Assembly: GCF_001660705.2 (NCBI RefSeq)
Contig: NZ_LYBV02000013.1
Location: forward strand, 62,001 to 126,000
Origin: Saccharicrinis aurantiacus
GTDB lineage: Bacteria > Bacteroidota > Bacteroidia > Bacteroidales > Marinilabiliaceae
Reading direction: 5' to 3'
DNA length: 64,000 bases
In this document: positions 1-64,000 of the stretch, one piece after another
Numbering within the stretch: the stretch's first letter is position 1
Layout: every line of letters starts with the position of its first letter
Program-made: the position numbers and the translations under genes
Notes under the pieces: generated by a model
Told to the model about the DNA's origin: nothing
Seen by the model: only the letters and a program-made list of their open reading frames with translations
The model's database searches: none

Positions 1-947
1 ATTTTAATTTGCTGCTCAATAATATCGAAGCCAGTAATTTCTTCAGTAATTGGATGTTCTACTTGAACGCGTGTATTCATTTCCATGAAGTAATGGTTCA
101 AGTCTTTGTCAAGTAAGAACTCAACAGTACCTGCACTGTAATATCCGGTAGCCTCACAAAGGCGCACTGCATCTGCTCCAATTTTGGCTCTCAACTCTTC
201 AGTTAAAGCCGATGAGGGGGCTTCTTCAAGTAACTTTTGGTGCTTTCGCTGTATGCTACACTCTCTTTCAAAAAGATGAACTACATTCCCTTTTTTATCA
301 GCTAAAACTTGAAATTCTACGTGACGTGGATTCTCAACAAACTTTTCGATAAGCATTGCATCGTTATCGAATAAAGATTTTGCCTCGTTGGTTGCGAGTT
401 TATACATCAGCGCAAGCTCGCTTTTTTTACGAACAACACGCATTCCTTTTCCACCACCTCCAGCAACTGCTTTTAGCATAACTGGATATCCAATTTCTTC
501 AGAGGTACGTTCTGCTTCTTCTAGAGTAGAGATTACGCCCTTACTTCCTAATAAAACAGGTACCTTATTTTTAATCGCCATATTTCTGGCCAGCCCTTTA
601 TTACCCATCTGATTAATGGCTTTAGAAGAAGGTCCAATGAATATGATATTGTTACGTTCGCATTCTCTTGGTAAATATGGGTTTTCAGATAAGAAACCAT
701 ATCCTGGATGTATGGCATCAATTTTATTTTCTAATGCCACTTCAATTAATTTATCAATATTAGTATAAACATTGATAAATGTATTATCTGATACATCAAT
801 CACCTCATCCGCATGCTCAATATGTAATGCATTTGGCTCATGGTGAGATAAAAACATATAGGTTTTAATACCCATAGATTTTGCTGTGCGTGCAATTCTA
901 ATGGCTATTTCGCCTCTATTTGCAATTAAAATCGATTTAATCTTCAT
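1..947 (-). CDS. accC: Acyl-CoA carboxylase, biotin carboxylase subunit (partial, 3' end outside window)
   Basis: The ATP-grasp subunit that carboxylates biotin on the carrier protein of an acyl-CoA carboxylase. Translating the minus strand from the ATG at 947 gives MKIKSILIANRGEIAIRIAR, the usual N-terminus. It is followed by HPGYGFLSEN, by the glycine-rich ATP loop AVAGGGGKGMR near residue 165, by ERECSIQRKHQKL, and by MEMNTRVQVEHPITE near residue 300. About 315 codons are visible and the frame is open at the window edge, so about a third or more is missing. It lies 83 bp downstream of the carboxyltransferase gene on the same strand, as expected for one operon. Whether the enzyme acts on acetyl-CoA or propionyl-CoA cannot be told here; a longer alpha subunit with fused carrier domain is also possible. 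Confidence 0.93.
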   Translation of the reverse strand, partial: MKIKSILIANRGEIAIRIARTAKSMGIKTYMFLSHHEPNALHIEHADEVIDVSDNTFINVYTNIDKLIEVALENKIDAIHPGYGFLSENPYLPRECERNNIIFIGPSSKAINQMGNKGLARNMAIKNKVPVLLGSKGVISTLEEAERTSEEIGYPVMLKAVAGGGGKGMRVVRKKSELALMYKLATNEAKSLFDNDAMLIEKFVENPRHVEFQVLADKKGNVVHLFERECSIQRKHQKLLEEAPSSALTEELRAKIGADAVRLCEATGYYSAGTVEFLLDKDLNHYFMEMNTRVQVEHPITEEITGFDIIEQQIK

Positions 948-1030
948 TATAATTTTTTTTTACAGACGACTGATTGCTTAAAAGTTACATCAATCCTGTT
1001 GAAATTCAGTAAGTATGACCTTTAAATTTT

Positions 1031-2587
1031 TTATAAAGGCATATTTCCATGCTTACGTTGAGGATTTTGCTCAACTTTATTTTCTAACAATGCAAATGCA
1101 TTAATAATAATATCTCTTGTTTCAGAAGGGTCAATTACCTCATCTATATAACCTTTTTCATCAGCTACATATGGGTTAGCCACATTCTCTTTATAATCAG
1201 CAATTAATTTGCGTTTCAGTTCTTCAGGATCTTTGGCGCTTAGTAATTCCTTACGATTTAAGATTTTAACAGCTCCCTCAGGTCCCATAACTGCTACTTC
1301 AGCAGTAGGCCAAGCAAAGTTAAAGTCGCCACCCATATTTTTACTATTCATTACAATATAAGCACCTCCGTATGCTTTACGTAAAATTACAGTAATTTTT
1401 GGTACAGTAGCTTCGGCAAAGGCATAAAGTAATTTAGCACCATGCATAATTATGGCGTTGTGCTCTTGGCTTTTACCAGGCATAAAACCAGGAACATCTT
1501 CAAGTACCAATATTGGAATGTTAAAAGAATCGCAGAAACGAACAAAACGAGCAGCTTTTTTAGAGGCGTTAATGTCAAGTGTTCCGGCCATTACTTTTGG
1601 TTGGTTAGCAACAATACCCACTACTTGATTATTTAGGCGAGCCATGCCGATAACTATATTCTGAGCATGATTTTCGGCAATTTCGTAAAAGCTATCTTTA
1701 TCAGAAATCAACTTAATTACCTCAACAATGTCATAAGGCTTGTTGGGGTCATCAGGCAATAGCATAGATAACTTCTCGATTTTAGAACTTGCAGCATTCT
1801 CTACCGATGTTACAGGAGGATTTTCTACATTATTAGATGGTAAATAACTTAATAGCTTTTTTACACCCATTAAAGTATGTTCCTCATCACTATAAATTAA
1901 ATCGGCAACACCACTTTGGCTAGCGTGTACTTCGGCACCTCCTAATTCTTCAAAAGTTGTATCCTCATTAAGCACTTCTTTAACCACATCAGGACCAGTA
2001 ACGAACATATATGATGTATCGCGAGTCATGAATTTAAAGTCAGTTAAAGCAGGGGAGTATACAGCACCACCAGCTGCAGGTCCAAGAATTACTGAAATTT
2101 GGGGTATTACTCCAGAGCTTTTTACATTCTGCATAAAAATACCAGCGTAACCAGCTAAACTAGCTACTCCTTCTTGAATTCTGGCACCACCAGAGTCAAT
2201 GAGCCCAATGATTGGATGCCCCATCTTAAGAGCCATCTCCTGAACTTTTATGATTTTTCGCGCATGCACAGTTCCCAAAGAACCACCCATAAAACTAAAA
2301 TCTTGGGCGTATAAAAAAACCTGACGTCCGTTTATTGTTCCATAACCAACTATAACTCCGTCGCCAAATTTTTCTTCATTAGGCATTCCAGCGGGTTTAA
2401 CAAAAGCATCAATTTCTCTAAAACTACCTTCATCCATAAGGTATTCAATACGCTCTCTAGCGGTTAATTTACCTTTGGCGTGTTGTTTAGAAAAATATGT
2501 TTCGTCGTATTGATCTTCTAACTTTTCGTTTCTCTCGTGAAACCTTTTGAATGGAATCCTATTATCTTTCATTTTTGTTGTATCCAT
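1031..2587 (-). CDS. Acyl-CoA carboxylase beta subunit (carboxyltransferase, propionyl-CoA type)
   Basis: Transfers the carboxyl group from carboxybiotin to an acyl-CoA. The 518 residues match the usual length of the PccB/MmdA family. Visible landmarks are the N-terminal carboxyltransferase motif GGARIQEGVASLAGY near residue 134, GPAAGGAVYSPALTDF near 170 (first oxyanion hole), and RKAYGGAYIVMNSK near 400 with WPTAEVAVMGPEGAV (second half). The C-terminus ends in a basic GNMPL tail often seen in this family. The start at 2587 is kept, although Met6 is possible. It is upstream of the biotin carboxylase gene on the same strand. In Bacteroidota such pairs often serve propionyl-CoA/methylmalonyl-CoA conversion, but the substrate is inferred, not shown. 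Confidence 0.9.
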   Translation of the reverse strand: MDTTKMKDNRIPFKRFHERNEKLEDQYDETYFSKQHAKGKLTARERIEYLMDEGSFREIDAFVKPAGMPNEEKFGDGVIVGYGTINGRQVFLYAQDFSFMGGSLGTVHARKIIKVQEMALKMGHPIIGLIDSGGARIQEGVASLAGYAGIFMQNVKSSGVIPQISVILGPAAGGAVYSPALTDFKFMTRDTSYMFVTGPDVVKEVLNEDTTFEELGGAEVHASQSGVADLIYSDEEHTLMGVKKLLSYLPSNNVENPPVTSVENAASSKIEKLSMLLPDDPNKPYDIVEVIKLISDKDSFYEIAENHAQNIVIGMARLNNQVVGIVANQPKVMAGTLDINASKKAARFVRFCDSFNIPILVLEDVPGFMPGKSQEHNAIIMHGAKLLYAFAEATVPKITVILRKAYGGAYIVMNSKNMGGDFNFAWPTAEVAVMGPEGAVKILNRKELLSAKDPEELKRKLIADYKENVANPYVADEKGYIDEVIDPSETRDIIINAFALLENKVEQNPQRKHGNMPL

Positions 2588-2814
2588 AATAAACAGATAT
2601 TTGTGAAACTAGTTCTATCTAGAGACACTTTACGTATTTAAGAGTTTATTTAAAGCTAAGCATAACATTAACCCTCTTTTACCACATTTGGTTCATGTAT
2701 ATGTATAAAAAATAGCTTTTAATCTTTAATTAAAGGATTTTCATCCACTATTTTAACTGCTGCCTTTTACAGGGTAATTGTATTTAGAATCCTTCTAGAT
2801 AGTGTTGTAGGGCA

Positions 2815-2845
2815 TAAAAAAAGGCCGAGATTAACCCGGCCTTTG
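2815..2845 (-). terminator. Rho-independent terminator of alaS
   Basis: AAAGGCCG at 2820-2827 pairs with CGGCCTTT at 2837-2844. Read on the minus strand the stem is followed by a run of seven T (plus-strand A at 2816-2822). It lies just after the alaS stop codon. Confidence 0.88.
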
Positions 2846-2865
2846 GTTACTTTGTAAGTTTATAA

Positions 2866-5496
2866 TTAACTTATTTTATTTTCGACAAAGTTACGTGCTC
2901 TGTCGATTGCTTTTTCTAATCCTTCAAGATTTTTACCTCCTGCTGTTGCAAGAAATGCTTGGCCACCTCCGCCACCTTTAATTTCACTTGCAGCATCTTT
3001 AATAACCTCAACTGCGTTTACTTTACCTTCTTTCGCTAAGTTTTCAGATACAGCTACTAATATTTGTGGTTTGCCTTTAACTTCAGATCCAATAATGGCA
3101 ACGTATTCACCTAGCTCCTTCTTTAATTGAAAGGCTAGATCTTTTATCTTATCACCTAATATTGGTTGAACTGTTGCAGTAATTAGTTTGATATCATGAA
3201 TTGTTTGGGCATCATCTATTAATTCACGTTTTTTCATGTTTAATAGATTCTGTTTCATGCCGTTTAAATCTTTGTTTAAGCTTGAGTTTTCACTAAGCAT
3301 GTTCTCGATGTTTTTCTCGAGATCACCAGTTGATTTAAACATATTACCTAAGGCTGTGAGTAATTGCGTTTGTTTTTGAAACATTTGATATGCCTTCTCT
3401 CCACTTACAGCCTCAATACGGCGTATGCCAGACGAAATAGATGACTCACCAATTATTTTAAAGGAACCGATTTCACCAGTGTGCTTTACATGCGTACCTC
3501 CACAAAGTTCTATTGAATCTCCAAATTGAATTGCACGCACTAGATCGCCATATTTTTCTCCAAATAACATCATAGCACCTTTTTCTTGTGCCTTGCTAAC
3601 CGGAATATCACGCATCTCGTTAAGTGCATAATTGGTTCTAATATTGGTATTCACTATATTTTCTACCTGCTCAATTTCTTCAGTACTTAATTTCTGAAAG
3701 TGAGAAAAGTCGAAACGTAAATAATCAGGATGAACCAATGACCCTTTTTGCTCCACATGCTCGCCTAAAACACTTCTTAAGGCATGGTGTAGTAGGTGGG
3801 TTGCTGTATGATTTCTATCGGTTGACTTACGGTTGGTAACTGCAACAACAGCTTTAAAGCTAGGCTCTAAATTAGCTGGAAGTTTTTTAACCATATGCAC
3901 AATTAATCCGTTTTCCTTTTTAGTATCAATGATACTTACTTTCTCAGATCCATTATCAATGTATCCAGTATCGCCAACCTGACCACCACTTTCAGCATAA
4001 AAAGGTGTAATATTGAATACAAGCTGAAATAGAGTTTTGTTTTTGGCTGTAACTTTACGGTATTTAGTGATGTAAACGTCGCTTTCTAAATTATCATAAC
4101 CGATAAATTCTTCAACATCATCATGCTTTAAAATAACCCAGTCGTCAGTTTCAATCGAAGTTGCATTTCGTGCACGTTCTTTTTGCGCATTCATCTCAGA
4201 TTCAAACTCTCTTCGATTTACCACAAGATCGTTTTCCTTTAAAATTAATTCAGTTAAATCTAACGGAAAACCAAATGTATCATAAAGTTCAAAAGCAATC
4301 TTACCTGGTACTACCTTGTAATCATCGGCTTTGGTTTCTTTTATTATTTTATTTAGCATGGAGATACCCGTTTCAAGAGTTCTTAAAAAAGAGTCCTCTT
4401 CTTCACGAATAACTTTAGTTACTAAATCTTGTTGTTGTTTTAACTCAGGGTATGCACTTCCCATTGATTCAATTAAAGAAGGAATCAATTGGTGTAAAAA
4501 GGCTTGTTTCTGATTTAAAAATGTATATCCATAACGCACTGCTCTACGCAATATTCTACGTATTACATAGCCCGCTTTATTGTTAGAAGGCAATTGTCCG
4601 TCGGTTATAGAAAATGCAATGGTTCTGATATGATCCGCAATTACTCGCATGGCAATGTCAGAATCTTCGTTGTTGCCATATTTTATGTTCGCAATTGTTG
4701 CAATTTCATTTATGATAGGCACAAATACATCTGTATCGTAGTTTGATTGTTTCTTTTGTACAACACGGCATAAACGTTCAAAACCCATTCCGGTATCAAC
4801 ATGGCTTTGAGGTAGATTTTCTAGGTCTCCATTTGCTTTGCGATTGTATTGCATAAAAACCAAGTTCCACACTTCAATCACTTCAGGGTGATCTTCGTTT
4901 ACTAAAGAAGCACCATCAACTTTTTGTCTTTCTTCATCGGAGCGTAAATCTACATGGATTTCAGAGCATGGTCCACATGGTCCCATTTCTCCCATTTCCC
5001 AAAAATTATCTTTTCTATTTCCATTGATAATTTTTTCAGCAGGTAAATGTTTCTTCCATAAATTGAAAGCTTCCATATCTTTTTCAAGCTTCATATCCTT
5101 ATCACCTTCAAATACTGAAGCATAAAGTCTGCTTGTATCAATTTTTAATACTTCGGTAAGATATTCCCAGGCCCAATCTATCGCTTCAGCTTTAAAGTAA
5201 TCGCCAAAAGACCAGTTGCCAAGCATCTCAAACATAGTATGGTGGTAAGTATCATGACCTACTTCTTCTAAGTCATTATGCTTTCCGGAAACACGAAGAC
5301 ATTTTTGAGAGTTTGCTATTCGTGATGAAGAAGGTTTGGCATTTCCTAAAAAAATATCTTTAAACTGATTCATACCTGCATTGATAAACATCAATGTTGG
5401 GTCGTTTTTAACAACCATTGGGGCAGATGAAACAATCTGATGTTGTTTGGATTCGAAGAAATCCCAAAAACTTTTTCTTACCTCAGAAGCATTCAT
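2866..5496 (-). CDS. alaS: Alanine--tRNA ligase
   Basis: Charges tRNA-Ala in the cytoplasm. The 876-residue protein has the full set of AlaRS modules: the class II catalytic core from the N-terminus (MNASEVRKSFWDFFESK, then GPCGPCSEIHVD), the tRNA-recognition region, and an editing domain with the zinc motif HTATH near residue 562 and CGGTH near 664. The C-Ala/DHHA1 domain ends in the glycine-rich IKGGGGGQAFLATAGG. Length is normal for bacterial AlaRS. It is divergent from the M23 peptidase gene with a 130-bp shared upstream region, and it has its own terminator. A TAnnTTTG-like box on the minus strand (complement of 5551-5558) is a candidate -7 element. Confidence 0.98.
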   Translation of the reverse strand: MNASEVRKSFWDFFESKQHQIVSSAPMVVKNDPTLMFINAGMNQFKDIFLGNAKPSSSRIANSQKCLRVSGKHNDLEEVGHDTYHHTMFEMLGNWSFGDYFKAEAIDWAWEYLTEVLKIDTSRLYASVFEGDKDMKLEKDMEAFNLWKKHLPAEKIINGNRKDNFWEMGEMGPCGPCSEIHVDLRSDEERQKVDGASLVNEDHPEVIEVWNLVFMQYNRKANGDLENLPQSHVDTGMGFERLCRVVQKKQSNYDTDVFVPIINEIATIANIKYGNNEDSDIAMRVIADHIRTIAFSITDGQLPSNNKAGYVIRRILRRAVRYGYTFLNQKQAFLHQLIPSLIESMGSAYPELKQQQDLVTKVIREEEDSFLRTLETGISMLNKIIKETKADDYKVVPGKIAFELYDTFGFPLDLTELILKENDLVVNRREFESEMNAQKERARNATSIETDDWVILKHDDVEEFIGYDNLESDVYITKYRKVTAKNKTLFQLVFNITPFYAESGGQVGDTGYIDNGSEKVSIIDTKKENGLIVHMVKKLPANLEPSFKAVVAVTNRKSTDRNHTATHLLHHALRSVLGEHVEQKGSLVHPDYLRFDFSHFQKLSTEEIEQVENIVNTNIRTNYALNEMRDIPVSKAQEKGAMMLFGEKYGDLVRAIQFGDSIELCGGTHVKHTGEIGSFKIIGESSISSGIRRIEAVSGEKAYQMFQKQTQLLTALGNMFKSTGDLEKNIENMLSENSSLNKDLNGMKQNLLNMKKRELIDDAQTIHDIKLITATVQPILGDKIKDLAFQLKKELGEYVAIIGSEVKGKPQILVAVSENLAKEGKVNAVEVIKDAASEIKGGGGGQAFLATAGGKNLEGLEKAIDRARNFVENKIS

Positions 5497-5547
5497 TGTT
5501 CTTACTTAATTATTGTTATACTTACTTATTGTACCTATTTTACGAAG

Positions 5548-5577
5548 TTGCAAAGTTAGATTTTTTCGCTAATTTTG
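5548..5577 (+). promoter_or_regulatory. Candidate promoter of the M23 peptidase gene, overlapping the alaS promoter
   Basis: TTG at 5548-5550, a spacer of exactly 19 bp, and TAATTTTG at 5570-5577 match the Bacteroidota -33/-7 pattern (TTG and TAnnTTTG). On the opposite strand the complement of 5551-5558 reads TAACTTTG, a possible -7 box for alaS. The two divergent promoters would therefore overlap. Confidence 0.65.
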
Positions 5578-5626
5578 CATCTAAATAATCTTAAAAATCC
5601 ACTAGTTACAATAAGTTATTTGTTGT

Positions 5627-6598
5627 ATGGCAAAAGTTAAATTCCGATATAACCCAGAAACCTTAAGTTACGATAAAATAGAAACCGGATTTAAGTATTA
5701 TACGGCTCGTGCTGTATTGTACACATTGTTTGGTGCTGTTCTCGGCTTAGCCTTCTTTTTTGCGTACTCTAATTTGGTCGATAGTCCAAAAGAGAAACGA
5801 TTACTGAGAGAGAATGCAAGGTTAACTACCCAAATTGAAATCATTAATAAGAAGTTTGATAAGGTAGCTTTGGTTTTGGACGACATACAGCTGCGTGATG
5901 AAAATATTTATAGGGTTATATTTCAGGCCGACTCGATTCCGAACTCTATCAGACATGCTGGTTTTGGCGGTGTTAATCGTTACGAGGGTCTAGAGGACTT
6001 AGATGATGCAGCTTTGGTAATAAATACATCTAAGAAGCTTGATGTAATTATGAAACAACTTTATGTTCAGTCAAAATCATTTGATGAAATTGTTAGTTTG
6101 GCTAAACGAAAAGAAGAGCTAATAAAAGCGACTCCTGCTATTATGCCAATAGCTAATAAAGATTTAAAACGTACGGCTTCAGGATGGGGATACCGTATTC
6201 ATCCAATATACAAAACACGTCGGTTTCATTATGGAATGGACTTTACAGCATCTACTGGTACAGAAGTATATGCAACAGGTGATGGTAAAGTATCAAAAGT
6301 GACCAAGCAAAGTATAGGTTATGGAAAACGAATTGAAATAGATCACGGTTTTGGATATAAAACCCTGTATGCACATTTAAATGATTTTAATGTGAAGAAA
6401 GGGCAGAAGGTAAAAAGAGGTGATGTAATTGGTTACGTTGGTAATAGTGGTACTTCTACAGGGCCTCACTTGCACTATGAGGTTATGGTTAAGAATAAAA
6501 AAGTAAATCCAACGCATTATTACTTTAATGATTTAACTGCTGATGAGTATCAAGAAATGATTCGTATTTCATCAAACTCCAATCAAACATTTGATTAA
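5627..6598 (+). CDS. M23 family metallopeptidase (LytM-type, membrane-anchored)
   Basis: A predicted zinc endopeptidase acting on peptidoglycan cross-bridges, or a regulator of such an enzyme. Of 323 residues, about 30-50 form one membrane segment (ARAVLYTLFGAVLGLAFFFAY), followed by a coiled-coil stretch (about 55-90) and a C-terminal M23 domain. That domain carries the zinc ligands HYGMDF near residue 203 and HLHYEV near 284, with GYGKRIEIDHG and TLYAHL between them, so it looks catalytically intact. The short cytoplasmic N-terminus, one TM segment and periplasmic domain fit a cell-envelope enzyme. It sits alone between alaS and convergent genes. Confidence 0.9.
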   Translation: MAKVKFRYNPETLSYDKIETGFKYYTARAVLYTLFGAVLGLAFFFAYSNLVDSPKEKRLLRENARLTTQIEIINKKFDKVALVLDDIQLRDENIYRVIFQADSIPNSIRHAGFGGVNRYEGLEDLDDAALVINTSKKLDVIMKQLYVQSKSFDEIVSLAKRKEELIKATPAIMPIANKDLKRTASGWGYRIHPIYKTRRFHYGMDFTASTGTEVYATGDGKVSKVTKQSIGYGKRIEIDHGFGYKTLYAHLNDFNVKKGQKVKRGDVIGYVGNSGTSTGPHLHYEVMVKNKKVNPTHYYFNDLTADEYQEMIRISSNSNQTFD

Positions 6599-6642
6599 AT
6601 TAAATCCTCAGAAGCGCTGGATTAAATTATAACTATGATTAT

Positions 6643-6999
6643 CTAATATTGATTCGTACTTAGCAGTACTAGAGTACATGCATGTATTATTTCAATATTT
6701 TCTAGTGTTGCAAATTTTTCTAATTCTGGATTTTCTGTACCTGGATTTAAAATTGTTCTTCGTGGTTGAATTGATTTAATTAAGTCGAAATATTGAGCTT
6801 GATGTTTAGCTCCAATGTACATTGTTATTGTATCAATATCAGTTGTATTTTCTAATTGTGTAACAATAGGGGTGTTGTCAATTTGTCCAGCTCTATTCCC
6901 AAGGGCAATAACCTTGTGTCCATGAGAAATAAGTAATTTAATAGCTTTGTTTGAATATCGTTCTGCCTTTGGGCTAGCACCAATTACTAAAGTTTTCAT
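6643..6999 (-). CDS. CoA-binding (YccU-like) domain protein
   Basis: A 118-residue single-domain Rossmann protein resembling the CoA_binding_2 family. It opens with MKTLVIGASPKAERYSNKAI, a nucleotide/CoA-binding turn, has a second beta-alpha unit (GHKVIALGNRAGQ), and ends with the GTENPELEKFA region typical of the family. The biological role of these small proteins is unclear. It lies 5 bp downstream of ispF on the same strand, so the two are probably cotranscribed, although no functional link to isoprenoid synthesis is known. Confidence 0.8.
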   Translation of the reverse strand: MKTLVIGASPKAERYSNKAIKLLISHGHKVIALGNRAGQIDNTPIVTQLENTTDIDTITMYIGAKHQAQYFDLIKSIQPRRTILNPGTENPELEKFATLENIEIIHACTLVLLSTNQY

Positions 7000-7004
7000 A
7001 TTTG

Positions 7005-7490
7005 TTATTTTGTTAGTTTTTGAACCAATACCGTTGCATAAGCAGCAATTCCATCTTGTGTACCAACAAAACCTAACTTTTCAGTTGTGGTGGCTTTAAT
7101 GGCGAGGTCATCTGTGTCAATGTTCATTACATCGGCAAGAGTTGATTGCATTGTTGGGATCAAATCTTTTAATTTAGGTTTTTCGAGGCAAATAGTAGAA
7201 TCGATATTCCCAATTTCAAATCCTTTTTCTGTGATGATTTTAACTGTTCGCTTTAATAATATTTTACTGTCAATACCCTTAAAATCACTTGATGTATCCG
7301 GGAAGTGGAAACCTATATCTCGCATGTTACATGCCCCAAGTAAAGCATCGCATATTGCATGAATAAGTACATCTCCATCCGAATGGCCAATTGATCCTTT
7401 TATGTGTTTTACATGTATTCCACCAATCCACAGCTCTTCACCTTCACCAAGTTTATGAACATCATAGCCAAATCCAACTCTTATTTTCAT
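7005..7490 (-). CDS. ispF: 2-C-methyl-D-erythritol 2,4-cyclodiphosphate synthase
   Basis: The fifth step of the MEP isoprenoid pathway: cyclises CDP-methylerythritol 2-phosphate with loss of CMP. The 161 residues are the family's standard size. The metal-binding DVH (GFGYDVHKL, residues about 6-14) and HSDGDVLIHAICDALLGA near 36-53 are intact. The C-terminal KATTTEKLGFVG region, which binds the cytidine, is also present. It is the first gene of a two-gene minus-strand unit with the CoA-binding protein and lies just downstream of the porV terminator. Confidence 0.96.
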   Translation of the reverse strand: MKIRVGFGYDVHKLGEGEELWIGGIHVKHIKGSIGHSDGDVLIHAICDALLGACNMRDIGFHFPDTSSDFKGIDSKILLKRTVKIITEKGFEIGNIDSTICLEKPKLKDLIPTMQSTLADVMNIDTDDLAIKATTTEKLGFVGTQDGIAAYATVLVQKLTK

Positions 7491-7536
7491 GATAACTAAA
7501 TTATTGTTTTTGTAAAGCTAATTAAACTATATGAAA

Positions 7537-7570
7537 CAAAAAATCCCGTATACTTGGGGTATACGGGATT
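7537..7570 (-). terminator. Rho-independent terminator of porV
   Basis: A perfect 12-bp stem (7542-7553 with 7559-7570, arm AATCCCGTATAC, loop TTGGG) is followed on the minus strand by a T-run. It separates porV from ispF. Confidence 0.88.
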
Positions 7571-7589
7571 CCTATTTTATTTAGATAAA

Positions 7590-8723
7590 CTATCTTTTTC
7601 TTTTATAAGTAGGTCGTTTATTTTTTCCTGTCATCTCATCAAAATTAAATGCTAGTGAGAATCTGATTGTATTTGCCAACGGATTATTAGCAACCAGTGG
7701 AATTATATACGAAGCATCAATAGTAAACATGTTAAATTTAAGCCCAGCACCAGCGGTTGCATATTTGTTATTTCCTCTTGTTTCATCTTGATGAGAATAA
7801 CCGGCTCTAAGTGCAAATTGATTATCGTACCAATATTCAGCACCTAAAGAAAACATGAAGTCTTCAAGGGTCATATCGCCAAAAGATTTAAAGAAAGAAG
7901 CAGGTACAGAAATATCTTGGTTTTCTTCACCTTTTGCAATCATTAGCTTATTAATATCCATTGTAAAGCCAATTTTGTTATATCGGTCAATTTCGGTAGA
8001 GTAAGCTCCACCCAAGCGCATGTTAGCAGGTAAAAACTGTTCGTCTGTACCACCATTGTATGATATTTTGGAACCTAGATTTGAGAAGTTTAGTCCGGCA
8101 GATATATCTCCTTTTCGTCCTCCCCATTTTACGCGTTGTAGATAATAGAAGTTAAGGTCAGCAGCAAAGGCATTGCCTGCAGATGCGCCAGCTGTTCCAC
8201 TACCATTCAATAAGTCTGATCGAATATACCTAAAGGCAATAGATGCTGAAAAGTTATCTGATAATAATCGAGAATAGGCAGCATCAAGCGCAAATTCATT
8301 TGGATTACCAGTTGTTGTAGGTTCTCCATTATCATCGGTAAAAGTAATATGTCCCATCGAAAAATATCTTAAGGATGCACTTACCGTTGACATCTTATCT
8401 ACTCTTTTAAAGAAAGTAAGATAGTATAGGTTGATATCATTAACCAAGTTTCTTAACCAAGGAGTAAATGAAACAGAAACCCCCATGTCTTGCTCTAAAA
8501 AGGCATACTTAGATGAGTTCCAATGTTGAGAGCTAAGGTCTGCCGATGTGGCAACACCTGCATCACCCATTGCTCCAGCTCTTGATTCTGGAGAAATATT
8601 TAAGAATGGGGTAGCGGTTGGAACCAGTATTCCTTCTTCAACTTCGTTTTGCGCAAAAGAAGCAATTGTAGAAAGAACAAAAATACTTACAATAGCAACT
8701 AGTTTAAAGGTTGATTTTTGCAT
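7590..8723 (-). CDS. porV: Type IX secretion outer-membrane protein PorV (LptO)
   Basis: The outer-membrane beta-barrel that shuttles T9SS cargo from the translocon to the PorU sortase. It has 377 residues with a clear signal peptide (MQKSTFKLVAIVSIFVLSTIASFAQ). The PorV family start TATPFLNISPESRAGAMGDAGVA follows directly. The rest is repeated amphipathic strands, including GAGLKFNMFTIDASYIIPL near the end, and a basic tail. The gene lies 59 bp downstream of porU on the same strand, as in many Bacteroidota. With gldJ next door it marks a T9SS/gliding locus; the GH16 enzyme at 52598 is a likely cargo. Confidence 0.95.
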   Translation of the reverse strand: MQKSTFKLVAIVSIFVLSTIASFAQNEVEEGILVPTATPFLNISPESRAGAMGDAGVATSADLSSQHWNSSKYAFLEQDMGVSVSFTPWLRNLVNDINLYYLTFFKRVDKMSTVSASLRYFSMGHITFTDDNGEPTTTGNPNEFALDAAYSRLLSDNFSASIAFRYIRSDLLNGSGTAGASAGNAFAADLNFYYLQRVKWGGRKGDISAGLNFSNLGSKISYNGGTDEQFLPANMRLGGAYSTEIDRYNKIGFTMDINKLMIAKGEENQDISVPASFFKSFGDMTLEDFMFSLGAEYWYDNQFALRAGYSHQDETRGNNKYATAGAGLKFNMFTIDASYIIPLVANNPLANTIRFSLAFNFDEMTGKNKRPTYKRKR

Positions 8724-8782
8724 AAATTATTTGTTTGTAAAATATAATAGTCTACAAAGTAAACGCAAAAAAATGATTTTTA

Positions 8783-11700
8783 TTATTGAGTGATCATTAT
8801 TTTTCCAGAAAGATTACCAACTCTTCCTGTTTCTGACTTCACTCTTAATTGATAAATATATACTCCTGCACTTAAAGGTTTACCATTTGAATAGTTGGCC
8901 TTCCAATGAATAGGCGGAATTGTATTGCCTAAAGAAACTACATTTTTGCGTTGTTTACTTAATAGCTCTCCACTTAAAGTGTGAATATTAACTTCAACAC
9001 TTAGGCTTAAGTTAGGTTCGTCATGTTCAAAGCTAAAATATGCATCAGCTCCGCTTACAATAGGGTTGGGATATACCTTATGATTATTAAAATCGATTTT
9101 TATATTTTTACCTACCTTGAATGAAATAGTTTTTTCATTTGAATTATTAAAGCTATCCCATGCTTTAACGGTTAGTGTGTATTCCCCAATCTCCATTTGT
9201 GGTAGATTACATTCTATAGATCCTTCTTGGTAACTATCTATTTTCCCAACATAATAGTTGTTTAATACTGTAGGAATTGGGCTTATTTCATTGATGACAT
9301 AGGTGATATCATGACCAATTCCTGTTCCTGTAGTATTAATACCACTCTTATCAAACAGATCAACTATAAGCAAAGGGGCAGGTGTGGTTTCATCTCCTGA
9401 TTTAAAGCTGCGTTTATTTAGAAATACATTAATGTCAGGTCCTTCGTTGTCATCAATAGGATTCTCATTCATGCCCCCAATAATGATATCATTAAATGCG
9501 CCATAAGCTTCATGATCTCCACTACTGGCATAGTAACTAATTTTGCCATAGTCATAATTGTATTTAATATCTTTTGGAATAATAAACTCTGACTGAAATT
9601 GTCCTTGGTTTACAGAAGAGCGTCCTTTGTAAATTGTGCTTTTTTGTATTTCAAAAGAGAAAATAGTATCAGAATTTTGCCCTAGGCAATTAACAAATTG
9701 TTTTTTATCATAGATAGTTAGATTTAATTCTCCATCAAAATTGTTAATAACTGTATTCTCGGAGGATTTGTTTGTTGTGATGCTGCCTTCCAATTTGTTT
9801 AATGATAAAGCTTTTAGTGTGTCTGTTTTAACAGTATCAGAAATTAGTATATCATTAATTTTAGTCGATTTAACATTAAAGTCTGGATAAATTAATTCAA
9901 GAGCAGGGTCACCTAATAGAGTAAAGTTAAGTTTGTAAACTCCTGCACTACAATCATTCTTTGTGCGTCTAATTATCTCGCCAAAACGGAGCTTTTTATT
10001 GTTTTCATCTTTCTCCAAAACATTGTTGTAAAAATTTAAGCTTATCGTTTTGTTACTTCCTGTGTAGGCAATTCGGGTGGTTGTGAATAATGCAATCCCT
10101 CCACCAACTGGGCTTAGAAAAACCATTTCCCCTGCAGAAGTTTCTAGTTTGTTATCAAAACGGCTAAATTCACAAGTTGCGGTAACAAATAACGGAAGGC
10201 TATTAATATTTGTCCAGCTACTTATACTTTCTTTAGTAACTACTCGTTCTTCAGCTAGCCCATTAGTACCACCGTGACCCGTATAATTAAATATTAAAGT
10301 TCCTTGTTGAATACAATTGTTGATTTCTTCTTCAACTTCAGGGTACCTATTTCCACTTGACGTAGATACTCTTGGATAAGCATCAAAATATATTTTATTT
10401 ACATTTATTTCAGGGTGCTTATTAGATAATGTTTCATTGATGAAATCTGCGTCGCTCATGTGTGTATTTTCATCACCATCATCAGCAACAAAAGAAACCT
10501 GAGTTTTCCATGGGGATAACTTTTGCGAGGTAATATATTTTTCAGAGCGGTCAACGGCATTAGTTGCCTCCTCAATAGTATTTACGGGGAAACGACCTAT
10601 TCCGATATCAAGTTTATTGTTTTGAATATTTTCTCCTTCATTAGGGTCTAAGAAGCCAAAAAAGTCATCAGAAACAAAAGAATTACTTTGGTGCAATGAT
10701 TCATCAGATTGGTAGGTTATAATTTTGTTTGTATTGTCTGTTGTTGATCTATTATCATAAGATCCATCACCAAATAGGAGTAAGTATTTTGGTAATAAAT
10801 CAGTATTGTCCCCAGCTTTTTCATATAGGCTTTTTACAAAGTCTCTGATAGCACTTACGTCAGGTTGACCACTTGAAAATTCGTTGTAAATTTTCTCTGG
10901 AGTAACCACTAAGGTTGTTAGATTATTATGCTCTTGATGTATTGATGCTAATCGTTCTGCTTGATCTATGAAATCTTCGTGGGTTACTATTATGTAGTCA
11001 ACGGGAGTTGAGTTGTGAAGATTTTGATTTTCAACATTTTCAACAAATGTTACGCTAGGATAACTTTGTGATGGATTAAATGAAATAAATTCTTTTATGG
11101 AGTTTGCATTGTAGTTGAAAGATGCATTAGACCCATTTAATGTATGGTTAACTAGTTTACAATTGCTTGGATCAGTAATATCCCAAATCTTGAAATCAGC
11201 ATTGATATTTCCAAGGGTATAGTTTGCAATCTGATTGTTGCTTACAATATCAATATTTCTAAAAATCATTTGACTTCCTGATTGAATTAGTTTTCTTTTT
11301 GCATTAACTCCAATATAATCTAAATAACCAATTGAAGAACTTGTACCATTGTATTGTAATGTAATGGTGAAGTTATTATCACCAGGAGAAAAAGATACTT
11401 CACTGTTTTTTAGTTGGGCAAAATACCATTCGGTTTTATTGGGTATAATTTCAGGAATGCTAACCGTAGTTAATAGATTTGAATTATGATTAATAGTGAA
11501 GGTTGATGTAGTTTCTGACCTTGCAGCTAGTTGTGTATATACAATTACATCTTCATTTGTAATTAAATTGTCGAAGGAAAATGTATAATCATATGAAAGT
11601 GTGCTGTATGTAGAAAAACGCTCACCGAACCATATTCTACCAGACTTAATAAGGTTTTGCTCGTTTGTTTCAAAGAATTTATAATCATTAAAATAATCTA

Positions 11701-12610
11701 CATTTACAGTTGCGGAACCTCCTTGTTCATCAGAGTTTGTAACGGATTTTATAGTTGAGTTTTTATCTGTAAGGAAGTAAATAGCATCCTCTGTGAAGTC
11801 GTGAATTTCATGTTCAATGATTTTTTTAGTATCGTTATAATTCCAATATTTAGTTCCTTCTGCATAGAAATAAATGGCATTGTTATGATGCCATATCGCA
11901 TTTTCTGCTAAATCCTCATGTCTGAAATCACTATTAAGCTTTGCCAGCATTCGTCCACCATTTCCATAAACACTAACTTTATCTGGGTTTGAAAACCCCA
12001 TATTTTTAAGCTCAGTGTATGATATTTTATGAATGCCACTATCTTTAATTTTAACCTTTACCCATTTGCCATCCTTTAGTACAGAATTGTTCGTAAATGT
12101 TGAGACGTTAGATGCTCCTTTTAAATTTGCGTCACTTAGGGTATCGAAGTTTATGTTTAAAGTGTATTGATGTAGCTTTTTAAAGGTTGGTTCGTTAGGA
12201 TTTCTTCTAACTGGAATTATTGATATATCTAAATTATTAATGTTTCGTGATGTGCTGACCTTGTAAGAAATTGCAATGCTATCTTTTTCAACAATATCCT
12301 TAATAGCAAGGTGTTCTTCAGGAGTTGGCCATTTATAGGATGCATCGGAAATCGAAATTTTTAGAGTCGATAAATCAATATTCGCCGGAATATTAATTGT
12401 TTCTATAATAATAGGTAAGCCAATTTCATTGGTATATCCATTGTTAGAAAAGCTCAGAACTTCCTTTTCTTCTCCAAGAATTGTCATTAGACTAGTTTCG
12501 TGCCAATCAATTTTTTTCTTTAAAAGAATCTTTTCCTCTGCGCTAACAGAAATAGTTAGAATAAATAAAAGGTTAAATAATAGTATCTTTTTATATATCT
12601 CGATAATCAT
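8783..12610 (-). CDS. porU: Type IX secretion sortase PorU (C25 gingipain-like peptidase)
   Basis: The cell-surface transpeptidase that removes T9SS C-terminal signals and attaches cargo to anionic lipopolysaccharide. Of 1275 residues, the first about 25 form a signal peptide (LLFNLLFILTISVSAEE). The middle holds the C25 caspase-like domain, with His779 in FNYTGHGGTNG and Cys813 in VTATCEFSR as the catalytic dyad. The last about 80 residues resemble a T9SS-type sorting domain (KVYPNPIVSG to NLSGKIMITQ), as in known PorU proteins. Length is in the family range. A TAnnTTTG box on the minus strand (complement of 12694-12701) may be its promoter. It is upstream of porV. Confidence 0.95.
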   Translation of the reverse strand: MIIEIYKKILLFNLLFILTISVSAEEKILLKKKIDWHETSLMTILGEEKEVLSFSNNGYTNEIGLPIIIETINIPANIDLSTLKISISDASYKWPTPEEHLAIKDIVEKDSIAISYKVSTSRNINNLDISIIPVRRNPNEPTFKKLHQYTLNINFDTLSDANLKGASNVSTFTNNSVLKDGKWVKVKIKDSGIHKISYTELKNMGFSNPDKVSVYGNGGRMLAKLNSDFRHEDLAENAIWHHNNAIYFYAEGTKYWNYNDTKKIIEHEIHDFTEDAIYFLTDKNSTIKSVTNSDEQGGSATVNVDYFNDYKFFETNEQNLIKSGRIWFGERFSTYSTLSYDYTFSFDNLITNEDVIVYTQLAARSETTSTFTINHNSNLLTTVSIPEIIPNKTEWYFAQLKNSEVSFSPGDNNFTITLQYNGTSSSIGYLDYIGVNAKRKLIQSGSQMIFRNIDIVSNNQIANYTLGNINADFKIWDITDPSNCKLVNHTLNGSNASFNYNANSIKEFISFNPSQSYPSVTFVENVENQNLHNSTPVDYIIVTHEDFIDQAERLASIHQEHNNLTTLVVTPEKIYNEFSSGQPDVSAIRDFVKSLYEKAGDNTDLLPKYLLLFGDGSYDNRSTTDNTNKIITYQSDESLHQSNSFVSDDFFGFLDPNEGENIQNNKLDIGIGRFPVNTIEEATNAVDRSEKYITSQKLSPWKTQVSFVADDGDENTHMSDADFINETLSNKHPEINVNKIYFDAYPRVSTSSGNRYPEVEEEINNCIQQGTLIFNYTGHGGTNGLAEERVVTKESISSWTNINSLPLFVTATCEFSRFDNKLETSAGEMVFLSPVGGGIALFTTTRIAYTGSNKTISLNFYNNVLEKDENNKKLRFGEIIRRTKNDCSAGVYKLNFTLLGDPALELIYPDFNVKSTKINDILISDTVKTDTLKALSLNKLEGSITTNKSSENTVINNFDGELNLTIYDKKQFVNCLGQNSDTIFSFEIQKSTIYKGRSSVNQGQFQSEFIIPKDIKYNYDYGKISYYASSGDHEAYGAFNDIIIGGMNENPIDDNEGPDINVFLNKRSFKSGDETTPAPLLIVDLFDKSGINTTGTGIGHDITYVINEISPIPTVLNNYYVGKIDSYQEGSIECNLPQMEIGEYTLTVKAWDSFNNSNEKTISFKVGKNIKIDFNNHKVYPNPIVSGADAYFSFEHDEPNLSLSVEVNIHTLSGELLSKQRKNVVSLGNTIPPIHWKANYSNGKPLSAGVYIYQLRVKSETGRVGNLSGKIMITQ

Positions 12611-12929
12611 CTTTCTCTCTTTGTGTTAATTGTAACCCCGTTTCTAATAAACGAAATTGGTTAGTTTTGGTTTGGATAAAAATAAATTCGCTACAAAAAT
12701 ACGAATTCAATAACTTAAACGTTATTCTATTGGAATTTATTATGCAGTATGTTGTAAAATGATAGCATTGAGGTGTGAATCAGAGTTGTTGAAAAAAAAA
12801 TCCATTTTAATGATTCAGATTATAACCTTTTTTTATTTTTGCAGTATAATGCAAGAGTGGGATTTAATATTTTAATTAAGTCTCTTGGTTCGTAATCGAA
12901 GAATTAAAATAAAGTATTAATATATTACT
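12611..12929. other. Intergenic region between divergent porU and gldJ
   Basis: A 319-bp AT-rich spacer without a convincing gene. It holds a candidate -7 box for each side: the complement of 12694-12701 (TATTTTTG, toward porU) and 12834-12841 (TATTTTTG, toward gldJ). The gldJ transcript would then carry a leader of about 80 nt. I see no riboswitch or clear operator. Confidence 0.5.
12834..12841 (+). promoter_or_regulatory. Candidate -7 promoter element of gldJ
   Basis: TATTTTTG matches TAnnTTTG. No good TTG lies 19 bp upstream, so the -33 element is weak or absent. Confidence 0.4.
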
Positions 12930-14423
12930 ATGAGATTAAGAAGTATTTTATCGTATGCTACAATTGTGCTAAGCATTGCAGTTTTTACCTCATGTAGTAA
13001 AGGTGGTTCGGGTAATGTATCATCAGTTACAGGTTGGGATTATAATACCCCTGAAAATGGAGGTTTTGAACATATTGCTGGTTATGAACAAGAATTAGGA
13101 CCAGGTCTGAAGTTTGTTGAAGGTGGTACTTTCATTATGGGGCGTGTTGAACAGGATGTTATGTACGATTGGGATAATGTACCGCGTAGAGTTACTGTAC
13201 CTTCATTTTATATGGATGAAAGTGAAGTTCGTAATGTTGATTATCGTGAATATTTATATTGGACAAATCGCGTTTTTGTTGATTACCCTGAGGTTTATAA
13301 AAAGGCATTGCCTGATACTCTAGTATGGAGAAGGTCTTTAGCTTATAACGAACCGATGGTTGAAAATTACCTTCGTCATACTGCATATAGCGAGTATCCT
13401 GTTGTTGGAGTTAATTGGCTTCAAGCGAGTGATTTTTGTGCTTGGCGTACAGATAGGGTTAATGAGAAAATTCTTGTTGATATGGGAGTTCTTGAAATGG
13501 ATGTAAATCAACAAGGGGATAATAACTTTAATACAGATGCTTATTTATTAGGCCAATACGATGGTATTGCAGGTAAAAACCCAATTGAGGATTTAGACCC
13601 TAACAAGGATAGTCGTAGAGTTAGATGGGAAGACGGAACATTGTTGCCTCGTTACCGACTACCAACTGAAGCTGAGTGGGAGTATGCTGCATTAGGTTTA
13701 ATTGGTAATTCTCAGGAAGAAAGAGTAACAAATCGTAGGATTTATCCTTGGGATGGTCATATTACAAGAAATGCCAGTAAGCAGGAGCGTGGTAAAATGA
13801 TGGCTAACTTTGTTAGAAGTCGAGGTGACTACATGGGTGTAGCTGGCGATTTAAATGATGGCGGTGATAAAACAGTAAGTGTATTATCTTATTACCCAAA
13901 TGACTATGGCTTGTATTGTATGGCAGGTAATGTGAATGAATGGGTAGCTGATGTATATCGTCCTTTATCATTTGAAGATGTTGATGAATTTAGTCCATAT
14001 AGGGGTAATGAGTTTAAAACTAAAGTTCTTGACGAAGAAGGTTATGTTGTTGAAAAAGATAGCTTAGGTCGTATTCGTTATAGAATGGAAACGGATAAAG
14101 ATATTTTGGATAGAAAAAATTATCGTACTGCTGATAATAGAAATTACCAAGATGGTGATGGTCAAACTAATATTGCTACTGGAGATTGGTTAGATAGTGA
14201 AGAATCTACCTCAGATATGTATGGAGCGCATACAGGTCAATTAGGCTCTTTAGTGTCAGATAGAACTAGAGTGTATAAAGGTGGATCATGGAGAGATAGA
14301 GCATATTGGTTGAGTCCAGGTACTCGTCGTTATCTTGATGAAAGAGAAGCTAGAGATGATTTAGGTTTCCGTTGTGCGATGACCCGTGTAGGTAGTCCAA
14401 CTGGCAATCGAAAAAAGAAATAA
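12930..14423 (+). CDS. gldJ: Gliding motility / T9SS lipoprotein GldJ
   Basis: An outer-membrane lipoprotein needed for gliding and type IX secretion in Bacteroidota. The N-terminus is a lipoprotein signal (ILSYATIVLSIAVFTSCSKGG, lipobox Cys near residue 22). The body is a formylglycine-generating-enzyme-like fold: FVEGGTFIMGRVEQD near 63, VVGVNWLQASDFCAWR near 155, RYRLPTEAEWEYAALG near 235, YCMAGNVNEWVADVYRP near 330, and YKGGSWRDRAYWLSPGTRRY near 450. The SPGTRRYLDE stretch is characteristic of GldJ rather than GldK. It is divergent from porU-porV and followed by murF, an arrangement seen in other Bacteroidota. A terminator follows directly. Confidence 0.93.
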   Translation: MRLRSILSYATIVLSIAVFTSCSKGGSGNVSSVTGWDYNTPENGGFEHIAGYEQELGPGLKFVEGGTFIMGRVEQDVMYDWDNVPRRVTVPSFYMDESEVRNVDYREYLYWTNRVFVDYPEVYKKALPDTLVWRRSLAYNEPMVENYLRHTAYSEYPVVGVNWLQASDFCAWRTDRVNEKILVDMGVLEMDVNQQGDNNFNTDAYLLGQYDGIAGKNPIEDLDPNKDSRRVRWEDGTLLPRYRLPTEAEWEYAALGLIGNSQEERVTNRRIYPWDGHITRNASKQERGKMMANFVRSRGDYMGVAGDLNDGGDKTVSVLSYYPNDYGLYCMAGNVNEWVADVYRPLSFEDVDEFSPYRGNEFKTKVLDEEGYVVEKDSLGRIRYRMETDKDILDRKNYRTADNRNYQDGDGQTNIATGDWLDSEESTSDMYGAHTGQLGSLVSDRTRVYKGGSWRDRAYWLSPGTRRYLDEREARDDLGFRCAMTRVGSPTGNRKKK

Positions 14424-14449
14424 ATAAATTTTTTGAAATAAATATATGA

Positions 14450-14480
14450 GGTTGGTTCTTAATTGGATCAACCTTTTTTT
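14450..14480 (+). terminator. Rho-independent terminator of gldJ
   Basis: GGTTG at 14450-14454 pairs with CAACC at 14469-14473 (stem extended by a G-T and an A-T pair), followed by T7. Its T-run overlaps the candidate murF promoter. Confidence 0.7.
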
Positions 14481-14487
14481 ATTTTTG
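14480..14487 (+). promoter_or_regulatory. Candidate -7 element directly before murF
   Basis: TATTTTTG ends only 5 bp before the chosen murF ATG at 14493. A transcript started from it would have almost no leader. A -33 TTG at the right distance is not seen. Confidence 0.35.
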
Positions 14488-14492
14488 TATGT

Positions 14493-15791
14493 ATGAAAAG
14501 TATTGCAGAGTTACATCAGTTGTTTTTAAAGTCAAGTGGGGCATGTACAGATACCCGTAATATTATTGAAGGGAGTATGTTCTTTGCTTTGAAGGGTGCT
14601 AATTTTGATGGGAATCAATTTGCCGAACAAGCTATTGCAGATGGAGCAAAGTGTGCCATTGTGGATGATGAAAAAGCATGGGGTGATGATTCTGTTATAG
14701 TGGTGGATGATGTTCTTAAAACTCTTCAAAACTTAGCTAATTATCACAGAACGTATCTTAATATTCCTATCATAGGGATTACTGGAACAAATGGTAAAAC
14801 ATCAACTAAGGAGCTTGTTAATGCAGTACTATGTAAAGGTTTAAATGTTTGCGCCACAAAAGGAAATTTAAATAATCATATTGGAGTTCCTTTAACCTTG
14901 CTATCTATGGATGAGAAGATAGAAGTTGGTGTTGTGGAAATGGGTGCTAATCATGTTGGTGAAATTGCAGAGCTCTGCGCAATTGCTCAACCAAATTGTG
15001 GCATAATAACTAATGTTGGAAAGGCACATATTGAAGGTTTCGGCTCATTTGAAGGCGTAAAGAAAGCAAAGTCTGAATTATATAGATTTATTGAAAGTGT
15101 TAATGGAACCCTCTTTGTTAATGGTGAGAATCAACATTTGAAAAGTATGCTTGATGTTGGAGCAACAATAATCTCTTATGGTAGTGTAGGGGTTGATAAT
15201 GTATCGTGTAAGGAAATCAGTAATCATCCTCTTCTTTCATTTATCGCAAAAGTTGGAGAAAAGGACATGAGATTATCAACTCATTTAATTGGTGCTTATA
15301 ATATCGAGAATGTATTGGCTGCAATTTCCATTGGTATGTATTTTAATATAGATGTATCAGATATTAAAGCTGCAATAGAGTTGTATGTGCCTTCAAATAA
15401 CAGGTCGCAGTTAATAAAAACGGCGACTAATCAGATATTGCTTGATGCCTATAATGCAAATCCAAGTAGCATGGCTTTGGCGTTAGCGAACTTTATTAAG
15501 CTAGATCATCAGAATAAGGTATTGGTTATTGGTGAAATGAAAGAACTTGGTGAATCGAGTATTGAGGAGCATCAAAATATAATTGATACAATTATTAAGG
15601 AAGATTTTTCGCAAGTTTTTCTTCTTGGAACAAGTTTTAGCCAGGTATCATGTAGTGATGGTTCTTTTGCAGTATTCTCTACAACATTAGATCTAATCAA
15701 TTATTTAAAAGATCATCCGATTAAAGATTCATTTGTATTTATAAAAGGGTCGAGGAGTAATAAACTCGAAGATGTAGTAAAATATCTTTAG
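14493..15791 (+). CDS. murF: UDP-N-acetylmuramoyl-tripeptide--D-alanyl-D-alanine ligase
   Basis: The last cytoplasmic Mur ligase: adds D-Ala-D-Ala to the UDP-MurNAc tripeptide. The start is placed at MKSIAELHQLFLKSSGACTD, because ten upstream in-frame codons run through the gldJ terminator. The 432 residues show the Mur ligase order: the N-terminal uracil-binding domain, P-loop GITGTNGKTSTKELV near residue 98, the central VVEMGANHVGEIAELC, and the C-terminal domain with DAYNANPSSMALAL near 325 and VIGEMKELGESS. It ends 2 bp before the convergent glycosyltransferase gene, with no room for a separate terminator. Confidence 0.95.
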   Translation: MKSIAELHQLFLKSSGACTDTRNIIEGSMFFALKGANFDGNQFAEQAIADGAKCAIVDDEKAWGDDSVIVVDDVLKTLQNLANYHRTYLNIPIIGITGTNGKTSTKELVNAVLCKGLNVCATKGNLNNHIGVPLTLLSMDEKIEVGVVEMGANHVGEIAELCAIAQPNCGIITNVGKAHIEGFGSFEGVKKAKSELYRFIESVNGTLFVNGENQHLKSMLDVGATIISYGSVGVDNVSCKEISNHPLLSFIAKVGEKDMRLSTHLIGAYNIENVLAAISIGMYFNIDVSDIKAAIELYVPSNNRSQLIKTATNQILLDAYNANPSSMALALANFIKLDHQNKVLVIGEMKELGESSIEEHQNIIDTIIKEDFSQVFLLGTSFSQVSCSDGSFAVFSTTLDLINYLKDHPIKDSFVFIKGSRSNKLEDVVKYL

Positions 15792-15793
15792 TA

Positions 15794-16822
15794 TTATATC
15801 TTATGTCTGAGGTCTGAGTATTTTCTGATCCCTCTAAAAAAGAATTGAAATACAATAGAGTGTTGGTATATTTCTGGATGTTTATTTTGAGTTGTATATT
15901 TAAGGTTTTTGCGCCTTTTTTTGTAGAATAAAGGTAAGTGTTTATAAAAACTAAGATGAGCTTTTAATACGGACCAAAAGTTTTTAATTTCTAGAGATGC
16001 TAAGAACTTCATGGCTGCGATACCATCTATAATCATTCTTTCAATTAGCTTAAATAGCCATTTGTTTCGGGGTAGGTTTTTTGTTAACAGAAATAAGTTG
16101 TTTCTGAAATTTAAGTATACTTTTCTTGGGTCGCTATAATCTAGAGTGGCACCTCCGAGGTGATACACTTCACTTTCTGCTATATATTTAACTTTCCAGC
16201 CTCTGTTCTTTAAGCGCCAACATAGGTCAATTTCCTCCATATGAGCAAAAAAGTCTTCATCTAAACCACCAACTTCATGAAATATGTTTGCTCTAGTCAT
16301 TAGTGCGGCTCCACTAGCCCAAAATATGTTTTTTGAAGTGTTATATTGGCCGGTGTCTTCTTCTATTTTATTAAATATACGGCCTTCACAAAATGGGAAT
16401 CCATATTTGTCAATGTGTCCTCCTGCCGCACCTGCGTATTCAAAATATTTTGGTTCTTTATAGCTTTTAATTTTAGGAACGCATACAGCAATATTATCAT
16501 GCGTTTCCATTTCGAGAACAAGCGGTTCAAGCCAGTTATTTGCCGGAGCAACATCAGAGTTGAGTAATATGTAATATTTGGACTCTATTTGTTTTAAGGC
16601 TCTATTATATCCGCCCGTAAAGCCATAGTTTTTATCAAGCTTTATGATTTCAATCTCTGGGTGCTTGTTTTCTAAATAGCTAACAGAATTATCGGTAGAT
16701 GCATTGTCGGCTACATAAATTTTAAAATTAACTGAATGTGAGTTTTTCACTACTGTGGGTATAAACTCCTTTAGTAGTTTTTCTCCATTCCAGTTGAGTA
16801 TAACGATTGCTACTTTTGTCAT
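15794..16822 (-). CDS. Glycosyltransferase family 2 (rhamnosyltransferase-like)
   Basis: A predicted inverting GT-A glycosyltransferase. In 342 residues it shows AIVILNWNGEKLLKEF at the start, VADNASTDNSVSYL near 40, KNYGFTGGYNRALKQ near 62, the metal-binding ILLNSDVAP near 85, and WASGAALMTRANIF with HMEEIDLCWRLKNRGW near 190, all typical of GT2 enzymes of the rhamnosyltransferase type. The C-terminal third is basic and probably membrane-associated. It is the last of four minus-strand genes (mtaB, inositol-phosphatase-like, lpxL-like, GT2) separated by 4-9 bp. The acyltransferase neighbour suggests a role in lipopolysaccharide or another surface glycan; the sugar and acceptor are unknown. 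Confidence 0.88.
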   Translation of the reverse strand: MTKVAIVILNWNGEKLLKEFIPTVVKNSHSVNFKIYVADNASTDNSVSYLENKHPEIEIIKLDKNYGFTGGYNRALKQIESKYYILLNSDVAPANNWLEPLVLEMETHDNIAVCVPKIKSYKEPKYFEYAGAAGGHIDKYGFPFCEGRIFNKIEEDTGQYNTSKNIFWASGAALMTRANIFHEVGGLDEDFFAHMEEIDLCWRLKNRGWKVKYIAESEVYHLGGATLDYSDPRKVYLNFRNNLFLLTKNLPRNKWLFKLIERMIIDGIAAMKFLASLEIKNFWSVLKAHLSFYKHLPLFYKKRRKNLKYTTQNKHPEIYQHSIVFQFFFRGIRKYSDLRHKI

Positions 16823-16831
16823 ATAGGTTTG

Positions 16832-17698
16832 TTATTTTTTGTGTTTCCACCTATCATGACTCCATAGCCAGTATTCAGGTTTCTGTTTAATTATGTTTTC
16901 GAGGTGTTGAGTGTGTATTTTGGTTATCTCAAATTCCTCACATTCCTTAGGGCGTTCTACTAATAGCTCAAAAGTAGCTTCGTAATAGCCCCTTTTTACT
17001 TTGTCCACTCTTAAAAAAGCAACGGGACTATTAGTTTTAACTGCCATTTTCTCAGCTCCGAGTAATACCGGAACTTCTTGGTTGAAAAAAGTACTGTAAT
17101 ACTGAATTTTATTTTTTGCAGGAGATTGATCTGCAATCATACCAATAATAAAGTGTTGTTTGGCTCGTCTTAATTTTAACATGTCTCTGAAGCATGTTTT
17201 CATCGGGAAATTTAGTGTGCCCCATTTAGAGCGTATGTTAAGTAAGAATTTATCATAGGGTTTATTCCTGAGTGGATGATAAACCTGCGTTCCTAATGCT
17301 TTTATATGGCCATTTACGAAAGGTACCCATTCCCAGTTTCCATAATGACCAAGTATAATAATTACATCTTTGCCTTCATCATAAAATTTGTCAAGCAATT
17401 CTGTATTGTGAAATTTCATACGTTTTGCCATCTCGTTATTTGATATGGCATGTACTTTAAAAGTCTCAAAGAATAAGTCGCATAAATGTTTGTAAAACCT
17501 TTTGGCTATTTCTGATATTTCTTTTTCTGATTTCTCAGGAAAGGCATTTCTTAGATTTCTGAAAATTACCTCTTTTCTATAGCCTATAAGTCTAACTAAG
17601 AGGTAAAATATATCTGATAAAAAATATATTGCCCAAAATGGGAGGTGACCTATTAGTTTAATTAAAAGTATTCCTATGTGTACTATAAAAGTTTTCAA
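16832..17698 (-). CDS. Lipid A biosynthesis acyltransferase (LpxL/HtrB family)
   Basis: Predicted to add a secondary acyl chain to lipid A at the inner membrane. It has 288 residues with an N-terminal membrane segment (about 5-35, LLIKLIGHLPFWAIYFLSD). The acyltransferase motif is HYGNWEW near residue 117 (H-x4-E), followed by YHPLRNKPYD and IADQSPAK near 195, and it ends in EYWLWSHDRWKHKK, the usual LpxL tail. All key motifs are present. It is 4 bp downstream of the inositol-phosphatase-like gene and 9 bp upstream of a glycosyltransferase, so it belongs to an envelope operon. Confidence 0.92.
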   Translation of the reverse strand: MKTFIVHIGILLIKLIGHLPFWAIYFLSDIFYLLVRLIGYRKEVIFRNLRNAFPEKSEKEISEIAKRFYKHLCDLFFETFKVHAISNNEMAKRMKFHNTELLDKFYDEGKDVIIILGHYGNWEWVPFVNGHIKALGTQVYHPLRNKPYDKFLLNIRSKWGTLNFPMKTCFRDMLKLRRAKQHFIIGMIADQSPAKNKIQYYSTFFNQEVPVLLGAEKMAVKTNSPVAFLRVDKVKRGYYEATFELLVERPKECEEFEITKIHTQHLENIIKQKPEYWLWSHDRWKHKK

Positions 17699-17702
17699 TT
17701 TA

Positions 17703-18488
17703 CTAATTCATTAGTTGGTTAATCGTTGTTCTAAATTCCTCAAAAATTAAATTGTTAGAGGAAATAATCTCTTTCCCATAAATGTAGTTATTACCTCCTC
17801 TAAAGTCGCAGTTTTTACCTCCTGCCTGCTGCAAAATGAAGGCTCCGGCAGCTACGTCATATGGTTTTAGTCCGTATTCATAAAAACCCTCAAACCTTCC
17901 GCATGCCACATATACTAAATCTGTTGCAGCTGAGCCAAGTCTTCTTAATCCATGAGAGTTCTTCATGAAATAATCAAGAGATTTCATGAAGCCTTCCATT
18001 TTGGCAAAATCCGAATATGGGAAACCTGTGGCTAAAAGGCTGTCTTTTACTCTTTGTGTGTTCGATACCTGGATTTGTTCGTCATTAAGAAATGCAGAAC
18101 TATTTTTCCATGCATAAAAACATTCATCTAAGCCTATTTCATAAACAATACCTAAAACAATTTCGTCATTTTCTTCAAGAGCAACACTTATTGCATGTGG
18201 GTATAATCCATGGATAAAATTAGTTGTTCCGTCAATAGGGTCTATTATCCAGTTATGTGTATCTCCAATAGCTTCAGAAGTTCCTTCTTCTGCTATAAAA
18301 CCAGCTTCGGGCAAAAGTTTGCTAAGGCCATCAACAAGGAGTCTTTCAGATCCTTTATCAACATGGGTAACAAAATCGTTACTGCCTTTGGTCTCAATTT
18401 GCTTTTGTTTTTTACCTTCTTCTTTAATATAGGCACCTGTTGATTTAATCAGGTCAATTGCTTGTTGGCAAAGAGTTTTATAATCCAT
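17703..18488 (-). CDS. Inositol monophosphatase family protein (SuhB-like)
   Basis: A Mg-dependent sugar/inositol phosphatase of the FIG superfamily. The chosen start MDYKTLCQQAIDLI leaves a 4-bp gap to mtaB; the upstream extension to 18524 would overlap mtaB and has no family similarity. Of 261 residues, the metal-binding signatures are EEGTS near residue 67, WIIDPIDGTTNFIHG near 79-93, and the C-terminal KPYDVAAGAFILQQAGG near 207. The natural substrate could be inositol phosphate or another sugar phosphate. Its place between mtaB and lpxL-like genes does not settle this. Confidence 0.92.
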   Translation of the reverse strand: MDYKTLCQQAIDLIKSTGAYIKEEGKKQKQIETKGSNDFVTHVDKGSERLLVDGLSKLLPEAGFIAEEGTSEAIGDTHNWIIDPIDGTTNFIHGLYPHAISVALEENDEIVLGIVYEIGLDECFYAWKNSSAFLNDEQIQVSNTQRVKDSLLATGFPYSDFAKMEGFMKSLDYFMKNSHGLRRLGSAATDLVYVACGRFEGFYEYGLKPYDVAAGAFILQQAGGKNCDFRGGNNYIYGKEIISSNNLIFEEFRTTINQLMN

Positions 18489-18492
18489 AGTT

Positions 18493-19839
18493 TTAAACTT
18501 GAAGCTCAAAGCTAGAATAATCAATTAAAACTTCCGCATCATAAATCATATCTTCTGCATTAAACTTATTGAGTTTTACAGATGTGATTTGATTTGTGAG
18601 TTTTTCGTTATATGGTATTCGAACTTTTAAGTAGTTTTGTGTGAAGCCATTCATGAAACCATTGTTTTCGCTGCCCTCAAATAAAACTTGTTCTTCCTGA
18701 CCTTCGAATTGTTGGTAAAAGAAACGTGTTTTTTTATCCGATAGTTCGTGTAAAATTTGGCTTCTTTTTTTGCGTTCTTCAATAGGTACAATATGTTCTA
18801 TTGTTAGTGCTTTTGTATTAGGCCTTTCGGAATACGTAAATACATGTAATTGCGATATCTCTAATGACTTTATGAATTCAAGGGCTTCATTAAAGTGTGT
18901 GTCGGTTTCTCCTCTAACACCTACAATTACATCTACACCTATAAAGGCATTTGGTAACAATGATTTTATTTTTTCTACTCTTTTGGCAAATAATTCCCTA
19001 TTGTATTTGCGCTTCATTAGAGCTAACACCTTATTTGAACCCGATTGTAATGGAATGTGGAAATGAGGCATTATTTTGTTAGACTTTGCAACAAATTCAA
19101 TAATATCATCACTAAGTAGGTTGGGTTCAATACTGGAAATTCTGAAACGTTGAATTTCTTCAACTTTATCTAATTCTTTAACTAGGTCAAAGAAGGTTTC
19201 ATTAGTACTCTTTCCAAAATCACCAATGTTTACTCCAGTTAAAATGATTTCTTTGGCACCTTCTTTCGCTGCTTTTTTCGCTAAATCAACAGTTGTTTTT
19301 ATGTTTGCATTTCTGCTTTTTCCTCTTGCTAAAGGAATTGTGCAGTATGAGCAGAAGTAATCACATCCATCTTGAACTTTTAAGAAGGTTCGTGTTCGAT
19401 CGCCCATAGAATAGCTTGGAAAAAACTCTTTATTTGTAGAAATTTTACCGGCGTGAATTTCTCCTGATGCTTTCTTTTGTAGATCGCCAAGATAATCCGC
19501 CATCTTAAACTTTTCATTTGAGCCTAGTACAAGATCTACGCCGGGCATTTCAGAAATGGCTTGGGGTTTTAATTGAGCAAAGCATCCTGTAACAACAATA
19601 AAGGCGTTAGGATTTATTTTGATGGCTTTGTTAATAGCTTGTCTGCACTTTTTGTCAGCAATTTCAGTAACAGAACATGTGTTCAGAACATATACATCCG
19701 CAAAGTCGGTAAATTTCACCTTGCTAAAGCCCTCTTCCATTAATCCTCTGGCTATGGTTGAGGTTTCACTAAAGTTTAATTTACAACCTAAAGTGTGAAA
19801 AGCTACTTTCTTCTCTAAAAACTGTGTTTTATCAATCAT
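18493..19839 (-). CDS. mtaB: tRNA (N6-threonylcarbamoyladenosine(37)-C2)-methylthiotransferase MtaB
   Basis: A radical-SAM methylthiotransferase converting t6A37 to ms2t6A37 in tRNAs that read ANN codons. It has 448 residues with the N-terminal MTTase domain (VAFHTLGCKLNFSE, then NTCSVTEIADKKC and VTGCFAQLKP, three iron-sulfur Cys). The radical SAM motif is QDGCDYFCSYCTIPLARG near residue 152, and a C-terminal TRAM-like region follows. The GCKLN wording is typical of MtaB rather than MiaB or RimO. It is the first gene of the four-gene minus-strand operon. Confidence 0.93.
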   Translation of the reverse strand: MIDKTQFLEKKVAFHTLGCKLNFSETSTIARGLMEEGFSKVKFTDFADVYVLNTCSVTEIADKKCRQAINKAIKINPNAFIVVTGCFAQLKPQAISEMPGVDLVLGSNEKFKMADYLGDLQKKASGEIHAGKISTNKEFFPSYSMGDRTRTFLKVQDGCDYFCSYCTIPLARGKSRNANIKTTVDLAKKAAKEGAKEIILTGVNIGDFGKSTNETFFDLVKELDKVEEIQRFRISSIEPNLLSDDIIEFVAKSNKIMPHFHIPLQSGSNKVLALMKRKYNRELFAKRVEKIKSLLPNAFIGVDVIVGVRGETDTHFNEALEFIKSLEISQLHVFTYSERPNTKALTIEHIVPIEERKKRSQILHELSDKKTRFFYQQFEGQEEQVLFEGSENNGFMNGFTQNYLKVRIPYNEKLTNQITSVKLNKFNAEDMIYDAEVLIDYSSFELQV

Positions 19840-19971
19840 CTCTAATCTACAATTAAATGCAACTCCATCTGGGTAATGTAGTTGTATCTTTTTTATTTTC
19901 AGTTAAATTCTGAAAAATAAGGGCACAAAGATAATAATTGAAAATGAGATTGTGTGTGTTTTTGCGAAAAA

Positions 19972-20001
19972 GAAAAAAACCGACTCTTTGGTGAGCCGGT
20001 T
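19972..20001 (-). terminator. Rho-independent terminator of the PhoH gene
   Basis: The 9-bp arms 19978-19986 (AACCGACTC) and 19993-20001 (GAGCCGGTT) pair with one G-T; the minus-strand read continues into a T7 run. Confidence 0.85.
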
Positions 20002-20021
20002 TTGTGATGAGACTAGTTGTT

Positions 20022-21344
20022 TTATAATAAGTCGGAAGCTAATTCTGCTAAGAAACTTCTTTCTCCTTTTATTAAGTTTACATGTGCAAATACATCTTGA
20101 CCTTTCATCTTTTCAGTTAAATAGGCAAGTCCATTTGATGTTTTATCTAGATATGGAGAATCGATTTGTTCAATATCACCAGTAAAGATCATTTTTGTTC
20201 CTGCGCCCGCTCTCGTTATAATTGTTTTTACTTCGTGAGGTGTGAGGTTTTGAGCTTCATCAACAATGAAATACACATCAGAAAGGCTACGTCCTCTAAT
20301 GTATGCTAATGGTGTAATAGTTAATTGTTCATCTCGTTGCATTTCATCAATCAGAACATTTTCCCGGCTTTTAGTTCCATGGCTATTTTTAATTACACTT
20401 AGATTATCAAAAAGAGGTTGCATGTATGGGCCAATTTTGTCATTAACATCGCCAGGTAGAAATCCTAAATCTCTATTAGCTAATGGTACAATTGGGCGCG
20501 CCAATAGAATGTGTTTAAAATTTTTATGTTGATGGAGTGCTGCTGCTAATGCCAAAAGAGTTTTCCCGGTTCCTGCTTTTCCAGTTAAAGAAACGAGTTT
20601 GACATTGGGGTTTGTTAGGGCATGTAACGAGAAAGTTTGTTCAGCATTTCTCGGCTCAATGCCAAAGCAGCTGTGTTTTTCAACTCGTTTAATTATACTG
20701 TTTTGAGAGTCGTACCAAGCTAAAACGCTTTGTGTGCCATTTTTAAGAACAAAATACTGATTAGCAGGCATGTCTTTAATTGGAAAATCCTCTTCAGGAA
20801 TGCCTTCTGAGTTGTATAGGTTCGAAATAATTTCTGTGTCAAAGTCTTCATGAATCTGAACCCCTTTTTCTAGGAGGTCAATGTTTTTTACTTTGTCAGT
20901 TTCATAATCTTCACTTAATAGGCCAAGAGATTTGGCTTTCATTCTTAAGTTAATATCTTTTGAAACTAAGGTTACAACTCTTCCGTTAAATTCCTCTTTT
21001 ATGTGCAGGGCTATAGCTAAGATTCTATGATCAGCATTTTTTTCAAAAAAGGAATTCTGCATCGCCTCGGTAAAAGGTTTTCCGGTGGCTACAAAAAGCT
21101 TACCCTGCTTTGCTCCAAGTGAAATACCTTCCATAAAGAGTTTTTCTCCTGAAATTTTATTTAAATCTCTAACAAACTCTCTTGCTTGATAATTAATTTG
21201 ATCATTTCCTTTTTTGAACTTATCCAGCTCTTCTAAAACAACAATTGGCAGAACTACATCATTATTCTCAAAGTTGTATATACATTTGTGGTCGTGTAAA
21301 ATCACATTTGTGTCAAGTACAAATATTTTCCGGTTTTTAGGCAT
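20022..21344 (-). CDS. PhoH family protein with N-terminal PIN domain
   Basis: Combines a PIN nuclease domain with a PhoH ATPase, as in the PhoH2-type RNA helicase/ribonuclease proteins. In 440 residues, IFVLDTNVILHDHKC at the start and IVVLEELDKFKKG near 33 give PIN acidic residues, with DHRILAIA and LVSKDINLRMKAK further on. The PhoH half has Walker A LTGKAGTGKTLLALAAAL near 250 and Walker B DVYFIVDEAQNLTPHEVK near 352, followed by GAGTKMIFTGDIEQID. It is a single gene with its own terminator. Its RNA target is not known. Confidence 0.93.
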   Translation of the reverse strand: MPKNRKIFVLDTNVILHDHKCIYNFENNDVVLPIVVLEELDKFKKGNDQINYQAREFVRDLNKISGEKLFMEGISLGAKQGKLFVATGKPFTEAMQNSFFEKNADHRILAIALHIKEEFNGRVVTLVSKDINLRMKAKSLGLLSEDYETDKVKNIDLLEKGVQIHEDFDTEIISNLYNSEGIPEEDFPIKDMPANQYFVLKNGTQSVLAWYDSQNSIIKRVEKHSCFGIEPRNAEQTFSLHALTNPNVKLVSLTGKAGTGKTLLALAAALHQHKNFKHILLARPIVPLANRDLGFLPGDVNDKIGPYMQPLFDNLSVIKNSHGTKSRENVLIDEMQRDEQLTITPLAYIRGRSLSDVYFIVDEAQNLTPHEVKTIITRAGAGTKMIFTGDIEQIDSPYLDKTSNGLAYLTEKMKGQDVFAHVNLIKGERSFLAELASDLL

Positions 21345-21445
21345 ATAAAGGACGTTTTAGTGGTTGAACATGCTTAAAGTTATTTATTTTATTAACAAAT
21401 AAGGATGATATATATTACTTATTTTTTATTGAAAATATTAAGAGA

Positions 21446-22735
21446 ATGAATTATAAAGAGACTTTAGATTTTCTGTTTTCTCAACTTCCAATGTATCAGC
21501 GAAGTGGTGCGGTAGCTTATAAAGCTAATTTGGATAATACTAAAAAGTTAGATGCTTATTTCGGACAACCGCATGAGCAGTTTAAAAGTATTCATGTGGC
21601 AGGTACTAATGGAAAAGGTTCGGTGTCGCATTGTTTGGCTTCGGTGTTGCAAGAGGCTGGGTATAAGGTAGGTTTATATACCTCTCCGCACCTAAAAGAT
21701 TTTAGGGAGCGAATTAAAATAAACGGTTTATGTATATCGGAAGAGGATGTAGTTGATTTTGTAACTGATCACAAAAAGATTATAGAAGTGATAAAGCCGT
21801 CATTTTTTGAAATGACTGTTGCAATGGCTTTTAAATATTTTGCAGATTGTAAGGTTGATATTGCGATTGTAGAAGTAGGCTTAGGAGGAAGGCTTGATTC
21901 TACTAATATTATTACCCCCGAATGTTCAGTGATTACTAATATTGGTCTGGATCATACAGCTTTATTGGGTGATAGCTTAGGGGCAATAGCATTAGAGAAA
22001 GCAGGAGTGATAAAGCCAAATATACCTGTAGTTATTGGTGCGATTCATTCTGAAACTAAAAATGTTTTTATAGAAAAAGCTAATGCTGGGAATTCTGAAA
22101 TTAGATTTGCAGAAGAAATTTATTCGAGCCCAGTTGTAATGAACGGTATTGATGCCCGTCAGATATTTCAGGTTTATAAGGATGGTAAGTTAGAGTTTGA
22201 AAATCTAAAATTAGATTTGTTAGGACATTACCAAAAGAAAAACTTAATAACTGTTTTAACGGTTCTTGATGTGATGATAGCTAATGGGTACGCTATCACA
22301 TCTAAAGATATTTATAATGGTTTGTGTGATGTTGTGAAGAATACTGGACTTATGGGACGATGGCAAGTATTAGGTGCGAATCCTCAAATTATTTGTGATA
22401 CGGGTCATAATAAAGAAGGTGTGGAGGAGTTGATGCAGCAATTATTATCAACAGCGTTTGATAAATTGCATATCGTTTGGGGTATGGTTAACGATAAGGA
22501 TGTTGATAATGTATTAAAGTTATTACCGAAGGATGCAACATATTACTTTGCGAGGCCAAATATTCCTCGAGGATTAGATGCTGTTGAATTACAGAGTTCC
22601 GCAAAAAAGTATGGTTTAATGGGCAAAGTGTACGATTCTGTGGATGAAGCGAAGAAAGGTGCAAAAAAAAATGCATCCCATAATGATTTGATATTCATCG
22701 GGGGAAGTACTTTTGTTGTTGCAGAAGTTGTGTGA
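21446..22735 (+). CDS. folC: Bifunctional folylpolyglutamate synthase / dihydrofolate synthase
   Basis: Adds glutamate to dihydropteroate and to folates. It has 429 residues with the Mur-ligase-like order: SIHVAGTNGKGSVSHCLASV near residue 48 (P-loop), YTSPHLKDFRERIKING near 78, IVEVGLGGRLDSTNI near 141, and the C-terminal domain with ICDTGHNKEGVEELMQQL near 315. Length is normal. It is monocistronic, just upstream of the tRNA-Val array. Confidence 0.95.
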   Translation: MNYKETLDFLFSQLPMYQRSGAVAYKANLDNTKKLDAYFGQPHEQFKSIHVAGTNGKGSVSHCLASVLQEAGYKVGLYTSPHLKDFRERIKINGLCISEEDVVDFVTDHKKIIEVIKPSFFEMTVAMAFKYFADCKVDIAIVEVGLGGRLDSTNIITPECSVITNIGLDHTALLGDSLGAIALEKAGVIKPNIPVVIGAIHSETKNVFIEKANAGNSEIRFAEEIYSSPVVMNGIDARQIFQVYKDGKLEFENLKLDLLGHYQKKNLITVLTVLDVMIANGYAITSKDIYNGLCDVVKNTGLMGRWQVLGANPQIICDTGHNKEGVEELMQQLLSTAFDKLHIVWGMVNDKDVDNVLKLLPKDATYYFARPNIPRGLDAVELQSSAKKYGLMGKVYDSVDEAKKGAKKNASHNDLIFIGGSTFVVAEVV

Positions 22736-22750
22736 TTTTGAAAATAATTT

Positions 22751-22780
22751 TTGCAGTTCTAAAAAAGACCTCTATATTTG
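22751..22780 (+). promoter_or_regulatory. Promoter of the tRNA-Val array
   Basis: TTG at 22751-22753, a 19-bp spacer and TATATTTG at 22773-22780 match the Bacteroidota consensus exactly. Transcription would start about 50 bp before the first tRNA. Confidence 0.8.
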
Positions 22781-22839
22781 CACCGCTTTTGGAAACAAGC
22801 CTTGATAATTCAAACGAGAATTTAGTTAGTTTTCTAAAA

Positions 22840-22914
22840 GGGCGATTAGCTCAGTTGGTTCAGAGCACTTGGTTTACACCCAAGGGGTCGGGGGTTCGAC
22901 TCCCTCATCGCCCA
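22840..22914 (+). tRNA. tRNA-Val(UAC), copy 1
   Basis: A 75-nt cloverleaf. The acceptor arm GGGCGAT pairs with ATCGCCC, the anticodon stem CTTGG/CCAAG encloses loop TTTACAC (anticodon TAC), and the T loop is TTCGACT. The discriminator is A; the CCA end is not encoded. Confidence 0.97.
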
Positions 22915-22945
22915 CATTTTTAAAAGCATTGAAGAATACGTTTTC

Positions 22946-23020
22946 GGGCGATTAGCTCAGTTGGTTCAGAGCACTTGGTTTACACCCAAGGGGTCGGGGG
23001 TTCGACTCCCTCATCGCCCA
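22946..23020 (+). tRNA. tRNA-Val(UAC), copy 2
   Basis: Identical in sequence to copy 1, 31 bp downstream. Same anticodon TAC, no encoded CCA. Confidence 0.97.
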
Positions 23021-23053
23021 CATCTTTTAAAAGAATTAAACGATTACGTATTC

Positions 23054-23128
23054 GGGCGATTAGCTCAGTTGGTTCAGAGCACTTGGTTTACACCCAAGGG
23101 GTCGGGGGTTCGACTCCCTCATCGCCCA
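23054..23128 (+). tRNA. tRNA-Val(UAC), copy 3
   Basis: Identical to copy 1, after a 33-bp spacer that resembles the next spacer (both contain TTAAACGATTACG). Confidence 0.97.
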
Positions 23129-23160
23129 CAATCTTTAAAAGATTAAACGATTACGCATTA

Positions 23161-23235
23161 GGGCGATTAGCTCAGTTGGTTCAGAGCACTTGGTTTACAC
23201 CCAAGGGGTCGGGGGTTCGACTCCCTCATCGCCCA
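23161..23235 (+). tRNA. tRNA-Val(UAC), copy 4
   Basis: Identical to copy 1; the last of the array, directly followed by a terminator. Confidence 0.97.
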
Positions 23236-23238
23236 CAG

Positions 23239-23270
23239 AAAAGGAGATTCATTATTGAGTCTCCTTTTTT
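23239..23270 (+). terminator. Rho-independent terminator of the tRNA-Val array
   Basis: GGAGATTC at 23243-23250 pairs with GAGTCTCC at 23257-23264, loop ATTATT, then T6. Confidence 0.88.
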
Positions 23271-23367
23271 CGTTTATTATATTTAGTGTTTGCAAGCAAT
23301 TATGTATAATGCTGTAAAACACCTAAATTTTTTATTAACGAAAATTTTCTTTAAAAGAAAAATGGTC

Positions 23368-23375
23368 TACTTTTG
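23368..23375 (+). promoter_or_regulatory. Candidate -7 element of rex
   Basis: TACTTTTG fits TAnnTTTG, 25 bp before the rex ATG; no clear -33 TTG at 19 bp. Confidence 0.4.
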
Positions 23376-23400
23376 GTCTTTCCCTGAATTAGAGTAAATA

Positions 23401-24051
23401 ATGAGCACTGATAATAAAAAGAAAGAAGGTTTAGTTCCAGAGCCTTCGTTAAGACGTATGCCTACTTACTTGGCATATCTTAAAATGGCTAAAAATCAAA
23501 ATCAACAATTTGTGTCTAGTACGCATATTGCCCGTGATATGGGGGTAGATCCTACACAGGTAACTAAGGATTTATCTTACACAAGTATAGTGGGTAAAAC
23601 GCGTGTTGGTTATGAGGTGGAGCCTTTAATTAACATACTTGAGGAGTTTTTAGGTTTTCGAACTATAGATGAAGCCTACCTTTTTGGTGCTGGGAGTTTA
23701 GGTAATGCACTTCTTCTTGATCATGGATTAAGTCAGTTTGGGCTCAAGATTGTTGCTGCGTTTGATGTTGATGCAAATATAATAGGGAAAGAAATAGCAG
23801 GGGTTCCTATTTATCATATGGATGATTTCCATAAGATGCAAGAAGAGAAACAAGTTAATATTGGAATATTAACCGTTCCTTCAGAGTATGCTCAAAAAGT
23901 AGCGCATGATATTGTTGATGGGGGTATAAAAGGAATATGGAACTTTACTCCAATGCGAATTAGACTAGGTGAAGATGTTGTAGTTCAGGATACTTCGTTG
24001 TATGCACATCTTGCTGTAATGTTTAATAGAATGCAGTATTTAAAAAAGTAA
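23401..24051 (+). CDS. rex: Redox-sensing transcriptional repressor Rex
   Basis: An NADH/NAD+ sensing repressor of fermentative and respiratory genes. Its 216 residues have an N-terminal winged helix (VPEPSLRRMPTYLAYLKM, then STHIARDMGVDPTQVTKDLSY) and a Rossmann domain with YLFGAGSLGNALL near residue 98, where NAD(H) binds. The C-terminus includes GIKGIWNFTPMRIRLGEDV, typical of Rex. Bacteria with Rex usually switch between fermentation and respiration, which fits a facultative or anaerobic life. It is monocistronic. Confidence 0.95.
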   Translation: MSTDNKKKEGLVPEPSLRRMPTYLAYLKMAKNQNQQFVSSTHIARDMGVDPTQVTKDLSYTSIVGKTRVGYEVEPLINILEEFLGFRTIDEAYLFGAGSLGNALLLDHGLSQFGLKIVAAFDVDANIIGKEIAGVPIYHMDDFHKMQEEKQVNIGILTVPSEYAQKVAHDIVDGGIKGIWNFTPMRIRLGEDVVVQDTSLYAHLAVMFNRMQYLKK

Positions 24052-24255
24052 TAATTTGTGTAATCAAATTATAATTCCCAAAACTGTGTTTATATATTAA
24101 AATCAAATTTCACTTGTCGTTAATTTAGTTTTTTTGACGAACGTAGATTTGTAGAAAAGGTTACATATTGTAATTGATATTTATGTACTTATTCTCTGTT
24201 TTCGTTGAATGTTCAATTGCTGATATTCATAAGTGGGATTTCTAAAAAAAAACAA

Positions 24256-24263
24256 TATATTTG
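24256..24263 (+). promoter_or_regulatory. Candidate -7 element of secDF
   Basis: TATATTTG fits TAnnTTTG and gives a leader of about 55 nt before secDF. The -33 region is not a clear TTG. Confidence 0.5.
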
Positions 24264-24322
24264 CGCAATTCAGAAGTGAAATAATATTTTTTTTGACAAA
24301 ATTCAATAAATTTTAAGAACAG

Positions 24323-27313
24323 ATGCAAAACAAAGGAGCGATAAGAACTTTTGCCATCCTTTTGGCATTAGTAAGTTTATATCAGTTGATATTTACTTAT
24401 CAAACGCGAAGAGTGGAGAATGAAGCCAAGGCTGTTGCGCTTGGAGATCCACAAGTAGAATTTACGTATCTGGATTCAATAGCTAACGAACCTGTTTACA
24501 ACTTTATGTTTGGATTAAGATCTTATACATATAAAGAATGTAAAGAGCGTGAGATTAACTTTGGTCTGGATCTTAAAGGTGGAATGAACCTTATTTTAGA
24601 GGTTAAAGTGGCTGATGTTTTGAAAGCCCTTTCAAACTACAATACAGATCCTACTTTTAACGAAGCATTACAAATTGCAGAACAAAAGGAGAAAAATACT
24701 TCTGCTGATTTTGTAACTCTTTTTTATGAAGCGTTTACAGAATTAGACTCAGAAGCTCGCTTAGCTGCTATTTTTAATACGCCTGAGATGAAAGGTAGAA
24801 TTGACTATAATACTTCTAATGACGATGTATTAAAAGTAATTCGCGTAGAGTCACAAAGTGCAATTGATAATGCATTTAATATATTACGTACTCGTATCGA
24901 TAGATTCGGTGTATCACAACCAAACGTACAGAAGCTTGAAAAAGCAGGTCGTGTATTGGTTGAACTACCGGGTATTAAAGATCCACAAAGGGTTCGTAAA
25001 TTATTACAAGGAACAGCTAGTCTTGAGTTTTGGGAAACTTACGAGATGAGCGAAATTGTAAATAGCCTTATTCAAGCAAATCAAAAAGTAACTGAAATTG
25101 AAGCTGTTAAAGCAGAGGCTAATAAACCAGCTGATGAGGAAGTTGCTAAAGTAGAGACTGAAGAAGTTAAAGAAGATGGTCTTTTAGCAGATTTAGATGC
25201 TGAAGATTCAGCAGTTGACTCTTTACAAGCTGAAACAACTAAATCTTTATTTAGTGTTTTAATGCCTTCTCAACGTCAGACTGGTGCTACTGTAGGTATG
25301 GCATTATCTAAAGATACTGCTAAAGTTAATAGTTATATGTCTTTACCACAGGTACAATCTGTATTCCCTAAAAACGTTCGTTTTATGTGGGGTGTAAAAG
25401 CACTTCCTCAACGTAAGTTACAGGATGGTACGATGAGTAAAGATCAAATATTTGAATTATTTGCTATTAAAGTATCTAGTCATGATGGTCGTCCTCCACT
25501 AGAAGGAGATGTAATTACAAGCGCTCGTGCTGAAACAGGACAACGTGGTGATTACGAAGTTAGCATGGGTATGAATGCCGAAGGTGCAAATGTTTGGGCT
25601 CGTTTAACAAAATCAAATATTGATAAGTCTATTGCTATTGTATTAGATGGATATGTATATTCAGCACCAACAGTAAATGGTGAAATTAAAGGTGGTAGAA
25701 GTTCTATTACTGGAAACTTTTCTCCAGAAGAGGCAAAAGATTTAGCTAACATTCTTAAGTCTGGTAAATTACCTGCTCCTGCTCGTATTGTTGAAGATAC
25801 TGTTGTTGGTCCTTCATTAGGTGAGGAAGCTGTTGATTCAGGATTGTCATCATTTATGTGGGCATTCTTAGTAGTATTAGTTTACATGGTATTCTTCTAC
25901 GGTTTCAAAGCAGGTTTAGTATCTGACCTTGCTTTGATCGCAAACATGTTCTTTATTTTAGGTGTGTTAGCTTCTTTCGGAGCTGTATTAACATTACCAG
26001 GTATTGCTGGTATTGTTTTAACAATTGGTATGTCGGTTGATGCCAACGTACTTATTTATGAGCGTATTCGTGAAGAGTTATCTGCTGGTAAAGGGGTTCG
26101 TTTAGCTGTTGCTGATGGTTATAAAAATGCCTTCTCTGCAATTATTGACTCCAATGTTACTACTTTCTTAACAGGTTTAATCTTATTTGTTTTTGGTACA
26201 GGTCCTATTAAAGGTTTTGCTACAACATTAATGATTGGTATTGCCACGTCATTCTTCTGTGCGATTTTTATTACTCGCTTAATTTTTGAGAGAATGTTAG
26301 AAAGCAAAGCAGATCTTAAGTTTGGTACAAAAATGACTGAAGGTTTCTTAAAGAATACTAAAATTAAATTCTTAGAGAAAAAGAAAACTTTCTTCATTAT
26401 ATCTGCTGTAGCATTATTAGTAAGTGTAGGCTCTTTAGCAACTCATGGTTTAAAATTAGGTATTGATTTCTCTGGAGGTCGTAACTACGTTATTCGTTTT
26501 GATGAAACAGTATCTGCTTCAGATATTAAGAAATCTTTAGATGCAGAGTTCGAAGGTTCAAATGTTGAGGTTAAAACTTATGGTTCAGATAATCAGGTTC
26601 GTATTGCTACAAACTACATGATTGACGAGAATGGTGAGGAAATTGATAATCAATTAGAGCAAAAATTATACAACGGTTTAAAAACTTATTTAGGAGCAAA
26701 TGTAACGTTCGATGAGTTTATCGATAATTACAGAATGAGCTCTCAAAAAGTTGGGCCAACCATTGCGAGTGATATTAAGACAAAAGCATATTACTCAATT
26801 GCGTTCTCTTTAATTGTAATCTTCCTTTATATCTTAATTCGTTTCCGTAACTGGGAGTATGGTTTAGGTGCTGTTGCAGCCTTGATGCATGATGTAATAA
26901 TTGTGTTAGGAGTATTTTCAATGTTCTATTCAATTGTACCATTTAGTTTAGAAATTGATCAAGCATTTATTGCGGCAATTCTTACAGTAATTGGATATTC
27001 AATTAATGATACCGTGGTTGTTTTTGACCGTATTCGTGAGTATTTAGGATTACATCCGAAGAAAAATAAAGGTGAAGTTGTTGATTCAGCATTAAACTCT
27101 ACAATGAGTCGTACGGTAAATACTTCATTCACTACGTTTGTTGTATTGTTAGTAATCTTCTTATTTGGTGGTGAAGTAATACAAGGTTTCGTATTCGCTA
27201 TCATGTTAGGTGTTGTAGTTGGTACATATTCTTCATTGTTTATTGCAACTCCAGTAACGTTTTCAGTTATTGATGCACGTGAAAAGAAAAAATTAGCTGC
27301 TAAAAAGAAATAA
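24323..27313 (+). CDS. secDF: Protein translocase subunit SecDF (fused)
   Basis: A proton-driven accessory of the Sec translocon that pulls proteins out on the periplasmic side. SecD and SecF are joined in one 996-residue chain. It has an N-terminal TM (about 8-25), the periplasmic P1 domain (NFGLDLKGGMNLILEV near 75, RTRIDRFGVSQPNVQ near 190), a SecD membrane block (about 505-660, including GMSVDANVLIYERIREEL near 570), then SecF with GIDFSGGRNYVIRF near 713 and a membrane block with YSINDTVVVFDRIREYLG near 892. An acidic, lysine-rich low-complexity insert lies near 250-310 in P1. It is monocistronic with a strong terminator. Confidence 0.97.
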   Translation: MQNKGAIRTFAILLALVSLYQLIFTYQTRRVENEAKAVALGDPQVEFTYLDSIANEPVYNFMFGLRSYTYKECKEREINFGLDLKGGMNLILEVKVADVLKALSNYNTDPTFNEALQIAEQKEKNTSADFVTLFYEAFTELDSEARLAAIFNTPEMKGRIDYNTSNDDVLKVIRVESQSAIDNAFNILRTRIDRFGVSQPNVQKLEKAGRVLVELPGIKDPQRVRKLLQGTASLEFWETYEMSEIVNSLIQANQKVTEIEAVKAEANKPADEEVAKVETEEVKEDGLLADLDAEDSAVDSLQAETTKSLFSVLMPSQRQTGATVGMALSKDTAKVNSYMSLPQVQSVFPKNVRFMWGVKALPQRKLQDGTMSKDQIFELFAIKVSSHDGRPPLEGDVITSARAETGQRGDYEVSMGMNAEGANVWARLTKSNIDKSIAIVLDGYVYSAPTVNGEIKGGRSSITGNFSPEEAKDLANILKSGKLPAPARIVEDTVVGPSLGEEAVDSGLSSFMWAFLVVLVYMVFFYGFKAGLVSDLALIANMFFILGVLASFGAVLTLPGIAGIVLTIGMSVDANVLIYERIREELSAGKGVRLAVADGYKNAFSAIIDSNVTTFLTGLILFVFGTGPIKGFATTLMIGIATSFFCAIFITRLIFERMLESKADLKFGTKMTEGFLKNTKIKFLEKKKTFFIISAVALLVSVGSLATHGLKLGIDFSGGRNYVIRFDETVSASDIKKSLDAEFEGSNVEVKTYGSDNQVRIATNYMIDENGEEIDNQLEQKLYNGLKTYLGANVTFDEFIDNYRMSSQKVGPTIASDIKTKAYYSIAFSLIVIFLYILIRFRNWEYGLGAVAALMHDVIIVLGVFSMFYSIVPFSLEIDQAFIAAILTVIGYSINDTVVVFDRIREYLGLHPKKNKGEVVDSALNSTMSRTVNTSFTTFVVLLVIFLFGGEVIQGFVFAIMLGVVVGTYSSLFIATPVTFSVIDAREKKKLAAKKK

Positions 27314-27340
27314 TCTTTAAAAGCTAAATAATAATATAGG

Positions 27341-27375
27341 CACCCTTTAAACCAATTGGTTTAAAGGGTGTTTTT
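27341..27375 (+). terminator. Rho-independent terminator of secDF
   Basis: A perfect 13-bp stem (27341-27353 with 27358-27370, loop AATT) followed by T5. Confidence 0.92.
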
Positions 27376-27458
27376 GTTTCATGCTAATTATACTAAGGAA
27401 GAACAGTACTCAATTGGTATATATTTAGTGAGTAGTAATTTGATTGGCCTTATTTTAT

Positions 27459-27466
27459 TATATTTG
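27459..27466 (+). promoter_or_regulatory. Candidate -7 element of the tatA operon
   Basis: TATATTTG fits TAnnTTTG, about 30 bp before the tatA ATG. The nearest TTG lies 16 bp upstream rather than 19. Confidence 0.45.
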
Positions 27467-27495
27467 AGCTTATTTTTTTAGATATATTCAATAAT

Positions 27496-27894
27496 ATGAG
27501 TTTATGCTTTTTAGGTATTGGTGGTGGAGAATTTATTTTCGTCGCCCTTGCTGTTTTATTACTTTTCGGATCGAGTAAGATTCCTGAATTAGCCCGTATG
27601 TTCGGTAAGGGAATGAATGAGTTTAAAAAAGCTACCGACGATATTAAACGTGAGTTTAATGATAGTACAGGTGGGATAGTAGATGATATAAAAAAGAGTC
27701 AAGAAGAAATTAATCGTGAGGTTCGTGAAATTGGCAATTCAGTAACTGATATTTCAGATTACGATTCGTATGAAGACGATGAGTATTTACAAGAAGGAGA
27801 AGATGCTTCTGAGATTGAAGATGCTCATAAAAGCGAAGCAAACGAGGCTTCTATAGAAGATAAAAAAAAGGAATCTAACCCAAGCAAACAATAA
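27496..27894 (+). CDS. tatA: Twin-arginine translocase subunit TatA/TatB-like
   Basis: The pore-forming component of folded-protein export. Its 132 residues start with a hydrophobic helix (about 9-27, GGGEFIFVALAVLLLFGSSKIPELA), a hinge with the conserved FGSSKIPELAR, and an amphipathic helix (GMNEFKKATDDIKREF), followed by a long acidic tail. The acidic tail makes it longer than typical TatA (60-90), so TatB is an alternative name. No tatC lies in the window. It is 2 bp upstream of the exchanger gene and opens a six-gene plus-strand run. Confidence 0.85.
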   Translation: MSLCFLGIGGGEFIFVALAVLLLFGSSKIPELARMFGKGMNEFKKATDDIKREFNDSTGGIVDDIKKSQEEINREVREIGNSVTDISDYDSYEDDEYLQEGEDASEIEDAHKSEANEASIEDKKKESNPSKQ

Positions 27895-27896
27895 TA

Positions 27897-28832
27897 ATGA
27901 GTGTATTGATGCTCGTAGCAGGCTTAACCTTGCTATTTTTTAGCGGAGATTGGCTTGTGAAAGCTAGCGTTGAGATAGCGCGTTACCTAAAGGTTTCTAC
28001 ATTAGTTATTGGAGTTACGGTTGTAGCTTTTGGTACTTCAGCTCCCGAATTGTTAGTTAGTCTAAAAGCTGTTTTTAGTGGATCTCCTGATATTTCAATA
28101 GGTAATGTTGTTGGATCTAATATTGCAAACATCGCACTAGTTCTGGGTGCAGTTTCTATAATCCTCCCAATAAAGGTAAAAAATAAGGCACTTTGGATAG
28201 ATTGGAGTGTGATGATGTTTGCCTCTTTATTGTTTTACATATTCGCTTATGACAGAACAGTTGGTTTAATTGAAGGAATCTGCTTTATTGTATTATTAAT
28301 AATTTATTTGCTTTGGTCAGTCTTCAAATCCAGGCTAGACTCTAAAAAGCAAGGAGAACAGATAAAGGAACCAACTTTAGCGCTTTGGAAAGCTATTTTA
28401 TTGTTACTACTAGCTTCAGTAGGTTTATACCTTGGTTCAGAATGGTTGGTAGGTGGTGCAAAGAGTATTGCTGCAGCCTTAAATGTTAGCGATCGTGTTA
28501 TTGGTATTTCAGTGGTTGCCTTTGGTACAAGCGTTCCTGAATTAGCAACATCCTTAATTGCAGCCTTTCGTAAAGAAACAGATATATCCATAGGTAATAT
28601 TATCGGCTCTAACATATTTAATTTGTTAGGAGTTATTGGAGTTACTTCTATTCTAAAACCATTAAATGTTTCATTGCAAATCATTCAGTTTGATGTTTTG
28701 GTAATGGTATTTGTTGCATTTCTCTTATTGGTGATGATAATTCCTTTAAAACGAGGCGTGTTAACACGATGGAAAGGTGCCATCTTAGTTGCTTTATATG
28801 CAGCTTATATGTTTATTTTATTTGCTAATTAG
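27897..28832 (+). CDS. Calcium/sodium antiporter (CaxA/YrbG family)
   Basis: An inner-membrane cation exchanger. The 311 residues show the internal duplication of the CaCA superfamily: first repeat [14 protein letters not shown] near residue 45 and [16 protein letters not shown] near 66, second repeat [14 protein letters not shown] near 205 and [16 protein letters not shown] near 228. About ten membrane segments are visible. Start and stop lie tightly between tatA and lolD (2 and 5 bp), pointing to one transcript, though the functions appear unrelated. Confidence 0.9.
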
Positions 28833-28837
28833 GTTTT

Positions 28838-29497
28838 ATGATTTCAGGAAAAGGCTTAACAAAATCCTACGGTGACCTTCAGGTTCTAAAAGGAATCGAA
28901 CTACAAGTAAACGAAGGTGAAATTGTTTCCATTGTTGGAGCTAGTGGCGCAGGTAAAACAACCTTGTTACAGATTTTAGGTACGCTTGATAAACCTGATG
29001 ATGGAAATGTTATCATAAATAACACACCGATTCAAAGCCTGAACGAAAAGCAATTGGCTAAATTCAGGAACGAGAATATTGGTTTTGTATTTCAGTTTCA
29101 CCAATTATTGCCGGAGTTTAATACCATTGAGAATATTGCTTTGCCTGCATTAATTGCGGGTAAAAATAAGCGAGAAAGCGAGAAAAGAGCAAAAGAGCTT
29201 CTTTCCTTCTTAAATTTAAAGGATAGAGAAACGCATAAGCCTGCCGAACTAAGTGGTGGCGAAAAACAACGTGTAGCTATTGCACGAGCCTTAATTAATG
29301 ATCCTGCAGTGGTTTTTGCCGATGAGCCTACGGGTAGTTTAGATTCCCAAAATCAAGAAGAATTACATAAGTTATTTTTTAAACTGCGCGATGAGTTCAA
29401 TCAAACCTTTGTTATTGTTACGCACGATTTGCATTTAGCGGGTTTAAGTGATAGAGAAATAAAGATGAAAGATGGTTTAATTCTTTCAGACCAATAG
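28838..29497 (+). CDS. lolD: ABC transporter ATP-binding protein (LolD-like)
   Basis: An ATPase of the MacB/LolD group, probably powering lipoprotein release from the inner membrane. The 219 residues contain Walker [13 protein letters not shown] near residue 33, Q-loop [12 protein letters not shown] near 89, signature [15 protein letters not shown] near 138, Walker [13 protein letters not shown] near 158 and the H-loop VTHD near 195. [10 protein letters not shown] is typical for LolD. No permease (LolC/E) gene is adjacent, so the assignment to Lol rather than another MacB-like exporter is by similarity only. Confidence 0.85.
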
Positions 29498-29499
29498 TT

Positions 29500-30261
29500 A
29501 TGGAACTTCAGGAAATAAAATCCTTTCTCGATGAGAAAGTGCTACAATATAATGCGCCTTCGTTTATCGATTCCGATCCTATATCTATTCCTAAAAAATT
29601 TACAAAAAAAGAAGATATAGAAATTGCCGGTTATATTGCTGCAACCATCTCATGGGGACAGCGCAAAGCGATATTAAAAGCTGCAGAAAATATCCTTCAG
29701 TTGATGGATTACGAACCCTTTGATTTTGTAATGAATGGTGACTTTGATAGCATACCAGATGGAGCGCTGTACCGAACATTTAATGGACTTGATTTTAGGT
29801 ATATATTAACAGGATTGAGAAATATTTACAAAAACCATAATGGTCTTGAGGCGGTTTTTACCCAAGGATATCAACAAAATAACAATATAAAAGCAAGTCT
29901 TATTCACTTTCGTGATGTTTTTACCTCTTTTCAAGAACCCGGTAGAACGGCAAAGCATATTGCAAATACGGCAAAAGGTAGCTCATCAAAACGTGTTTTA
30001 ATGTATTTACGATGGATGGTACGACAGGATAAAATGGGCGTTGATTTTGGTATATGGAATCAGATTAATCAAGCCAATTTACTTTTGCCGCTCGATGTAC
30101 ATACGGGTAATGTGGGACGTAAATTGGGGATATTAACACGTAAGGCTAATGACTTTAAATCCGTTGAAGAAATTACCTCAGTGCTCAAGTCCTTTGATGC
30201 TAGCGATCCCATTAAATACGATTACGCTCTCTTTGGTTTAGGTGTATTTGAAAAATTTTAG
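29500..30261 (+). CDS. TIGR02757 family protein (DUF2400)
   Basis: A 253-residue cytoplasmic protein resembling the TIGR02757/DUF2400 family, common in Bacteroidota and of unknown function. Typical stretches are DSDPISIPKKFTKKEDIEIAGY near residue 24, ATISWGQRKAILKAA near 49, KRVLMYLRWMVRQDKMGVDFG near 163, and LPLDVHTGNVGRKLGI near 195. The last pattern recalls the helix-hairpin-helix DNA glycosylase fold, but a catalytic role is unproven. It starts 2 bp after lolD. Confidence 0.8.
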   Translation: MELQEIKSFLDEKVLQYNAPSFIDSDPISIPKKFTKKEDIEIAGYIAATISWGQRKAILKAAENILQLMDYEPFDFVMNGDFDSIPDGALYRTFNGLDFRYILTGLRNIYKNHNGLEAVFTQGYQQNNNIKASLIHFRDVFTSFQEPGRTAKHIANTAKGSSSKRVLMYLRWMVRQDKMGVDFGIWNQINQANLLLPLDVHTGNVGRKLGILTRKANDFKSVEEITSVLKSFDASDPIKYDYALFGLGVFEKF

Positions 30262-30315
30262 AGCGTTTTAAGTTGACTTCAGTCTTCAGTCTGAAAACTC
30301 AATAACTTTTTTATC

Positions 30316-31032
30316 ATGGCAAATACCTATTTTCAATTTAAAGAGTTCACCATTCATCAGGATAAAGCTGCCATGAAAGTGGGTACTGATGGCGTTTTAT
30401 TGGGCGCTTGGGCCGATGTGCTGCATAAAAGCAAGGCCTTGGATATTGGAACAGGCACAGGCTTAATTGCCATTATGCTTGCTCAGCGAAATCCCTCTTT
30501 AAATATAACAGCCATAGATATTGATCAAGATGCAATACTTCAGGCCAAAGAGAATGCAACACTTTCACCTTGGAAAGATAGAATCTCCATCAATCAAGCG
30601 GACTTTACGAACTACGTAAATCAACCTGTGGATAAGTTCGATTTAATTGTTAGTAATCCACCTTTTTTTACCGATTCATTAAAAAACGAATGCGATAAAA
30701 AGAGTGCGGCACGTCATAACGATAGTTTATCATTTAAAGACCTTACCAAAGGAGTCGCGAACTTATTAACTGCCGATGGTTCTTTTTGTGTGGTACTGCC
30801 ATCTGATCAGCAAGCAATTTTTACCGATTTTGCCAAAGAAGCAAACCTGCATTTAAATAAAGAACTAAAGTTAAAGCCTACTCCCAAGAAGCCGGAAAAG
30901 CGCGTATTGCTGCAATATTCATTTCAAGAATTACCCATTCAATCAGAAGTAATGATAGTGGAAGAATTTGGTCGTCATCAGTATTCAGAAGCCTACAAAA
31001 AACTCACAAAAGACTTTTATCTAAAATTTTAG
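30316..31032 (+). CDS. trmN6: tRNA1(Val) (adenine(37)-N6)-methyltransferase
   Basis: An SAM-dependent N6-methyltransferase acting on A37 of tRNA-Val. Its 238 residues have FTIHQDKAAMKVGTDGVLLGAW at the start, SAM motif ALDIGTGTGLIAIMLAQR near residue 40, and the catalytic NPPF (Asn114, in LIVSNPPFF), followed by ARHNDSLSF. These features match the YfiC/TrmN6 family. The tRNA-Val array of the same window has A after its TAC anticodon (loop TTTACAC), so its products are possible substrates. Confidence 0.9.
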   Translation: MANTYFQFKEFTIHQDKAAMKVGTDGVLLGAWADVLHKSKALDIGTGTGLIAIMLAQRNPSLNITAIDIDQDAILQAKENATLSPWKDRISINQADFTNYVNQPVDKFDLIVSNPPFFTDSLKNECDKKSAARHNDSLSFKDLTKGVANLLTADGSFCVVLPSDQQAIFTDFAKEANLHLNKELKLKPTPKKPEKRVLLQYSFQELPIQSEVMIVEEFGRHQYSEAYKKLTKDFYLKF

Positions 31033-31073
31033 TTTAGTAAGGTTTTATACCTTCATACTTAGTATGTAATTCC

Positions 31074-31081
31074 TATCTTTG
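31074..31081 (+). promoter_or_regulatory. Candidate -7 element of the MATE gene
   Basis: TATCTTTG fits TAnnTTTG, 18 bp before the GTG start. At 19 bp upstream there is TTC rather than TTG. Confidence 0.45.
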
Positions 31082-31099
31082 CGGCTAAAATAAATATAC

Positions 31100-32461
31100 G
31101 TGAAGAATAAAATTGAATCCTTTCTAGAGCCTTATAAGCCACATTATCTGCCTAATCTAAAATTAGCCCTACCTGTAGTGTTATCGCAAGCCGGGCAAAT
31201 GGTGGTTAATTTGGTAGATACACTTATGGTGGGGCAGTTGGGATCAACCGAATTGGCTGCTGTTTCCTTTGCCAATAGTATATTTATCGTAGGTTTTGTT
31301 TTAATCATCGGTCTAAGCATAGCAGTAACTCCTTTGGTGGGGAAAACGCATGGATCGGGCAACTCACACAAAACAGGATTCTGGTTAAAGCAAGGAATCG
31401 TTGGGGTAGGGATGTTTGCTGTGGCGCAAACTATCCTCATGTTGTTGGTTTCTTTACTGATGCCCTTTATGGGACAAGAGCCCGAAGTGGTGGCCATGGC
31501 TATTCCATTTTATTTGGTGATTGTATCTTCCATATTTCCCATCAGTATTTTCTTTGTATTCAAACAGTTTGCCGAAGGTATTTCCAATACCCGCATTGCC
31601 ATGGTAATTACCCTAGCGGCTAACGCTATTAATATAATACTCAATTATATTTTGATATATGGGAAATTAGGTGCTCCAGAAATGGGAGTAATGGGTGCAG
31701 GTTGGGCTACCTTTATATCCCGTATCCTGATGCCATTAATTTTCATTATAGTATTTGCTTATTTACCGTTTTTCAAGAGTTATAAAAAGGTGTATTTATC
31801 CACTAAAGTGGAGATGAAAAAAGTATGGGAACTTATAAAAATTGGTTTCCCCATTGGCGGACAAATGGTGATTGAGGTATTTGCTTTTAGCATGGGCGCC
31901 ATTATGATGGGATGGATTAGTAAAGAAGCCATGGCTGCGCACCAGGTGGTAATTGCCATTGCTAGTGTTACCTATATGATGTCGAGCGGATTGGCATCGG
32001 CAGCCACCATAAAAGTAAGCACCTACCGAGGCGCTGGAGATTGGTTTAATGTAAAAGCATCGGCCTATGCCATTGTGCATAAGGTTATCGTATTTATGAC
32101 TTTTACTGCAATTGCATTTATATTAGCGCGTAATGTTTTACCTAGGATATTTTCCGATGAGTTTGAAGTGTTATTGGTGGCATCACAACTGATGGTAGTG
32201 GCCGGTATTTTTCAAGTTTTCGATGGATTGCAAATTGCTTGGCTAGGCATACTTCGTGGTTTAGAAGATGTTAAAGCACCAACCATTATAACTTTTGTGA
32301 CTTGGATTTTAATGGCTTTGCCAATTTCATATATTTGTGCTTTCCAATTTAACATGGGTCCATCGGGTATTTGGGTGGGCTACCTTTCTGGTTTGGCAAT
32401 AGCGAGTATTTGGCTGCGATACCGTTTTAAAGGTTTGTATAAAAAATTGATTTATAATTAG
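31100..32461 (+). CDS. MATE family efflux transporter (NorM-like)
   Basis: A multidrug/Na+ or H+ antiporter of the inner membrane. Its 453 residues form about 12 helices in two halves. The first half contains PVVLSQAGQMVVNLVDTLMVGQLG near residue 24, the second GFPIGGQMVIEVFAFSMGAIMMG near 250. The start is a GTG (KNKIESFLEPYKPHYL), supported by the -7 box just upstream. Substrate unknown. It ends the gene run that began with tatA; codon use becomes slightly GC-richer from here on. Confidence 0.9.
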   Translation: MKNKIESFLEPYKPHYLPNLKLALPVVLSQAGQMVVNLVDTLMVGQLGSTELAAVSFANSIFIVGFVLIIGLSIAVTPLVGKTHGSGNSHKTGFWLKQGIVGVGMFAVAQTILMLLVSLLMPFMGQEPEVVAMAIPFYLVIVSSIFPISIFFVFKQFAEGISNTRIAMVITLAANAINIILNYILIYGKLGAPEMGVMGAGWATFISRILMPLIFIIVFAYLPFFKSYKKVYLSTKVEMKKVWELIKIGFPIGGQMVIEVFAFSMGAIMMGWISKEAMAAHQVVIAIASVTYMMSSGLASAATIKVSTYRGAGDWFNVKASAYAIVHKVIVFMTFTAIAFILARNVLPRIFSDEFEVLLVASQLMVVAGIFQVFDGLQIAWLGILRGLEDVKAPTIITFVTWILMALPISYICAFQFNMGPSGIWVGYLSGLAIASIWLRYRFKGLYKKLIYN

Positions 32462-32642
32462 ACTTTAGATAATAGAAGTTAGATGAATAGACTTGATGGC
32501 AGAACTGCTATCTACTGAATAAAAACTAACAACTATTTATACAAATAAGATAATTAATAATAGATAGTTAGATAAAAGATAATGGAAGCTGTAAATCAGT
32601 CTTTATACTTTTGTCTTGATACTTGATACTAAATATAAAATA

Positions 32643-33356
32643 ATGAACGTAGATGTAATTTCATCAGCACGAGAGATTTTTCCTGATAAAGTAGAAAATA
32701 AAACAGTAGTAGTAATTGATGTATTAAGAGCTACGTCGGTTATGACAACCGCTTTGGCTAACGGCGCAAAGCAAATTATACCGGTGCTTCACCCAGAGGA
32801 TGCCTTTGAAGTGCAAAAAGAAATGGGTAAAGAAAATGTGGTACTAGGTGGCGAGCGTAAGGCTGTACCTATCGAAGGTTTCGACTTCGGTAACTCACCA
32901 TTCTCGTATTCTCCCGAAATTATTAAGGATAAAACTTTAGTGATTACAACAACCAACGGAACGCGTGCTATTATCAACTCTAAAGGAGCCAGTAAATTAT
33001 ATGTAGGTGCTTTTTTAAACGATAGAGCCATAGTTGAAGCTGTAACAGGCGATGAAGAAGTAGTGCTAGTGGCTAGCGGATCGCACGATCATTTTACCAT
33101 GGAAGATTCTCTTTGTGCAGGTAAAATTGCTTATCACTTACAACAAAATGGTGCCCACCTAAGCGATGTGGCTATTGCCATGGCTACGCTTTACGAACAA
33201 AATAAAGACGATATCCATGCTTTAGGTTCAAAAGGAAAGCACTATAAACGCTTAACAGGCCTAGGCGCAACCGAAGATTTAGAGTATTGTTATAAATCTG
33301 ATGTGTTAGATGTAGTACCTGTTTATACCAAAGAGGGAACTTTAATTAAGTTGTAA
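32643..33356 (+). CDS. comB: 2-phosphosulfolactate phosphatase (ComB family)
   Basis: Dephosphorylates 2-phosphosulfolactate to sulfolactate; in methanogens this serves coenzyme M synthesis, in bacteria it leads to sulfolactate. The start is MNVDVISSAREIFPDK, since the nine upstream codons come from a repetitive spacer. In 237 residues the family motifs are VIDVLRATSVMTTALANGA near 23, GGERKAVPIEGFDFGNSP near 69 and TTTNGTRAI near 100. No other coenzyme M gene is nearby. Repeat-rich spacers flank it on both sides. Confidence 0.88.
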   Translation: MNVDVISSAREIFPDKVENKTVVVIDVLRATSVMTTALANGAKQIIPVLHPEDAFEVQKEMGKENVVLGGERKAVPIEGFDFGNSPFSYSPEIIKDKTLVITTTNGTRAIINSKGASKLYVGAFLNDRAIVEAVTGDEEVVLVASGSHDHFTMEDSLCAGKIAYHLQQNGAHLSDVAIAMATLYEQNKDDIHALGSKGKHYKRLTGLGATEDLEYCYKSDVLDVVPVYTKEGTLIKL

Positions 33357-33370
33357 AATGAGTAGTAAGT

Positions 33371-33497
33371 ATCAAGACACAAGTATCAAGATGAAATACA
33401 TCTTGTAAATCAGTCTTGTGTCTTAATATCTAAAATTACTTTGCTCTACATTTTGTAAATCATCTTGATACTTGATACTTGTATCTTGATACTAAAA
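33371..33497. repeat. Intergenic short-word inverted/direct repeats around comB and cobQ
   Basis: The spacer between comB and cobQ is built from variants of the words AAGTATCAAGACACAAG and CTTGATACTTGATACT in both orientations, for example AGTATCAAG at the left and TCTTGATACT at the right. The related units TGTAAATCAGTCTT (32590s) and TTGTAAATCA (33453s) recur upstream of comB and here. A similar palindromic spacer lies at 42005-42095. Confidence 0.6.
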
Positions 33498-33504
33498 AGA
33501 AAAC

Positions 33505-34971
33505 ATGCAAAAAATAAAACCAATCATGTTTGTGGGTACTGGTTCCGATGTGGGTAAATCGGCCGTTAACGCTGCATTCTGTCGTATCTTTTTACAAGAT
33601 GGTTATGCACCAGCACCATTTAAAGCGCAAAACATGTCGCTTAATAGTTACGCCACTCCCGATGGTTTAGAAATTGGGAGAGCTCAAGCAGCTCAAGCAG
33701 AAGCTTGCGGCATTGAGTGTTCTGTTGAGATGAATCCGGTTTTGTTAAAGCCCAATACAAACATTAGTACTCAGGTTGTTTTAAACGGTAAGCCCATTGG
33801 CAACCAAACGGCACAGGAGTATTTTTTATATACCGATAGAACGGAGCTTTTTAAGGAAGCCATGAAATCGTATCATCGTCTCGAAGAAAAGTACAACCCT
33901 GTTGTTATTGAAGGAGCCGGTAGTATCTCTGAAGTTAACCTTTGGGATAAGGACATTGTAAACATGAAGGTGGCCGTGACTAGCGGTGCTTCAACCTATC
34001 TCATTGCCGATATCGATAGAGGCGGAGTAATAGGAAGTGTTTATGGTACAATTATGCTATTGCCACAAGAGGAACGTGATGCCATTAAGGGAATCATCAT
34101 CAATAAATTCCGTGGCGATTTGTCTTTGTTCGAAGAGGGGAAACGCATTATTAAGGAGTTAACAGGAAAGCCTGTGGTTGGCGTTATTCCTTACTTCCGC
34201 GATATTTATATTGAGCAAGAAGATGCCGTGGTGATTCAGCATAAAACCAGCACCGCTGTTGAAGGTAAAATTAATGTGGCAGTGGTTTTAGTACCACACA
34301 TGTCTAATTTTACCGATTTTAATATGATTGAGCATCTTCCCGAAGTTCATTTATATTACACCGATAATAAGGCTGAAATAGCCAAAGCAGATATGGTTAT
34401 TCTTCCGGGCTCAAAGAGTACGCTTGCCGATTTAAAATACATCACCGATAATGGAGTAGCCACTCAGGTAAAACAAATGCACGCCAAGGGAACGCCAGTT
34501 TATGGTATCTGTGGGGGGTATCAAATGATGGGAACTAAAATCTCTGACCCACATCACGTAGAAAGTGAAATTGATGAGATAGAAGGTTTAGGCCTGCTAC
34601 CCGTAGAGACCATCTTAAGTGAAGAAAAGAAAACGGTTCAAAGTAAATTCTCTTTCTTGGGATCAGAAGCTATCTGCGATGGATACGAAATTCATATGGG
34701 CGAAACCATTGCAGCCAATCCAAGTCCACTTTGTATTACAGAAGATGGTGAGGATGGGTATTATAAAGATGCCAAAACATGGGGATCGTACATGCATGGG
34801 ATCATGGATAACCCAGTTGTGTTAAAGCAAATGTTGCAGCAGTTAAAACCCGATTTTACCGTAAGTTTTAATTATAAAGAATACAAAAATCAAGAATACG
34901 ATAAGTTAGCAAACGTAGTGCGCGAAGCTTGCGATATGGATTATATTTACGAGACTTTAAAGCTTGGATAA
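33505..34971 (+). CDS. cobQ: Cobyric acid synthase
   Basis: Amidates four side chains of adenosylcobyrinic acid a,c-diamide in cobalamin synthesis. The 488 residues have an N-terminal dethiobiotin-synthetase-like ATPase (MFVGTGSDVGKSAVNAAFCR, then KAQNMSLNSYATPDGLEIGR) and a C-terminal class I glutaminase-like domain with LPGSKSTLADL near 295 and the nucleophile Cys336 in VYGICGGYQMMG. All key residues are seen. It stands alone; no other cobalamin gene and no recognisable cobalamin riboswitch is adjacent. Confidence 0.95.
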   Translation: MQKIKPIMFVGTGSDVGKSAVNAAFCRIFLQDGYAPAPFKAQNMSLNSYATPDGLEIGRAQAAQAEACGIECSVEMNPVLLKPNTNISTQVVLNGKPIGNQTAQEYFLYTDRTELFKEAMKSYHRLEEKYNPVVIEGAGSISEVNLWDKDIVNMKVAVTSGASTYLIADIDRGGVIGSVYGTIMLLPQEERDAIKGIIINKFRGDLSLFEEGKRIIKELTGKPVVGVIPYFRDIYIEQEDAVVIQHKTSTAVEGKINVAVVLVPHMSNFTDFNMIEHLPEVHLYYTDNKAEIAKADMVILPGSKSTLADLKYITDNGVATQVKQMHAKGTPVYGICGGYQMMGTKISDPHHVESEIDEIEGLGLLPVETILSEEKKTVQSKFSFLGSEAICDGYEIHMGETIAANPSPLCITEDGEDGYYKDAKTWGSYMHGIMDNPVVLKQMLQQLKPDFTVSFNYKEYKNQEYDKLANVVREACDMDYIYETLKLG

Positions 34972-34980
34972 TTAGTAAAT

Positions 34981-35090
34981 GAGGCGCCTTGAGATCGCCG
35001 CGTGCCTCGCGATGACGCAAAAAAGGTGCTATCAAATAGGAACACTATGCGCCTCGTCATTGCGACAACGGAAGCAATCTCAAGGTGAGT
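34981..35090. repeat. REP-like inverted repeat
   Basis: The left arm 34987-35017 (begins CCTTGAGATCG, ends GCGATGACG) is an imperfect inverted copy of the right arm 35055-35085 (begins CGTCATTGCGA, ends ATCTCAAGG). A related pair lies at 45721-45755/45831-45863, and a half copy at 46164-46180. This is an interspersed palindromic element of the CGTCATTGCGA type found in many bacteria. Confidence 0.75.
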
Positions 35091-35155
35091 GGTGAAGAAT
35101 TGATTAATAAAGTGAATTTCGAGCTCAAAGATTAATTATTAACTTTATAAAAAAA

Positions 35156-35464
35156 ATGCAAGCAATTTTAGTAGAACATATCACCGATTTAAAGAAGCTA
35201 TGTAAGACTTTTAAGATTAAAAGGCTGCATGCTTTTGGTTCTGTTGTAGAAGGAAACTTTACACAGGATAGTGATATTGATTTATTGATTGCATTTTCCG
35301 ATGAATTATCGATAGAAGAGTATGCTGATAATTACTTTGCACTTCATTATAAATTAAAAGACCTCTTAAAAAGAGAAATAGATTTGGTAACAGAACGTAC
35401 CTTATCAAATCCGTATTTTATAGAAAGTATTAACGAAACGAAAGAGTTAATATATGAAGCGTGA
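35156..35464 (+). CDS. mntA: MntA-type nucleotidyltransferase antitoxin
   Basis: A minimal nucleotidyltransferase, the antitoxin of HepT/MntA modules; characterised members add AMP units to the HepT toxin. In 102 residues it shows the exact GSx10DxD motif: Gly28-Ser29 and Asp40, Asp42 in GSVVEGNFTQDSDIDLL. It overlaps the hepT gene by 11 bp, the usual arrangement. The pair follows a REP-like element and separates cobQ from mutS, so it looks like an accessory insertion. Function is inferred from motif and gene pairing. Confidence 0.88.
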   Translation: MQAILVEHITDLKKLCKTFKIKRLHAFGSVVEGNFTQDSDIDLLIAFSDELSIEEYADNYFALHYKLKDLLKREIDLVTERTLSNPYFIESINETKELIYEA

Positions 35465-35789
35465 GGTAAAGAAGTATCTATACGATATTAAAGTTTCAAT
35501 AGATTCTATCTTTGATTATCTAGGTGATAAACGTGATTTCTTTGAGTATCAAAACAACAAGCTATTACGAAGGGCTGTTGAAAGAGAGATAGAAATTATA
35601 GGGGAAGCAATGAATCGCATATTAAAAATTGCACCTGATGTTAACATAGAGAATGCAAGACAAATTGTAGATACTCGAAATTGGGTAATTCATGGTTACG
35701 ATAAAGTAGATGATGTGGTTATATGGGGGATCATATCCAAGCATCTTCCTAAGCTTATTATTGAAGTTGAGAAGCTGCTCGAGCAATAA
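35454..35789 (+). CDS. hepT: HepT-like (DUF86) ribonuclease toxin
   Basis: A HEPN-fold RNase toxin. In 111 residues it carries the RX4HXY motif as Arg75, His80 and Tyr82 (TRNWVIHGYDKVDD); the tyrosine is the site modified by MntA in characterised systems. N-terminal helices (KKYLYDIKVSIDSIFDYLG) fit the all-alpha HEPN fold. The motif appears intact, so an active module is likely. It overlaps mntA by 11 bp and lies 58 bp before mutS. Confidence 0.88.
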   Translation: MKREVKKYLYDIKVSIDSIFDYLGDKRDFFEYQNNKLLRRAVEREIEIIGEAMNRILKIAPDVNIENARQIVDTRNWVIHGYDKVDDVVIWGIISKHLPKLIIEVEKLLEQ

Positions 35790-35847
35790 TATTCTCAATT
35801 ACTTCCAAGAAAAAGGTTAAATTCTAACAATCAAATACAACAATACA

Positions 35848-38475
35848 TTGGCAAAAAAAGGAACTACAAAAAAGGCGGTTCAAACCCCTTTGATGAAGCA
35901 ATATTATTCGATTAAAGACAAGCATCCAGACGCGATTCTACTTTTTAGAGTGGGCGACTTTTACGAGACTTTTTCTGATGATGCCATCAAAGCTTCTGAA
36001 ATACTCGGTATTACACTTACTCGAAGAGCCAATGGTGCCGCTTCGTATGTTGAGTTAGCGGGGTTTCCACATCATGCCTTAGATACCTATTTGCCAAAGT
36101 TAGTCCGTGCCGGTCAGCGCGTTGCCGTTTGCGACCAGTTAGAAGATCCAAAGATGACCAAAACCATTGTAAAGCGTGGCGTTACCGAGTTGGTTACGCC
36201 TGGTGTGGCCATCAGTGATAATGTGTTAGAGCATCGAGAAAATAATTTTTTGGCTGCCGTTCATATACATAAAAACTTAGCAGGGGTATCATTCTTAGAT
36301 ATTTCTACCGGAGAGTTTTTAACCGCAGAAGGCAGTTTCGAATACATCGATAAATTACTCAATGGTTTTAAACCCAAAGAGGTATTGTTCGAAAAAAGCA
36401 AACGCACACAGTTTGTTGAATGCTTTGGCGATAAGTTTTACACCTATGGTTTAGAGGATTGGGTTTTTACCGAAGATTCGGCACACGATAGACTCCTAAA
36501 GCATTTTGAAACCAAATCTTTAAAAGGGTATGGCGTTCATAATTTAAAATATGGTGTGGTGGCTTCGGGAGCCATAATGCACTATTTAGATATCACCCAG
36601 CATCATAAAATACAGCATATTACAGGACTTTCTCGTATCGAGGAAGATAAATATGTGTGGCTCGATAAGTTTACCATCCGCAACCTAGAGTTATTTGGTT
36701 CTGTTAACGATGGTGCTACTTCCTTAAGCGCAGTTATTGATCAAACTATTTCGCCAATGGGAAGTAGAATGCTGAAGCGTTGGTTGGCTTTACCGCTAAA
36801 AGAAGTTAAGCTTATTGAAGATCGCTTGAGCGCTGTGGAGTATTTTTTTAAGGCACCCGAATTTAAATCGCAGCTCGAAGAATATTTACGTCCGGTGGGC
36901 GATTTAGAACGTTTGGTATCAAAGGTTGCTGTTGGTCGTATTTCGCCACGCGAGGTGGTTCAGGTAAAGCAAGCTTTAAACGCTATTGAGCCCATTAAAA
37001 AAGGCTGCGAAATGGGCGATAACGATACTTTAAAAAGTATTGGTGAGCAACTGAACCCGTGTATTTCTATCCGCGAAAGAATAGAGAAAGAGATTGCAAG
37101 CGATCCGCCGGCACAAATTAACAAAGGAAATGTGATTGCTGAAGGCGTAAATCAAGAACTCGACGATTTACGCAAAATTGCCTTTTCAGGAAAAGATTAT
37201 CTCAATAGCATGGTGGAGCGCGAGGTTGAGCGCACGGGAATACCATCGCTAAAAATTAGCTTCAACAATGTGTTTGGCTATTATATTGAGGTAAGAAACA
37301 CCCATAAGGATAAAGTACCACAAGAGTGGATCAGAAAACAAACCTTGGTGAATGCTGAGCGCTACATTACCGAGGAGCTGAAAGAATATGAAGCCAAGAT
37401 ATTAGGTGCCGAAGAAAAAATATTGGTGCTAGAAACACAATTATACACAGAACTGGTTTTAAGCCTAAGTGAATATTTGGTGGCCATTCAGCTCGATGCT
37501 AGTTTATTGGCGAAGCTCGATTGTTTATTGTCGTTTAGCACAACGGCAGCGCAGAATAAATATGTACGTCCTGTAATTAAGGATGATGATGTGTTGGATA
37601 TCAAAGGCGGTCGTCATCCGGTTATCGAAAAACAAATGGCTATTGATGAGGAGTACATCCCCAACGATGTGGCCTTAGATACGGACAAGCAGCAGGTGAT
37701 CATTATTACTGGTCCTAATATGGCTGGTAAATCGGCACTATTAAGGCAAACAGCCTTGATTGTATTGATGGCACAAATTGGTTCCTTCGTACCTGCAGAA
37801 TCGGCCCAAATTGGTGTGGTGGATAAAATATTTACTAGAGTAGGAGCATCTGATAATATATCGGCCGGCGAATCTACCTTTATGGTTGAGATGAATGAAG
37901 CCGCGAGTATATTAAATAATCTTTCGCCACGTAGTTTAATTTTATTTGATGAGCTAGGACGAGGTACCAGCACTTACGATGGTATTTCCATTGCCTGGAG
38001 TATTGTGGAATATATACACGAAAATAAAAGGGCCAGAGCAAAAACACTATTTGCCACCCATTATCATGAATTGAACGAAATGGAAAAATCCTTTGAGCGA
38101 TGCAAGAATTATAATGTATCGGTCAAGGAAGTTAATAATAAGGTGATATTCTTGCGCAAATTGGTTCGCGGAGGCAGTAACCACAGTTTTGGTATACATG
38201 TGGCACGTATGGCTGGAATGCCCAAAACGGTAGTGAATAGAGCCAACGATATATTATTGGAACTAGAAGGAGCCAACAGAAAAGGAAGCCTTGCGAAACC
38301 GGTTAATGATATAGGACAACATAGAGAAGGGTATCAAATGAGCATTTTTCAGTTAGACGATCCTGTATTAAAACAGATCAGAGATGAAATAGCAAATACC
38401 GATATTAATAATTTAACTCCCGTTGAGGCCCTCAATAAACTAAATGAAATAAAAAAGTTCACAGGAATTAAATAG
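35848..38475 (+). CDS. mutS: DNA mismatch repair protein MutS
   Basis: The mismatch-recognition ATPase. A TTG start at 35848 is preferred because [20 protein letters not shown] matches the family N-terminus; an ATG at codon 15 is the alternative. The 875 residues contain the mismatch-binding motif [10 protein letters not shown] near residue 32, the connector and lever domains, Walker [14 protein letters not shown] from Gly622, Walker [17 protein letters not shown] near 700 and the THYHEL helix near 740. Length is normal for MutS1. Confidence 0.96.
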
Positions 38476-38546
38476 GCTTAATTATTGAATTTCAGAGGAC
38501 AACTAAAAAGAGGTGAAAAAAGTTCACTTTTTAATGCACTAAAAGT

Positions 38547-38576
38547 TTGCAGATATAGAAATATGATCTATATTTG
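38547..38576 (+). promoter_or_regulatory. Promoter of the tRNA-Gly/tRNA-Leu genes
   Basis: TTG at 38547-38549, a 19-bp spacer and TATATTTG at 38569-38576 repeat the exact geometry of the tRNA-Val promoter. Confidence 0.8.
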
Positions 38577-38646
38577 CACCCGCAATCACGAAATGATGTG
38601 TTCATCACAAAGGTAATGACACTAGGGGTTGCAGCGATTTTGAAAT

Positions 38647-38722
<76 letters not shown>

Positions 38723-38728
38723 AAGGAT

Positions 38729-38815
38729 GCTCGAGTGGTGGAATTGGTAGACACGCAAGACTTAAAATCTTGTGTCCATTAGGACGTGCGGGTTCAAGTC
38801 CCGCCTCGAGTACCA
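38729..38815 (+). tRNA. tRNA-Leu(UAA), copy 1
   Basis: An 87-nt class II tRNA with a long variable arm and encoded CCA. The anticodon stem CAAGA/TCTTG encloses CTTAAAA (anticodon TAA). The first acceptor pair is G-T. Confidence 0.96.
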
Positions 38816-38817
38816 AT

Positions 38818-38847
38818 AAGCTTCCTTCTTCTTGAAGGAAGCTTTTA
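38818..38847 (+). terminator. Terminator-like hairpin after tRNA-Leu copy 1
   Basis: An 11-bp stem, AAGCTTCCTTC (38818-38828) with GAAGGAAGCTT (38834-38844), followed by a short T-run. It differs from the hairpin after copy 2. Confidence 0.7.
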
Positions 38848-38925
38848 ATTTGAAAAAGCAAAACAATATAGTAATCGCAAGGTAAAGGCAATGGCACTTA
38901 CTGATTACAAACAAAACATTATGAC

Positions 38926-39001
<76 letters not shown>

Positions 39002-39006
39002 AGGAT

Positions 39007-39093
39007 GCTCGAGTGGTGGAATTGGTAGACACGCAAGACTTAAAATCTTGTGTCCATTAGGACGTGCGGGTTCAAGTCCCGCCTCGAGTACCA
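39007..39093 (+). tRNA. tRNA-Leu(UAA), copy 2
   Basis: Identical to the copy at 38729, anticodon TAA, encoded CCA. Its 3' 23 bases plus the following terminator are repeated at 39511-39574. Confidence 0.96.
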
Positions 39094-39134
39094 AGTAAAG
39101 GTCTCTTCTTTGTTGAAGAGACCTTTTTTTATGC
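39071..39134 (+). repeat. 64-bp direct repeat, left copy (3' end of tRNA-Leu plus terminator)
   Basis: Starts at TTCAAGTCCC inside the T arm of tRNA-Leu copy 2 and ends at ATGC after the terminator. Matches 39511-39574 with one mismatch, in the hairpin loop. The pair brackets the GIY-YIG gene like duplicated attachment sites. Confidence 0.92.
39097..39130 (+). terminator. Rho-independent terminator after tRNA-Leu copy 2
   Basis: AAAGGTCTCTTC (39097-39108) pairs with GAAGAGACCTTT (39115-39126), then more T. Repeated at 39537-39570. Confidence 0.9.
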
Positions 39135-39236
39135 CCTTTATTTTGGATTATACTTGGAGGTAAGAGGGGATCACGCACAATATTTGGGTCTGATCCTTTA
39201 TTTGGTTAATTTCAGTTCTCCTTAAACTGATTCCTT

Positions 39237-39509
39237 ATGCACACAGTCTACGCTATTGCCAGTAATGCAAGAAACTATATTTATGTTGGTATGACTTCGA
39301 ATTTATCCAATAGGTTAGAACGTCATAATCAAGGTTACGAGCGAACGACTAAGCCTTATGCACCTTTTACTTTAATATATTCAGAAGAAGTTGGATCGCG
39401 CCCAGAAGCAAGAGTTCGTGAGAAGTATTGGAAATCGGGTGTAGGAAAAGAAAAGTTGAGGTTAATTAGGAATGAATTAGATATTGCGGGCCTGTCTGCC
39501 GACAGGTAG
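39237..39509 (+). CDS. Stand-alone GIY-YIG nuclease domain protein
   Basis: A 90-residue protein consisting only of a GIY-YIG endonuclease domain. TVYAIASNARNYIYVGMTSN carries the two signature half-motifs (VYAI and YVG), SNLSNRLERHN supplies the catalytic Arg, and RPEARVREKYWKSG the catalytic Glu helix. UvrC-like/YhbQ-type single-domain members are common in Bacteroidota, often in many copies, with unknown roles. The last codons run into a small hairpin (39491-39506, arms CCTGTC/GACAGG), and the stop lies one base before a duplicated tRNA-Leu 3' end. A selfish or homing-like gene inserted beside a tRNA is a reasonable reading. Confidence 0.85.
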   Translation: MHTVYAIASNARNYIYVGMTSNLSNRLERHNQGYERTTKPYAPFTLIYSEEVGSRPEARVREKYWKSGVGKEKLRLIRNELDIAGLSADR

Positions 39510-39510
39510 A

Positions 39511-39574
39511 TTCAAGTCCCGCCTCGAGTACCAAGTAAAGGTCTCTTCTTAGTTGAAGAGACCTTTTTTTATGC
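39511..39574 (+). repeat. 64-bp direct repeat, right copy (tRNA-Leu 3' fragment plus terminator)
   Basis: The bases 39511-39533 equal the T-arm, acceptor and CCA end of tRNA-Leu, without the 5' part of the gene, so this is a tRNA remnant. The rest copies the terminator. 63 of 64 positions equal the left copy. Confidence 0.92.
39537..39570 (+). terminator. Rho-independent terminator after the GIY-YIG gene
   Basis: Same stem as at 39097 (AAAGGTCTCTTC/GAAGAGACCTTT), loop TTAGTT, then T. As part of the duplicated block it would now end the nuclease transcript. Confidence 0.85.
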
Positions 39575-39759
39575 GCGTAATTCTCATCTGATCTTCTTCA
39601 TCGCGTATAATTTATACTTGCCTTCTGCCCGGCATTTTTTTTTTACTTAAAATCTAAATCGCTAGTGTTAAGATAATAATATCATCAAGCAATTTGATTT
39701 GGCCTAAACAGTGACTATATTTAATACTCTTATAAATAGTTCTAAATACTTAATAATCT

Positions 39760-41061
39760 ATGGTTTCATTCAAAACAATCTCCACTCAAGAGCTCCTAGT
39801 GCTAAAGGAAAATAGTGATACAGTAATTATTGATGTACGTACAACCGATGCCTATAATGGCTGGAAGTTCCGAAAAGAGGAACGTGGCGGTCATATACAA
39901 GGGGCGAAATCCTTACCCATAAAGTGGTGTAATTATATGGATTGGATAGAAGTAGTTCAATCGAAAGAAATAAAACCCGAGCAGCAACTTATTATTTATG
40001 GCTATGATGCTGAAGATGCTATTAGTGTTGCCACCATGTTTAACAAAGCAGGTTACCATAACCTTTGCATATATAATGAATTTGTAGAAGAGTGGTGTGC
40101 CGATGAAACGCTTCCTATGGAGCATTTGGCGCGATATAAGAACCTTGTTTATTCTGATTGGGTTCAGCAATTAATTGATGGGGAAAAACCCGATACATAC
40201 GAGAATTCGAAATATGTGATTGTGCATGCCCATTATCGTAATAGAGATGCCTATTTATCGGGGCATATACCTGGAGCATTAGATATGGATACCCTAGCGC
40301 TTGAATCTCCCGAAACCTGGAATAGGAGAGAGCCTGCCGAATTGAAGCAAGCATTGGAGGCGCATGGAATAACATCAGATACTACGATAATTCTGTACGG
40401 AAAGTATATGCACCCTGATAATAATAACGACTTCCCAGGCAGTGCTGCGGGGCATATTGGAGCCATCCGTAATGCCATGATCATGATTTACGCAGGAGTG
40501 AAGGATGTTCGCGTTTTAAATGGCGGTTTTCAATCGTGGAAAGATGGCGGACATGAAATAAGTACTGATGATGTACCTAAAATGCCAGTGGCAGACTTTG
40601 GACTAACCATACCCGCGAAACCCGAGATTATTGTTGATATAGATGAGGCCAAGCAAATGATTAAGTCGGATAATGCCGACTTGGTTTGTGTGCGCAGCTG
40701 GCCTGAATATATTGGCGCAGTGAGTGGCTATAACTATATAGAAAAGAAAGGGCGTATTCCGGGTGTTATTTTTGGTAACTGTGGTTCGGATGCCTACCAC
40801 ATGGAAAACTACCGAAACGTGGATCATACCATACGCGAAAGCCAAGAGGTGGAAGCCATTTGGGAAGAGGTGGCCGTTACGCCCGATAAACATTTGGCCT
40901 TTTATTGCGGAACCGGATGGCGCGGTAGCGAGGCGTTTTTTAATGCCTGGTTAATGGGCTGGCCGCGTGTGTCGGTATTTGATGGCGGTTGGTTTGAGTG
41001 GAGTAACGACGAAGAGAATGCCTACGAAACGGGTCAACCTAAATTAGTGGCTCATGTCTAA
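39760..41061 (+). CDS. eanB: Multidomain rhodanese, EanB-like hercynine sulfurtransferase
   Basis: 433 residues with three consecutive rhodanese-like domains (about 5-125, 140-270 and 285-430). Only the last keeps an active-site Cys: Cys383 in FYCGTGWRGSEAFF. The combination of inactive first domains and a CGTGWR loop resembles EanB of Chlorobium, which uses a Cys persulfide to put sulfur on hercynine and make ergothioneine without oxygen. The decisive context is an 8-bp overlap with an EgtD-type histidine methyltransferase, which would supply hercynine. No EgtB or EgtE is present. An ordinary thiosulfate/mercaptopyruvate sulfurtransferase is the alternative. Confidence 0.78.
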   Translation: MVSFKTISTQELLVLKENSDTVIIDVRTTDAYNGWKFRKEERGGHIQGAKSLPIKWCNYMDWIEVVQSKEIKPEQQLIIYGYDAEDAISVATMFNKAGYHNLCIYNEFVEEWCADETLPMEHLARYKNLVYSDWVQQLIDGEKPDTYENSKYVIVHAHYRNRDAYLSGHIPGALDMDTLALESPETWNRREPAELKQALEAHGITSDTTIILYGKYMHPDNNNDFPGSAAGHIGAIRNAMIMIYAGVKDVRVLNGGFQSWKDGGHEISTDDVPKMPVADFGLTIPAKPEIIVDIDEAKQMIKSDNADLVCVRSWPEYIGAVSGYNYIEKKGRIPGVIFGNCGSDAYHMENYRNVDHTIRESQEVEAIWEEVAVTPDKHLAFYCGTGWRGSEAFFNAWLMGWPRVSVFDGGWFEWSNDEENAYETGQPKLVAHV

Positions 41062-42001
41062 GCAATTTTTACAAGATGTTGAAGAAGGTTTAAGTAAATC
41101 GAAGAAAACAATTCCATCGAAATACTTTTACGATAAGCGAGGAGATGAGTTATTTATTAAAATAATGCATTTGCCAGAGTATTACTTAACCCGTTCGGAA
41201 TTGGAGATTTTTCAGACTAAAACGGCGCAAATAATTGAAGCCTTGGCACTGTCTCCTTCCTCTTACTTTGAGTTGATTGAATTGGGTGCCGGCGATGGGC
41301 TAAAGACCTTAGAGTTACTAAAGCCACTGGTGGTGCAAAATTTTAGTTTCGACTATATGCCCATAGATATTTCTATGAATGCGCTTGAGTTGATAGCCGA
41401 TAAGTTAAAAGGTGCATTGCCCTCTTTATCCATTAAAAAGCAGCAAGGCGATTACTTTAAGATTTTAGATTCCTTAAAAGCAACTTCGCACCCAAAAGTG
41501 GTGCTATTTCTGGGTTCAAGTATTGGCAATATGGAAGATGAGGAGGCCATTGGGTTTTTGAGTGCATTGGGCAGTAACTTATCCAAAGGAGATAAGCTTT
41601 TATTGGGCGTAGATTTAATTAAACCCGCCTCGGTGGTGTTACCTGCCTATAACGATTCTCAGGGCGTTACAAGAGACTTTAATTTAAATTTACTGCGTAG
41701 AATTAACGAAGAGTTACACGGCGATTTTAACTTGAATGAGTTTGAGCATATACCTTCATATTCTGAGGAGGATGGTTATGCCCGTAGCTACCTAAAAAGT
41801 AGGAAAGACCAAAAAGTAAGGATTAATGGCAATGGTAATTTCTACGAGCTGAAAGAAGGGGAACAAATACAAACAGAAGTATCGCGCAAGTATAACGACG
41901 AAATTATAAATACTATTCTGGAGAAAACCGACTTTGAAATACAATCAAAAATCACCGACAATAAAGGCTACTTTGCCAATTATGTGTTGAATAGGGTTTA
42001 G
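41054..42001 (+). CDS. eanA: L-histidine N-alpha-methyltransferase (EgtD/EanA-like)
   Basis: Trimethylates histidine to hercynine with SAM. Its 315 residues start with QFLQDVEEGLSKSKKTIPSKYFYDKRGDELF, then EYYLTRSELEIFQ near 46, both typical of EgtD, followed by the SAM motif LIELGAGDGLKTLELL near 74, FLGSSIGNMEDEEA near 153 and LLLGVDLIKPASVVLPAYND near 182. It overlaps the preceding rhodanese gene by 8 bp, implying translational coupling and joint function in ergothioneine synthesis. The gene symbol follows the anaerobic system; egtD would be equally valid. Confidence 0.9.
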   Translation: MSKQFLQDVEEGLSKSKKTIPSKYFYDKRGDELFIKIMHLPEYYLTRSELEIFQTKTAQIIEALALSPSSYFELIELGAGDGLKTLELLKPLVVQNFSFDYMPIDISMNALELIADKLKGALPSLSIKKQQGDYFKILDSLKATSHPKVVLFLGSSIGNMEDEEAIGFLSALGSNLSKGDKLLLGVDLIKPASVVLPAYNDSQGVTRDFNLNLLRRINEELHGDFNLNEFEHIPSYSEEDGYARSYLKSRKDQKVRINGNGNFYELKEGEQIQTEVSRKYNDEIINTILEKTDFEIQSKITDNKGYFANYVLNRV

Positions 42002-42102
42002 GAAATTCTAGTATTAAGAATAAAGACATAAGTATAAAGATTACAAAAGCGCATTGTGTGTCTTATGTCTTTATACTATTGTCTTTTGTCTAATATTAAA
42101 AT

Positions 42103-42384
42103 CTACTCCACCGTTACGCCATTCCAAAAAGCCACATGATCTTTAATGCTCTCGGCCAATTTGCTAGGGGTTTTGTAATACCACGCAGCATCCTTATTCA
42201 CCTTGCCATCCACTTCAATGCTGTAATAATTGGCCTCGCCTTTCCACGGGCAGTGCGAGGTTGTTTCCGACTCTTTAAAGTATTCTTGATTGATAGCTTC
42301 CATCGGAAAATAATCGTTACCCTCTATTACTACTGTTGTTTCGCTTTGTGCCAACACAACACCATTCCATTTTGCAGTTTTCAT
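42103..42384 (-). CDS. DUF427 domain-containing protein
   Basis: A small 93-residue protein of the DUF427 family, function unknown. It shows the family pattern: an N-terminal VVIEGNDYFPMEAINQEYF, the central SHCPWKGEANYYSI near residue 43, and a C-terminal DAAWYYKTPSKLAESIKDHVAFWNGVTVE. The His-Cys-Pro-Trp-Lys-Gly core is intact. It is convergent with the ergothioneine pair; the 101-bp spacer contains an AT-rich imperfect palindrome (words AAGTATAAAG and CTTTATACT). Confidence 0.88.
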   Translation of the reverse strand: MKTAKWNGVVLAQSETTVVIEGNDYFPMEAINQEYFKESETTSHCPWKGEANYYSIEVDGKVNKDAAWYYKTPSKLAESIKDHVAFWNGVTVE

Positions 42385-42744
42385 ATTTTCAATATTTAAT
42401 TGATTACAACTGTGTTAAGAAGAACGTTGTGGGTGGGGAAAGGTTTTGTGTTTAATAATGAATACCCCTTTTTAATGTCTTTATATAAAAAAGAGTTTGT
42501 ACAGAGACCTTATTGCAACAACGAGACGAGACGCTTCGTTGAGTATGAGGGCTTTGTATGCTTTAAAAATGCATGCTGTATAACGAATAAATACCTACTA
42601 GAAATTAGTTCCATTATTTTGTTAAATTTGAAGGCGCCATACAATGTGAACAAACGCCATTCGTGCGTTTTATTTTGGTGCTAGGGAGCATTAGCAATAC
42701 AGCTGCTAACAGTTATAAAAACTGATCTTAACCTTATTAAATAC
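42385..42744. other. Intergenic region without a supported gene
   Basis: About 360 bp between the DUF427 gene and an unrecognised membrane protein. An open frame at 42400-42684 starts from a non-ATG codon and looks random in composition. Small hairpins such as AACGCCATTCGTGCGTT near 42653 are present. I see no promoter of consensus type, tRNA or mobile gene. Confidence 0.4.
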
Positions 42745-43605
42745 ATGAAGTACAAAATATCAAAATTTATAATCCCATTTATTATTGGAACTAGCCTACA
42801 TTCATTATTTTATGCTTTTGTATATTATTATTGTATAGTTGTATTAAAGCAAATACCTAGCTATACTATTGTATTATCTTGGGCTCCCTTTATTACTGCT
42901 GGACTATTTATGTGGCTTGGATTTGATAGAAAATTAAAATTGATAGATCTTGATAGATCCGGTAGAAGACCTCTTTTGGGTATTGAAATGGTATTGCTTG
43001 CAGGAATTGCTTTATTTCTGCAGTTTCACATCGAAGAAAAGTATAGTGAATTAACAACCCTTGATAATATAAATGACATTCATATTAGTGATGATACGAG
43101 ATACTACAGTCTTAATAACACCATTCAACTGAAAGAAAAAACAAAAGTGGAAATCAGCGAACATTCATTAGGTAGATATGGTAGTGAGATAAGCGTACAA
43201 GTTTCTTTTACATGCCCAATTGTAGATAAAGTCAATCAAGAATATAATGGAATATCTATTTCTAAAAGATTTACACAAACATTTTCCAATAGGGTATTTG
43301 ATGATAAAATAAAAGAGAGAAAACTTATTAACAATTATATTGACTCAATCAAAACTTATTACAATGATTTCGAGTTTAATACTCAATTTTTAGAAGACTT
43401 ATCATATTCAGATAGAGGAAAGATTAATAAATCCTTAATAAGTAATAAAAAGAAAGTTTACGTTTTGGAAGAAATTGATGGGAATTATAGTCGTAGAATG
43501 GGGCATAGTTTATGGTGGATAAAGATTTCATTTATCGTAGCAAATGTTATATGGATCTTATCTATAATGATGATAAAAATAACGCACCCCAACAAATTGG
43601 AATAA
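42745..43605 (+). CDS. Hypothetical membrane protein
   Basis: Not recognised. 286 residues with predicted membrane helices near 8-30 (IIPFIIGTSLHSLFYAFVYYY), 38-56, 75-93 (LLGIEMVLLAGIALFLQF) and 262-280 (IKISFIVANVIWILSIMMI). Between 95 and 255 lies a soluble, Lys/Asn-rich domain. Base composition is more AT-rich than the ergothioneine genes, which fits recent acquisition. No operon partner overlaps, but another small membrane protein follows on the same strand. Confidence 0.6.
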   Translation: MKYKISKFIIPFIIGTSLHSLFYAFVYYYCIVVLKQIPSYTIVLSWAPFITAGLFMWLGFDRKLKLIDLDRSGRRPLLGIEMVLLAGIALFLQFHIEEKYSELTTLDNINDIHISDDTRYYSLNNTIQLKEKTKVEISEHSLGRYGSEISVQVSFTCPIVDKVNQEYNGISISKRFTQTFSNRVFDDKIKERKLINNYIDSIKTYYNDFEFNTQFLEDLSYSDRGKINKSLISNKKKVYVLEEIDGNYSRRMGHSLWWIKISFIVANVIWILSIMMIKITHPNKLE

Positions 43606-43708
43606 ACAATGTGGGAGCGCAGATAATTATGAAAGTTTTATGGCGAAACCAGTTTCGCCAAAGCTTTTCATGCTGTTAGAATGAAAAGCTACAATCGCAC
43701 TAAAAATA

Positions 43709-44254
43709 ATGACATTAATAAAAATGGGAACTGACATAGAATTACCTGTAATTAAATTGAAAAAAACATCTCCCTTAATTATCTATAACATTGTATTTGT
43801 AACATTTTCTATTGTTTCTATTCTTTCTTTTCTAGTAATTAAAGATGAAAATAATATTATTGGGAAGTTGTTTATTGGAGTATTAATGGCATTTGTTATT
43901 ATTGGTTTTTTCATTCCTAAATCAACTTCTCCAAAAGGAACATTAAGAATGAATAAATATGGATTTGTATATTATTTAAACGGACATAAGACTGAATACC
44001 CAATTTCAGAAATATCTCAAATTTCATTGATGTATGATGGTTATGCACAAAGATCAAGAACTATTTCTATGATATTGTTTGATACAGGGGACGACAATAA
44101 ACTATCGTTCAAGTTTAAAGGGTTGACAGTAACATATAATATTCGGATTGAACATAGCTATTTAGGACTTATAAGGAGATTAATTGCAGAACTAAAGAGT
44201 AATGGTAAGACTGTGAGGGTGCTGAATGATAATGGAAAAGAAATAAGATTATAA
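43709..44254 (+). CDS. Hypothetical membrane protein with PH-like C-terminal domain
   Basis: 181 residues, not assigned to a family. Two adjacent membrane helices (about 25-45, IIYNIVFVTFSIVSILSFLVI, and 52-70, LFIGVLMAFVIIGFFI) precede a beta-rich domain (LRMNKYGFVYYLNGHKTEYPISEISQISL and onward) that resembles bacterial PH-like domains by pattern: strand, Ile-rich turn, strand. A start at Met6 is possible. Together with the preceding membrane protein it forms an AT-rich accessory patch. Confidence 0.6.
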   Translation: MTLIKMGTDIELPVIKLKKTSPLIIYNIVFVTFSIVSILSFLVIKDENNIIGKLFIGVLMAFVIIGFFIPKSTSPKGTLRMNKYGFVYYLNGHKTEYPISEISQISLMYDGYAQRSRTISMILFDTGDDNKLSFKFKGLTVTYNIRIEHSYLGLIRRLIAELKSNGKTVRVLNDNGKEIRL

Positions 44255-44879
44255 AAAATCCAATTGCTAACTATTTATAGAAAAACGTAAGTACTTCAAC
44301 CTCGTTGCATTATTTAAAACAAACCTAAATAAGCTCTAGTCTAGTTTTTTATGTTTGCTAGTACGCCCTAATTAGTTATATTAGCTATCCTAATTTTTAA
44401 CCTTAAGTAATGATAACAAACAACCCACTTACCCCAAGTTGCCCTGTTTTGCATGCGGGCACTATGCCAAAACCTAACAACAATCCTTTTTCGGTATCAG
44501 TAAACTCCAATTATTTTAAAAGTGTAGGCACTATCAATTATAGCGGCTCGGTTATTTGTAATACTTAGCTTTGCTAGTTCTAGCACGTGCTCACCCAGCC
44601 AGAGGAAGTCAATATTTTTTCGAGCACGTGTTCCCCCGGCAAAAGAAAGTGCTTTGCTAGTTCTAGCATGTGTCCAAATTTCTACAGGTGGTCAATTTAC
44701 AAACTAGTACGCCTTCACCGGCGCAACGGAATTCGAATTTTTGTATGTAAATGTGTTCCCCAGTTTGCAGGCAGCCAATTTACCTTTGTACACGAGCTTT
44801 CCTTTTAGTTGGTGAACTTTTGCTTAAACTAGCACAAACTTAAAAATCCCCATATCTATTCATATTAAAAAAAATGTAC
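44255..44879. other. Long spacer with decayed or non-coding sequence
   Basis: About 620 bp with no recognised gene. It contains a possible 52-codon frame (44410-44568, listed separately) and a 22-bp direct repeat at 44568-44589 and 44651-44672 (GCTTTGCTAGTTCTAGCA core, one mismatch). Several CACGTG-like words occur as well. It looks like remnants of older insertions. Confidence 0.4.
44410..44568 (+). CDS. Possible small ORF (52 residues), unrecognised
   Basis: ATG at 44410 to TAG at 44568. The peptide begins MITNNPLTPSCPVLHAGT and is polar, rich in Asn, Ser and Pro, with no signal peptide and no family I can name. Its composition is less random than that of frames further downstream, but evidence for translation is weak. 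Confidence 0.25.
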   Translation: MITNNPLTPSCPVLHAGTMPKPNNNPFSVSVNSNYFKSVGTINYSGSVICNT

Positions 44880-45599
44880 ATGAAAAAAATTCAGAAGGTT
44901 GTGAATTACATGCGTAATTCCGAATTAGCGGGTCTTTGTCAGGCAATATTGCTTGATGTTGATGAAGCTTTACTTATTAGCGACTTAAAGTTTAGCCGCA
45001 TAGTAGATGAAACAAATGGGCTTTTGCCTGCATTGGTAGGCGCCATAAGCAGAGATAAAAAATCGTCTACTTTAGAGGAGTTAGACGATAAGCGCGATGC
45101 TACCTATAAATCGATATTGCGCTTGGTATCGGCGTATTTATTGTATCCCGATGCGGCTGTAGTTAAGGCGGCTCAGGACCTTGATAAAATTATTGGCAAT
45201 TATGGTTACGATCTTATAGAGAGAGGCTACTCGGCCCAATCGGTATTGGGGCAATCGTTTATAGCCGATATGAAAAAGCCCGAATTAAGCGATAGTTTGG
45301 CTTTATTACCACCCGTTGCGGGCTTGTTAACTGCTTTTGAAACGCAGAATGATGAGTTTGTTGCCGAACAGCAGAGTTTTAAAGAAGCTGTTGTTAGTGT
45401 GGAGAAAAACGCCAATGCCACACAGTTAAAAAGAGAGTTGGTAACTGTACTTAATACTAAGTTTATTCCCTACCTGCGCATTAATCAGGTGATGGAAGAG
45501 GCTGAATATACTGAGCTTTGCCTAAAGGTGGCTACTAAAATTAACGATGCCGATAATGTGGTGAAGCAGCGTGTGAGTACTGAGGAAGTAGTGGCCTAA
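44874..45599 (+). CDS. DUF6261-like family protein
   Basis: A 241-residue all-helical cytoplasmic protein, probably of the Bacteroidota DUF6261 family; the call rests on general pattern (about 240 residues, an N-terminal segment such as NYMRNSELAGLCQAIL, a middle DDKRDATYKSILRLVSAYLLYP, helical repeats, and a C-terminal KINDADNVVKQR). Function is unknown. A start at Met3 (44880) is equally possible. It carries its own terminator and is followed by a repeat-rich 600-bp spacer. Its base composition is richer in GC than the upstream membrane genes. Confidence 0.65.
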   Translation: MYMKKIQKVVNYMRNSELAGLCQAILLDVDEALLISDLKFSRIVDETNGLLPALVGAISRDKKSSTLEELDDKRDATYKSILRLVSAYLLYPDAAVVKAAQDLDKIIGNYGYDLIERGYSAQSVLGQSFIADMKKPELSDSLALLPPVAGLLTAFETQNDEFVAEQQSFKEAVVSVEKNANATQLKRELVTVLNTKFIPYLRINQVMEEAEYTELCLKVATKINDADNVVKQRVSTEEVVA

Positions 45600-45630
45600 G
45601 TAATACCAAAACAACAAAGGGGATAAATAA

Positions 45631-45661
45631 AATAGCCAGCTCGGGGGAGCTGGCTATTTTA
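45631..45661 (+). terminator. Rho-independent terminator of the DUF6261-like gene
   Basis: AATAGCCAGCTC (45631-45642) pairs perfectly with GAGCTGGCTATT (45647-45658), loop GGGG, then T. Confidence 0.88.
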
Positions 45662-45681
45662 AGTTATAATTGTTTAGAGTT

Positions 45682-45734
45682 ATAAATGTTAAGTGATAAG
45701 TTATAAACTGTTTTACAGCTCGCCTTGAGATCGC
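45682..45734. repeat. 53-bp direct repeat, copy 1
   Basis: Begins ATAAATGTTAAGTG and ends CTTGAGATCGC. Matches 46128-46180 apart from a two-base swap. Its right end is the left arm of a REP-like element. Confidence 0.85.
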
Positions 45735-45863
45735 GTCGTTCCTCGCGAAGACGTGATATTGTATGTGCGTTGTAATTTTTAAGCGCTCGTGCGCGAATCC
45801 CTTCGCGTTCGAATTATTCAAATTAAGCGCCTCGTCATTCCGAGGTACGAAGGAATCTCAAGG
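45721..45863. repeat. REP-like inverted repeat, second element
   Basis: Left arm 45721-45755 (CGCCTTGAGATCGC and on to AGACG) and right arm 45831-45863 (CTCGTCATTCCGAGG to ATCTCAAGGC) are inverted copies related to the element at 34981-35090. A smaller palindromic patch (GCGCTCGTGCGCG, CCTTCGCG) lies in the loop. Confidence 0.7.
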
Positions 45864-45935
45864 CACCTTGTAAAGCACATTATTAATTGATAGATAAAAA
45901 ATGCTCAAGCCGCAAGGCTTCTACTTTTTTCTACA

Positions 45936-46110
45936 GCCCCAAAAGTAGACAAAAAGACCGTCGGCTGCTTTTTAAACGTCTGCCTTATTTAATAAGCTTT
46001 AAGTGCGGCCAAGTGATTTAGGAGCCAAGCTCCTAACTTCTTGGTCTTACTAAAAGGCTTATTAAAACAGCAGCCATTTAAAAAGAGGCCGAGGCTGTAT
46101 TTGGAGAGCC
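45936..46110. repeat. Nested inverted-repeat element, rod-like fold
   Basis: Four helices nest without conflict: GGCTGCT 45963-45969 with AGCAGCC 46069-46075; TTTAATAAGC 45988-45997 with GCTTATTAAA 46057-46066 (extended by three pairs inward); CCAAG 46009-46013 with CTTGG 46040-46044; TTAGGAGC 46018-46025 with GCTCCTAA 46029-46036 around loop CAA. A competing 9-bp pair is 45968-45976 with 46077-46085. No coding frame fits. It could be a palindromic mobile repeat or a structured RNA. Confidence 0.6.
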
Positions 46111-46127
46111 TGCATAAGGAATGAGTG

Positions 46128-46180
46128 ATAAATGTTAAGTGATAAGTTATAAACGTTTTTACAGCTCGCCTTGAGATCGC
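46128..46180. repeat. 53-bp direct repeat, copy 2
   Basis: Second copy of 45682-45734; here only the left half of the REP-like palindrome (46164-46180) is present, directly before the phosphatase stop codon region. Confidence 0.85.
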
Positions 46181-46195
46181 ATATCACCGTATATT

Positions 46196-47059
46196 TTATT
46201 GTAGTAATATACTTTTGATGTTTGATATTTCGTTTTCAGTAAGTCCAATGTGTTGAAGGTAATTATTAGTATTGCCGTAATCTTGTTGTATAGCTGTGGC
46301 ACAGCCTTCGAGATATTCTTTTTTCAGCTTATAAAAAGCCGTTATATTCTCTTTGTTTTCCTTCATATTAAATACGTAAGGATTATTCTTAGCCAATTTA
46401 GATAACTCGTTAATTCTTTTAGATACTTCCTCTTTTCTGCATTGGTTCGATAAAAGGTAGTCCTCAGTAATGGTTTCCCAGGGAATTCCTACAGTTGCAT
46501 GAACAAGTGCAGCTGCCGTTCCGGTTCGGTGCACACCATGCGAGCAATGAAAAACGATGGGGTAGTTATCTTCATCAGCCAATAGCTTAAATAAATTTAG
46601 GTAAGCCGATTGCCCAACCTCAATAAGAAGTTGGTGAATATCGTAGTTAAATGAAATCGGCACCTTCGAGAAATCACCATCCATCCTTGCCTTCAATACG
46701 GTTTGTGCTTCATTGTTATTGCCAGTGATGGGATAGTTATAGTAATTAACCCCATTGGGTAATTTGTCCATCCCATATTTAGCAATCTCCCCAGGGGTTA
46801 AAAAACTTACAACTGTTTTTATATTGAGCTCTTCAAGCTGAATTATATCGGTAGAATCTAACTTTGAGAGCGCACCAGAACGATAAACCAAACCTGATTT
46901 CATCATTTTGCCATCCTCGTTTGTATAGTTGCCAATATCTCTAAAGTTACTTTGTCCATGCAGTGCAATGCTTCTCTTAAAGTGATCGTTACTTTTTGGT
47001 TTGCACTGCAGTAAAAAAGTAGAAAGCAAAATGAGGCTAATAATATGTAGTGTTTTCAT
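46196..47059 (-). CDS. Tyrosine phosphatase family lipoprotein
   Basis: 287 residues with a lipoprotein signal (LHIISLILLSTFLLQCKPK, lipobox Cys near 19) and a tyrosine-phosphatase fold of the Y_phosphatase3 type. NFRDIGNYTNEDGKMMKSGLVYRSG near residue 38 is the family N-terminal signature. The active loop is HCSHGVHRTGTAA with Cys172 and Arg178 (HCx5R). It is thus predicted to be an envelope-anchored phosphatase acting on phosphotyrosine or phosphoinositide. It is the last gene of a four-gene exported-protein operon, 24 bp after the substrate-binding protein gene. Confidence 0.88.
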   Translation of the reverse strand: MKTLHIISLILLSTFLLQCKPKSNDHFKRSIALHGQSNFRDIGNYTNEDGKMMKSGLVYRSGALSKLDSTDIIQLEELNIKTVVSFLTPGEIAKYGMDKLPNGVNYYNYPITGNNNEAQTVLKARMDGDFSKVPISFNYDIHQLLIEVGQSAYLNLFKLLADEDNYPIVFHCSHGVHRTGTAAALVHATVGIPWETITEDYLLSNQCRKEEVSKRINELSKLAKNNPYVFNMKENKENITAFYKLKKEYLEGCATAIQQDYGNTNNYLQHIGLTENEISNIKSILLQ

Positions 47060-47083
47060 AAGTTATAATGTTCTAGTAGTTGT

Positions 47084-48202
47084 TTATTCTTCTGATAATT
47101 CTAGGCTTTCTGTGCAGAATAACTCTTCAATAGTTAAATGCTTGCTGGCCAAGCCTTGCTCATATGAGTATCTGAAAAGTGTTTCTAATGTTTTGCGATT
47201 GGCTTCTATCCCGTAAGGCCAAAAGTTATCGCCCATTAGTTTCTTTGTTTCTTCGTATTCTTGTGCAAACCAAGGTAGCGATGAATAGGCCCAACCAATT
47301 TTATCTAACTTGGCGTAGTGCATACTTTTTGATTTAGAATAAGCCTCAAATACTGCTTTTGCTAACCAAGGGTTTTCTTCAACAAGCTCCGTTTTAATGG
47401 CAATTACATGCATTATCGGAAAAATACCTGTTTCTGAGTAATAGGCTCTTTCAGTGCTTCGAGCATCATCAAAAAGACGTTTTACCTTAGGGTTACCTTC
47501 TATATACGATTTAGGTTCTGCTGCATGAAACAGGGCATCTACCTCTCCGCTTAATAAAAGTTCCGACTCATCTTTACCCGCAGTGCCATAAACAGCATTG
47601 ATGCCTTCAGGAACCACTTGTTCTTCGGCTGAAATTTTTCCGACAGCTTCGGCCGATGAATCTTCGTTGGATAATACCCAAGTAATATCTTCAGGATCTA
47701 CGCCATACTCATCTTTCAATACACCTCTTATCCACGTAAGTGAGGATGAAGAATAACCCGGCGTTCCTATGCGCTTTCCTTTTAAATCTTCAGGAGTGTT
47801 TATACCACTATCGGTATGTATAAAAATGCTTTTATGGCGAAATGCCCTGATGGGAAATACAGGAATTAAGGTGTAATCTCTAAAGTCGTTATTGGCATAG
47901 GCTAACATAAAAGGGTGTAGTCCTATTTCTGTAATGTCGTAAGTGCCTGCACCACTAAAGGCAGCCGTATTGGCATCACCAATTCCTAATTTCTGAAATT
48001 CTATTTCGCAGCCTTCGATAGGCACTTTGCCTTTAAAGATTCCTTCTAATCTGTCTAAGTCGTAGCCAGCTACTTTTAATTGTAACTTCTCGTTAGCTAC
48101 ATTATTTTTGTTGTCGCTTTCTGCATTTTGACACCCTGTAAACAGCAAGGATGTAATTAGAGTAAAAAGTACTGCGAATGTTAATTTATTAAATAGTTTC
48201 AT
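47084..48202 (-). CDS. Periplasmic substrate-binding lipoprotein (4,5-dihydroxyphthalate decarboxylase-like)
   Basis: The start is set at MKLFNKLTFAVLFTLITSLL because it begins a lipoprotein signal (LFTGCQNAES); the longer frame to 48334 overlaps the barrel gene and has no sense. Of 372 residues the body resembles a family named after 4,5-dihydroxyphthalate decarboxylase but built on a type II periplasmic binding fold: DLKGKRIGTPGYSSSSLTWIRG near 115 and NFWPYGIEANRKTLETLFRYSYEQGL near 330. No ABC permease or ATPase is adjacent, so it may be a receptor or an orphan binding protein. It sits between an outer-membrane barrel and a phosphatase. Confidence 0.8.
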   Translation of the reverse strand: MKLFNKLTFAVLFTLITSLLFTGCQNAESDNKNNVANEKLQLKVAGYDLDRLEGIFKGKVPIEGCEIEFQKLGIGDANTAAFSGAGTYDITEIGLHPFMLAYANNDFRDYTLIPVFPIRAFRHKSIFIHTDSGINTPEDLKGKRIGTPGYSSSSLTWIRGVLKDEYGVDPEDITWVLSNEDSSAEAVGKISAEEQVVPEGINAVYGTAGKDESELLLSGEVDALFHAAEPKSYIEGNPKVKRLFDDARSTERAYYSETGIFPIMHVIAIKTELVEENPWLAKAVFEAYSKSKSMHYAKLDKIGWAYSSLPWFAQEYEETKKLMGDNFWPYGIEANRKTLETLFRYSYEQGLASKHLTIEELFCTESLELSEE

Positions 48203-48314
48203 GACGTAATGTTTTGTAAGTGTTTGTATAGTACAAAGGTGCACTTGTTTTGTAGGAGTTTTTAATCTGATAAGACGCATCCATATCCCGAATAGACATA
48301 GAGGAAACAATTGC

Positions 48315-49157
48315 TTAAATAAAAGGACTGCCAATAACGGGTGTTATTTGTAATCGGAAGGTCCAACTGGTTGCATAACTTTCAGGGCGTATGATGTTGT
48401 ATTGAGGTTCTAATTTAATTTTAACGGGTCTTCCGGATACTTTCACCATTTTTACAATTCCAAGACCAATGGGAAAAACCAAACGTTCGTTACTCGGTGC
48501 ATTCCAATTCACACTTACAGTTGGTCCTACACCAATAGACATGGCTTTACCTTCTATATTTCTTCGTATCAAGTATTGTATATCTGTTTGAGAAACCTCT
48601 TGTCGGGATTTATCGCCGGCATACGATTCCCAATGCTGACCAACTAATCCAAGTGTCCATTTTTTTGTCATGTTAATAAGCATTAGCGAAGGCCCCATTT
48701 GATATTTTCCTTGACCTAAAAACTCAGAGGTAGCACTTGGGAAGATAAAGGTTAAACCCGCTCCCCACACAAAGGCTGATTTCTTATCCGGACCAAATAA
48801 AGTCATTAACTGAATGTCTCCCAAACCGGTTACCGTATTGCTAATTTCGTTTGTTTCGGTAAAACTAGGATTGCTCACTAAGGGGAATACAGGCCTGGCC
48901 GTAAACATGGTTGATTTTGATATTGGAACAGGTAATGCCGGTTGAAAAAAGAATGTATTAGCTACCTTATTACTTTCAAGAGAATTACCTGTTTTAATAG
49001 TTAGGTTCTCTTGGAAAACCAAGGACCAATATCGTGAAAGCGGATTATCGAGCGCCCTATTTATTTTATCAAGGTCAACATCTTCTTCCGACTGCGCATA
49101 AAGAGGCACTGCTATTGTGCAAAAAACTATAGTTAGTATAATTAGAATGTATTTCAT
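48315..49157 (-). CDS. Outer-membrane beta-barrel protein (neuromedin-U-like porin family)
   Basis: 280 residues with a signal peptide (YILIILTIVFCTIAVPLYAQS) and then alternating strands ending in an aromatic/hydrophobic C-terminus (SWTFRLQITPVIGSPFI). Segments such as NPLSRYWSLVFQENLTIKTG, FFFQPALPVPISK, VTGLGDIQLMTLFGP and FVWGAGLTFIFPSATSEFLG match the pattern of a bacterial family often mislabelled neuromedin U, a predicted outer-membrane channel. It is 48 bp downstream of the coiled-coil gene and upstream of a periplasmic binding protein, suggesting uptake of a small organic compound. Confidence 0.75.
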   Translation of the reverse strand: MKYILIILTIVFCTIAVPLYAQSEEDVDLDKINRALDNPLSRYWSLVFQENLTIKTGNSLESNKVANTFFFQPALPVPISKSTMFTARPVFPLVSNPSFTETNEISNTVTGLGDIQLMTLFGPDKKSAFVWGAGLTFIFPSATSEFLGQGKYQMGPSLMLINMTKKWTLGLVGQHWESYAGDKSRQEVSQTDIQYLIRRNIEGKAMSIGVGPTVSVNWNAPSNERLVFPIGLGIVKMVKVSGRPVKIKLEPQYNIIRPESYATSWTFRLQITPVIGSPFI

Positions 49158-49205
49158 GATAGATTGTTGAGGAGTTTATTCATCAGTTAGGGTGGGTTGG
49201 TTTTT

Positions 49206-49958
49206 CTAGTTCATTATTACTTTGTTTAATTGTTTTGCAATAGATTGCCATTGTTCTGCACTTGTTAGTGGACTGGCATCGTGATGAAATTGAACCAATT
49301 GATCAAAGGCATCGCTGCGTAATGAATTTATCTCAGTGGCAATAACTTTAAAATCATCTATGGTTGAATCGTATTGACTAATTACCGCTTGGTCAATCTC
49401 ATTTCTTTTTTGCAAAGCTTCTAAAAGTTCTTGGTAGCTATTCTCTAGCTTATCAACAGATTTCAACAAGTGTTTTTGGTTTATTTCCGAAGCAACTTCC
49501 TTTTCAATAACCAACTTTACCTTTTTAAAAGGATCTTCTTTTGTTGACTTTGATTTCTTTTGGATGTCTTTTAAGGTATGCTTTTCTGCAGTTTCAATAA
49601 TGCAGTTCCACTCTTGTTCAGTAATATACTTTAGGCAAGTGATGCGTGTTTCAAATACTTTGTTTTGATAGGCTGATAATTCATCAATCTTTTTCTCTTC
49701 AAAGGTGTAAAATTCTTTAGTAGTGGTTTTGTTACTAAGCAATAGTTTCTTAAGCTCTTTGGTATTCTGCTTTTGAGCTTTGTAGAATGATTTTGTTTCG
49801 CTCTTACTGGTTTTTAAAACTTGTTTTATTTCCTGTTTTTCGTTTTTATCAACGATACATTTATTCATTCCTTTTTCTAAGGAACTTACCATGTAATAAT
49901 CCATTTCGTTCCCTCCAAATAATAGGGCCGCAATTAAAGAAAAGATAGCAACTAGCAT
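49206..49958 (-). CDS. Exported coiled-coil protein, unrecognised
   Basis: 250 residues with a short hydrophobic N-terminus (LVAIFSLIAALLFG, signal peptide or anchor) and then almost entirely Lys/Glu-rich helices. The stretches 40-100 and 135-210 have heptad character. Three Cys are present (CIVDKN, ITCLKY, WNCIIE). No family recognised. As first gene of the four-gene operon it probably acts in the periplasm with the barrel, binding protein and phosphatase; that is inference from spacing only. Confidence 0.6.
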   Translation of the reverse strand: MLVAIFSLIAALLFGGNEMDYYMVSSLEKGMNKCIVDKNEKQEIKQVLKTSKSETKSFYKAQKQNTKELKKLLLSNKTTTKEFYTFEEKKIDELSAYQNKVFETRITCLKYITEQEWNCIIETAEKHTLKDIQKKSKSTKEDPFKKVKLVIEKEVASEINQKHLLKSVDKLENSYQELLEALQKRNEIDQAVISQYDSTIDDFKVIATEINSLRSDAFDQLVQFHHDASPLTSAEQWQSIAKQLNKVIMN

Positions 49959-50113
49959 AATTTTATAATTTAAGAAGGAAAGCCTATTGGTTTTCCCTGT
50001 AGTGTTAATTGTAACAAATATCTTTATTATTGTGTCGGGGTTTTATCCGCAATGGCCTATCCATTAATCCATTCCGACATATATGAAGTGTTGTTGTAAA
50101 AATTAAGCTAATA

Positions 50114-50139
50114 TAAAAAGGAGAGCGCTTGCTCTCCCT
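50114..50139 (-). terminator. Rho-independent terminator of the sulfatase gene
   Basis: GGAGAGC (50120-50126) pairs with GCTCTCC (50131-50137), loop GCTT; on the minus strand a T5 run follows. Confidence 0.85.
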
Positions 50140-50157
50140 TGTATTGATATAATTAGT

Positions 50158-51864
50158 TTACCAGAGCCTTTCTGTATCTTCCCATTCAGGAATGGCTTTT
50201 ATAAATTCACGAGGATCAAACGGTAAGTCATCAGGATTTATCCTTGGCTGTGAGGCATCTTTAACATTAGGCGATGCATTTTCTATCCCTTTAAAAGGAA
50301 AGTCCCTAGATTGTGCGCGGTTTGGATATTTTAAAGTCCAAAGTTCGTGTCTTAACTTCATCTCGGTAAACATCCCTTTGGTTGTAAAACCAGGTAGCAT
50401 TTTTCCGTTTACTTCGCGCGGGTCGTTGTATAGATCGTAAAATGCAGCACCACTTAATCCTGGTAACTCACCAATCCAATGGCGCTTAAAGCGACCTTTA
50501 ACGGTAGCTGCAAGAATAGGACCTGTATAGATAAAGGCATAATCACGTCTGCCAAAACCATCACCATTCAATAATAAAGAAGTTTGATCTAATCCATCTA
50601 TAATTCTGTCCGTTGGGATATATTGCTTGGCGTCAGCTATATTAGCAAAAGTGGTATACAAGTCAGTTATATGGAACATATCCCCAACTACTTGTCCTTC
50701 GTCTATCACACCTTCCCATTTAATAATAGCAGGTACACGAACGGCTCCTTCTGTAAAGTCACCTTTACCACCTCGGTAGATATGCTCAATCATTCCTTGC
50801 GGACCGTTGTGAGTCATCGGACCATTATCAGCCATTAGCACTACTAGGGTATTTTCCTCTAAGCCTAACTTTTTTAATTCAGCCATTATTTCACCTACAT
50901 AACCATCAACTTTTACGTAGCCTTCTTGCGGAAGAGCTCCACTAGTTGTATTGTTAGGCGTGCCTGGTTGGTTGCCTAAGAAAGACTGCATCATTGGCCA
51001 ATAGGCAATATAAAAAGGTTTATCTTGTTCTTTACTCTGCGCCATAAAAGCCTTGGCACGTTTTACACATTCAGGATCAATTTTATAATAGTCGTCATCA
51101 CTTTCTGTGTTTCCCCATTCACTTACAGGACCACCTTTTTTACCTTCCAAGGCCCAAACAAATCCTTTAGGAATCCATTGGTCATCTAAGGAGTATTTGT
51201 CTTCTGGGTACATGTCCGGGTACATACTTGTTGGATATAGTGCAGCTTGTTGTCCTCTGCGAACATATAAACTAGGTACTTGATTGTAAGGAGTCCAGAA
51301 AGCTTCATCAAAACCTTGGTTTGTTAAATAACTAGATTCCACATCACCTAAGTGGGCTTTTCCATAAAAGGCTGTTGCATAACCTGCTTTGGATAATACT
51401 TCTGACATGAACTCCTCTTCAGCAGCAATACCTCCATACTCATAAGGGAAGGCTACGTTAGTCATGCTACTTCTCACGGCATGTCTTCCTGTAATTGCTG
51501 CCGCACGAGAAGGTGTACATGATGGTTCAGTAATCATCCTAGTCATTAAGATGCCTTCTTCTGCAATTTTATTCATCACAGGAGTTTCAAATCCTCTGTT
51601 TTTTTGCAGTGCTGGAATACCAATCTCTCCAACTGGCATATCGTCCCACATAATATGAATAATGTTTGGTGGAGTACCGTACTTTTTTCTGAGCTTGGCA
51701 AGCTTCTTTTGTAATTCTGAATCTTCGCTAGCCCATTGGTCTCCATGCTGAGCTTCAAGAATGTAATATTCCGCATCGTGAATAATTTCTTGAGCTTTTA
51801 GGTTTATTCCTGCAAAAACTATTGCTACAATGAGCAATAATAATTTACTGTTTTTCATTCTCAT
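50158..51864 (-). CDS. Sulfatase, formylglycine-dependent (S1 family)
   Basis: Hydrolyses sulfate esters, probably on a red-algal galactan. It has 568 residues with a signal peptide (SKLLLLIVAIVFAGINLKAQE). The metal-binding IIHIMWDDMPVGEIG near residue 68 is followed by the active-site motif EPSCTPSRAAAITG, where Cys116 would become formylglycine, GKAHLGD near 165, VVLMADNGPMTHNGPQG near 338 and RGGKGDFTEGAVRVPAI near 358. All core residues are present. Maturation needs an anaerobic or aerobic sulfatase-modifying enzyme encoded elsewhere. Its neighbours (GH16, a second sulfatase, GH117) point to agar/porphyran-type substrates. Confidence 0.93.
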   Translation of the reverse strand: MRMKNSKLLLLIVAIVFAGINLKAQEIIHDAEYYILEAQHGDQWASEDSELQKKLAKLRKKYGTPPNIIHIMWDDMPVGEIGIPALQKNRGFETPVMNKIAEEGILMTRMITEPSCTPSRAAAITGRHAVRSSMTNVAFPYEYGGIAAEEEFMSEVLSKAGYATAFYGKAHLGDVESSYLTNQGFDEAFWTPYNQVPSLYVRRGQQAALYPTSMYPDMYPEDKYSLDDQWIPKGFVWALEGKKGGPVSEWGNTESDDDYYKIDPECVKRAKAFMAQSKEQDKPFYIAYWPMMQSFLGNQPGTPNNTTSGALPQEGYVKVDGYVGEIMAELKKLGLEENTLVVLMADNGPMTHNGPQGMIEHIYRGGKGDFTEGAVRVPAIIKWEGVIDEGQVVGDMFHITDLYTTFANIADAKQYIPTDRIIDGLDQTSLLLNGDGFGRRDYAFIYTGPILAATVKGRFKRHWIGELPGLSGAAFYDLYNDPREVNGKMLPGFTTKGMFTEMKLRHELWTLKYPNRAQSRDFPFKGIENASPNVKDASQPRINPDDLPFDPREFIKAIPEWEDTERLW

Positions 51865-52597
51865 GATTAAAACTGTTTAAGTTTATAGTTTTGTTTGTTT
51901 TCTGCATGGATATATATCCAAACAGTTATCGCACTATAAACTAATAAGTGCAATCTTTGTTCATTATTAATCTCCAAAAAATAAACATACAAGGAGATTT
52001 TATTTTAAGTAAGACAGTAAACTACAGATACGGATATTTAAGTGCTTGTCAGTGGTATCGGTTGATTAGTAGTGTGGTATATTGTTGCTTGTATTGATGA
52101 AATCAATGTGCCATTTATGAAGTTCTGTAGTTTGCAGCAACAAAAATTGGTTTGTAGAAATACACTTGCAGTTTGCGAAAGATTATTACCATTCAATTTT
52201 AGGAATGAGAGTTGAGTTAACTTTAAGAGGGTAATAGAAGTTTATTTAAGAATGATTAAAAAAACGATTAAGTATTGATGAAAATTGATCTTTTATTGGT
52301 GAAAAAGACCAAAGTGTCTTAATAATGTAGGGGTGATAATACCATTAATTTATTGGTTATTTTAAATAAAATGTAATTGGTAGGTTTTATACCAGTTTTC
52401 TAAGTTGTTCTAATAATTAACACGTTAAACCTTTATGGCATCTTTAATTAAAGATTGAAGATGCCTTATTATTTAACGTTAATTGGTCTGTTTATTGGAT
52501 GTGTTTTATTTTATCTCACTGTAGTGTAGTGGTTTAGGGTTTTATTTCTCTGCATCGTGATATATATTTATAGTTGTTAACTTTTAAATATTTAATC
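51865..52597. other. Divergent regulatory spacer between sulfatase and GH16 gene
   Basis: About 730 bp, AT-rich, no convincing gene. It contains a compound inverted repeat at 52415-52484 (listed separately) and a TATATTTA box near 52561-52570 that misses the final G of TAnnTTTG. No regulator gene or riboswitch is visible. Confidence 0.5.
52415..52484. promoter_or_regulatory. Compound inverted repeat upstream of the GH16 gene
   Basis: The outer arms 52415-52429 (AATTAACACGTTAAA) and 52472-52484 (TTTAACGTTAATT) pair with a 2-nt bulge. The inner arms GGCATCTT (52437-52444) and AAGATGCC (52458-52465) pair perfectly. It lies about 115 bp before the GH16 start, with no upstream plus-strand gene that would need a terminator, so an operator or structured leader is possible. 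Confidence 0.5.
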
Positions 52598-54073
52598 ATG
52601 AAAATTAAAAATCTACTCATTGTTATTTTCATTGCTTTTAGCATGATTTCAACAGCTCAACCACCAGGAAGTGGTTGGACAAATGTATTTGCCGATGAAT
52701 TTAGTGGTTCGTCGTTAAATACAAGTATTTGGACACCTAGAACTAATGGCGTTTTCGTTACCGATCATTTAACCGTTGGAGGAGGTGTGTTAACTATAAA
52801 GAATACGTATACCTCTAATGGTGAAATTAAAGGTGGTTGGGTTGGCTCAAATACTAAATTCTCAGGCAATAATAAGTATGGATATTACGAAGCACGAATC
52901 CGTGTTAACGGTTGGAATCAGGGATCTATCTGGCCAACTTGGTGGATATGGGGCGGTAATTGGCGTAATGGAGGACCAGCACCTTCAGCAACCGAATTTG
53001 ATTTAATGGAGTACAGTGGTTTTGCATCTAAGTACTATAATAATCATGCTACAACTTCGCACCATTATAGAGCAAAAGCTCAAATTAATGGAAAATCTCA
53101 TGCAACTGTATCTTATGCAAATACACAAAACCGGGATTGTTTTAATTGGCATGTTTGGGGAATGCTTTGGACTCCAACCGAGGTATCTTTTTATTATGAT
53201 GGGGTAAAATATTTCTCTTCTGATCAACCAGGAGATGCAGCTCTTGAAGATGTTCCGATGCAGTTACTTCTATCTAGTAGTCCGCACACTGTAAATGCTG
53301 ATCCTGAACAACCGGATCATCCTGTGCCAGCCAATGCTGCTCAAAAAGGACAAAATTTGCCTACTTTTCAGATTGATTGGGTTCGTGTTCATAGAGGTGG
53401 AACCGTTGATAATGGAACATCTAATCAAAAGGTTTCCCTAAAGAATATGAATAAATATGTATCATCAGAAGATGGATTAAAAGCAGTAAACTGTAATAGA
53501 ACATCGGTTGGTGACTGGGAAAAATTTGAATGGATTACTACCTCAGACAACAAAACTGCCTTTAAAGGAAGTAATGGGAAATATTTATCATCAGAAGATG
53601 GATTGCAATCAATGACCTGTAGTCGTTCTACTATAGGAGATTGGGAAAAATTTACGGTTGAACATTTAGGAAATCAGGTTTATGCCATAAAAGGTAATAA
53701 TGGTTTATACGTAAGTTCAGAAAATGGAACAAAGGCAATGATGTGTAATAGGAGCACCGCTGGAGATTGGGAAAAATTTGCAGTTACATGGGGTTTAAAA
53801 AATGCGAGTATGGTAACGGGTGAAATAGAACAAAAAGAAGAACAGAAAGCTTTAAAGCTGTTTCCTAATCCTGCATCCAATCAAATTACAATTAATGTAC
53901 CGAGCGAGGATCAGGATTGTATTATAAAATTATTCGATTCTCATGGACGAATCATTCGTAGTATGAGTATTCCTACTAATACGGATTATGTTGAGGATAT
54001 TAGCGAATTAGAAAAGGGTTTGTATTTTATTCAGGCAACTGGACTAAAAATACAGAAGTTGGTGGTTAAGTAG
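52598..54073 (+). CDS. GH16 family glycoside hydrolase with fascin-like module and T9SS sorting domain
   Basis: A secreted endo-acting galactanase, probably agarase or porphyranase type. The start MKIKNLLIVIFIAFSMISTAQ gives a signal peptide. The catalytic GH16 domain spans about 25-268, with WNQGSIWPTWWIWGG and the catalytic motif TEFDLMEYSG (Glu133, Asp135, Glu138, E-x-D-x-x-E form). Three repeats of about 42 residues follow (about 278-400), each with YVSSEDG/YLSSEDG and ending GDWEKF, resembling a fascin-like beta-trefoil. The last about 75 residues (LKLFPNPASNQITI to LKIQKLVVK) form a type A T9SS sorting domain, so the enzyme should pass through PorU/PorV. Confidence 0.92.
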   Translation: MKIKNLLIVIFIAFSMISTAQPPGSGWTNVFADEFSGSSLNTSIWTPRTNGVFVTDHLTVGGGVLTIKNTYTSNGEIKGGWVGSNTKFSGNNKYGYYEARIRVNGWNQGSIWPTWWIWGGNWRNGGPAPSATEFDLMEYSGFASKYYNNHATTSHHYRAKAQINGKSHATVSYANTQNRDCFNWHVWGMLWTPTEVSFYYDGVKYFSSDQPGDAALEDVPMQLLLSSSPHTVNADPEQPDHPVPANAAQKGQNLPTFQIDWVRVHRGGTVDNGTSNQKVSLKNMNKYVSSEDGLKAVNCNRTSVGDWEKFEWITTSDNKTAFKGSNGKYLSSEDGLQSMTCSRSTIGDWEKFTVEHLGNQVYAIKGNNGLYVSSENGTKAMMCNRSTAGDWEKFAVTWGLKNASMVTGEIEQKEEQKALKLFPNPASNQITINVPSEDQDCIIKLFDSHGRIIRSMSIPTNTDYVEDISELEKGLYFIQATGLKIQKLVVK

Positions 54074-54165
54074 TTTTAGTTTTTAGCGAAACTGGACTAA
54101 ATGAACTTTAGTATTAGTGCTTGATAATTTATTGAGTAATTTAATATTAGACAGTTCGGATTTTT

Positions 54166-54197
54166 AGGTCCCTCTTTTTACTGAGGGACCTATTTTT
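54166..54197. terminator. Bidirectional terminator between GH16 and second sulfatase genes
   Basis: AGGTCCCTC (54166-54174) pairs with GAGGGACCT (54183-54191). A T-run follows on the plus strand; on the minus strand A-rich plus-strand sequence is lacking but a T-rich stretch precedes, so it is strongest for the GH16 gene. Confidence 0.8.
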
Positions 54198-54198
54198 T

Positions 54199-55713
54199 CT
54201 AATTTTTTATTGCTTTAAGTTTTGCTCTCATTTCAGTAACAATTTCAGCATTATCCTTAGCAATATTATTTTGCTCTGCTGGGTCAGCTTCAACATCAAA
54301 TAATTGATCTTCATTTACCATTCCGCTTTCAATACCTTTAGCATTAGCAATCCAATCGGCTTTTCTTTTAGTTGCAGGAATAAATTTCCATTTACCCATT
54401 CTTAGGCCAGGATTGTAGCAATCCTCTAACATTACAGATTTACCTTTAGTAGTTTTCCCTAAAAAAGCATCTATTTGATTTTCACCATCCGGTGAAGCAC
54501 CATTCTCAAGATTTTGGTTTAATAAAGAAGCTAAAGAAGCATAAATATCTACATGACTTAAAAGGGCATTGCTTGTGCTCGGTTTAACAGTACCAGGCCA
54601 ATAAGTAATTGTTGGTACGCGTGTACCGGCTTCATAGGTGCTGTATTTTCCACCTCTGTATGCACCACCGGGCTTATGACCACCTAAAAGTTCAACACTC
54701 TGGTCGGCATAGCCATCATCAAGTATTGGGCCATTATCACTTGAGAAAATAATTAAAGTATTTTCAGCAATTCCTAATTCTTCAAGGTATTTCACAATCT
54801 CTCCCGTACACCAATCCATTTGAGCAATAGCATCGCCTCGTACACCCATTGAGCTTTTTCCTAAGAACTTTTCGTTTGGCATGCGCGGAACGTGTATATC
54901 ATGATATGCATAATATAAAAAGAAAGGATTTTCTTTATTATCCTTGATAAATGATTTGGCCTTTTTATCCAATACAAATGGCATTTCTTCATCGTTCCAA
55001 ATGGCAGACTCACCACCATGCATAAAACCAATTCGGCTCATACCATTGGTTATGGTTCCGCTATGTTGTGGGTCGGCCAGCTGCTTCACTAATTCAGGGT
55101 TGCTTTTTCCTGTTGGCCAATCTCCAACCTGAGAATCATAACTAACCGTAATCGGATCATTAGGATCTAAGCCCACTACTTTATAATCTTCTAGGTAAAC
55201 AGAAGGCACTCTATCTCCGGTTGCAGGAACTAAGAAACTGTAATCAAAACCTATTTCAAGAGGTCCAGGTTTAACTTCTTCATTCCAGTTTAACTGACCA
55301 TTTCCTAAACCAAGGTGCCACTTACCAACAACGCCAGTGGTATAACCTGCCTTTTTAAACATATCGGGCATGGTTTCAGAATCTGGATTAATCAGTAATG
55401 GCGCGTCACCTTCTAATACAGCGGCATTAATTCTAAAAGCATATTCGCCAGTTAATAATGAGTAACGAGATGGTGTACACGTTGATGAACCACAATGTGC
55501 ATCTGTAAAACGAACACCATTGGCAGCCATTGCATCTAAATTAGGCGTTTTTACTCCTGTAGCTCCATAGCATCCAATGTCGCCATATCCTAAGTCATCT
55601 ACATAAATGATAATTACATTAGGTTTTTTAGCCACTTTTTTAGTAGCTGAATTCTGACAAGCAGACATAATAAGAACTATGGCTGCAAGCTTAATCATAC
55701 TTATTAATTTCAT
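54199..55713 (-). CDS. Sulfatase lipoprotein, formylglycine-dependent (S1 family)
   Basis: A second desulfating enzyme of the galactan locus. It has 504 residues with a lipoprotein signal (IKLAAIVLIMSACQNSATKK). PNVIIIYVDDLGYGDIGCYG near residue 31 holds the metal-binding Asp pair, SSTCTPSRYSLLTGEY carries the formylglycine Cys79, GKWHLGLGNGQ is near 135, and IIFSSDNGPILDDGYADQSVELLGGHKPGG near 322 is followed by YRGGKYSTYEAGTRVPTI. All core motifs are present. It differs from the sulfatase at 50158 in being lipid-anchored, so the two probably attack different sulfate positions or act in different compartments. Confidence 0.93.
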   Translation of the reverse strand: MKLISMIKLAAIVLIMSACQNSATKKVAKKPNVIIIYVDDLGYGDIGCYGATGVKTPNLDAMAANGVRFTDAHCGSSTCTPSRYSLLTGEYAFRINAAVLEGDAPLLINPDSETMPDMFKKAGYTTGVVGKWHLGLGNGQLNWNEEVKPGPLEIGFDYSFLVPATGDRVPSVYLEDYKVVGLDPNDPITVSYDSQVGDWPTGKSNPELVKQLADPQHSGTITNGMSRIGFMHGGESAIWNDEEMPFVLDKKAKSFIKDNKENPFFLYYAYHDIHVPRMPNEKFLGKSSMGVRGDAIAQMDWCTGEIVKYLEELGIAENTLIIFSSDNGPILDDGYADQSVELLGGHKPGGAYRGGKYSTYEAGTRVPTITYWPGTVKPSTSNALLSHVDIYASLASLLNQNLENGASPDGENQIDAFLGKTTKGKSVMLEDCYNPGLRMGKWKFIPATKRKADWIANAKGIESGMVNEDQLFDVEADPAEQNNIAKDNAEIVTEMRAKLKAIKN

Positions 55714-56215
55714 ATGTATAGTTTGTTATAAATACGTATTTATTACACAAAACAAGTTTAATAAAAACGCACAAACTGAATAAGTGAAATATACATTTTA
55801 TGTAAGGGGGTGTTTTTTAATAATGCGCAGTTTTAAGATGTTTTGATTGATTTGTTCAGCATTGTCTAGTTAAAAACGATACTATTTTTATTGATATCTT
55901 GGTAGTCAACACAACCTAAAATTGCACAAAAATAGTAATGGCTATTTCTATCATTATTATTGATAGTTCTAGAGCACTTTAAAGCTAAATAGTCTGTAAT
56001 AAAAGTGTATTTTCAAACACCACCCTTGTAATAATAGATTTGCACCCCCTGTTATCATTTACACACTTTTACTATGCTTATTTACAGCTTAGGTATCTGA
56101 ATCATTCGTTATACATTTGATTATTGGTTTGTAATAAAAACGAGAACGAAATGAACGTTTATTTTAAAGTGTTTAAATGGAGCGTTCGCTGATCATAAAA
56201 AATAAATTTTTGTAT
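55714..56215. other. Divergent regulatory spacer between sulfatase and GH117 gene
   Basis: About 500 bp without a gene. It has a 16-bp word TTGTCTAGTTAAAAAC at 55862-55877 that recurs at 61998-62013, inverted repeats such as AAATAG/CTATTT (55930-55947), and a TAGATTTG box at 56035-56042 that fits TAnnTTTG and is a possible GH117 promoter. Confidence 0.5.
55862..55877. promoter_or_regulatory. Shared 16-bp word, copy 1 (possible operator)
   Basis: TTGTCTAGTTAAAAAC, identical to 61998-62013. Each copy lies in the spacer before a plus-strand catabolic gene (GH117; enoyl-CoA hydratase). An operator role is a hypothesis. Confidence 0.4.
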
Positions 56216-57433
56216 ATGAAGAAATCACTAATTGTATTAGCGTCTGTATTAACCTTAGGTATGGTTTCGTGTAACCACGCAGATGAGAAAAAGACTTGCT
56301 GCTCTGAAGATAAATATTCAAATATTAGCGATGCTAAATTGGATAAGTTAGGGATAACAGATAAAAACCATTTGAGTGCAGCATCTAAAAGAGCTTTAGA
56401 TTGGCCCGAGAGAACTAATGATTGGTACATGGAGTTTGAGGTTTTTGATTTAAAGGGTGATTTAGCTTATGAAGAGGGCGTGGTGCGCAGAGACCCAAGT
56501 GCTATAATAAAAGAAGACGGAAAATATTTTATTTGGTATACCCGAAGTACTGGTAAAGTTGATGGATTTGCCGGAGATATTGATAATGATAAAGTATTCC
56601 CGTGGGATAGATGTGATATTTGGTATGCTACTTCTGATGATGGTATCACTTGGAAGGAAGAAGGCCCAGCTGTAAAACGTGGAGAAAAAGGTGCTTACGA
56701 TGACCGTTCAGTATTTACAGTTGAGATTATGAAATGGGAAGATAAGTTCTACTTATGCTACCAAACCGTTAAGTCGCCTTATAACGTGCGTGTTAAAAAC
56801 CAGGTTGGTTTAGCATGGGCTGATTCTCCAAGAGGACCTTGGACAAAATCTAAAGAACCTATTTTAAGTCCTGCTGATAATGGTGTTTGGAAAGGAACTA
56901 CTCAAAATCGCTTTTTAGTAGAGAAAAAAGGAGATTTCGATAGTCATAAAGTACACGATCCTTGTATTCTTCCTTTTAATGGGAAGTTCTATTTATATTA
57001 TAAAGGAGAGCAAATGGGAGAAGAAATTACTTGGGGTGGTCGTCAAATTCGTCATGGTGTTGCTATAGCAGATAAACCAGAAGGACCTTATGTGAAATCA
57101 CCTTACAACCCAATTAGTAATAGTGGACACGAAATTTGTGTTTGGAAACAAGATGGTGGAATTGCTGCACTTATAACAACCGATGGACCAGAAAGAAATA
57201 CAGTGCAATGGTCGCCAGATGGAATTAACTTCGAAATAAAAGCAGCTATTAAAGGGGCACCTCATGCCATTGGCTTAAATAGAACTGCAGATACTAAAAA
57301 GCATCCAACTGAAATTTTACGTTGGGGTGTAACGCATGAGTATAAAAATTACAATTGGCAATATATAAGAGGATTTAGATCAAGAGCTTTAAAAAATCAC
57401 ACTGCAATTGGAGAGTCAGGAAGTGATGAGTAA
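56216..57433 (+). CDS. GH117 family glycoside hydrolase (alpha-1,3-(3,6-anhydro)-L-galactosidase)
   Basis: Predicted to remove 3,6-anhydro-L-galactose from the non-reducing end of neoagaro-oligosaccharides. The start [21 protein letters not shown] gives a lipoprotein signal; codons further upstream are not part of it. In 405 residues, the five-bladed propeller residues are Asp93 ([10 protein letters not shown]), Asp248 ([10 protein letters not shown]) and His305 (NSGHEICVW), matching the spacing of the Asp, Asp and His catalytic residues in Zobellia Ahg[20 protein letters not shown] near 130 is typical. With GH16 and two sulfatases it forms a red-algal galactan locus. A terminator follows. 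Confidence 0.9.
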
Positions 57434-57455
57434 CATAGATTAGTTTTGTGATAAG

Positions 57456-57482
57456 AAAGGGAGCATTATGTTCCCTTTTTTT
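57456..57482 (+). terminator. Rho-independent terminator of the GH117 gene
   Basis: GGGAGC (57459-57464) pairs with GTTCCC (57470-57475), flanked by AAA/TTT, then T7. Confidence 0.8.
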
Positions 57483-57560
57483 GGCTTAATATAATTGTTG
57501 TTAAATGATACTTTAATAAAACCTACTTGCAGGGAGGTTGTAGAACTAAAATTGAGAGAG

Positions 57561-59453
57561 ATGAAGTTTATTACAAATATTAGTATCGGTAAAAGATTAA
57601 ATATAGTGTTAGGAAGTACTGTAATAATATGCTTTCTATTACTTGGAGCCTTTATTCAAACCAAACAAAAAGAACAGCTATATCAGAATACAGATTCATT
57701 TATGAATCAACAGGCCGATGATTTAAGAGAATTATTAGTTCGGCAAACAATAGCTAATCAATATGCTTTAAGCAGCACTTTCAAGTCCGCGTTAAGTAAA
57801 TTGAACTATTTATCTTTGTTGACCATTGATGAATCAATTGTAGAATCAATTGATGCTATTGATTGCGAGTCTCAAGAGAAGTTCTCATGTTCAATCCCAA
57901 TGGTTAGTATTAATCATAAACCATTATTGGGAGATACCATTTTTGCATACCAAGTTAAAGAAGCTACCTATGGTTACACCCGTTTCTATCAAAAAGCAGA
58001 TAACGGATATGTTTGTGTTTCTACTAATATATTACGGGAGGATGGAAAACCTGATATTGGTAAATTTATTCGAAATGATTCGGAACTCATAAAAGTAATT
58101 GAAACAGGTACCTATTCTTCAAGTAAAGAATTACATAATGGAGAGTGGTATATGACAGCTAATAAGGGTATATACCTGCATGGTAAAATTATAGGTATGC
58201 TTACATCGGCAGTAAAAGAAAAAGACTTAGAGTTTTTAACAAATTCGTTTGGAAGAAGAAAGTACTTAAATAAGGGCTTTCCATCATTATTAAATTCCGA
58301 TGGGACTTATATTATTCATCCAACTGAGAAACAGCAAAATATTGCAGACTCAGAGTTATATAAGCTCATAAAAGGAAGAGATTCAAAAGAAAGCAAAGTA
58401 TCTTTTATTGTAAAGGGAGATGAGCAAATTGTGTACTACCGTTATGTTGATATTATTGATGCTTACATACTCGTAAACATATTTGGTAGTAGTATTTCAG
58501 AGTCAGTATCTGCCATCAGAAATACTTTACTGATTGCAGTATTGGTTATCATGGTTCTATTTTTAATGGTAAACCGATTTATAGCTAATTCTATTACAAA
58601 ACCTTTGGGTAACGTAGTGCAATTTGCACAGCAAGTAGCAGGTGGTGACTTAACGCAAAATATTAATTTGGCTCAAGCCGATGAGGTAGGAGAACTAGCA
58701 AATGCGTTAAATGCAATGACTACAAAAGTAAAGAGTGTAGTTACCGAAATTGGAGAGAGTAGTAATAATGTAGCCTCAGCAAGTTCACAACTAACAGCAA
58801 CTTCTGTTCAGTTATCTGGAGGTGCCAATAGTCAAGCCGCTTCAGTTGAAGAGGTAGTTTCTACCATGGATGAAATGTTATCAAGCATTCAAGAAAATAC
58901 TTATAACTCGAATAAAACTGCTGAGATAGCAAAAGAAGCCTCTGGTAAAGTAGATGAACTCAGTCATAAAACGAGCGACGCAATGGAAGCTTCTGTTGAG
59001 ATATCGAAACATACTTCTGTGATAAATAATATTGCCATGCAAACAAATATATTAGCCTTGAATGCTGCAGTAGAAGCTGCTAGAGCAGGACAATACGGAA
59101 AAGGATTTGCCGTTGTTGCTAACGAGGTGCGCAAGCTAGCTGATGTGAGTAAGCAGGCTGGGGGTGAAATTAATACCCTATCGGGCGATAGTCTTGCGCT
59201 TACTTCCGCCACAAAAGAACAAATGGCGAGTATGGTTTCTAGTTTAGATAAAGCCAATGAATTAATTGAGGGAAACCATCAAGCCATTAAAGAACAGCAG
59301 CGAGGGATTGAGCAAGTAAACAATGTAGTAACAGAATTAAGTAGTATTGCTACTCAAACAGCTAGCTCAAGTGAAGAAGTGTCTGCAAGTTCTGAAGCTT
59401 TAACAGAACAAGCTCAGAACTTACAGAGACTTATTCAATTTTTTAAGGTATAG
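57561..59453 (+). CDS. Methyl-accepting chemotaxis protein, periplasmic-sensor type
   Basis: A transmembrane chemoreceptor. The start [14 protein letters not shown] is preferred, with GAGAGAG just upstream. Of 630 residues there are a first TM (about 12-30, [18 protein letters not shown]), a periplasmic Cache-like domain (about 40-320), a second TM (about 325-345), a HAMP domain ([20 protein letters not shown]), and a signalling domain with the hairpin [32 protein letters not shown] near 515. The ligand is unknown; the place directly after the galactan locus suggests a sugar-related cue, by inference only. It is convergent with a second chemoreceptor. Confidence 0.93.
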
Positions 59454-59487
59454 GATATTCCTAGGTTAAGGTATTGTGGTTAAAGAT

Positions 59488-59517
59488 TCCTGAGTATATT
59501 CTACTTAGGATTTTTTT
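59488..59517 (+). terminator. Rho-independent terminator of the first chemoreceptor gene
   Basis: TCCTGAGTA (59488-59496) pairs with TACTTAGGA (59502-59510), one G-T, followed by T7. The hairpin overlaps the end of the convergent gene. Confidence 0.75.
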
Positions 59518-60631
59518 ATTTGTATTGATATTCTTTTACTACTGAAGATAGTTGCTTCGCAAAATCAAGCATCGAACGCGATGAAGCATTTAACTCTTCA
59601 CTTGACGCAGCGTTCTGTTGAATTACAGAATTCATTTCTTGAATAGCAGAATTAATCTGATTTGCTCCCGATGACATTTCTACACTACTTGCGGCTACCT
59701 CAGTTACTAACTCAGTAGATTTTGAAGTTTTCTCATTGAGTATCTCAATATCGCTCATAACTTCATTAATAGAAGTTACACCTTCTTTTGCCAAACGTGT
59801 TATTAATTCAGCAGATTGATTCGATTCTGTAGCAAGGTCTCTAACTTCGTTGGCTACAACTGAGAATCCTTTTCCAGCACTTCCTGCTCTTGTTGCTTCA
59901 ATGGCAGCATTGAGAGCCAGAATGTTTGTTTCATCTGCTATTGTAGAGATTTTAGATACTTCACTAAAAATAGAATCCATTAAAGCTACAGTTTTGGCAA
60001 CCTTTGTGTGCGATACCTTTAGCTGTTCATACGATATTAGAGAAATATCCTTTGTTTCGTTGGCATTTTCTGAGTTTGTTTGAATACTAGTGGTCATTTC
60101 TTCGATGGATGTAGAAATCTCTTCGATACCACTGGCTTGCTCAGAAGCTCCAGTGCTAATTGTATTAGCACTGGAGCTAATTTGTGTACTCGAGTTGAGT
60201 ATGTTATCAGAACCTTCATCCAATTGATTGATTAACTCTTTATTATTTTTTAAGAGCTCTTCAATGGCAATCATTATATTCTTTATTTCATACTTTTCGT
60301 TTCTATACTTATCGTCAATTTCCACTAATAAGTCCTTATTACTCATCTTTTGAATAATAGATGTAACATGGGTAATTGGATCTTTCACCCTTTTTGCGAG
60401 TATGACATAGCTATAAATAACGGAAAAACCTGATACAGGAACACCCCATGTAAGGTGCATTAATCCTTGCATACCAATTGTATAGCAAACATTGGCAATT
60501 ATTGTAATGGTAATAAAAATAATAGTGCCTATGTAAAGAATAAAAGTATTCTTAAATAATTTGTAAACTATTAGCCAAACACATGCTGCTGATAAATTAA
60601 TAGCAGTTAAGCCTAAAAGAAAAGTATTCAT
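59516..60631 (-). CDS. Methyl-accepting chemotaxis protein without periplasmic domain
   Basis: A 371-residue receptor with two or three closely spaced N-terminal helices (about 2-23, 29-50, 58-80) and almost no periplasmic loop, then a cytoplasmic signalling domain. The tip is [33 protein letters not shown] near 245. There is no canonical HAMP; a short helical linker (about 85-140) joins membrane and signalling parts. It may sense membrane state or an internal signal, or pair with the upstream unknown protein. It lies 11 bp downstream of that gene (60643-61692), so the two form an operon. Confidence 0.9.
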
Positions 60632-60642
60632 ATTTATTAAAA

Positions 60643-61692
60643 TTATAAGGTTTTATATGTAAATAGCAGAGCCAAAAGCAAAGATGTATTAAGGGTTAAT
60701 TTCAAGTTTAGGTTTAATAATAGTAAAACTTTTTCCTCAAATATTTTTTGCAATGTTCTGTGTTTAGCTGCACCCCCAGTAAGGAAAATCTCTGCTCCGT
60801 TTTGAAGTTCTCGGGGAAGCAACTTAATGGCCTTTGTAGTAATATAGCCATAAAGGCCTCTTAAATTAGCTTTTGGTTTCTTGTCAGAATCTTGAATTAA
60901 AGTATTCACCTCTGAAGTTTGACAATTTACTAAGTTTTTTAAAATTGGATTATCTCTACCAACACCTGCTGCGCCACGAGATATATCTTTAGTGTTATTT
61001 ATTTCTTTTGTTATATCAGCAAGAAAAACAAGGTAATCAATACCTGAAGAAAAATCACCTTGTTTAACAATGTGGTATTTTTCATTATGTAATATATGTT
61101 TACTAAAACCACTTCCAAAGTCAACACTAAGTTTAAAGTTATGTTTTGTCGTTTCTATAGATTTTAATTCTGGTTTCTGTTTTTTAGTAACCACCTCTGT
61201 GTTAAGGCTAGTAAGTAAAGGTTTTAATATAAATGAGCTTGGACCTTTAGGCATTCTTAAAATCCAATGGTCCTCAAGGCATACAATTTTTACCTTATTC
61301 TTTACAGCTTCGTTTTCTAATTTGTGTATTTTCTCCTTTGCATCAGGCATAGTAACAGGCCCTTTAAGTAATGCGCCTTTCATTGATTTTATATAGCTGC
61401 AACATAGCGTTATTAGACTATCTTTTTTGTTTAAGTCTAAAACTTTAGTATGTGATGCCAAAAGACTGCTAAATATCTCTAAATTAATAGAAATATAATT
61501 CAGAGCCCATGCAAATTCAGAAGGTACAAGTAAAGAGTTTCTTAATAAGGTAATTCTTTCCGTAATTAAACTTCGTGTTGCTTTAAGTTTGATAGACGAT
61601 GCACTGATTAAAGCTTCCCCACTTTGGGCAGAGTCCTTGTAGAACAATCTGAAATTCTCGTATGCGAGATTCCTCTTGTTTGGGTTGTTCAT
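60643..61692 (-). CDS. Unrecognised protein with partial ASKHA-like motifs, in operon with a chemoreceptor
   Basis: A 349-residue soluble protein not assigned to a family. The N-terminal half (1-185) is helical. The C-terminal part contains [17 protein letters not shown] with Asp191, similar to the phosphate-1 loop of actin-like ATPases, and [20 protein letters not shown] with Gly306, similar to their adenosine loop. The distance between the two is shorter than in full actin-like kinases, so the fold may be reduced or the likeness may be chance. It is cotranscribed with the chemoreceptor at 59516 (11-bp gap), suggesting a signalling partner. Confidence 0.55.
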
Positions 61693-62175
61693 AATTATGA
61701 AAAAGTGAGTTTAAAGTTGATGTTTGTATTAGTTACAAATATTAAACAGTGTTTTAAAAGAATAAATCTTCACTTATTTACTTTGTGCAAGTATACTGTT
61801 TGTTAAATATAATGTTTGTTAAAAAAGTATGTTGTATAACATGTAAATCGACATATTAACAAATGGGTTAATGATGTTGTTTTTCTTAATTTACTGAATG
61901 CTAAGTGATAGATGTAGTTATTGAGTATGTGATTGCTGAAATGTATTTAATCCTGCAATACAATGATTAATGTACTGTTAACCTCAATGTCTGATCGTTG
62001 TCTAGTTAAAAACTGTACATAAATTCACATCGATTTATACTTAGTTATCAAAAAGGGCATCTTTCCAATGTATTTACCACTCATATTTATAGTGATTTAT
62101 AGATAATTTTACTTTATATAATTTCATATATGAAACATTGATTTATATGTGATTGTAATTCTAAATCCCAAAATA
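61693..62175. other. Divergent spacer upstream of the enoyl-CoA hydratase gene
   Basis: About 480 bp, no gene seen. It has an 11-bp direct repeat TGTTTGTTAAA at 61797-61807 and 61813-61823, an interrupted palindrome ATGTT-GTAT-AACAT at 61829-61842, and the 16-bp word TTGTCTAGTTAAAAAC at 61998-62013 shared with 55862-55877. Confidence 0.5.
61998..62013. promoter_or_regulatory. Shared 16-bp word, copy 2 (possible operator)
   Basis: TTGTCTAGTTAAAAAC, identical to 55862-55877, about 165 bp before the enoyl-CoA hydratase start. Confidence 0.4.
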
Positions 62176-62949
62176 ATGGATCAGGTAATATCATTAGAGA
62201 TAAAAGAAAGAGTAGGTTATATTATAATTAACCGACCCAAAGCCAATTGTTACGAAATTAATTTTCATAAACAGTTATTGAGTTGCATAGAAGAAGCCAT
62301 ACAAGATGACAATATTAAAGCAATCGTTTTAAAAAGTGCGCTTGATAAATTCTTTTGTGCAGGTGCAGATGTGAAAGTATTTCAACAAAATAGTGTAGAT
62401 GAAAATAAGCTGATGGTTGAGTATGCTAAAAAAGTGGCCAACTTATTACATACTAGCAAAAAAATAACCATTGCATCTATTGCGGGTCATGCTCTTGGAG
62501 GAGGACTTGAATTAGCTATGGCATGTGACATACGTTTGGCCTCTGAAGGGAACTACTTTTTGGGTTTACCAGAAATTAAATTGGGCTTAATGCCAGGTAA
62601 TGGAGGTTCGCAATATTTAATTCGTTTGATTGGGGCAGGTAAGGCTTTAGAATTATTAATAAGCGGAGATAACTTATCTCCTGCCAAAGCATTTGAATTA
62701 GGGCTGGTTAATCATCTGCTTAAGCAAAATACTTTTGAGGAAGAAGTACATGCTTTTGCTAAAAAAATTGCAGATGGACCATTGGAAGCCATAGCGGCAG
62801 TGAAGCAGAGTGTGCAAAAGGGAATAGAATTATCCTTAGAAGAGGGCTTGCAATTAGAATCGAAGCTAGTTGATACATTATATGATACTGACGATGCTAG
62901 AGAAGGTAGTTTGGCATTTGTTGAAAAGAGGAATCCAAATTTTAAATAA
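62176..62949 (+). CDS. Enoyl-CoA hydratase/isomerase family protein
   Basis: A crotonase-fold enzyme, probably adding water to a 2-enoyl-CoA. ATG at 62176 ([20 protein letters not shown]) is preferred; a GTG nine codons upstream is possible. In 257 residues the oxyanion-hole sites are [11 protein letters not shown] near 62 and [15 protein letters not shown] near 108-122, and [18 protein letters not shown] near 135 includes the second catalytic Glu, so hydratase activity is likely. It lies 14 bp before an aldehyde dehydrogenase gene on the same strand. The pathway is unclear; fatty or short-chain acyl-CoA are both possible. Confidence 0.88.
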
Positions 62950-62963
62950 TAGAATTTACGGCT

Positions 62964-64000
62964 ATGGAAATTAAAAACTACGATTGTTATATTAACGGTG
63001 AGTGGATTAGAAAAAGCTCTGGAGAAAAAATAGAGGTTGAGAACCCTGCAAATGGTGAAGTTTTTGCCTCAATGTATGTGAGCGATGAGAGCGAAGCGCA
63101 ATTAGCTTTAGAGAGTGCAGAGAAAGCTCAGTTTGCATGGCAAATGTTACCAGCTAATGAGCGTGCAAAATACTTATACGCCATCACTGATAGATTAGGG
63201 AAGGAGAAAGAACATTTTGCCAAATTATTGGTAATGGAGCAAGGAAAGACTCTTGCCGAAGCATATGGAGAAGTAGACGATACCATTCGCTATATTAATT
63301 ATTCTGCTGAAGCAGGAAGGCGTATTCAAGGAAGCATATTCCCATCTGATAATCCCAATGAACAATTATCAATACATAAAGTACCTTATGGAGTTACAGT
63401 GGGACTTATGGCTTTTAATTACCCCTTGGCTTTAATTGGTCGTAAAATAGGGCCTGCATTAATTACCGGAAATACTATGGTAATTAAGCCTTCAGAGTTA
63501 ACTCCAATAACGGCCTCTGAGTTTTGCCGACTCGTGCACGATGCAGGATTGCCAAAGGGTGTTATTAGTATGGTAGTAGGGTATGGGCCTAGTTTAGGTA
63601 AGTTTTTAGTTGAAAACCCTATCACCCGCTTAATATCTATGACCGGTAGCACGCGTGCGGGGCAAGCTATTTACAAATCGGCATCAACCAATGTGGCTGG
63701 TTTAGTTTTAGAATTGGGCGGCAAAGCCCCATTCATTGTGCTCGAAGATGCGAATATTGATAAGGCAGTTGAAGCTGCAGTAATTTCGCGTTATGCCAAT
63801 TGTGGACAAGTTTGTATTTGTAACGAAATGGTTTTTGTAGATGATAAAATTGCAGATGAGTTTACGGATAAATTATTAAAACGTGTTCAGCAAATTAAAG
63901 TGGGTAATCCAATGACTGCAGTTGATATGGGACCAAATGTTAGCCCAGCTGGATTGAAACGAATTAATGAAATAGTTCAGCAAAATATTGCAGCAGGTGC
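62964..64000 (+). CDS. NAD(P)-dependent aldehyde dehydrogenase, AldA-like (partial, 3' end outside window)
   Basis: Oxidises an aldehyde to the acid. About 345 codons are visible from [20 protein letters not shown]. Landmarks are [24 protein letters not shown] near 145, [12 protein letters not shown] near 170 (cofactor), [16 protein letters not shown] near 225, [18 protein letters not shown] with the catalytic Glu near 250, and [12 protein letters not shown] with the nucleophile Cys284. The run resembles lactaldehyde dehydrogenase AldA of E. coli. Given the GH117 upstream, lactaldehyde, succinate semialdehyde or 3,6-anhydro-L-galactose are candidate substrates. The C-terminus is cut by the window edge. 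Confidence 0.9.

Follow-up and report, generated by a model that had tools for sequence, protein, structure and literature searches.

A single-domain GIY-YIG nuclease gene between an intact tRNA-Leu gene and a palindrome-scarred partial copy: a putative tRNA-specific selfish gene of the Bacteroidales

How does a free-standing nuclease gene of 90 codons come to lie between an intact tRNA gene and a second, partial copy of the 3' part of the same tRNA? The question is raised by a locus within a 64,000-nt stretch of the Saccharicrinis aurantiacus genome (contig NZ_LYBV02000013.1, positions 62,001 to 126,000; hereafter, the window, to whose numbering the coordinates below refer). All features of the locus are on the forward (+) strand. 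The first of two tandem tRNA units, the tRNA-Gly(GCC)/tRNA-Leu(UAA) pair (38647..38815; ARAGORN, repeats D1/D2), has a different terminator behind it, and the intact tRNA-Leu(UAA) gene that follows (39007..39093; ARAGORN) is presumably both the host of the element and its target. According to the repeat comparison, the 3' part of this gene, from the T-loop through the acceptor end and CCA to the terminator (hairpin 39097-39126), is copy 1 of a 64-bp repeat (39071..39134), and copy 2 (39511..39574) comprises a tRNA-Leu 3' remnant with the duplicated terminator (hairpin 39537-39566). The description given in the initial annotation holds throughout: the copies of the tRNA-Leu 3' end and terminator differ by one mismatch (63/64 identical; 94% when stretched to 72 nt), the 376-bp gap between them contains a 90-residue single-domain GIY-YIG gene (39237..39509) whose stop codon ends one base before copy 2, and the element carries no integrase, given that no other ORF of 60 aa or more is contained entirely between the repeats and that none of integrase size was found there. 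Elsewhere in the window, ARAGORN identifies four tandem tRNA-Val(UAC) genes (22840-23236), and two small overlapping ORFs located before mutS (35156-35789) presumably represent, as recognised by eye, a nucleotidyltransferase/HEPN-type pair.

Features that go beyond the initial annotation include a 20-nt palindrome in the T-loop of copy 2 and the mirrored loci described below, in which a tRNA 5' part precedes the gene. The T-arm of copy 2 consists of GCGGG (39486..39490), read from the sequence as a leftover of the 5' strand of the tRNA-Leu T-stem, and TTCAAGTCCCGC, and is interrupted in the T-loop by the 20-nt palindromic scar CCTGTCTGCCGACAGGTAGA (39491..39510). Because GCGGG and the palindromic insert directly precede copy 2, the latter is the 3' part of a tRNA-Leu gene with a loop-split T-arm. 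The final residues of the GIY-YIG ORF and its stop codon are translated out of the scar. The palindrome CCTGTCTGCCGACAGG is found at a single place in the window (expected mean 0.01, with up to 2 mismatches) and at just 2 places genome-wide with at most 1 mismatch, so that we reject the possibility of one abundant palindrome of this genome. Terminator 1 is separated from the gene by a spacer (39135..39236) with a segment (39168-39192) that weakly resembles the tRNA-Leu trailer of a congener, G003 (local score 30, best of 50 shuffles 26); this spacer may be the native trailer, in which case the insertion point would be located behind the spacer and not in the T-loop.

The window protein matches PF01541 with E=9.3e-16 (58.3 bits, curated cut-off 22.6), and Y5, Y16, G18, R26, H30 and E62, in columns that we take to be catalytic in the GIY-YIG domain, are unchanged across 16 sequences. 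Its AlphaFold model (mean pLDDT 90.7) has the predicted GIY-YIG fold, with residues 1-80 well modelled and the last ten residues of low confidence (mean pLDDT 55), in agreement with the end of the gene being read from the scar. The top Foldseek ranks are 1zg2, Slx1, I-TevI and UvrC domains, with a best E of just 2.2e-3, and the best profile and fold matches overall are UPF0213/small GIY-YIG proteins (PDB 1zg2, 1ywl) and Slx1. Amino-acid changes in the GIY genes are held down: in five close pairs, dN (0.01-0.12) is lower than dS (0.10-1.41), selection not being judgeable for the close pair L022/L028 because it shows zero synonymous change, and in five distant pairs dN/dS is saturated. A tblastn search with the window protein matched 11 of 50,697 phage records, all with E of at least 4e-4, and four loci in viral contigs resemble the window gene (30-67% identical over parts); given that these matches are weak, we reject a phage origin of the gene.

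The initial annotation proposed that empty sites be sought in relatives, and these are observed. Twelve relatives were asked for MutS, yielding ten orthologous loci (L146-L155), six of which are informative in that the sequence on the mutS strand extends far enough beyond the tRNA (G007, G004, G006 and G003 from the genus, G013 and G009 from the family); L147 and L148 stop at or just past the tRNA, and L152 and L155 have no such tRNA on that strand by motif. The tRNA-Leu site is empty in all six informative relatives, which contain one to three whole Gly-Leu units and a terminator-like hairpin recognised by eye; at these six loci, neither a GIY match at E<=0.001 nor a half T-arm was found, only whole T-arms. 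Furthermore, among nine purM-side loci, a tRNA-Met was seen in two: in G006, it is followed by two tandem units of gene and partial tRNA, and in G003, the sole informative tRNA-Met comparison, the same tRNA-Met and its terminator are present without any such unit. Thus, as expected of a homing gene, the nuclease gene is present where relatives have an empty site. Two plasmid loci were also compared: among the matches listed, those for L308 are one-sided and L307 has no clean two-sided empty site.

Similar arrangements are widespread in the order. The search with the window protein produced 29 matches in 15 of 61 genomes, its own genome counted, and at 23 of these 29 loci, which were found by likeness to the window gene, ARAGORN identifies a tRNA or tRNA-like gene, in many cases directly upstream and on the same strand. 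Additional loci come from a search of 295 genomes of the order, among the matches listed: L036-L065 were taken automatically, and 60 extra stretches were chosen by hand in list order, with contig ends and long UvrC-like frames mostly passed over. The 150 raw entries were reduced to 122 distinct ones (identical rows removed), then to 119 (frames above 200 aa removed), 116 of which passed the length filter for the tree. At the 119 small GIY places, among the matches listed, the 100-nt bin immediately upstream of the gene contains 38 same-strand T-arm motifs and the one immediately downstream 21; the same-strand counts drop to 2-8 per 100-nt bin at 100-600 nt upstream and to 0-2 farther away, and neither of the two adjacent bins contains a motif on the opposite strand. 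When the interval is widened to 350 nt before and 250 nt after the gene, 51 of the 119, again among the matches listed, are accompanied by a same-strand T-arm. The control for this tRNA link is internal (distance and strand), a separate gene-family control having been used for the REP link only.

GIY genes accompanied by partial tRNA copies beside tRNA genes recur in many families of the order, which supports the statement in the initial annotation that other Bacteroidota GIY-YIG frames run into tRNA-derived sequence. Two layouts are observed, namely, intact tRNA, gene and tRNA 3' part with terminator, as in the window, and the mirror image, in which a tRNA leader with the 5' part is followed by the gene and the intact tRNA. 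The intact tRNA is usually retained, and palindromic scars are frequent in the partial copy. In several genomes, units of ~350-500 bp are arranged in tandem; for example, L323 (764-2986) contains 5.6 tandem copies of a 395-bp unit consisting of a GIY gene and a partial tRNA-Val-like sequence, with an orphan tRNA 3' half at the head.

The phylogeny of the nucleases was compared with the identity of the adjacent tRNAs. The tree (116 domains, 71 alignment columns) was built with a quick method that leaves many forks open, and its labels were assigned by regular expressions and a hand list (15 tRNA loci, 5 gene loci). The 62 rows of tRNA-located genes account for 2 label changes on this tree, the shuffled mean being 38.6. 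The tRNA-targeting class suggested by the initial annotation is upheld in part: many loci are at tRNAs, but 54 of the 116 rows lie elsewhere, most of them in their own clades at palindromic repeats or inside a gene. In particular, all 35 REP-labelled rows belong to one 47-row group (REP 35, other 12), and a third clade of six rows (L012, L033, L035, L084, L100, L108; 98% SH-aLRT) includes 5 labelled gene and 1 other. In L012, L033, L035, L084 and L100, the gene is located between inverted repeats such as TTTACCCTGTGTAATA, and in several loci of this clade the flanking frame reads like what we take to be a GxxExxY-type gene with the GIY gene inside. For the comparison with tRNA identity, 46 tRNA rows were used, with 8 near-copies and the rows without a named tRNA taken out and L022 relabelled Arg from its partial copy. 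The target anticodon requires 24 changes (500 shuffles: minimum 29, mean 34.5) and the target amino acid 19 (500 shuffles: minimum 27), whereas host family shows no signal on these 46 rows (35 changes, a value as low in 273 of 500 shuffles). Nuclease lineage goes with tRNA identity, not with host family, a pattern that is predicted by a mobile target-specific gene and not by a host gene.

The palindromes add a further regularity. Among the matches listed, a hairpin that is absent from the intact tRNA is present in 29 of 44 partial-copy rows (28 of 43 without the second L027 row, which sets two partial copies against each other), with tandem copies counted as separate rows and 10 weakly aligned rows left out; no such hairpin was detected in 39 equally long windows 700-1000 nt away. 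The approximate places are the anticodon arm (20), the T-arm (7), the D-arm (6) and the variable region (2). By the rule used, 15 of the 44 rows have no new hairpin, and the window row is among these because its aligned part begins after the scar. Within the Arg and Leu groups, the palindromes occur at the same loop. In the tRNA-Arg group, they are in the D-loop (L009, L028, L076, L110, L116); in the tRNA-Leu group, three of the four members, the window, L008 and L125, which represent three host families, have a T-loop palindrome, CCTGTCT[G/A]CCGACAGGTAGA, with one-base variation. This shared palindrome is located at the same T-loop point in all three and is followed in each by its own tRNA 3' sequence; in L125, ARAGORN names no tRNA, so that the Leu identity rests on the tree. 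Where visible, the position of the palindrome follows the nuclease lineage.

On the observed anatomy, empty sites, recurrence, tandem arrays, partial-copy palindromes and match of lineage to tRNA, our preferred and, on balance, probable interpretation is that the window contains a target-specific, free-standing, homing-type selfish GIY-YIG gene lodged in tRNA-Leu, which spreads by cutting a tRNA loop and being copied in. These observations suggest a very small self-spreading DNA element of ~400 bases with one gene. By analogy with SegB, the nearest working model, we favour spread by homing, in which the tRNA loop that is cut would differ from lineage to lineage. Under such a scheme, the nuclease would be expressed through read-through of the tRNA terminator and would cut the tRNA gene in the loop characteristic of its lineage, here presumably the T-loop, and repair would then copy in the unit of nuclease gene and partial tRNA. 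With the intact tRNA and terminator kept, the host would pay little. A palindrome at the site of the lineage in the partial copy would remove that site from the remnant, which might be protective; the intact tRNA would remain a target, and this would explain the tandem arrays of gene and partial tRNA and allow selfish spread of the unit. Several points count against homing. A simple T-loop nuclease should still cut the intact tRNA beside its gene; L011, L016 and L323 have an orphan 3' half with no intact tRNA; and in L019, L020 and L090, the partial tRNA and terminator are followed by the truncated start (~12-17 codons) of another GIY copy.

The strongest alternative, which we consider quite possible but somewhat doubtful, is that the GIY-YIG gene encodes an autonomous enzyme of palindromic DNA that would act on hairpins or cruciforms (REPs, tRNA stem-loops) and move palindromes with or without its own gene, tRNA loci being one target class. 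RAYT transposases are thought to move GTAG REPs in a comparable fashion. Apart from the inclusion of Slx1, a nuclease of branched DNA, among the nearest solved folds, the case for such an enzyme comes from the REP-located sister group of 47 rows. The S. aurantiacus genome contains another small GIY gene, L001, which is flanked by CGTC-type repeats, unlike the window gene, which is of the tRNA type. With up to 3 mismatches allowed, the CGTC-type repeat has 27 copies in this genome and its reversed control none. One of these, CGTCATTCCGAGGCACGAAGGAATCT, is at 45833-45858 of the window, with 1 mismatch. A scan with eight L001-type proteins yielded 80 named loci from many phyla, 56 of which have CGTC-tagged hairpins, under a rule defined for this analysis, within 300 nt of the GIY gene. 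Per 100 nt, 0.57-0.63 hairpins occur next to the gene, compared with 0-0.03 at distances above 600 nt. In the same genomes, a CGTC hairpin was found at 1 of 26 cold-shock genes, all but one (L187) of the control genomes having been picked for a REP at the GIY locus (33 genomes asked, 32 searched, 26 with the gene; 4 of 30 loci were clipped and dropped). About 37-38 loci are two-sided, and in 26 of 37 the two REPs are inverted relative to each other with their CGTC tags pointing outward, the remainder comprising 7 with the opposite inversion, 4 with both on the minus strand and 0 with both on the plus strand.

Such a unit is present in Azospirillum lipoferum 4B (L312 1858-2474), where REPIN, GIY gene and REPIN occupy a 617-nt gap between sufB and sufC; in three relatives, A. 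ramasamyi, A. oryzae and strain B510, the gap is 87-129 nt and lacks the REPIN-GIY block. Moreover, in the set of 295 genomes and among the matches listed, CTTCGACTYCGCTCAG is present in 22 of the 29 genomes that carry a TTCGAC-clade GIY gene, in 17 of the 155 that have no more than one GIY match and in 41 of the 112 others, and CCTGCCTGCCGGCAGGCAGG is present in 29 genomes, 28 of which have at least two GIY matches, compared with 112 of the other 266, the genome lists for both counts having been compiled by eye. In Neisseria gonorrhoeae (L238), a GIY gene is flanked by CGTCATTCCCGC..GCGGGAATC hairpins. In the accessible text of one study, CGTC REPs are described as apparently having no dedicated transposase, and the Neisseria CGTC-1 repeats are equated with dRS3 (Di Nocera et al., 2013, PMC3733652). 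Judging from sequence context, the REP-located small GIY genes are candidate enzymes for the CGTC REPs.

Against a general enzyme of palindromes, it can be argued that the REPs may be passive landing sites, that CGTC hairpins are missing from both 300-nt flanks at about 24-25 of the 80 loci, that 17 of the 155 genomes in which the GIY search yielded one match or none (among the matches listed) carry the REP as well, that the tRNA copies at tRNA loci are direct and not inverted, and that target duplication, excision and insertion of new REPs are hypothetical. A wider proposal appears to us plausible, if short of probable: the single-domain GIY-YIG proteins would be the missing enzymes of CGTC REPs and other bacterial palindromes, forming autonomous units of ~450 bp (inverted REP, nuclease, inverted REP), of which the scattered REP dimers in many phyla would be deletion derivatives, and the tRNA-lodged genes would be lineages that target the stem-loops of one tRNA and mark the partial copies with REP-like hairpins.

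It is unlikely that the GIY gene serves the host, for example through an RNase or DNase that takes part in phage defence or in the quality control of tRNAs, with its place beside the tRNA serving regulation and the partial copy acting as a decoy or regulatory RNA. The co-orientation of gene and tRNA would fit such a role, as would the short distance, in many loci, from the terminator to the gene start and the low dN in the five close pairs, but presence is patchy (the 15 of 61 genomes), the lineages adjoin different tRNAs with no host signal, and there are tandem arrays and REP-located sister genes. That the locus is what remains of an integrative element with a tRNA attachment site, after loss of the integrase, is hardly credible: integrative elements typically duplicate the tRNA 3' end, as seen here, but the GIY ORF is the only one of 60 aa or more between the repeats, tandem ~350-500 bp units and mirrored 5' duplications occur, the nuclease tracks the tRNA, and we reject an integrase-type island given that no integrase-sized ORF lies between the repeats. 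Simple tandem tRNA duplication with later drift of the GIY gene into the locus, which the initial annotation had named as a possible refutation and which the tandemly doubled Gly-Leu pairs here and in G004 and G007 might suggest, can be dismissed with equal confidence on the empty sites, since G004 and G007 hold whole copies only and no GIY gene at this locus, so that the duplication does not explain the partial copy, and since gene and partial copy recur at many different tRNAs, often with palindromes.

If the homing interpretation is correct, bacterial chromosomes would harbour selfish elements of just ~350-500 bp, each lineage bound to one tRNA gene, and the nucleases would constitute a natural set of small enzymes with differing built-in targets. 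It would also account for frames whose C-terminal residues, like those of the window gene, are encoded by tRNA or repeat sequence. The sister clade offers a concrete, testable candidate enzyme for the CGTC REPs, a gap noted in print in 2013 (PMC3733652); a causal REP link would make the REP side of the system a new kind of element.

The initial annotation also considered the class undescribed, and this is only partly so, given that free-standing GIY-YIG homing genes are already known and tRNA-linked ones are not wholly undescribed. In open-access text, among the top matches, no paper was found that combines "GIY-YIG" with "repetitive extragenic palindromic", none was found that joins GIY-YIG, Bacteroidetes, tRNA gene and homing endonuclease, and none, among the matches listed, that states either the tRNA or the REP link of GIY-YIG. 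A study of polymorphic toxins mentions, in its accessible text, GIY-YIG, Bacteroidetes, tRNA, intergenic and insertion (PMC3482391); a term search of PMC12306157 returned 0 mentions of GIY.

The closest known system is SegB, a free-standing GIY-YIG homing endonuclease of T-even phages. The accessible text of the SegB report (PMC13096335) places its gene beside tRNA genes and describes cutting inside tRNA genes, with the motif RAWTSGAAC at 23 of 83 sites and no preference for particular isotypes, as well as tandem amplification of tRNA and nuclease gene. RAWTSGAAC would, in our own reading, be the reverse complement of a T-loop. The two systems thus share a GIY-YIG gene beside tRNAs and tandem arrays, tRNA-gene cutting being reported for SegB. 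By that description, the window type is set apart as a single domain of ~90 aa in bacterial chromosomes, not phage-borne, with lineages tied to one tRNA, palindrome-scarred partial tRNAs and a REP-located sister clade. As to the closest folds, PDB entries 1zg2 and 1ywl of UPF0213 are titled hypothetical proteins, and Slx1, unlike the window protein, is a eukaryotic structure-specific nuclease with a partner, Slx4. Integrative elements with tyrosine recombinases that target tRNA genes duplicate the tRNA 3' end and keep one intact tRNA; the loci described here differ in having no integrase-sized ORF, a size of ~350-500 bp, palindromic scars and mirrored 5' duplications. Finally, the REP-located genes resemble REPtrons, in which a small mobility-type gene (RAYT, TnpA-REP) is bracketed by REPs, and the REP dimers found at other places in the genome, which may be non-autonomous copies, resemble REPINs, as these are presented in the accessible text of PMC3733652; RAYT is an HUH tyrosine transposase associated with GTAG REPs, whereas the window protein is a GIY-YIG enzyme and its REP-located relatives accompany CGTC REPs.
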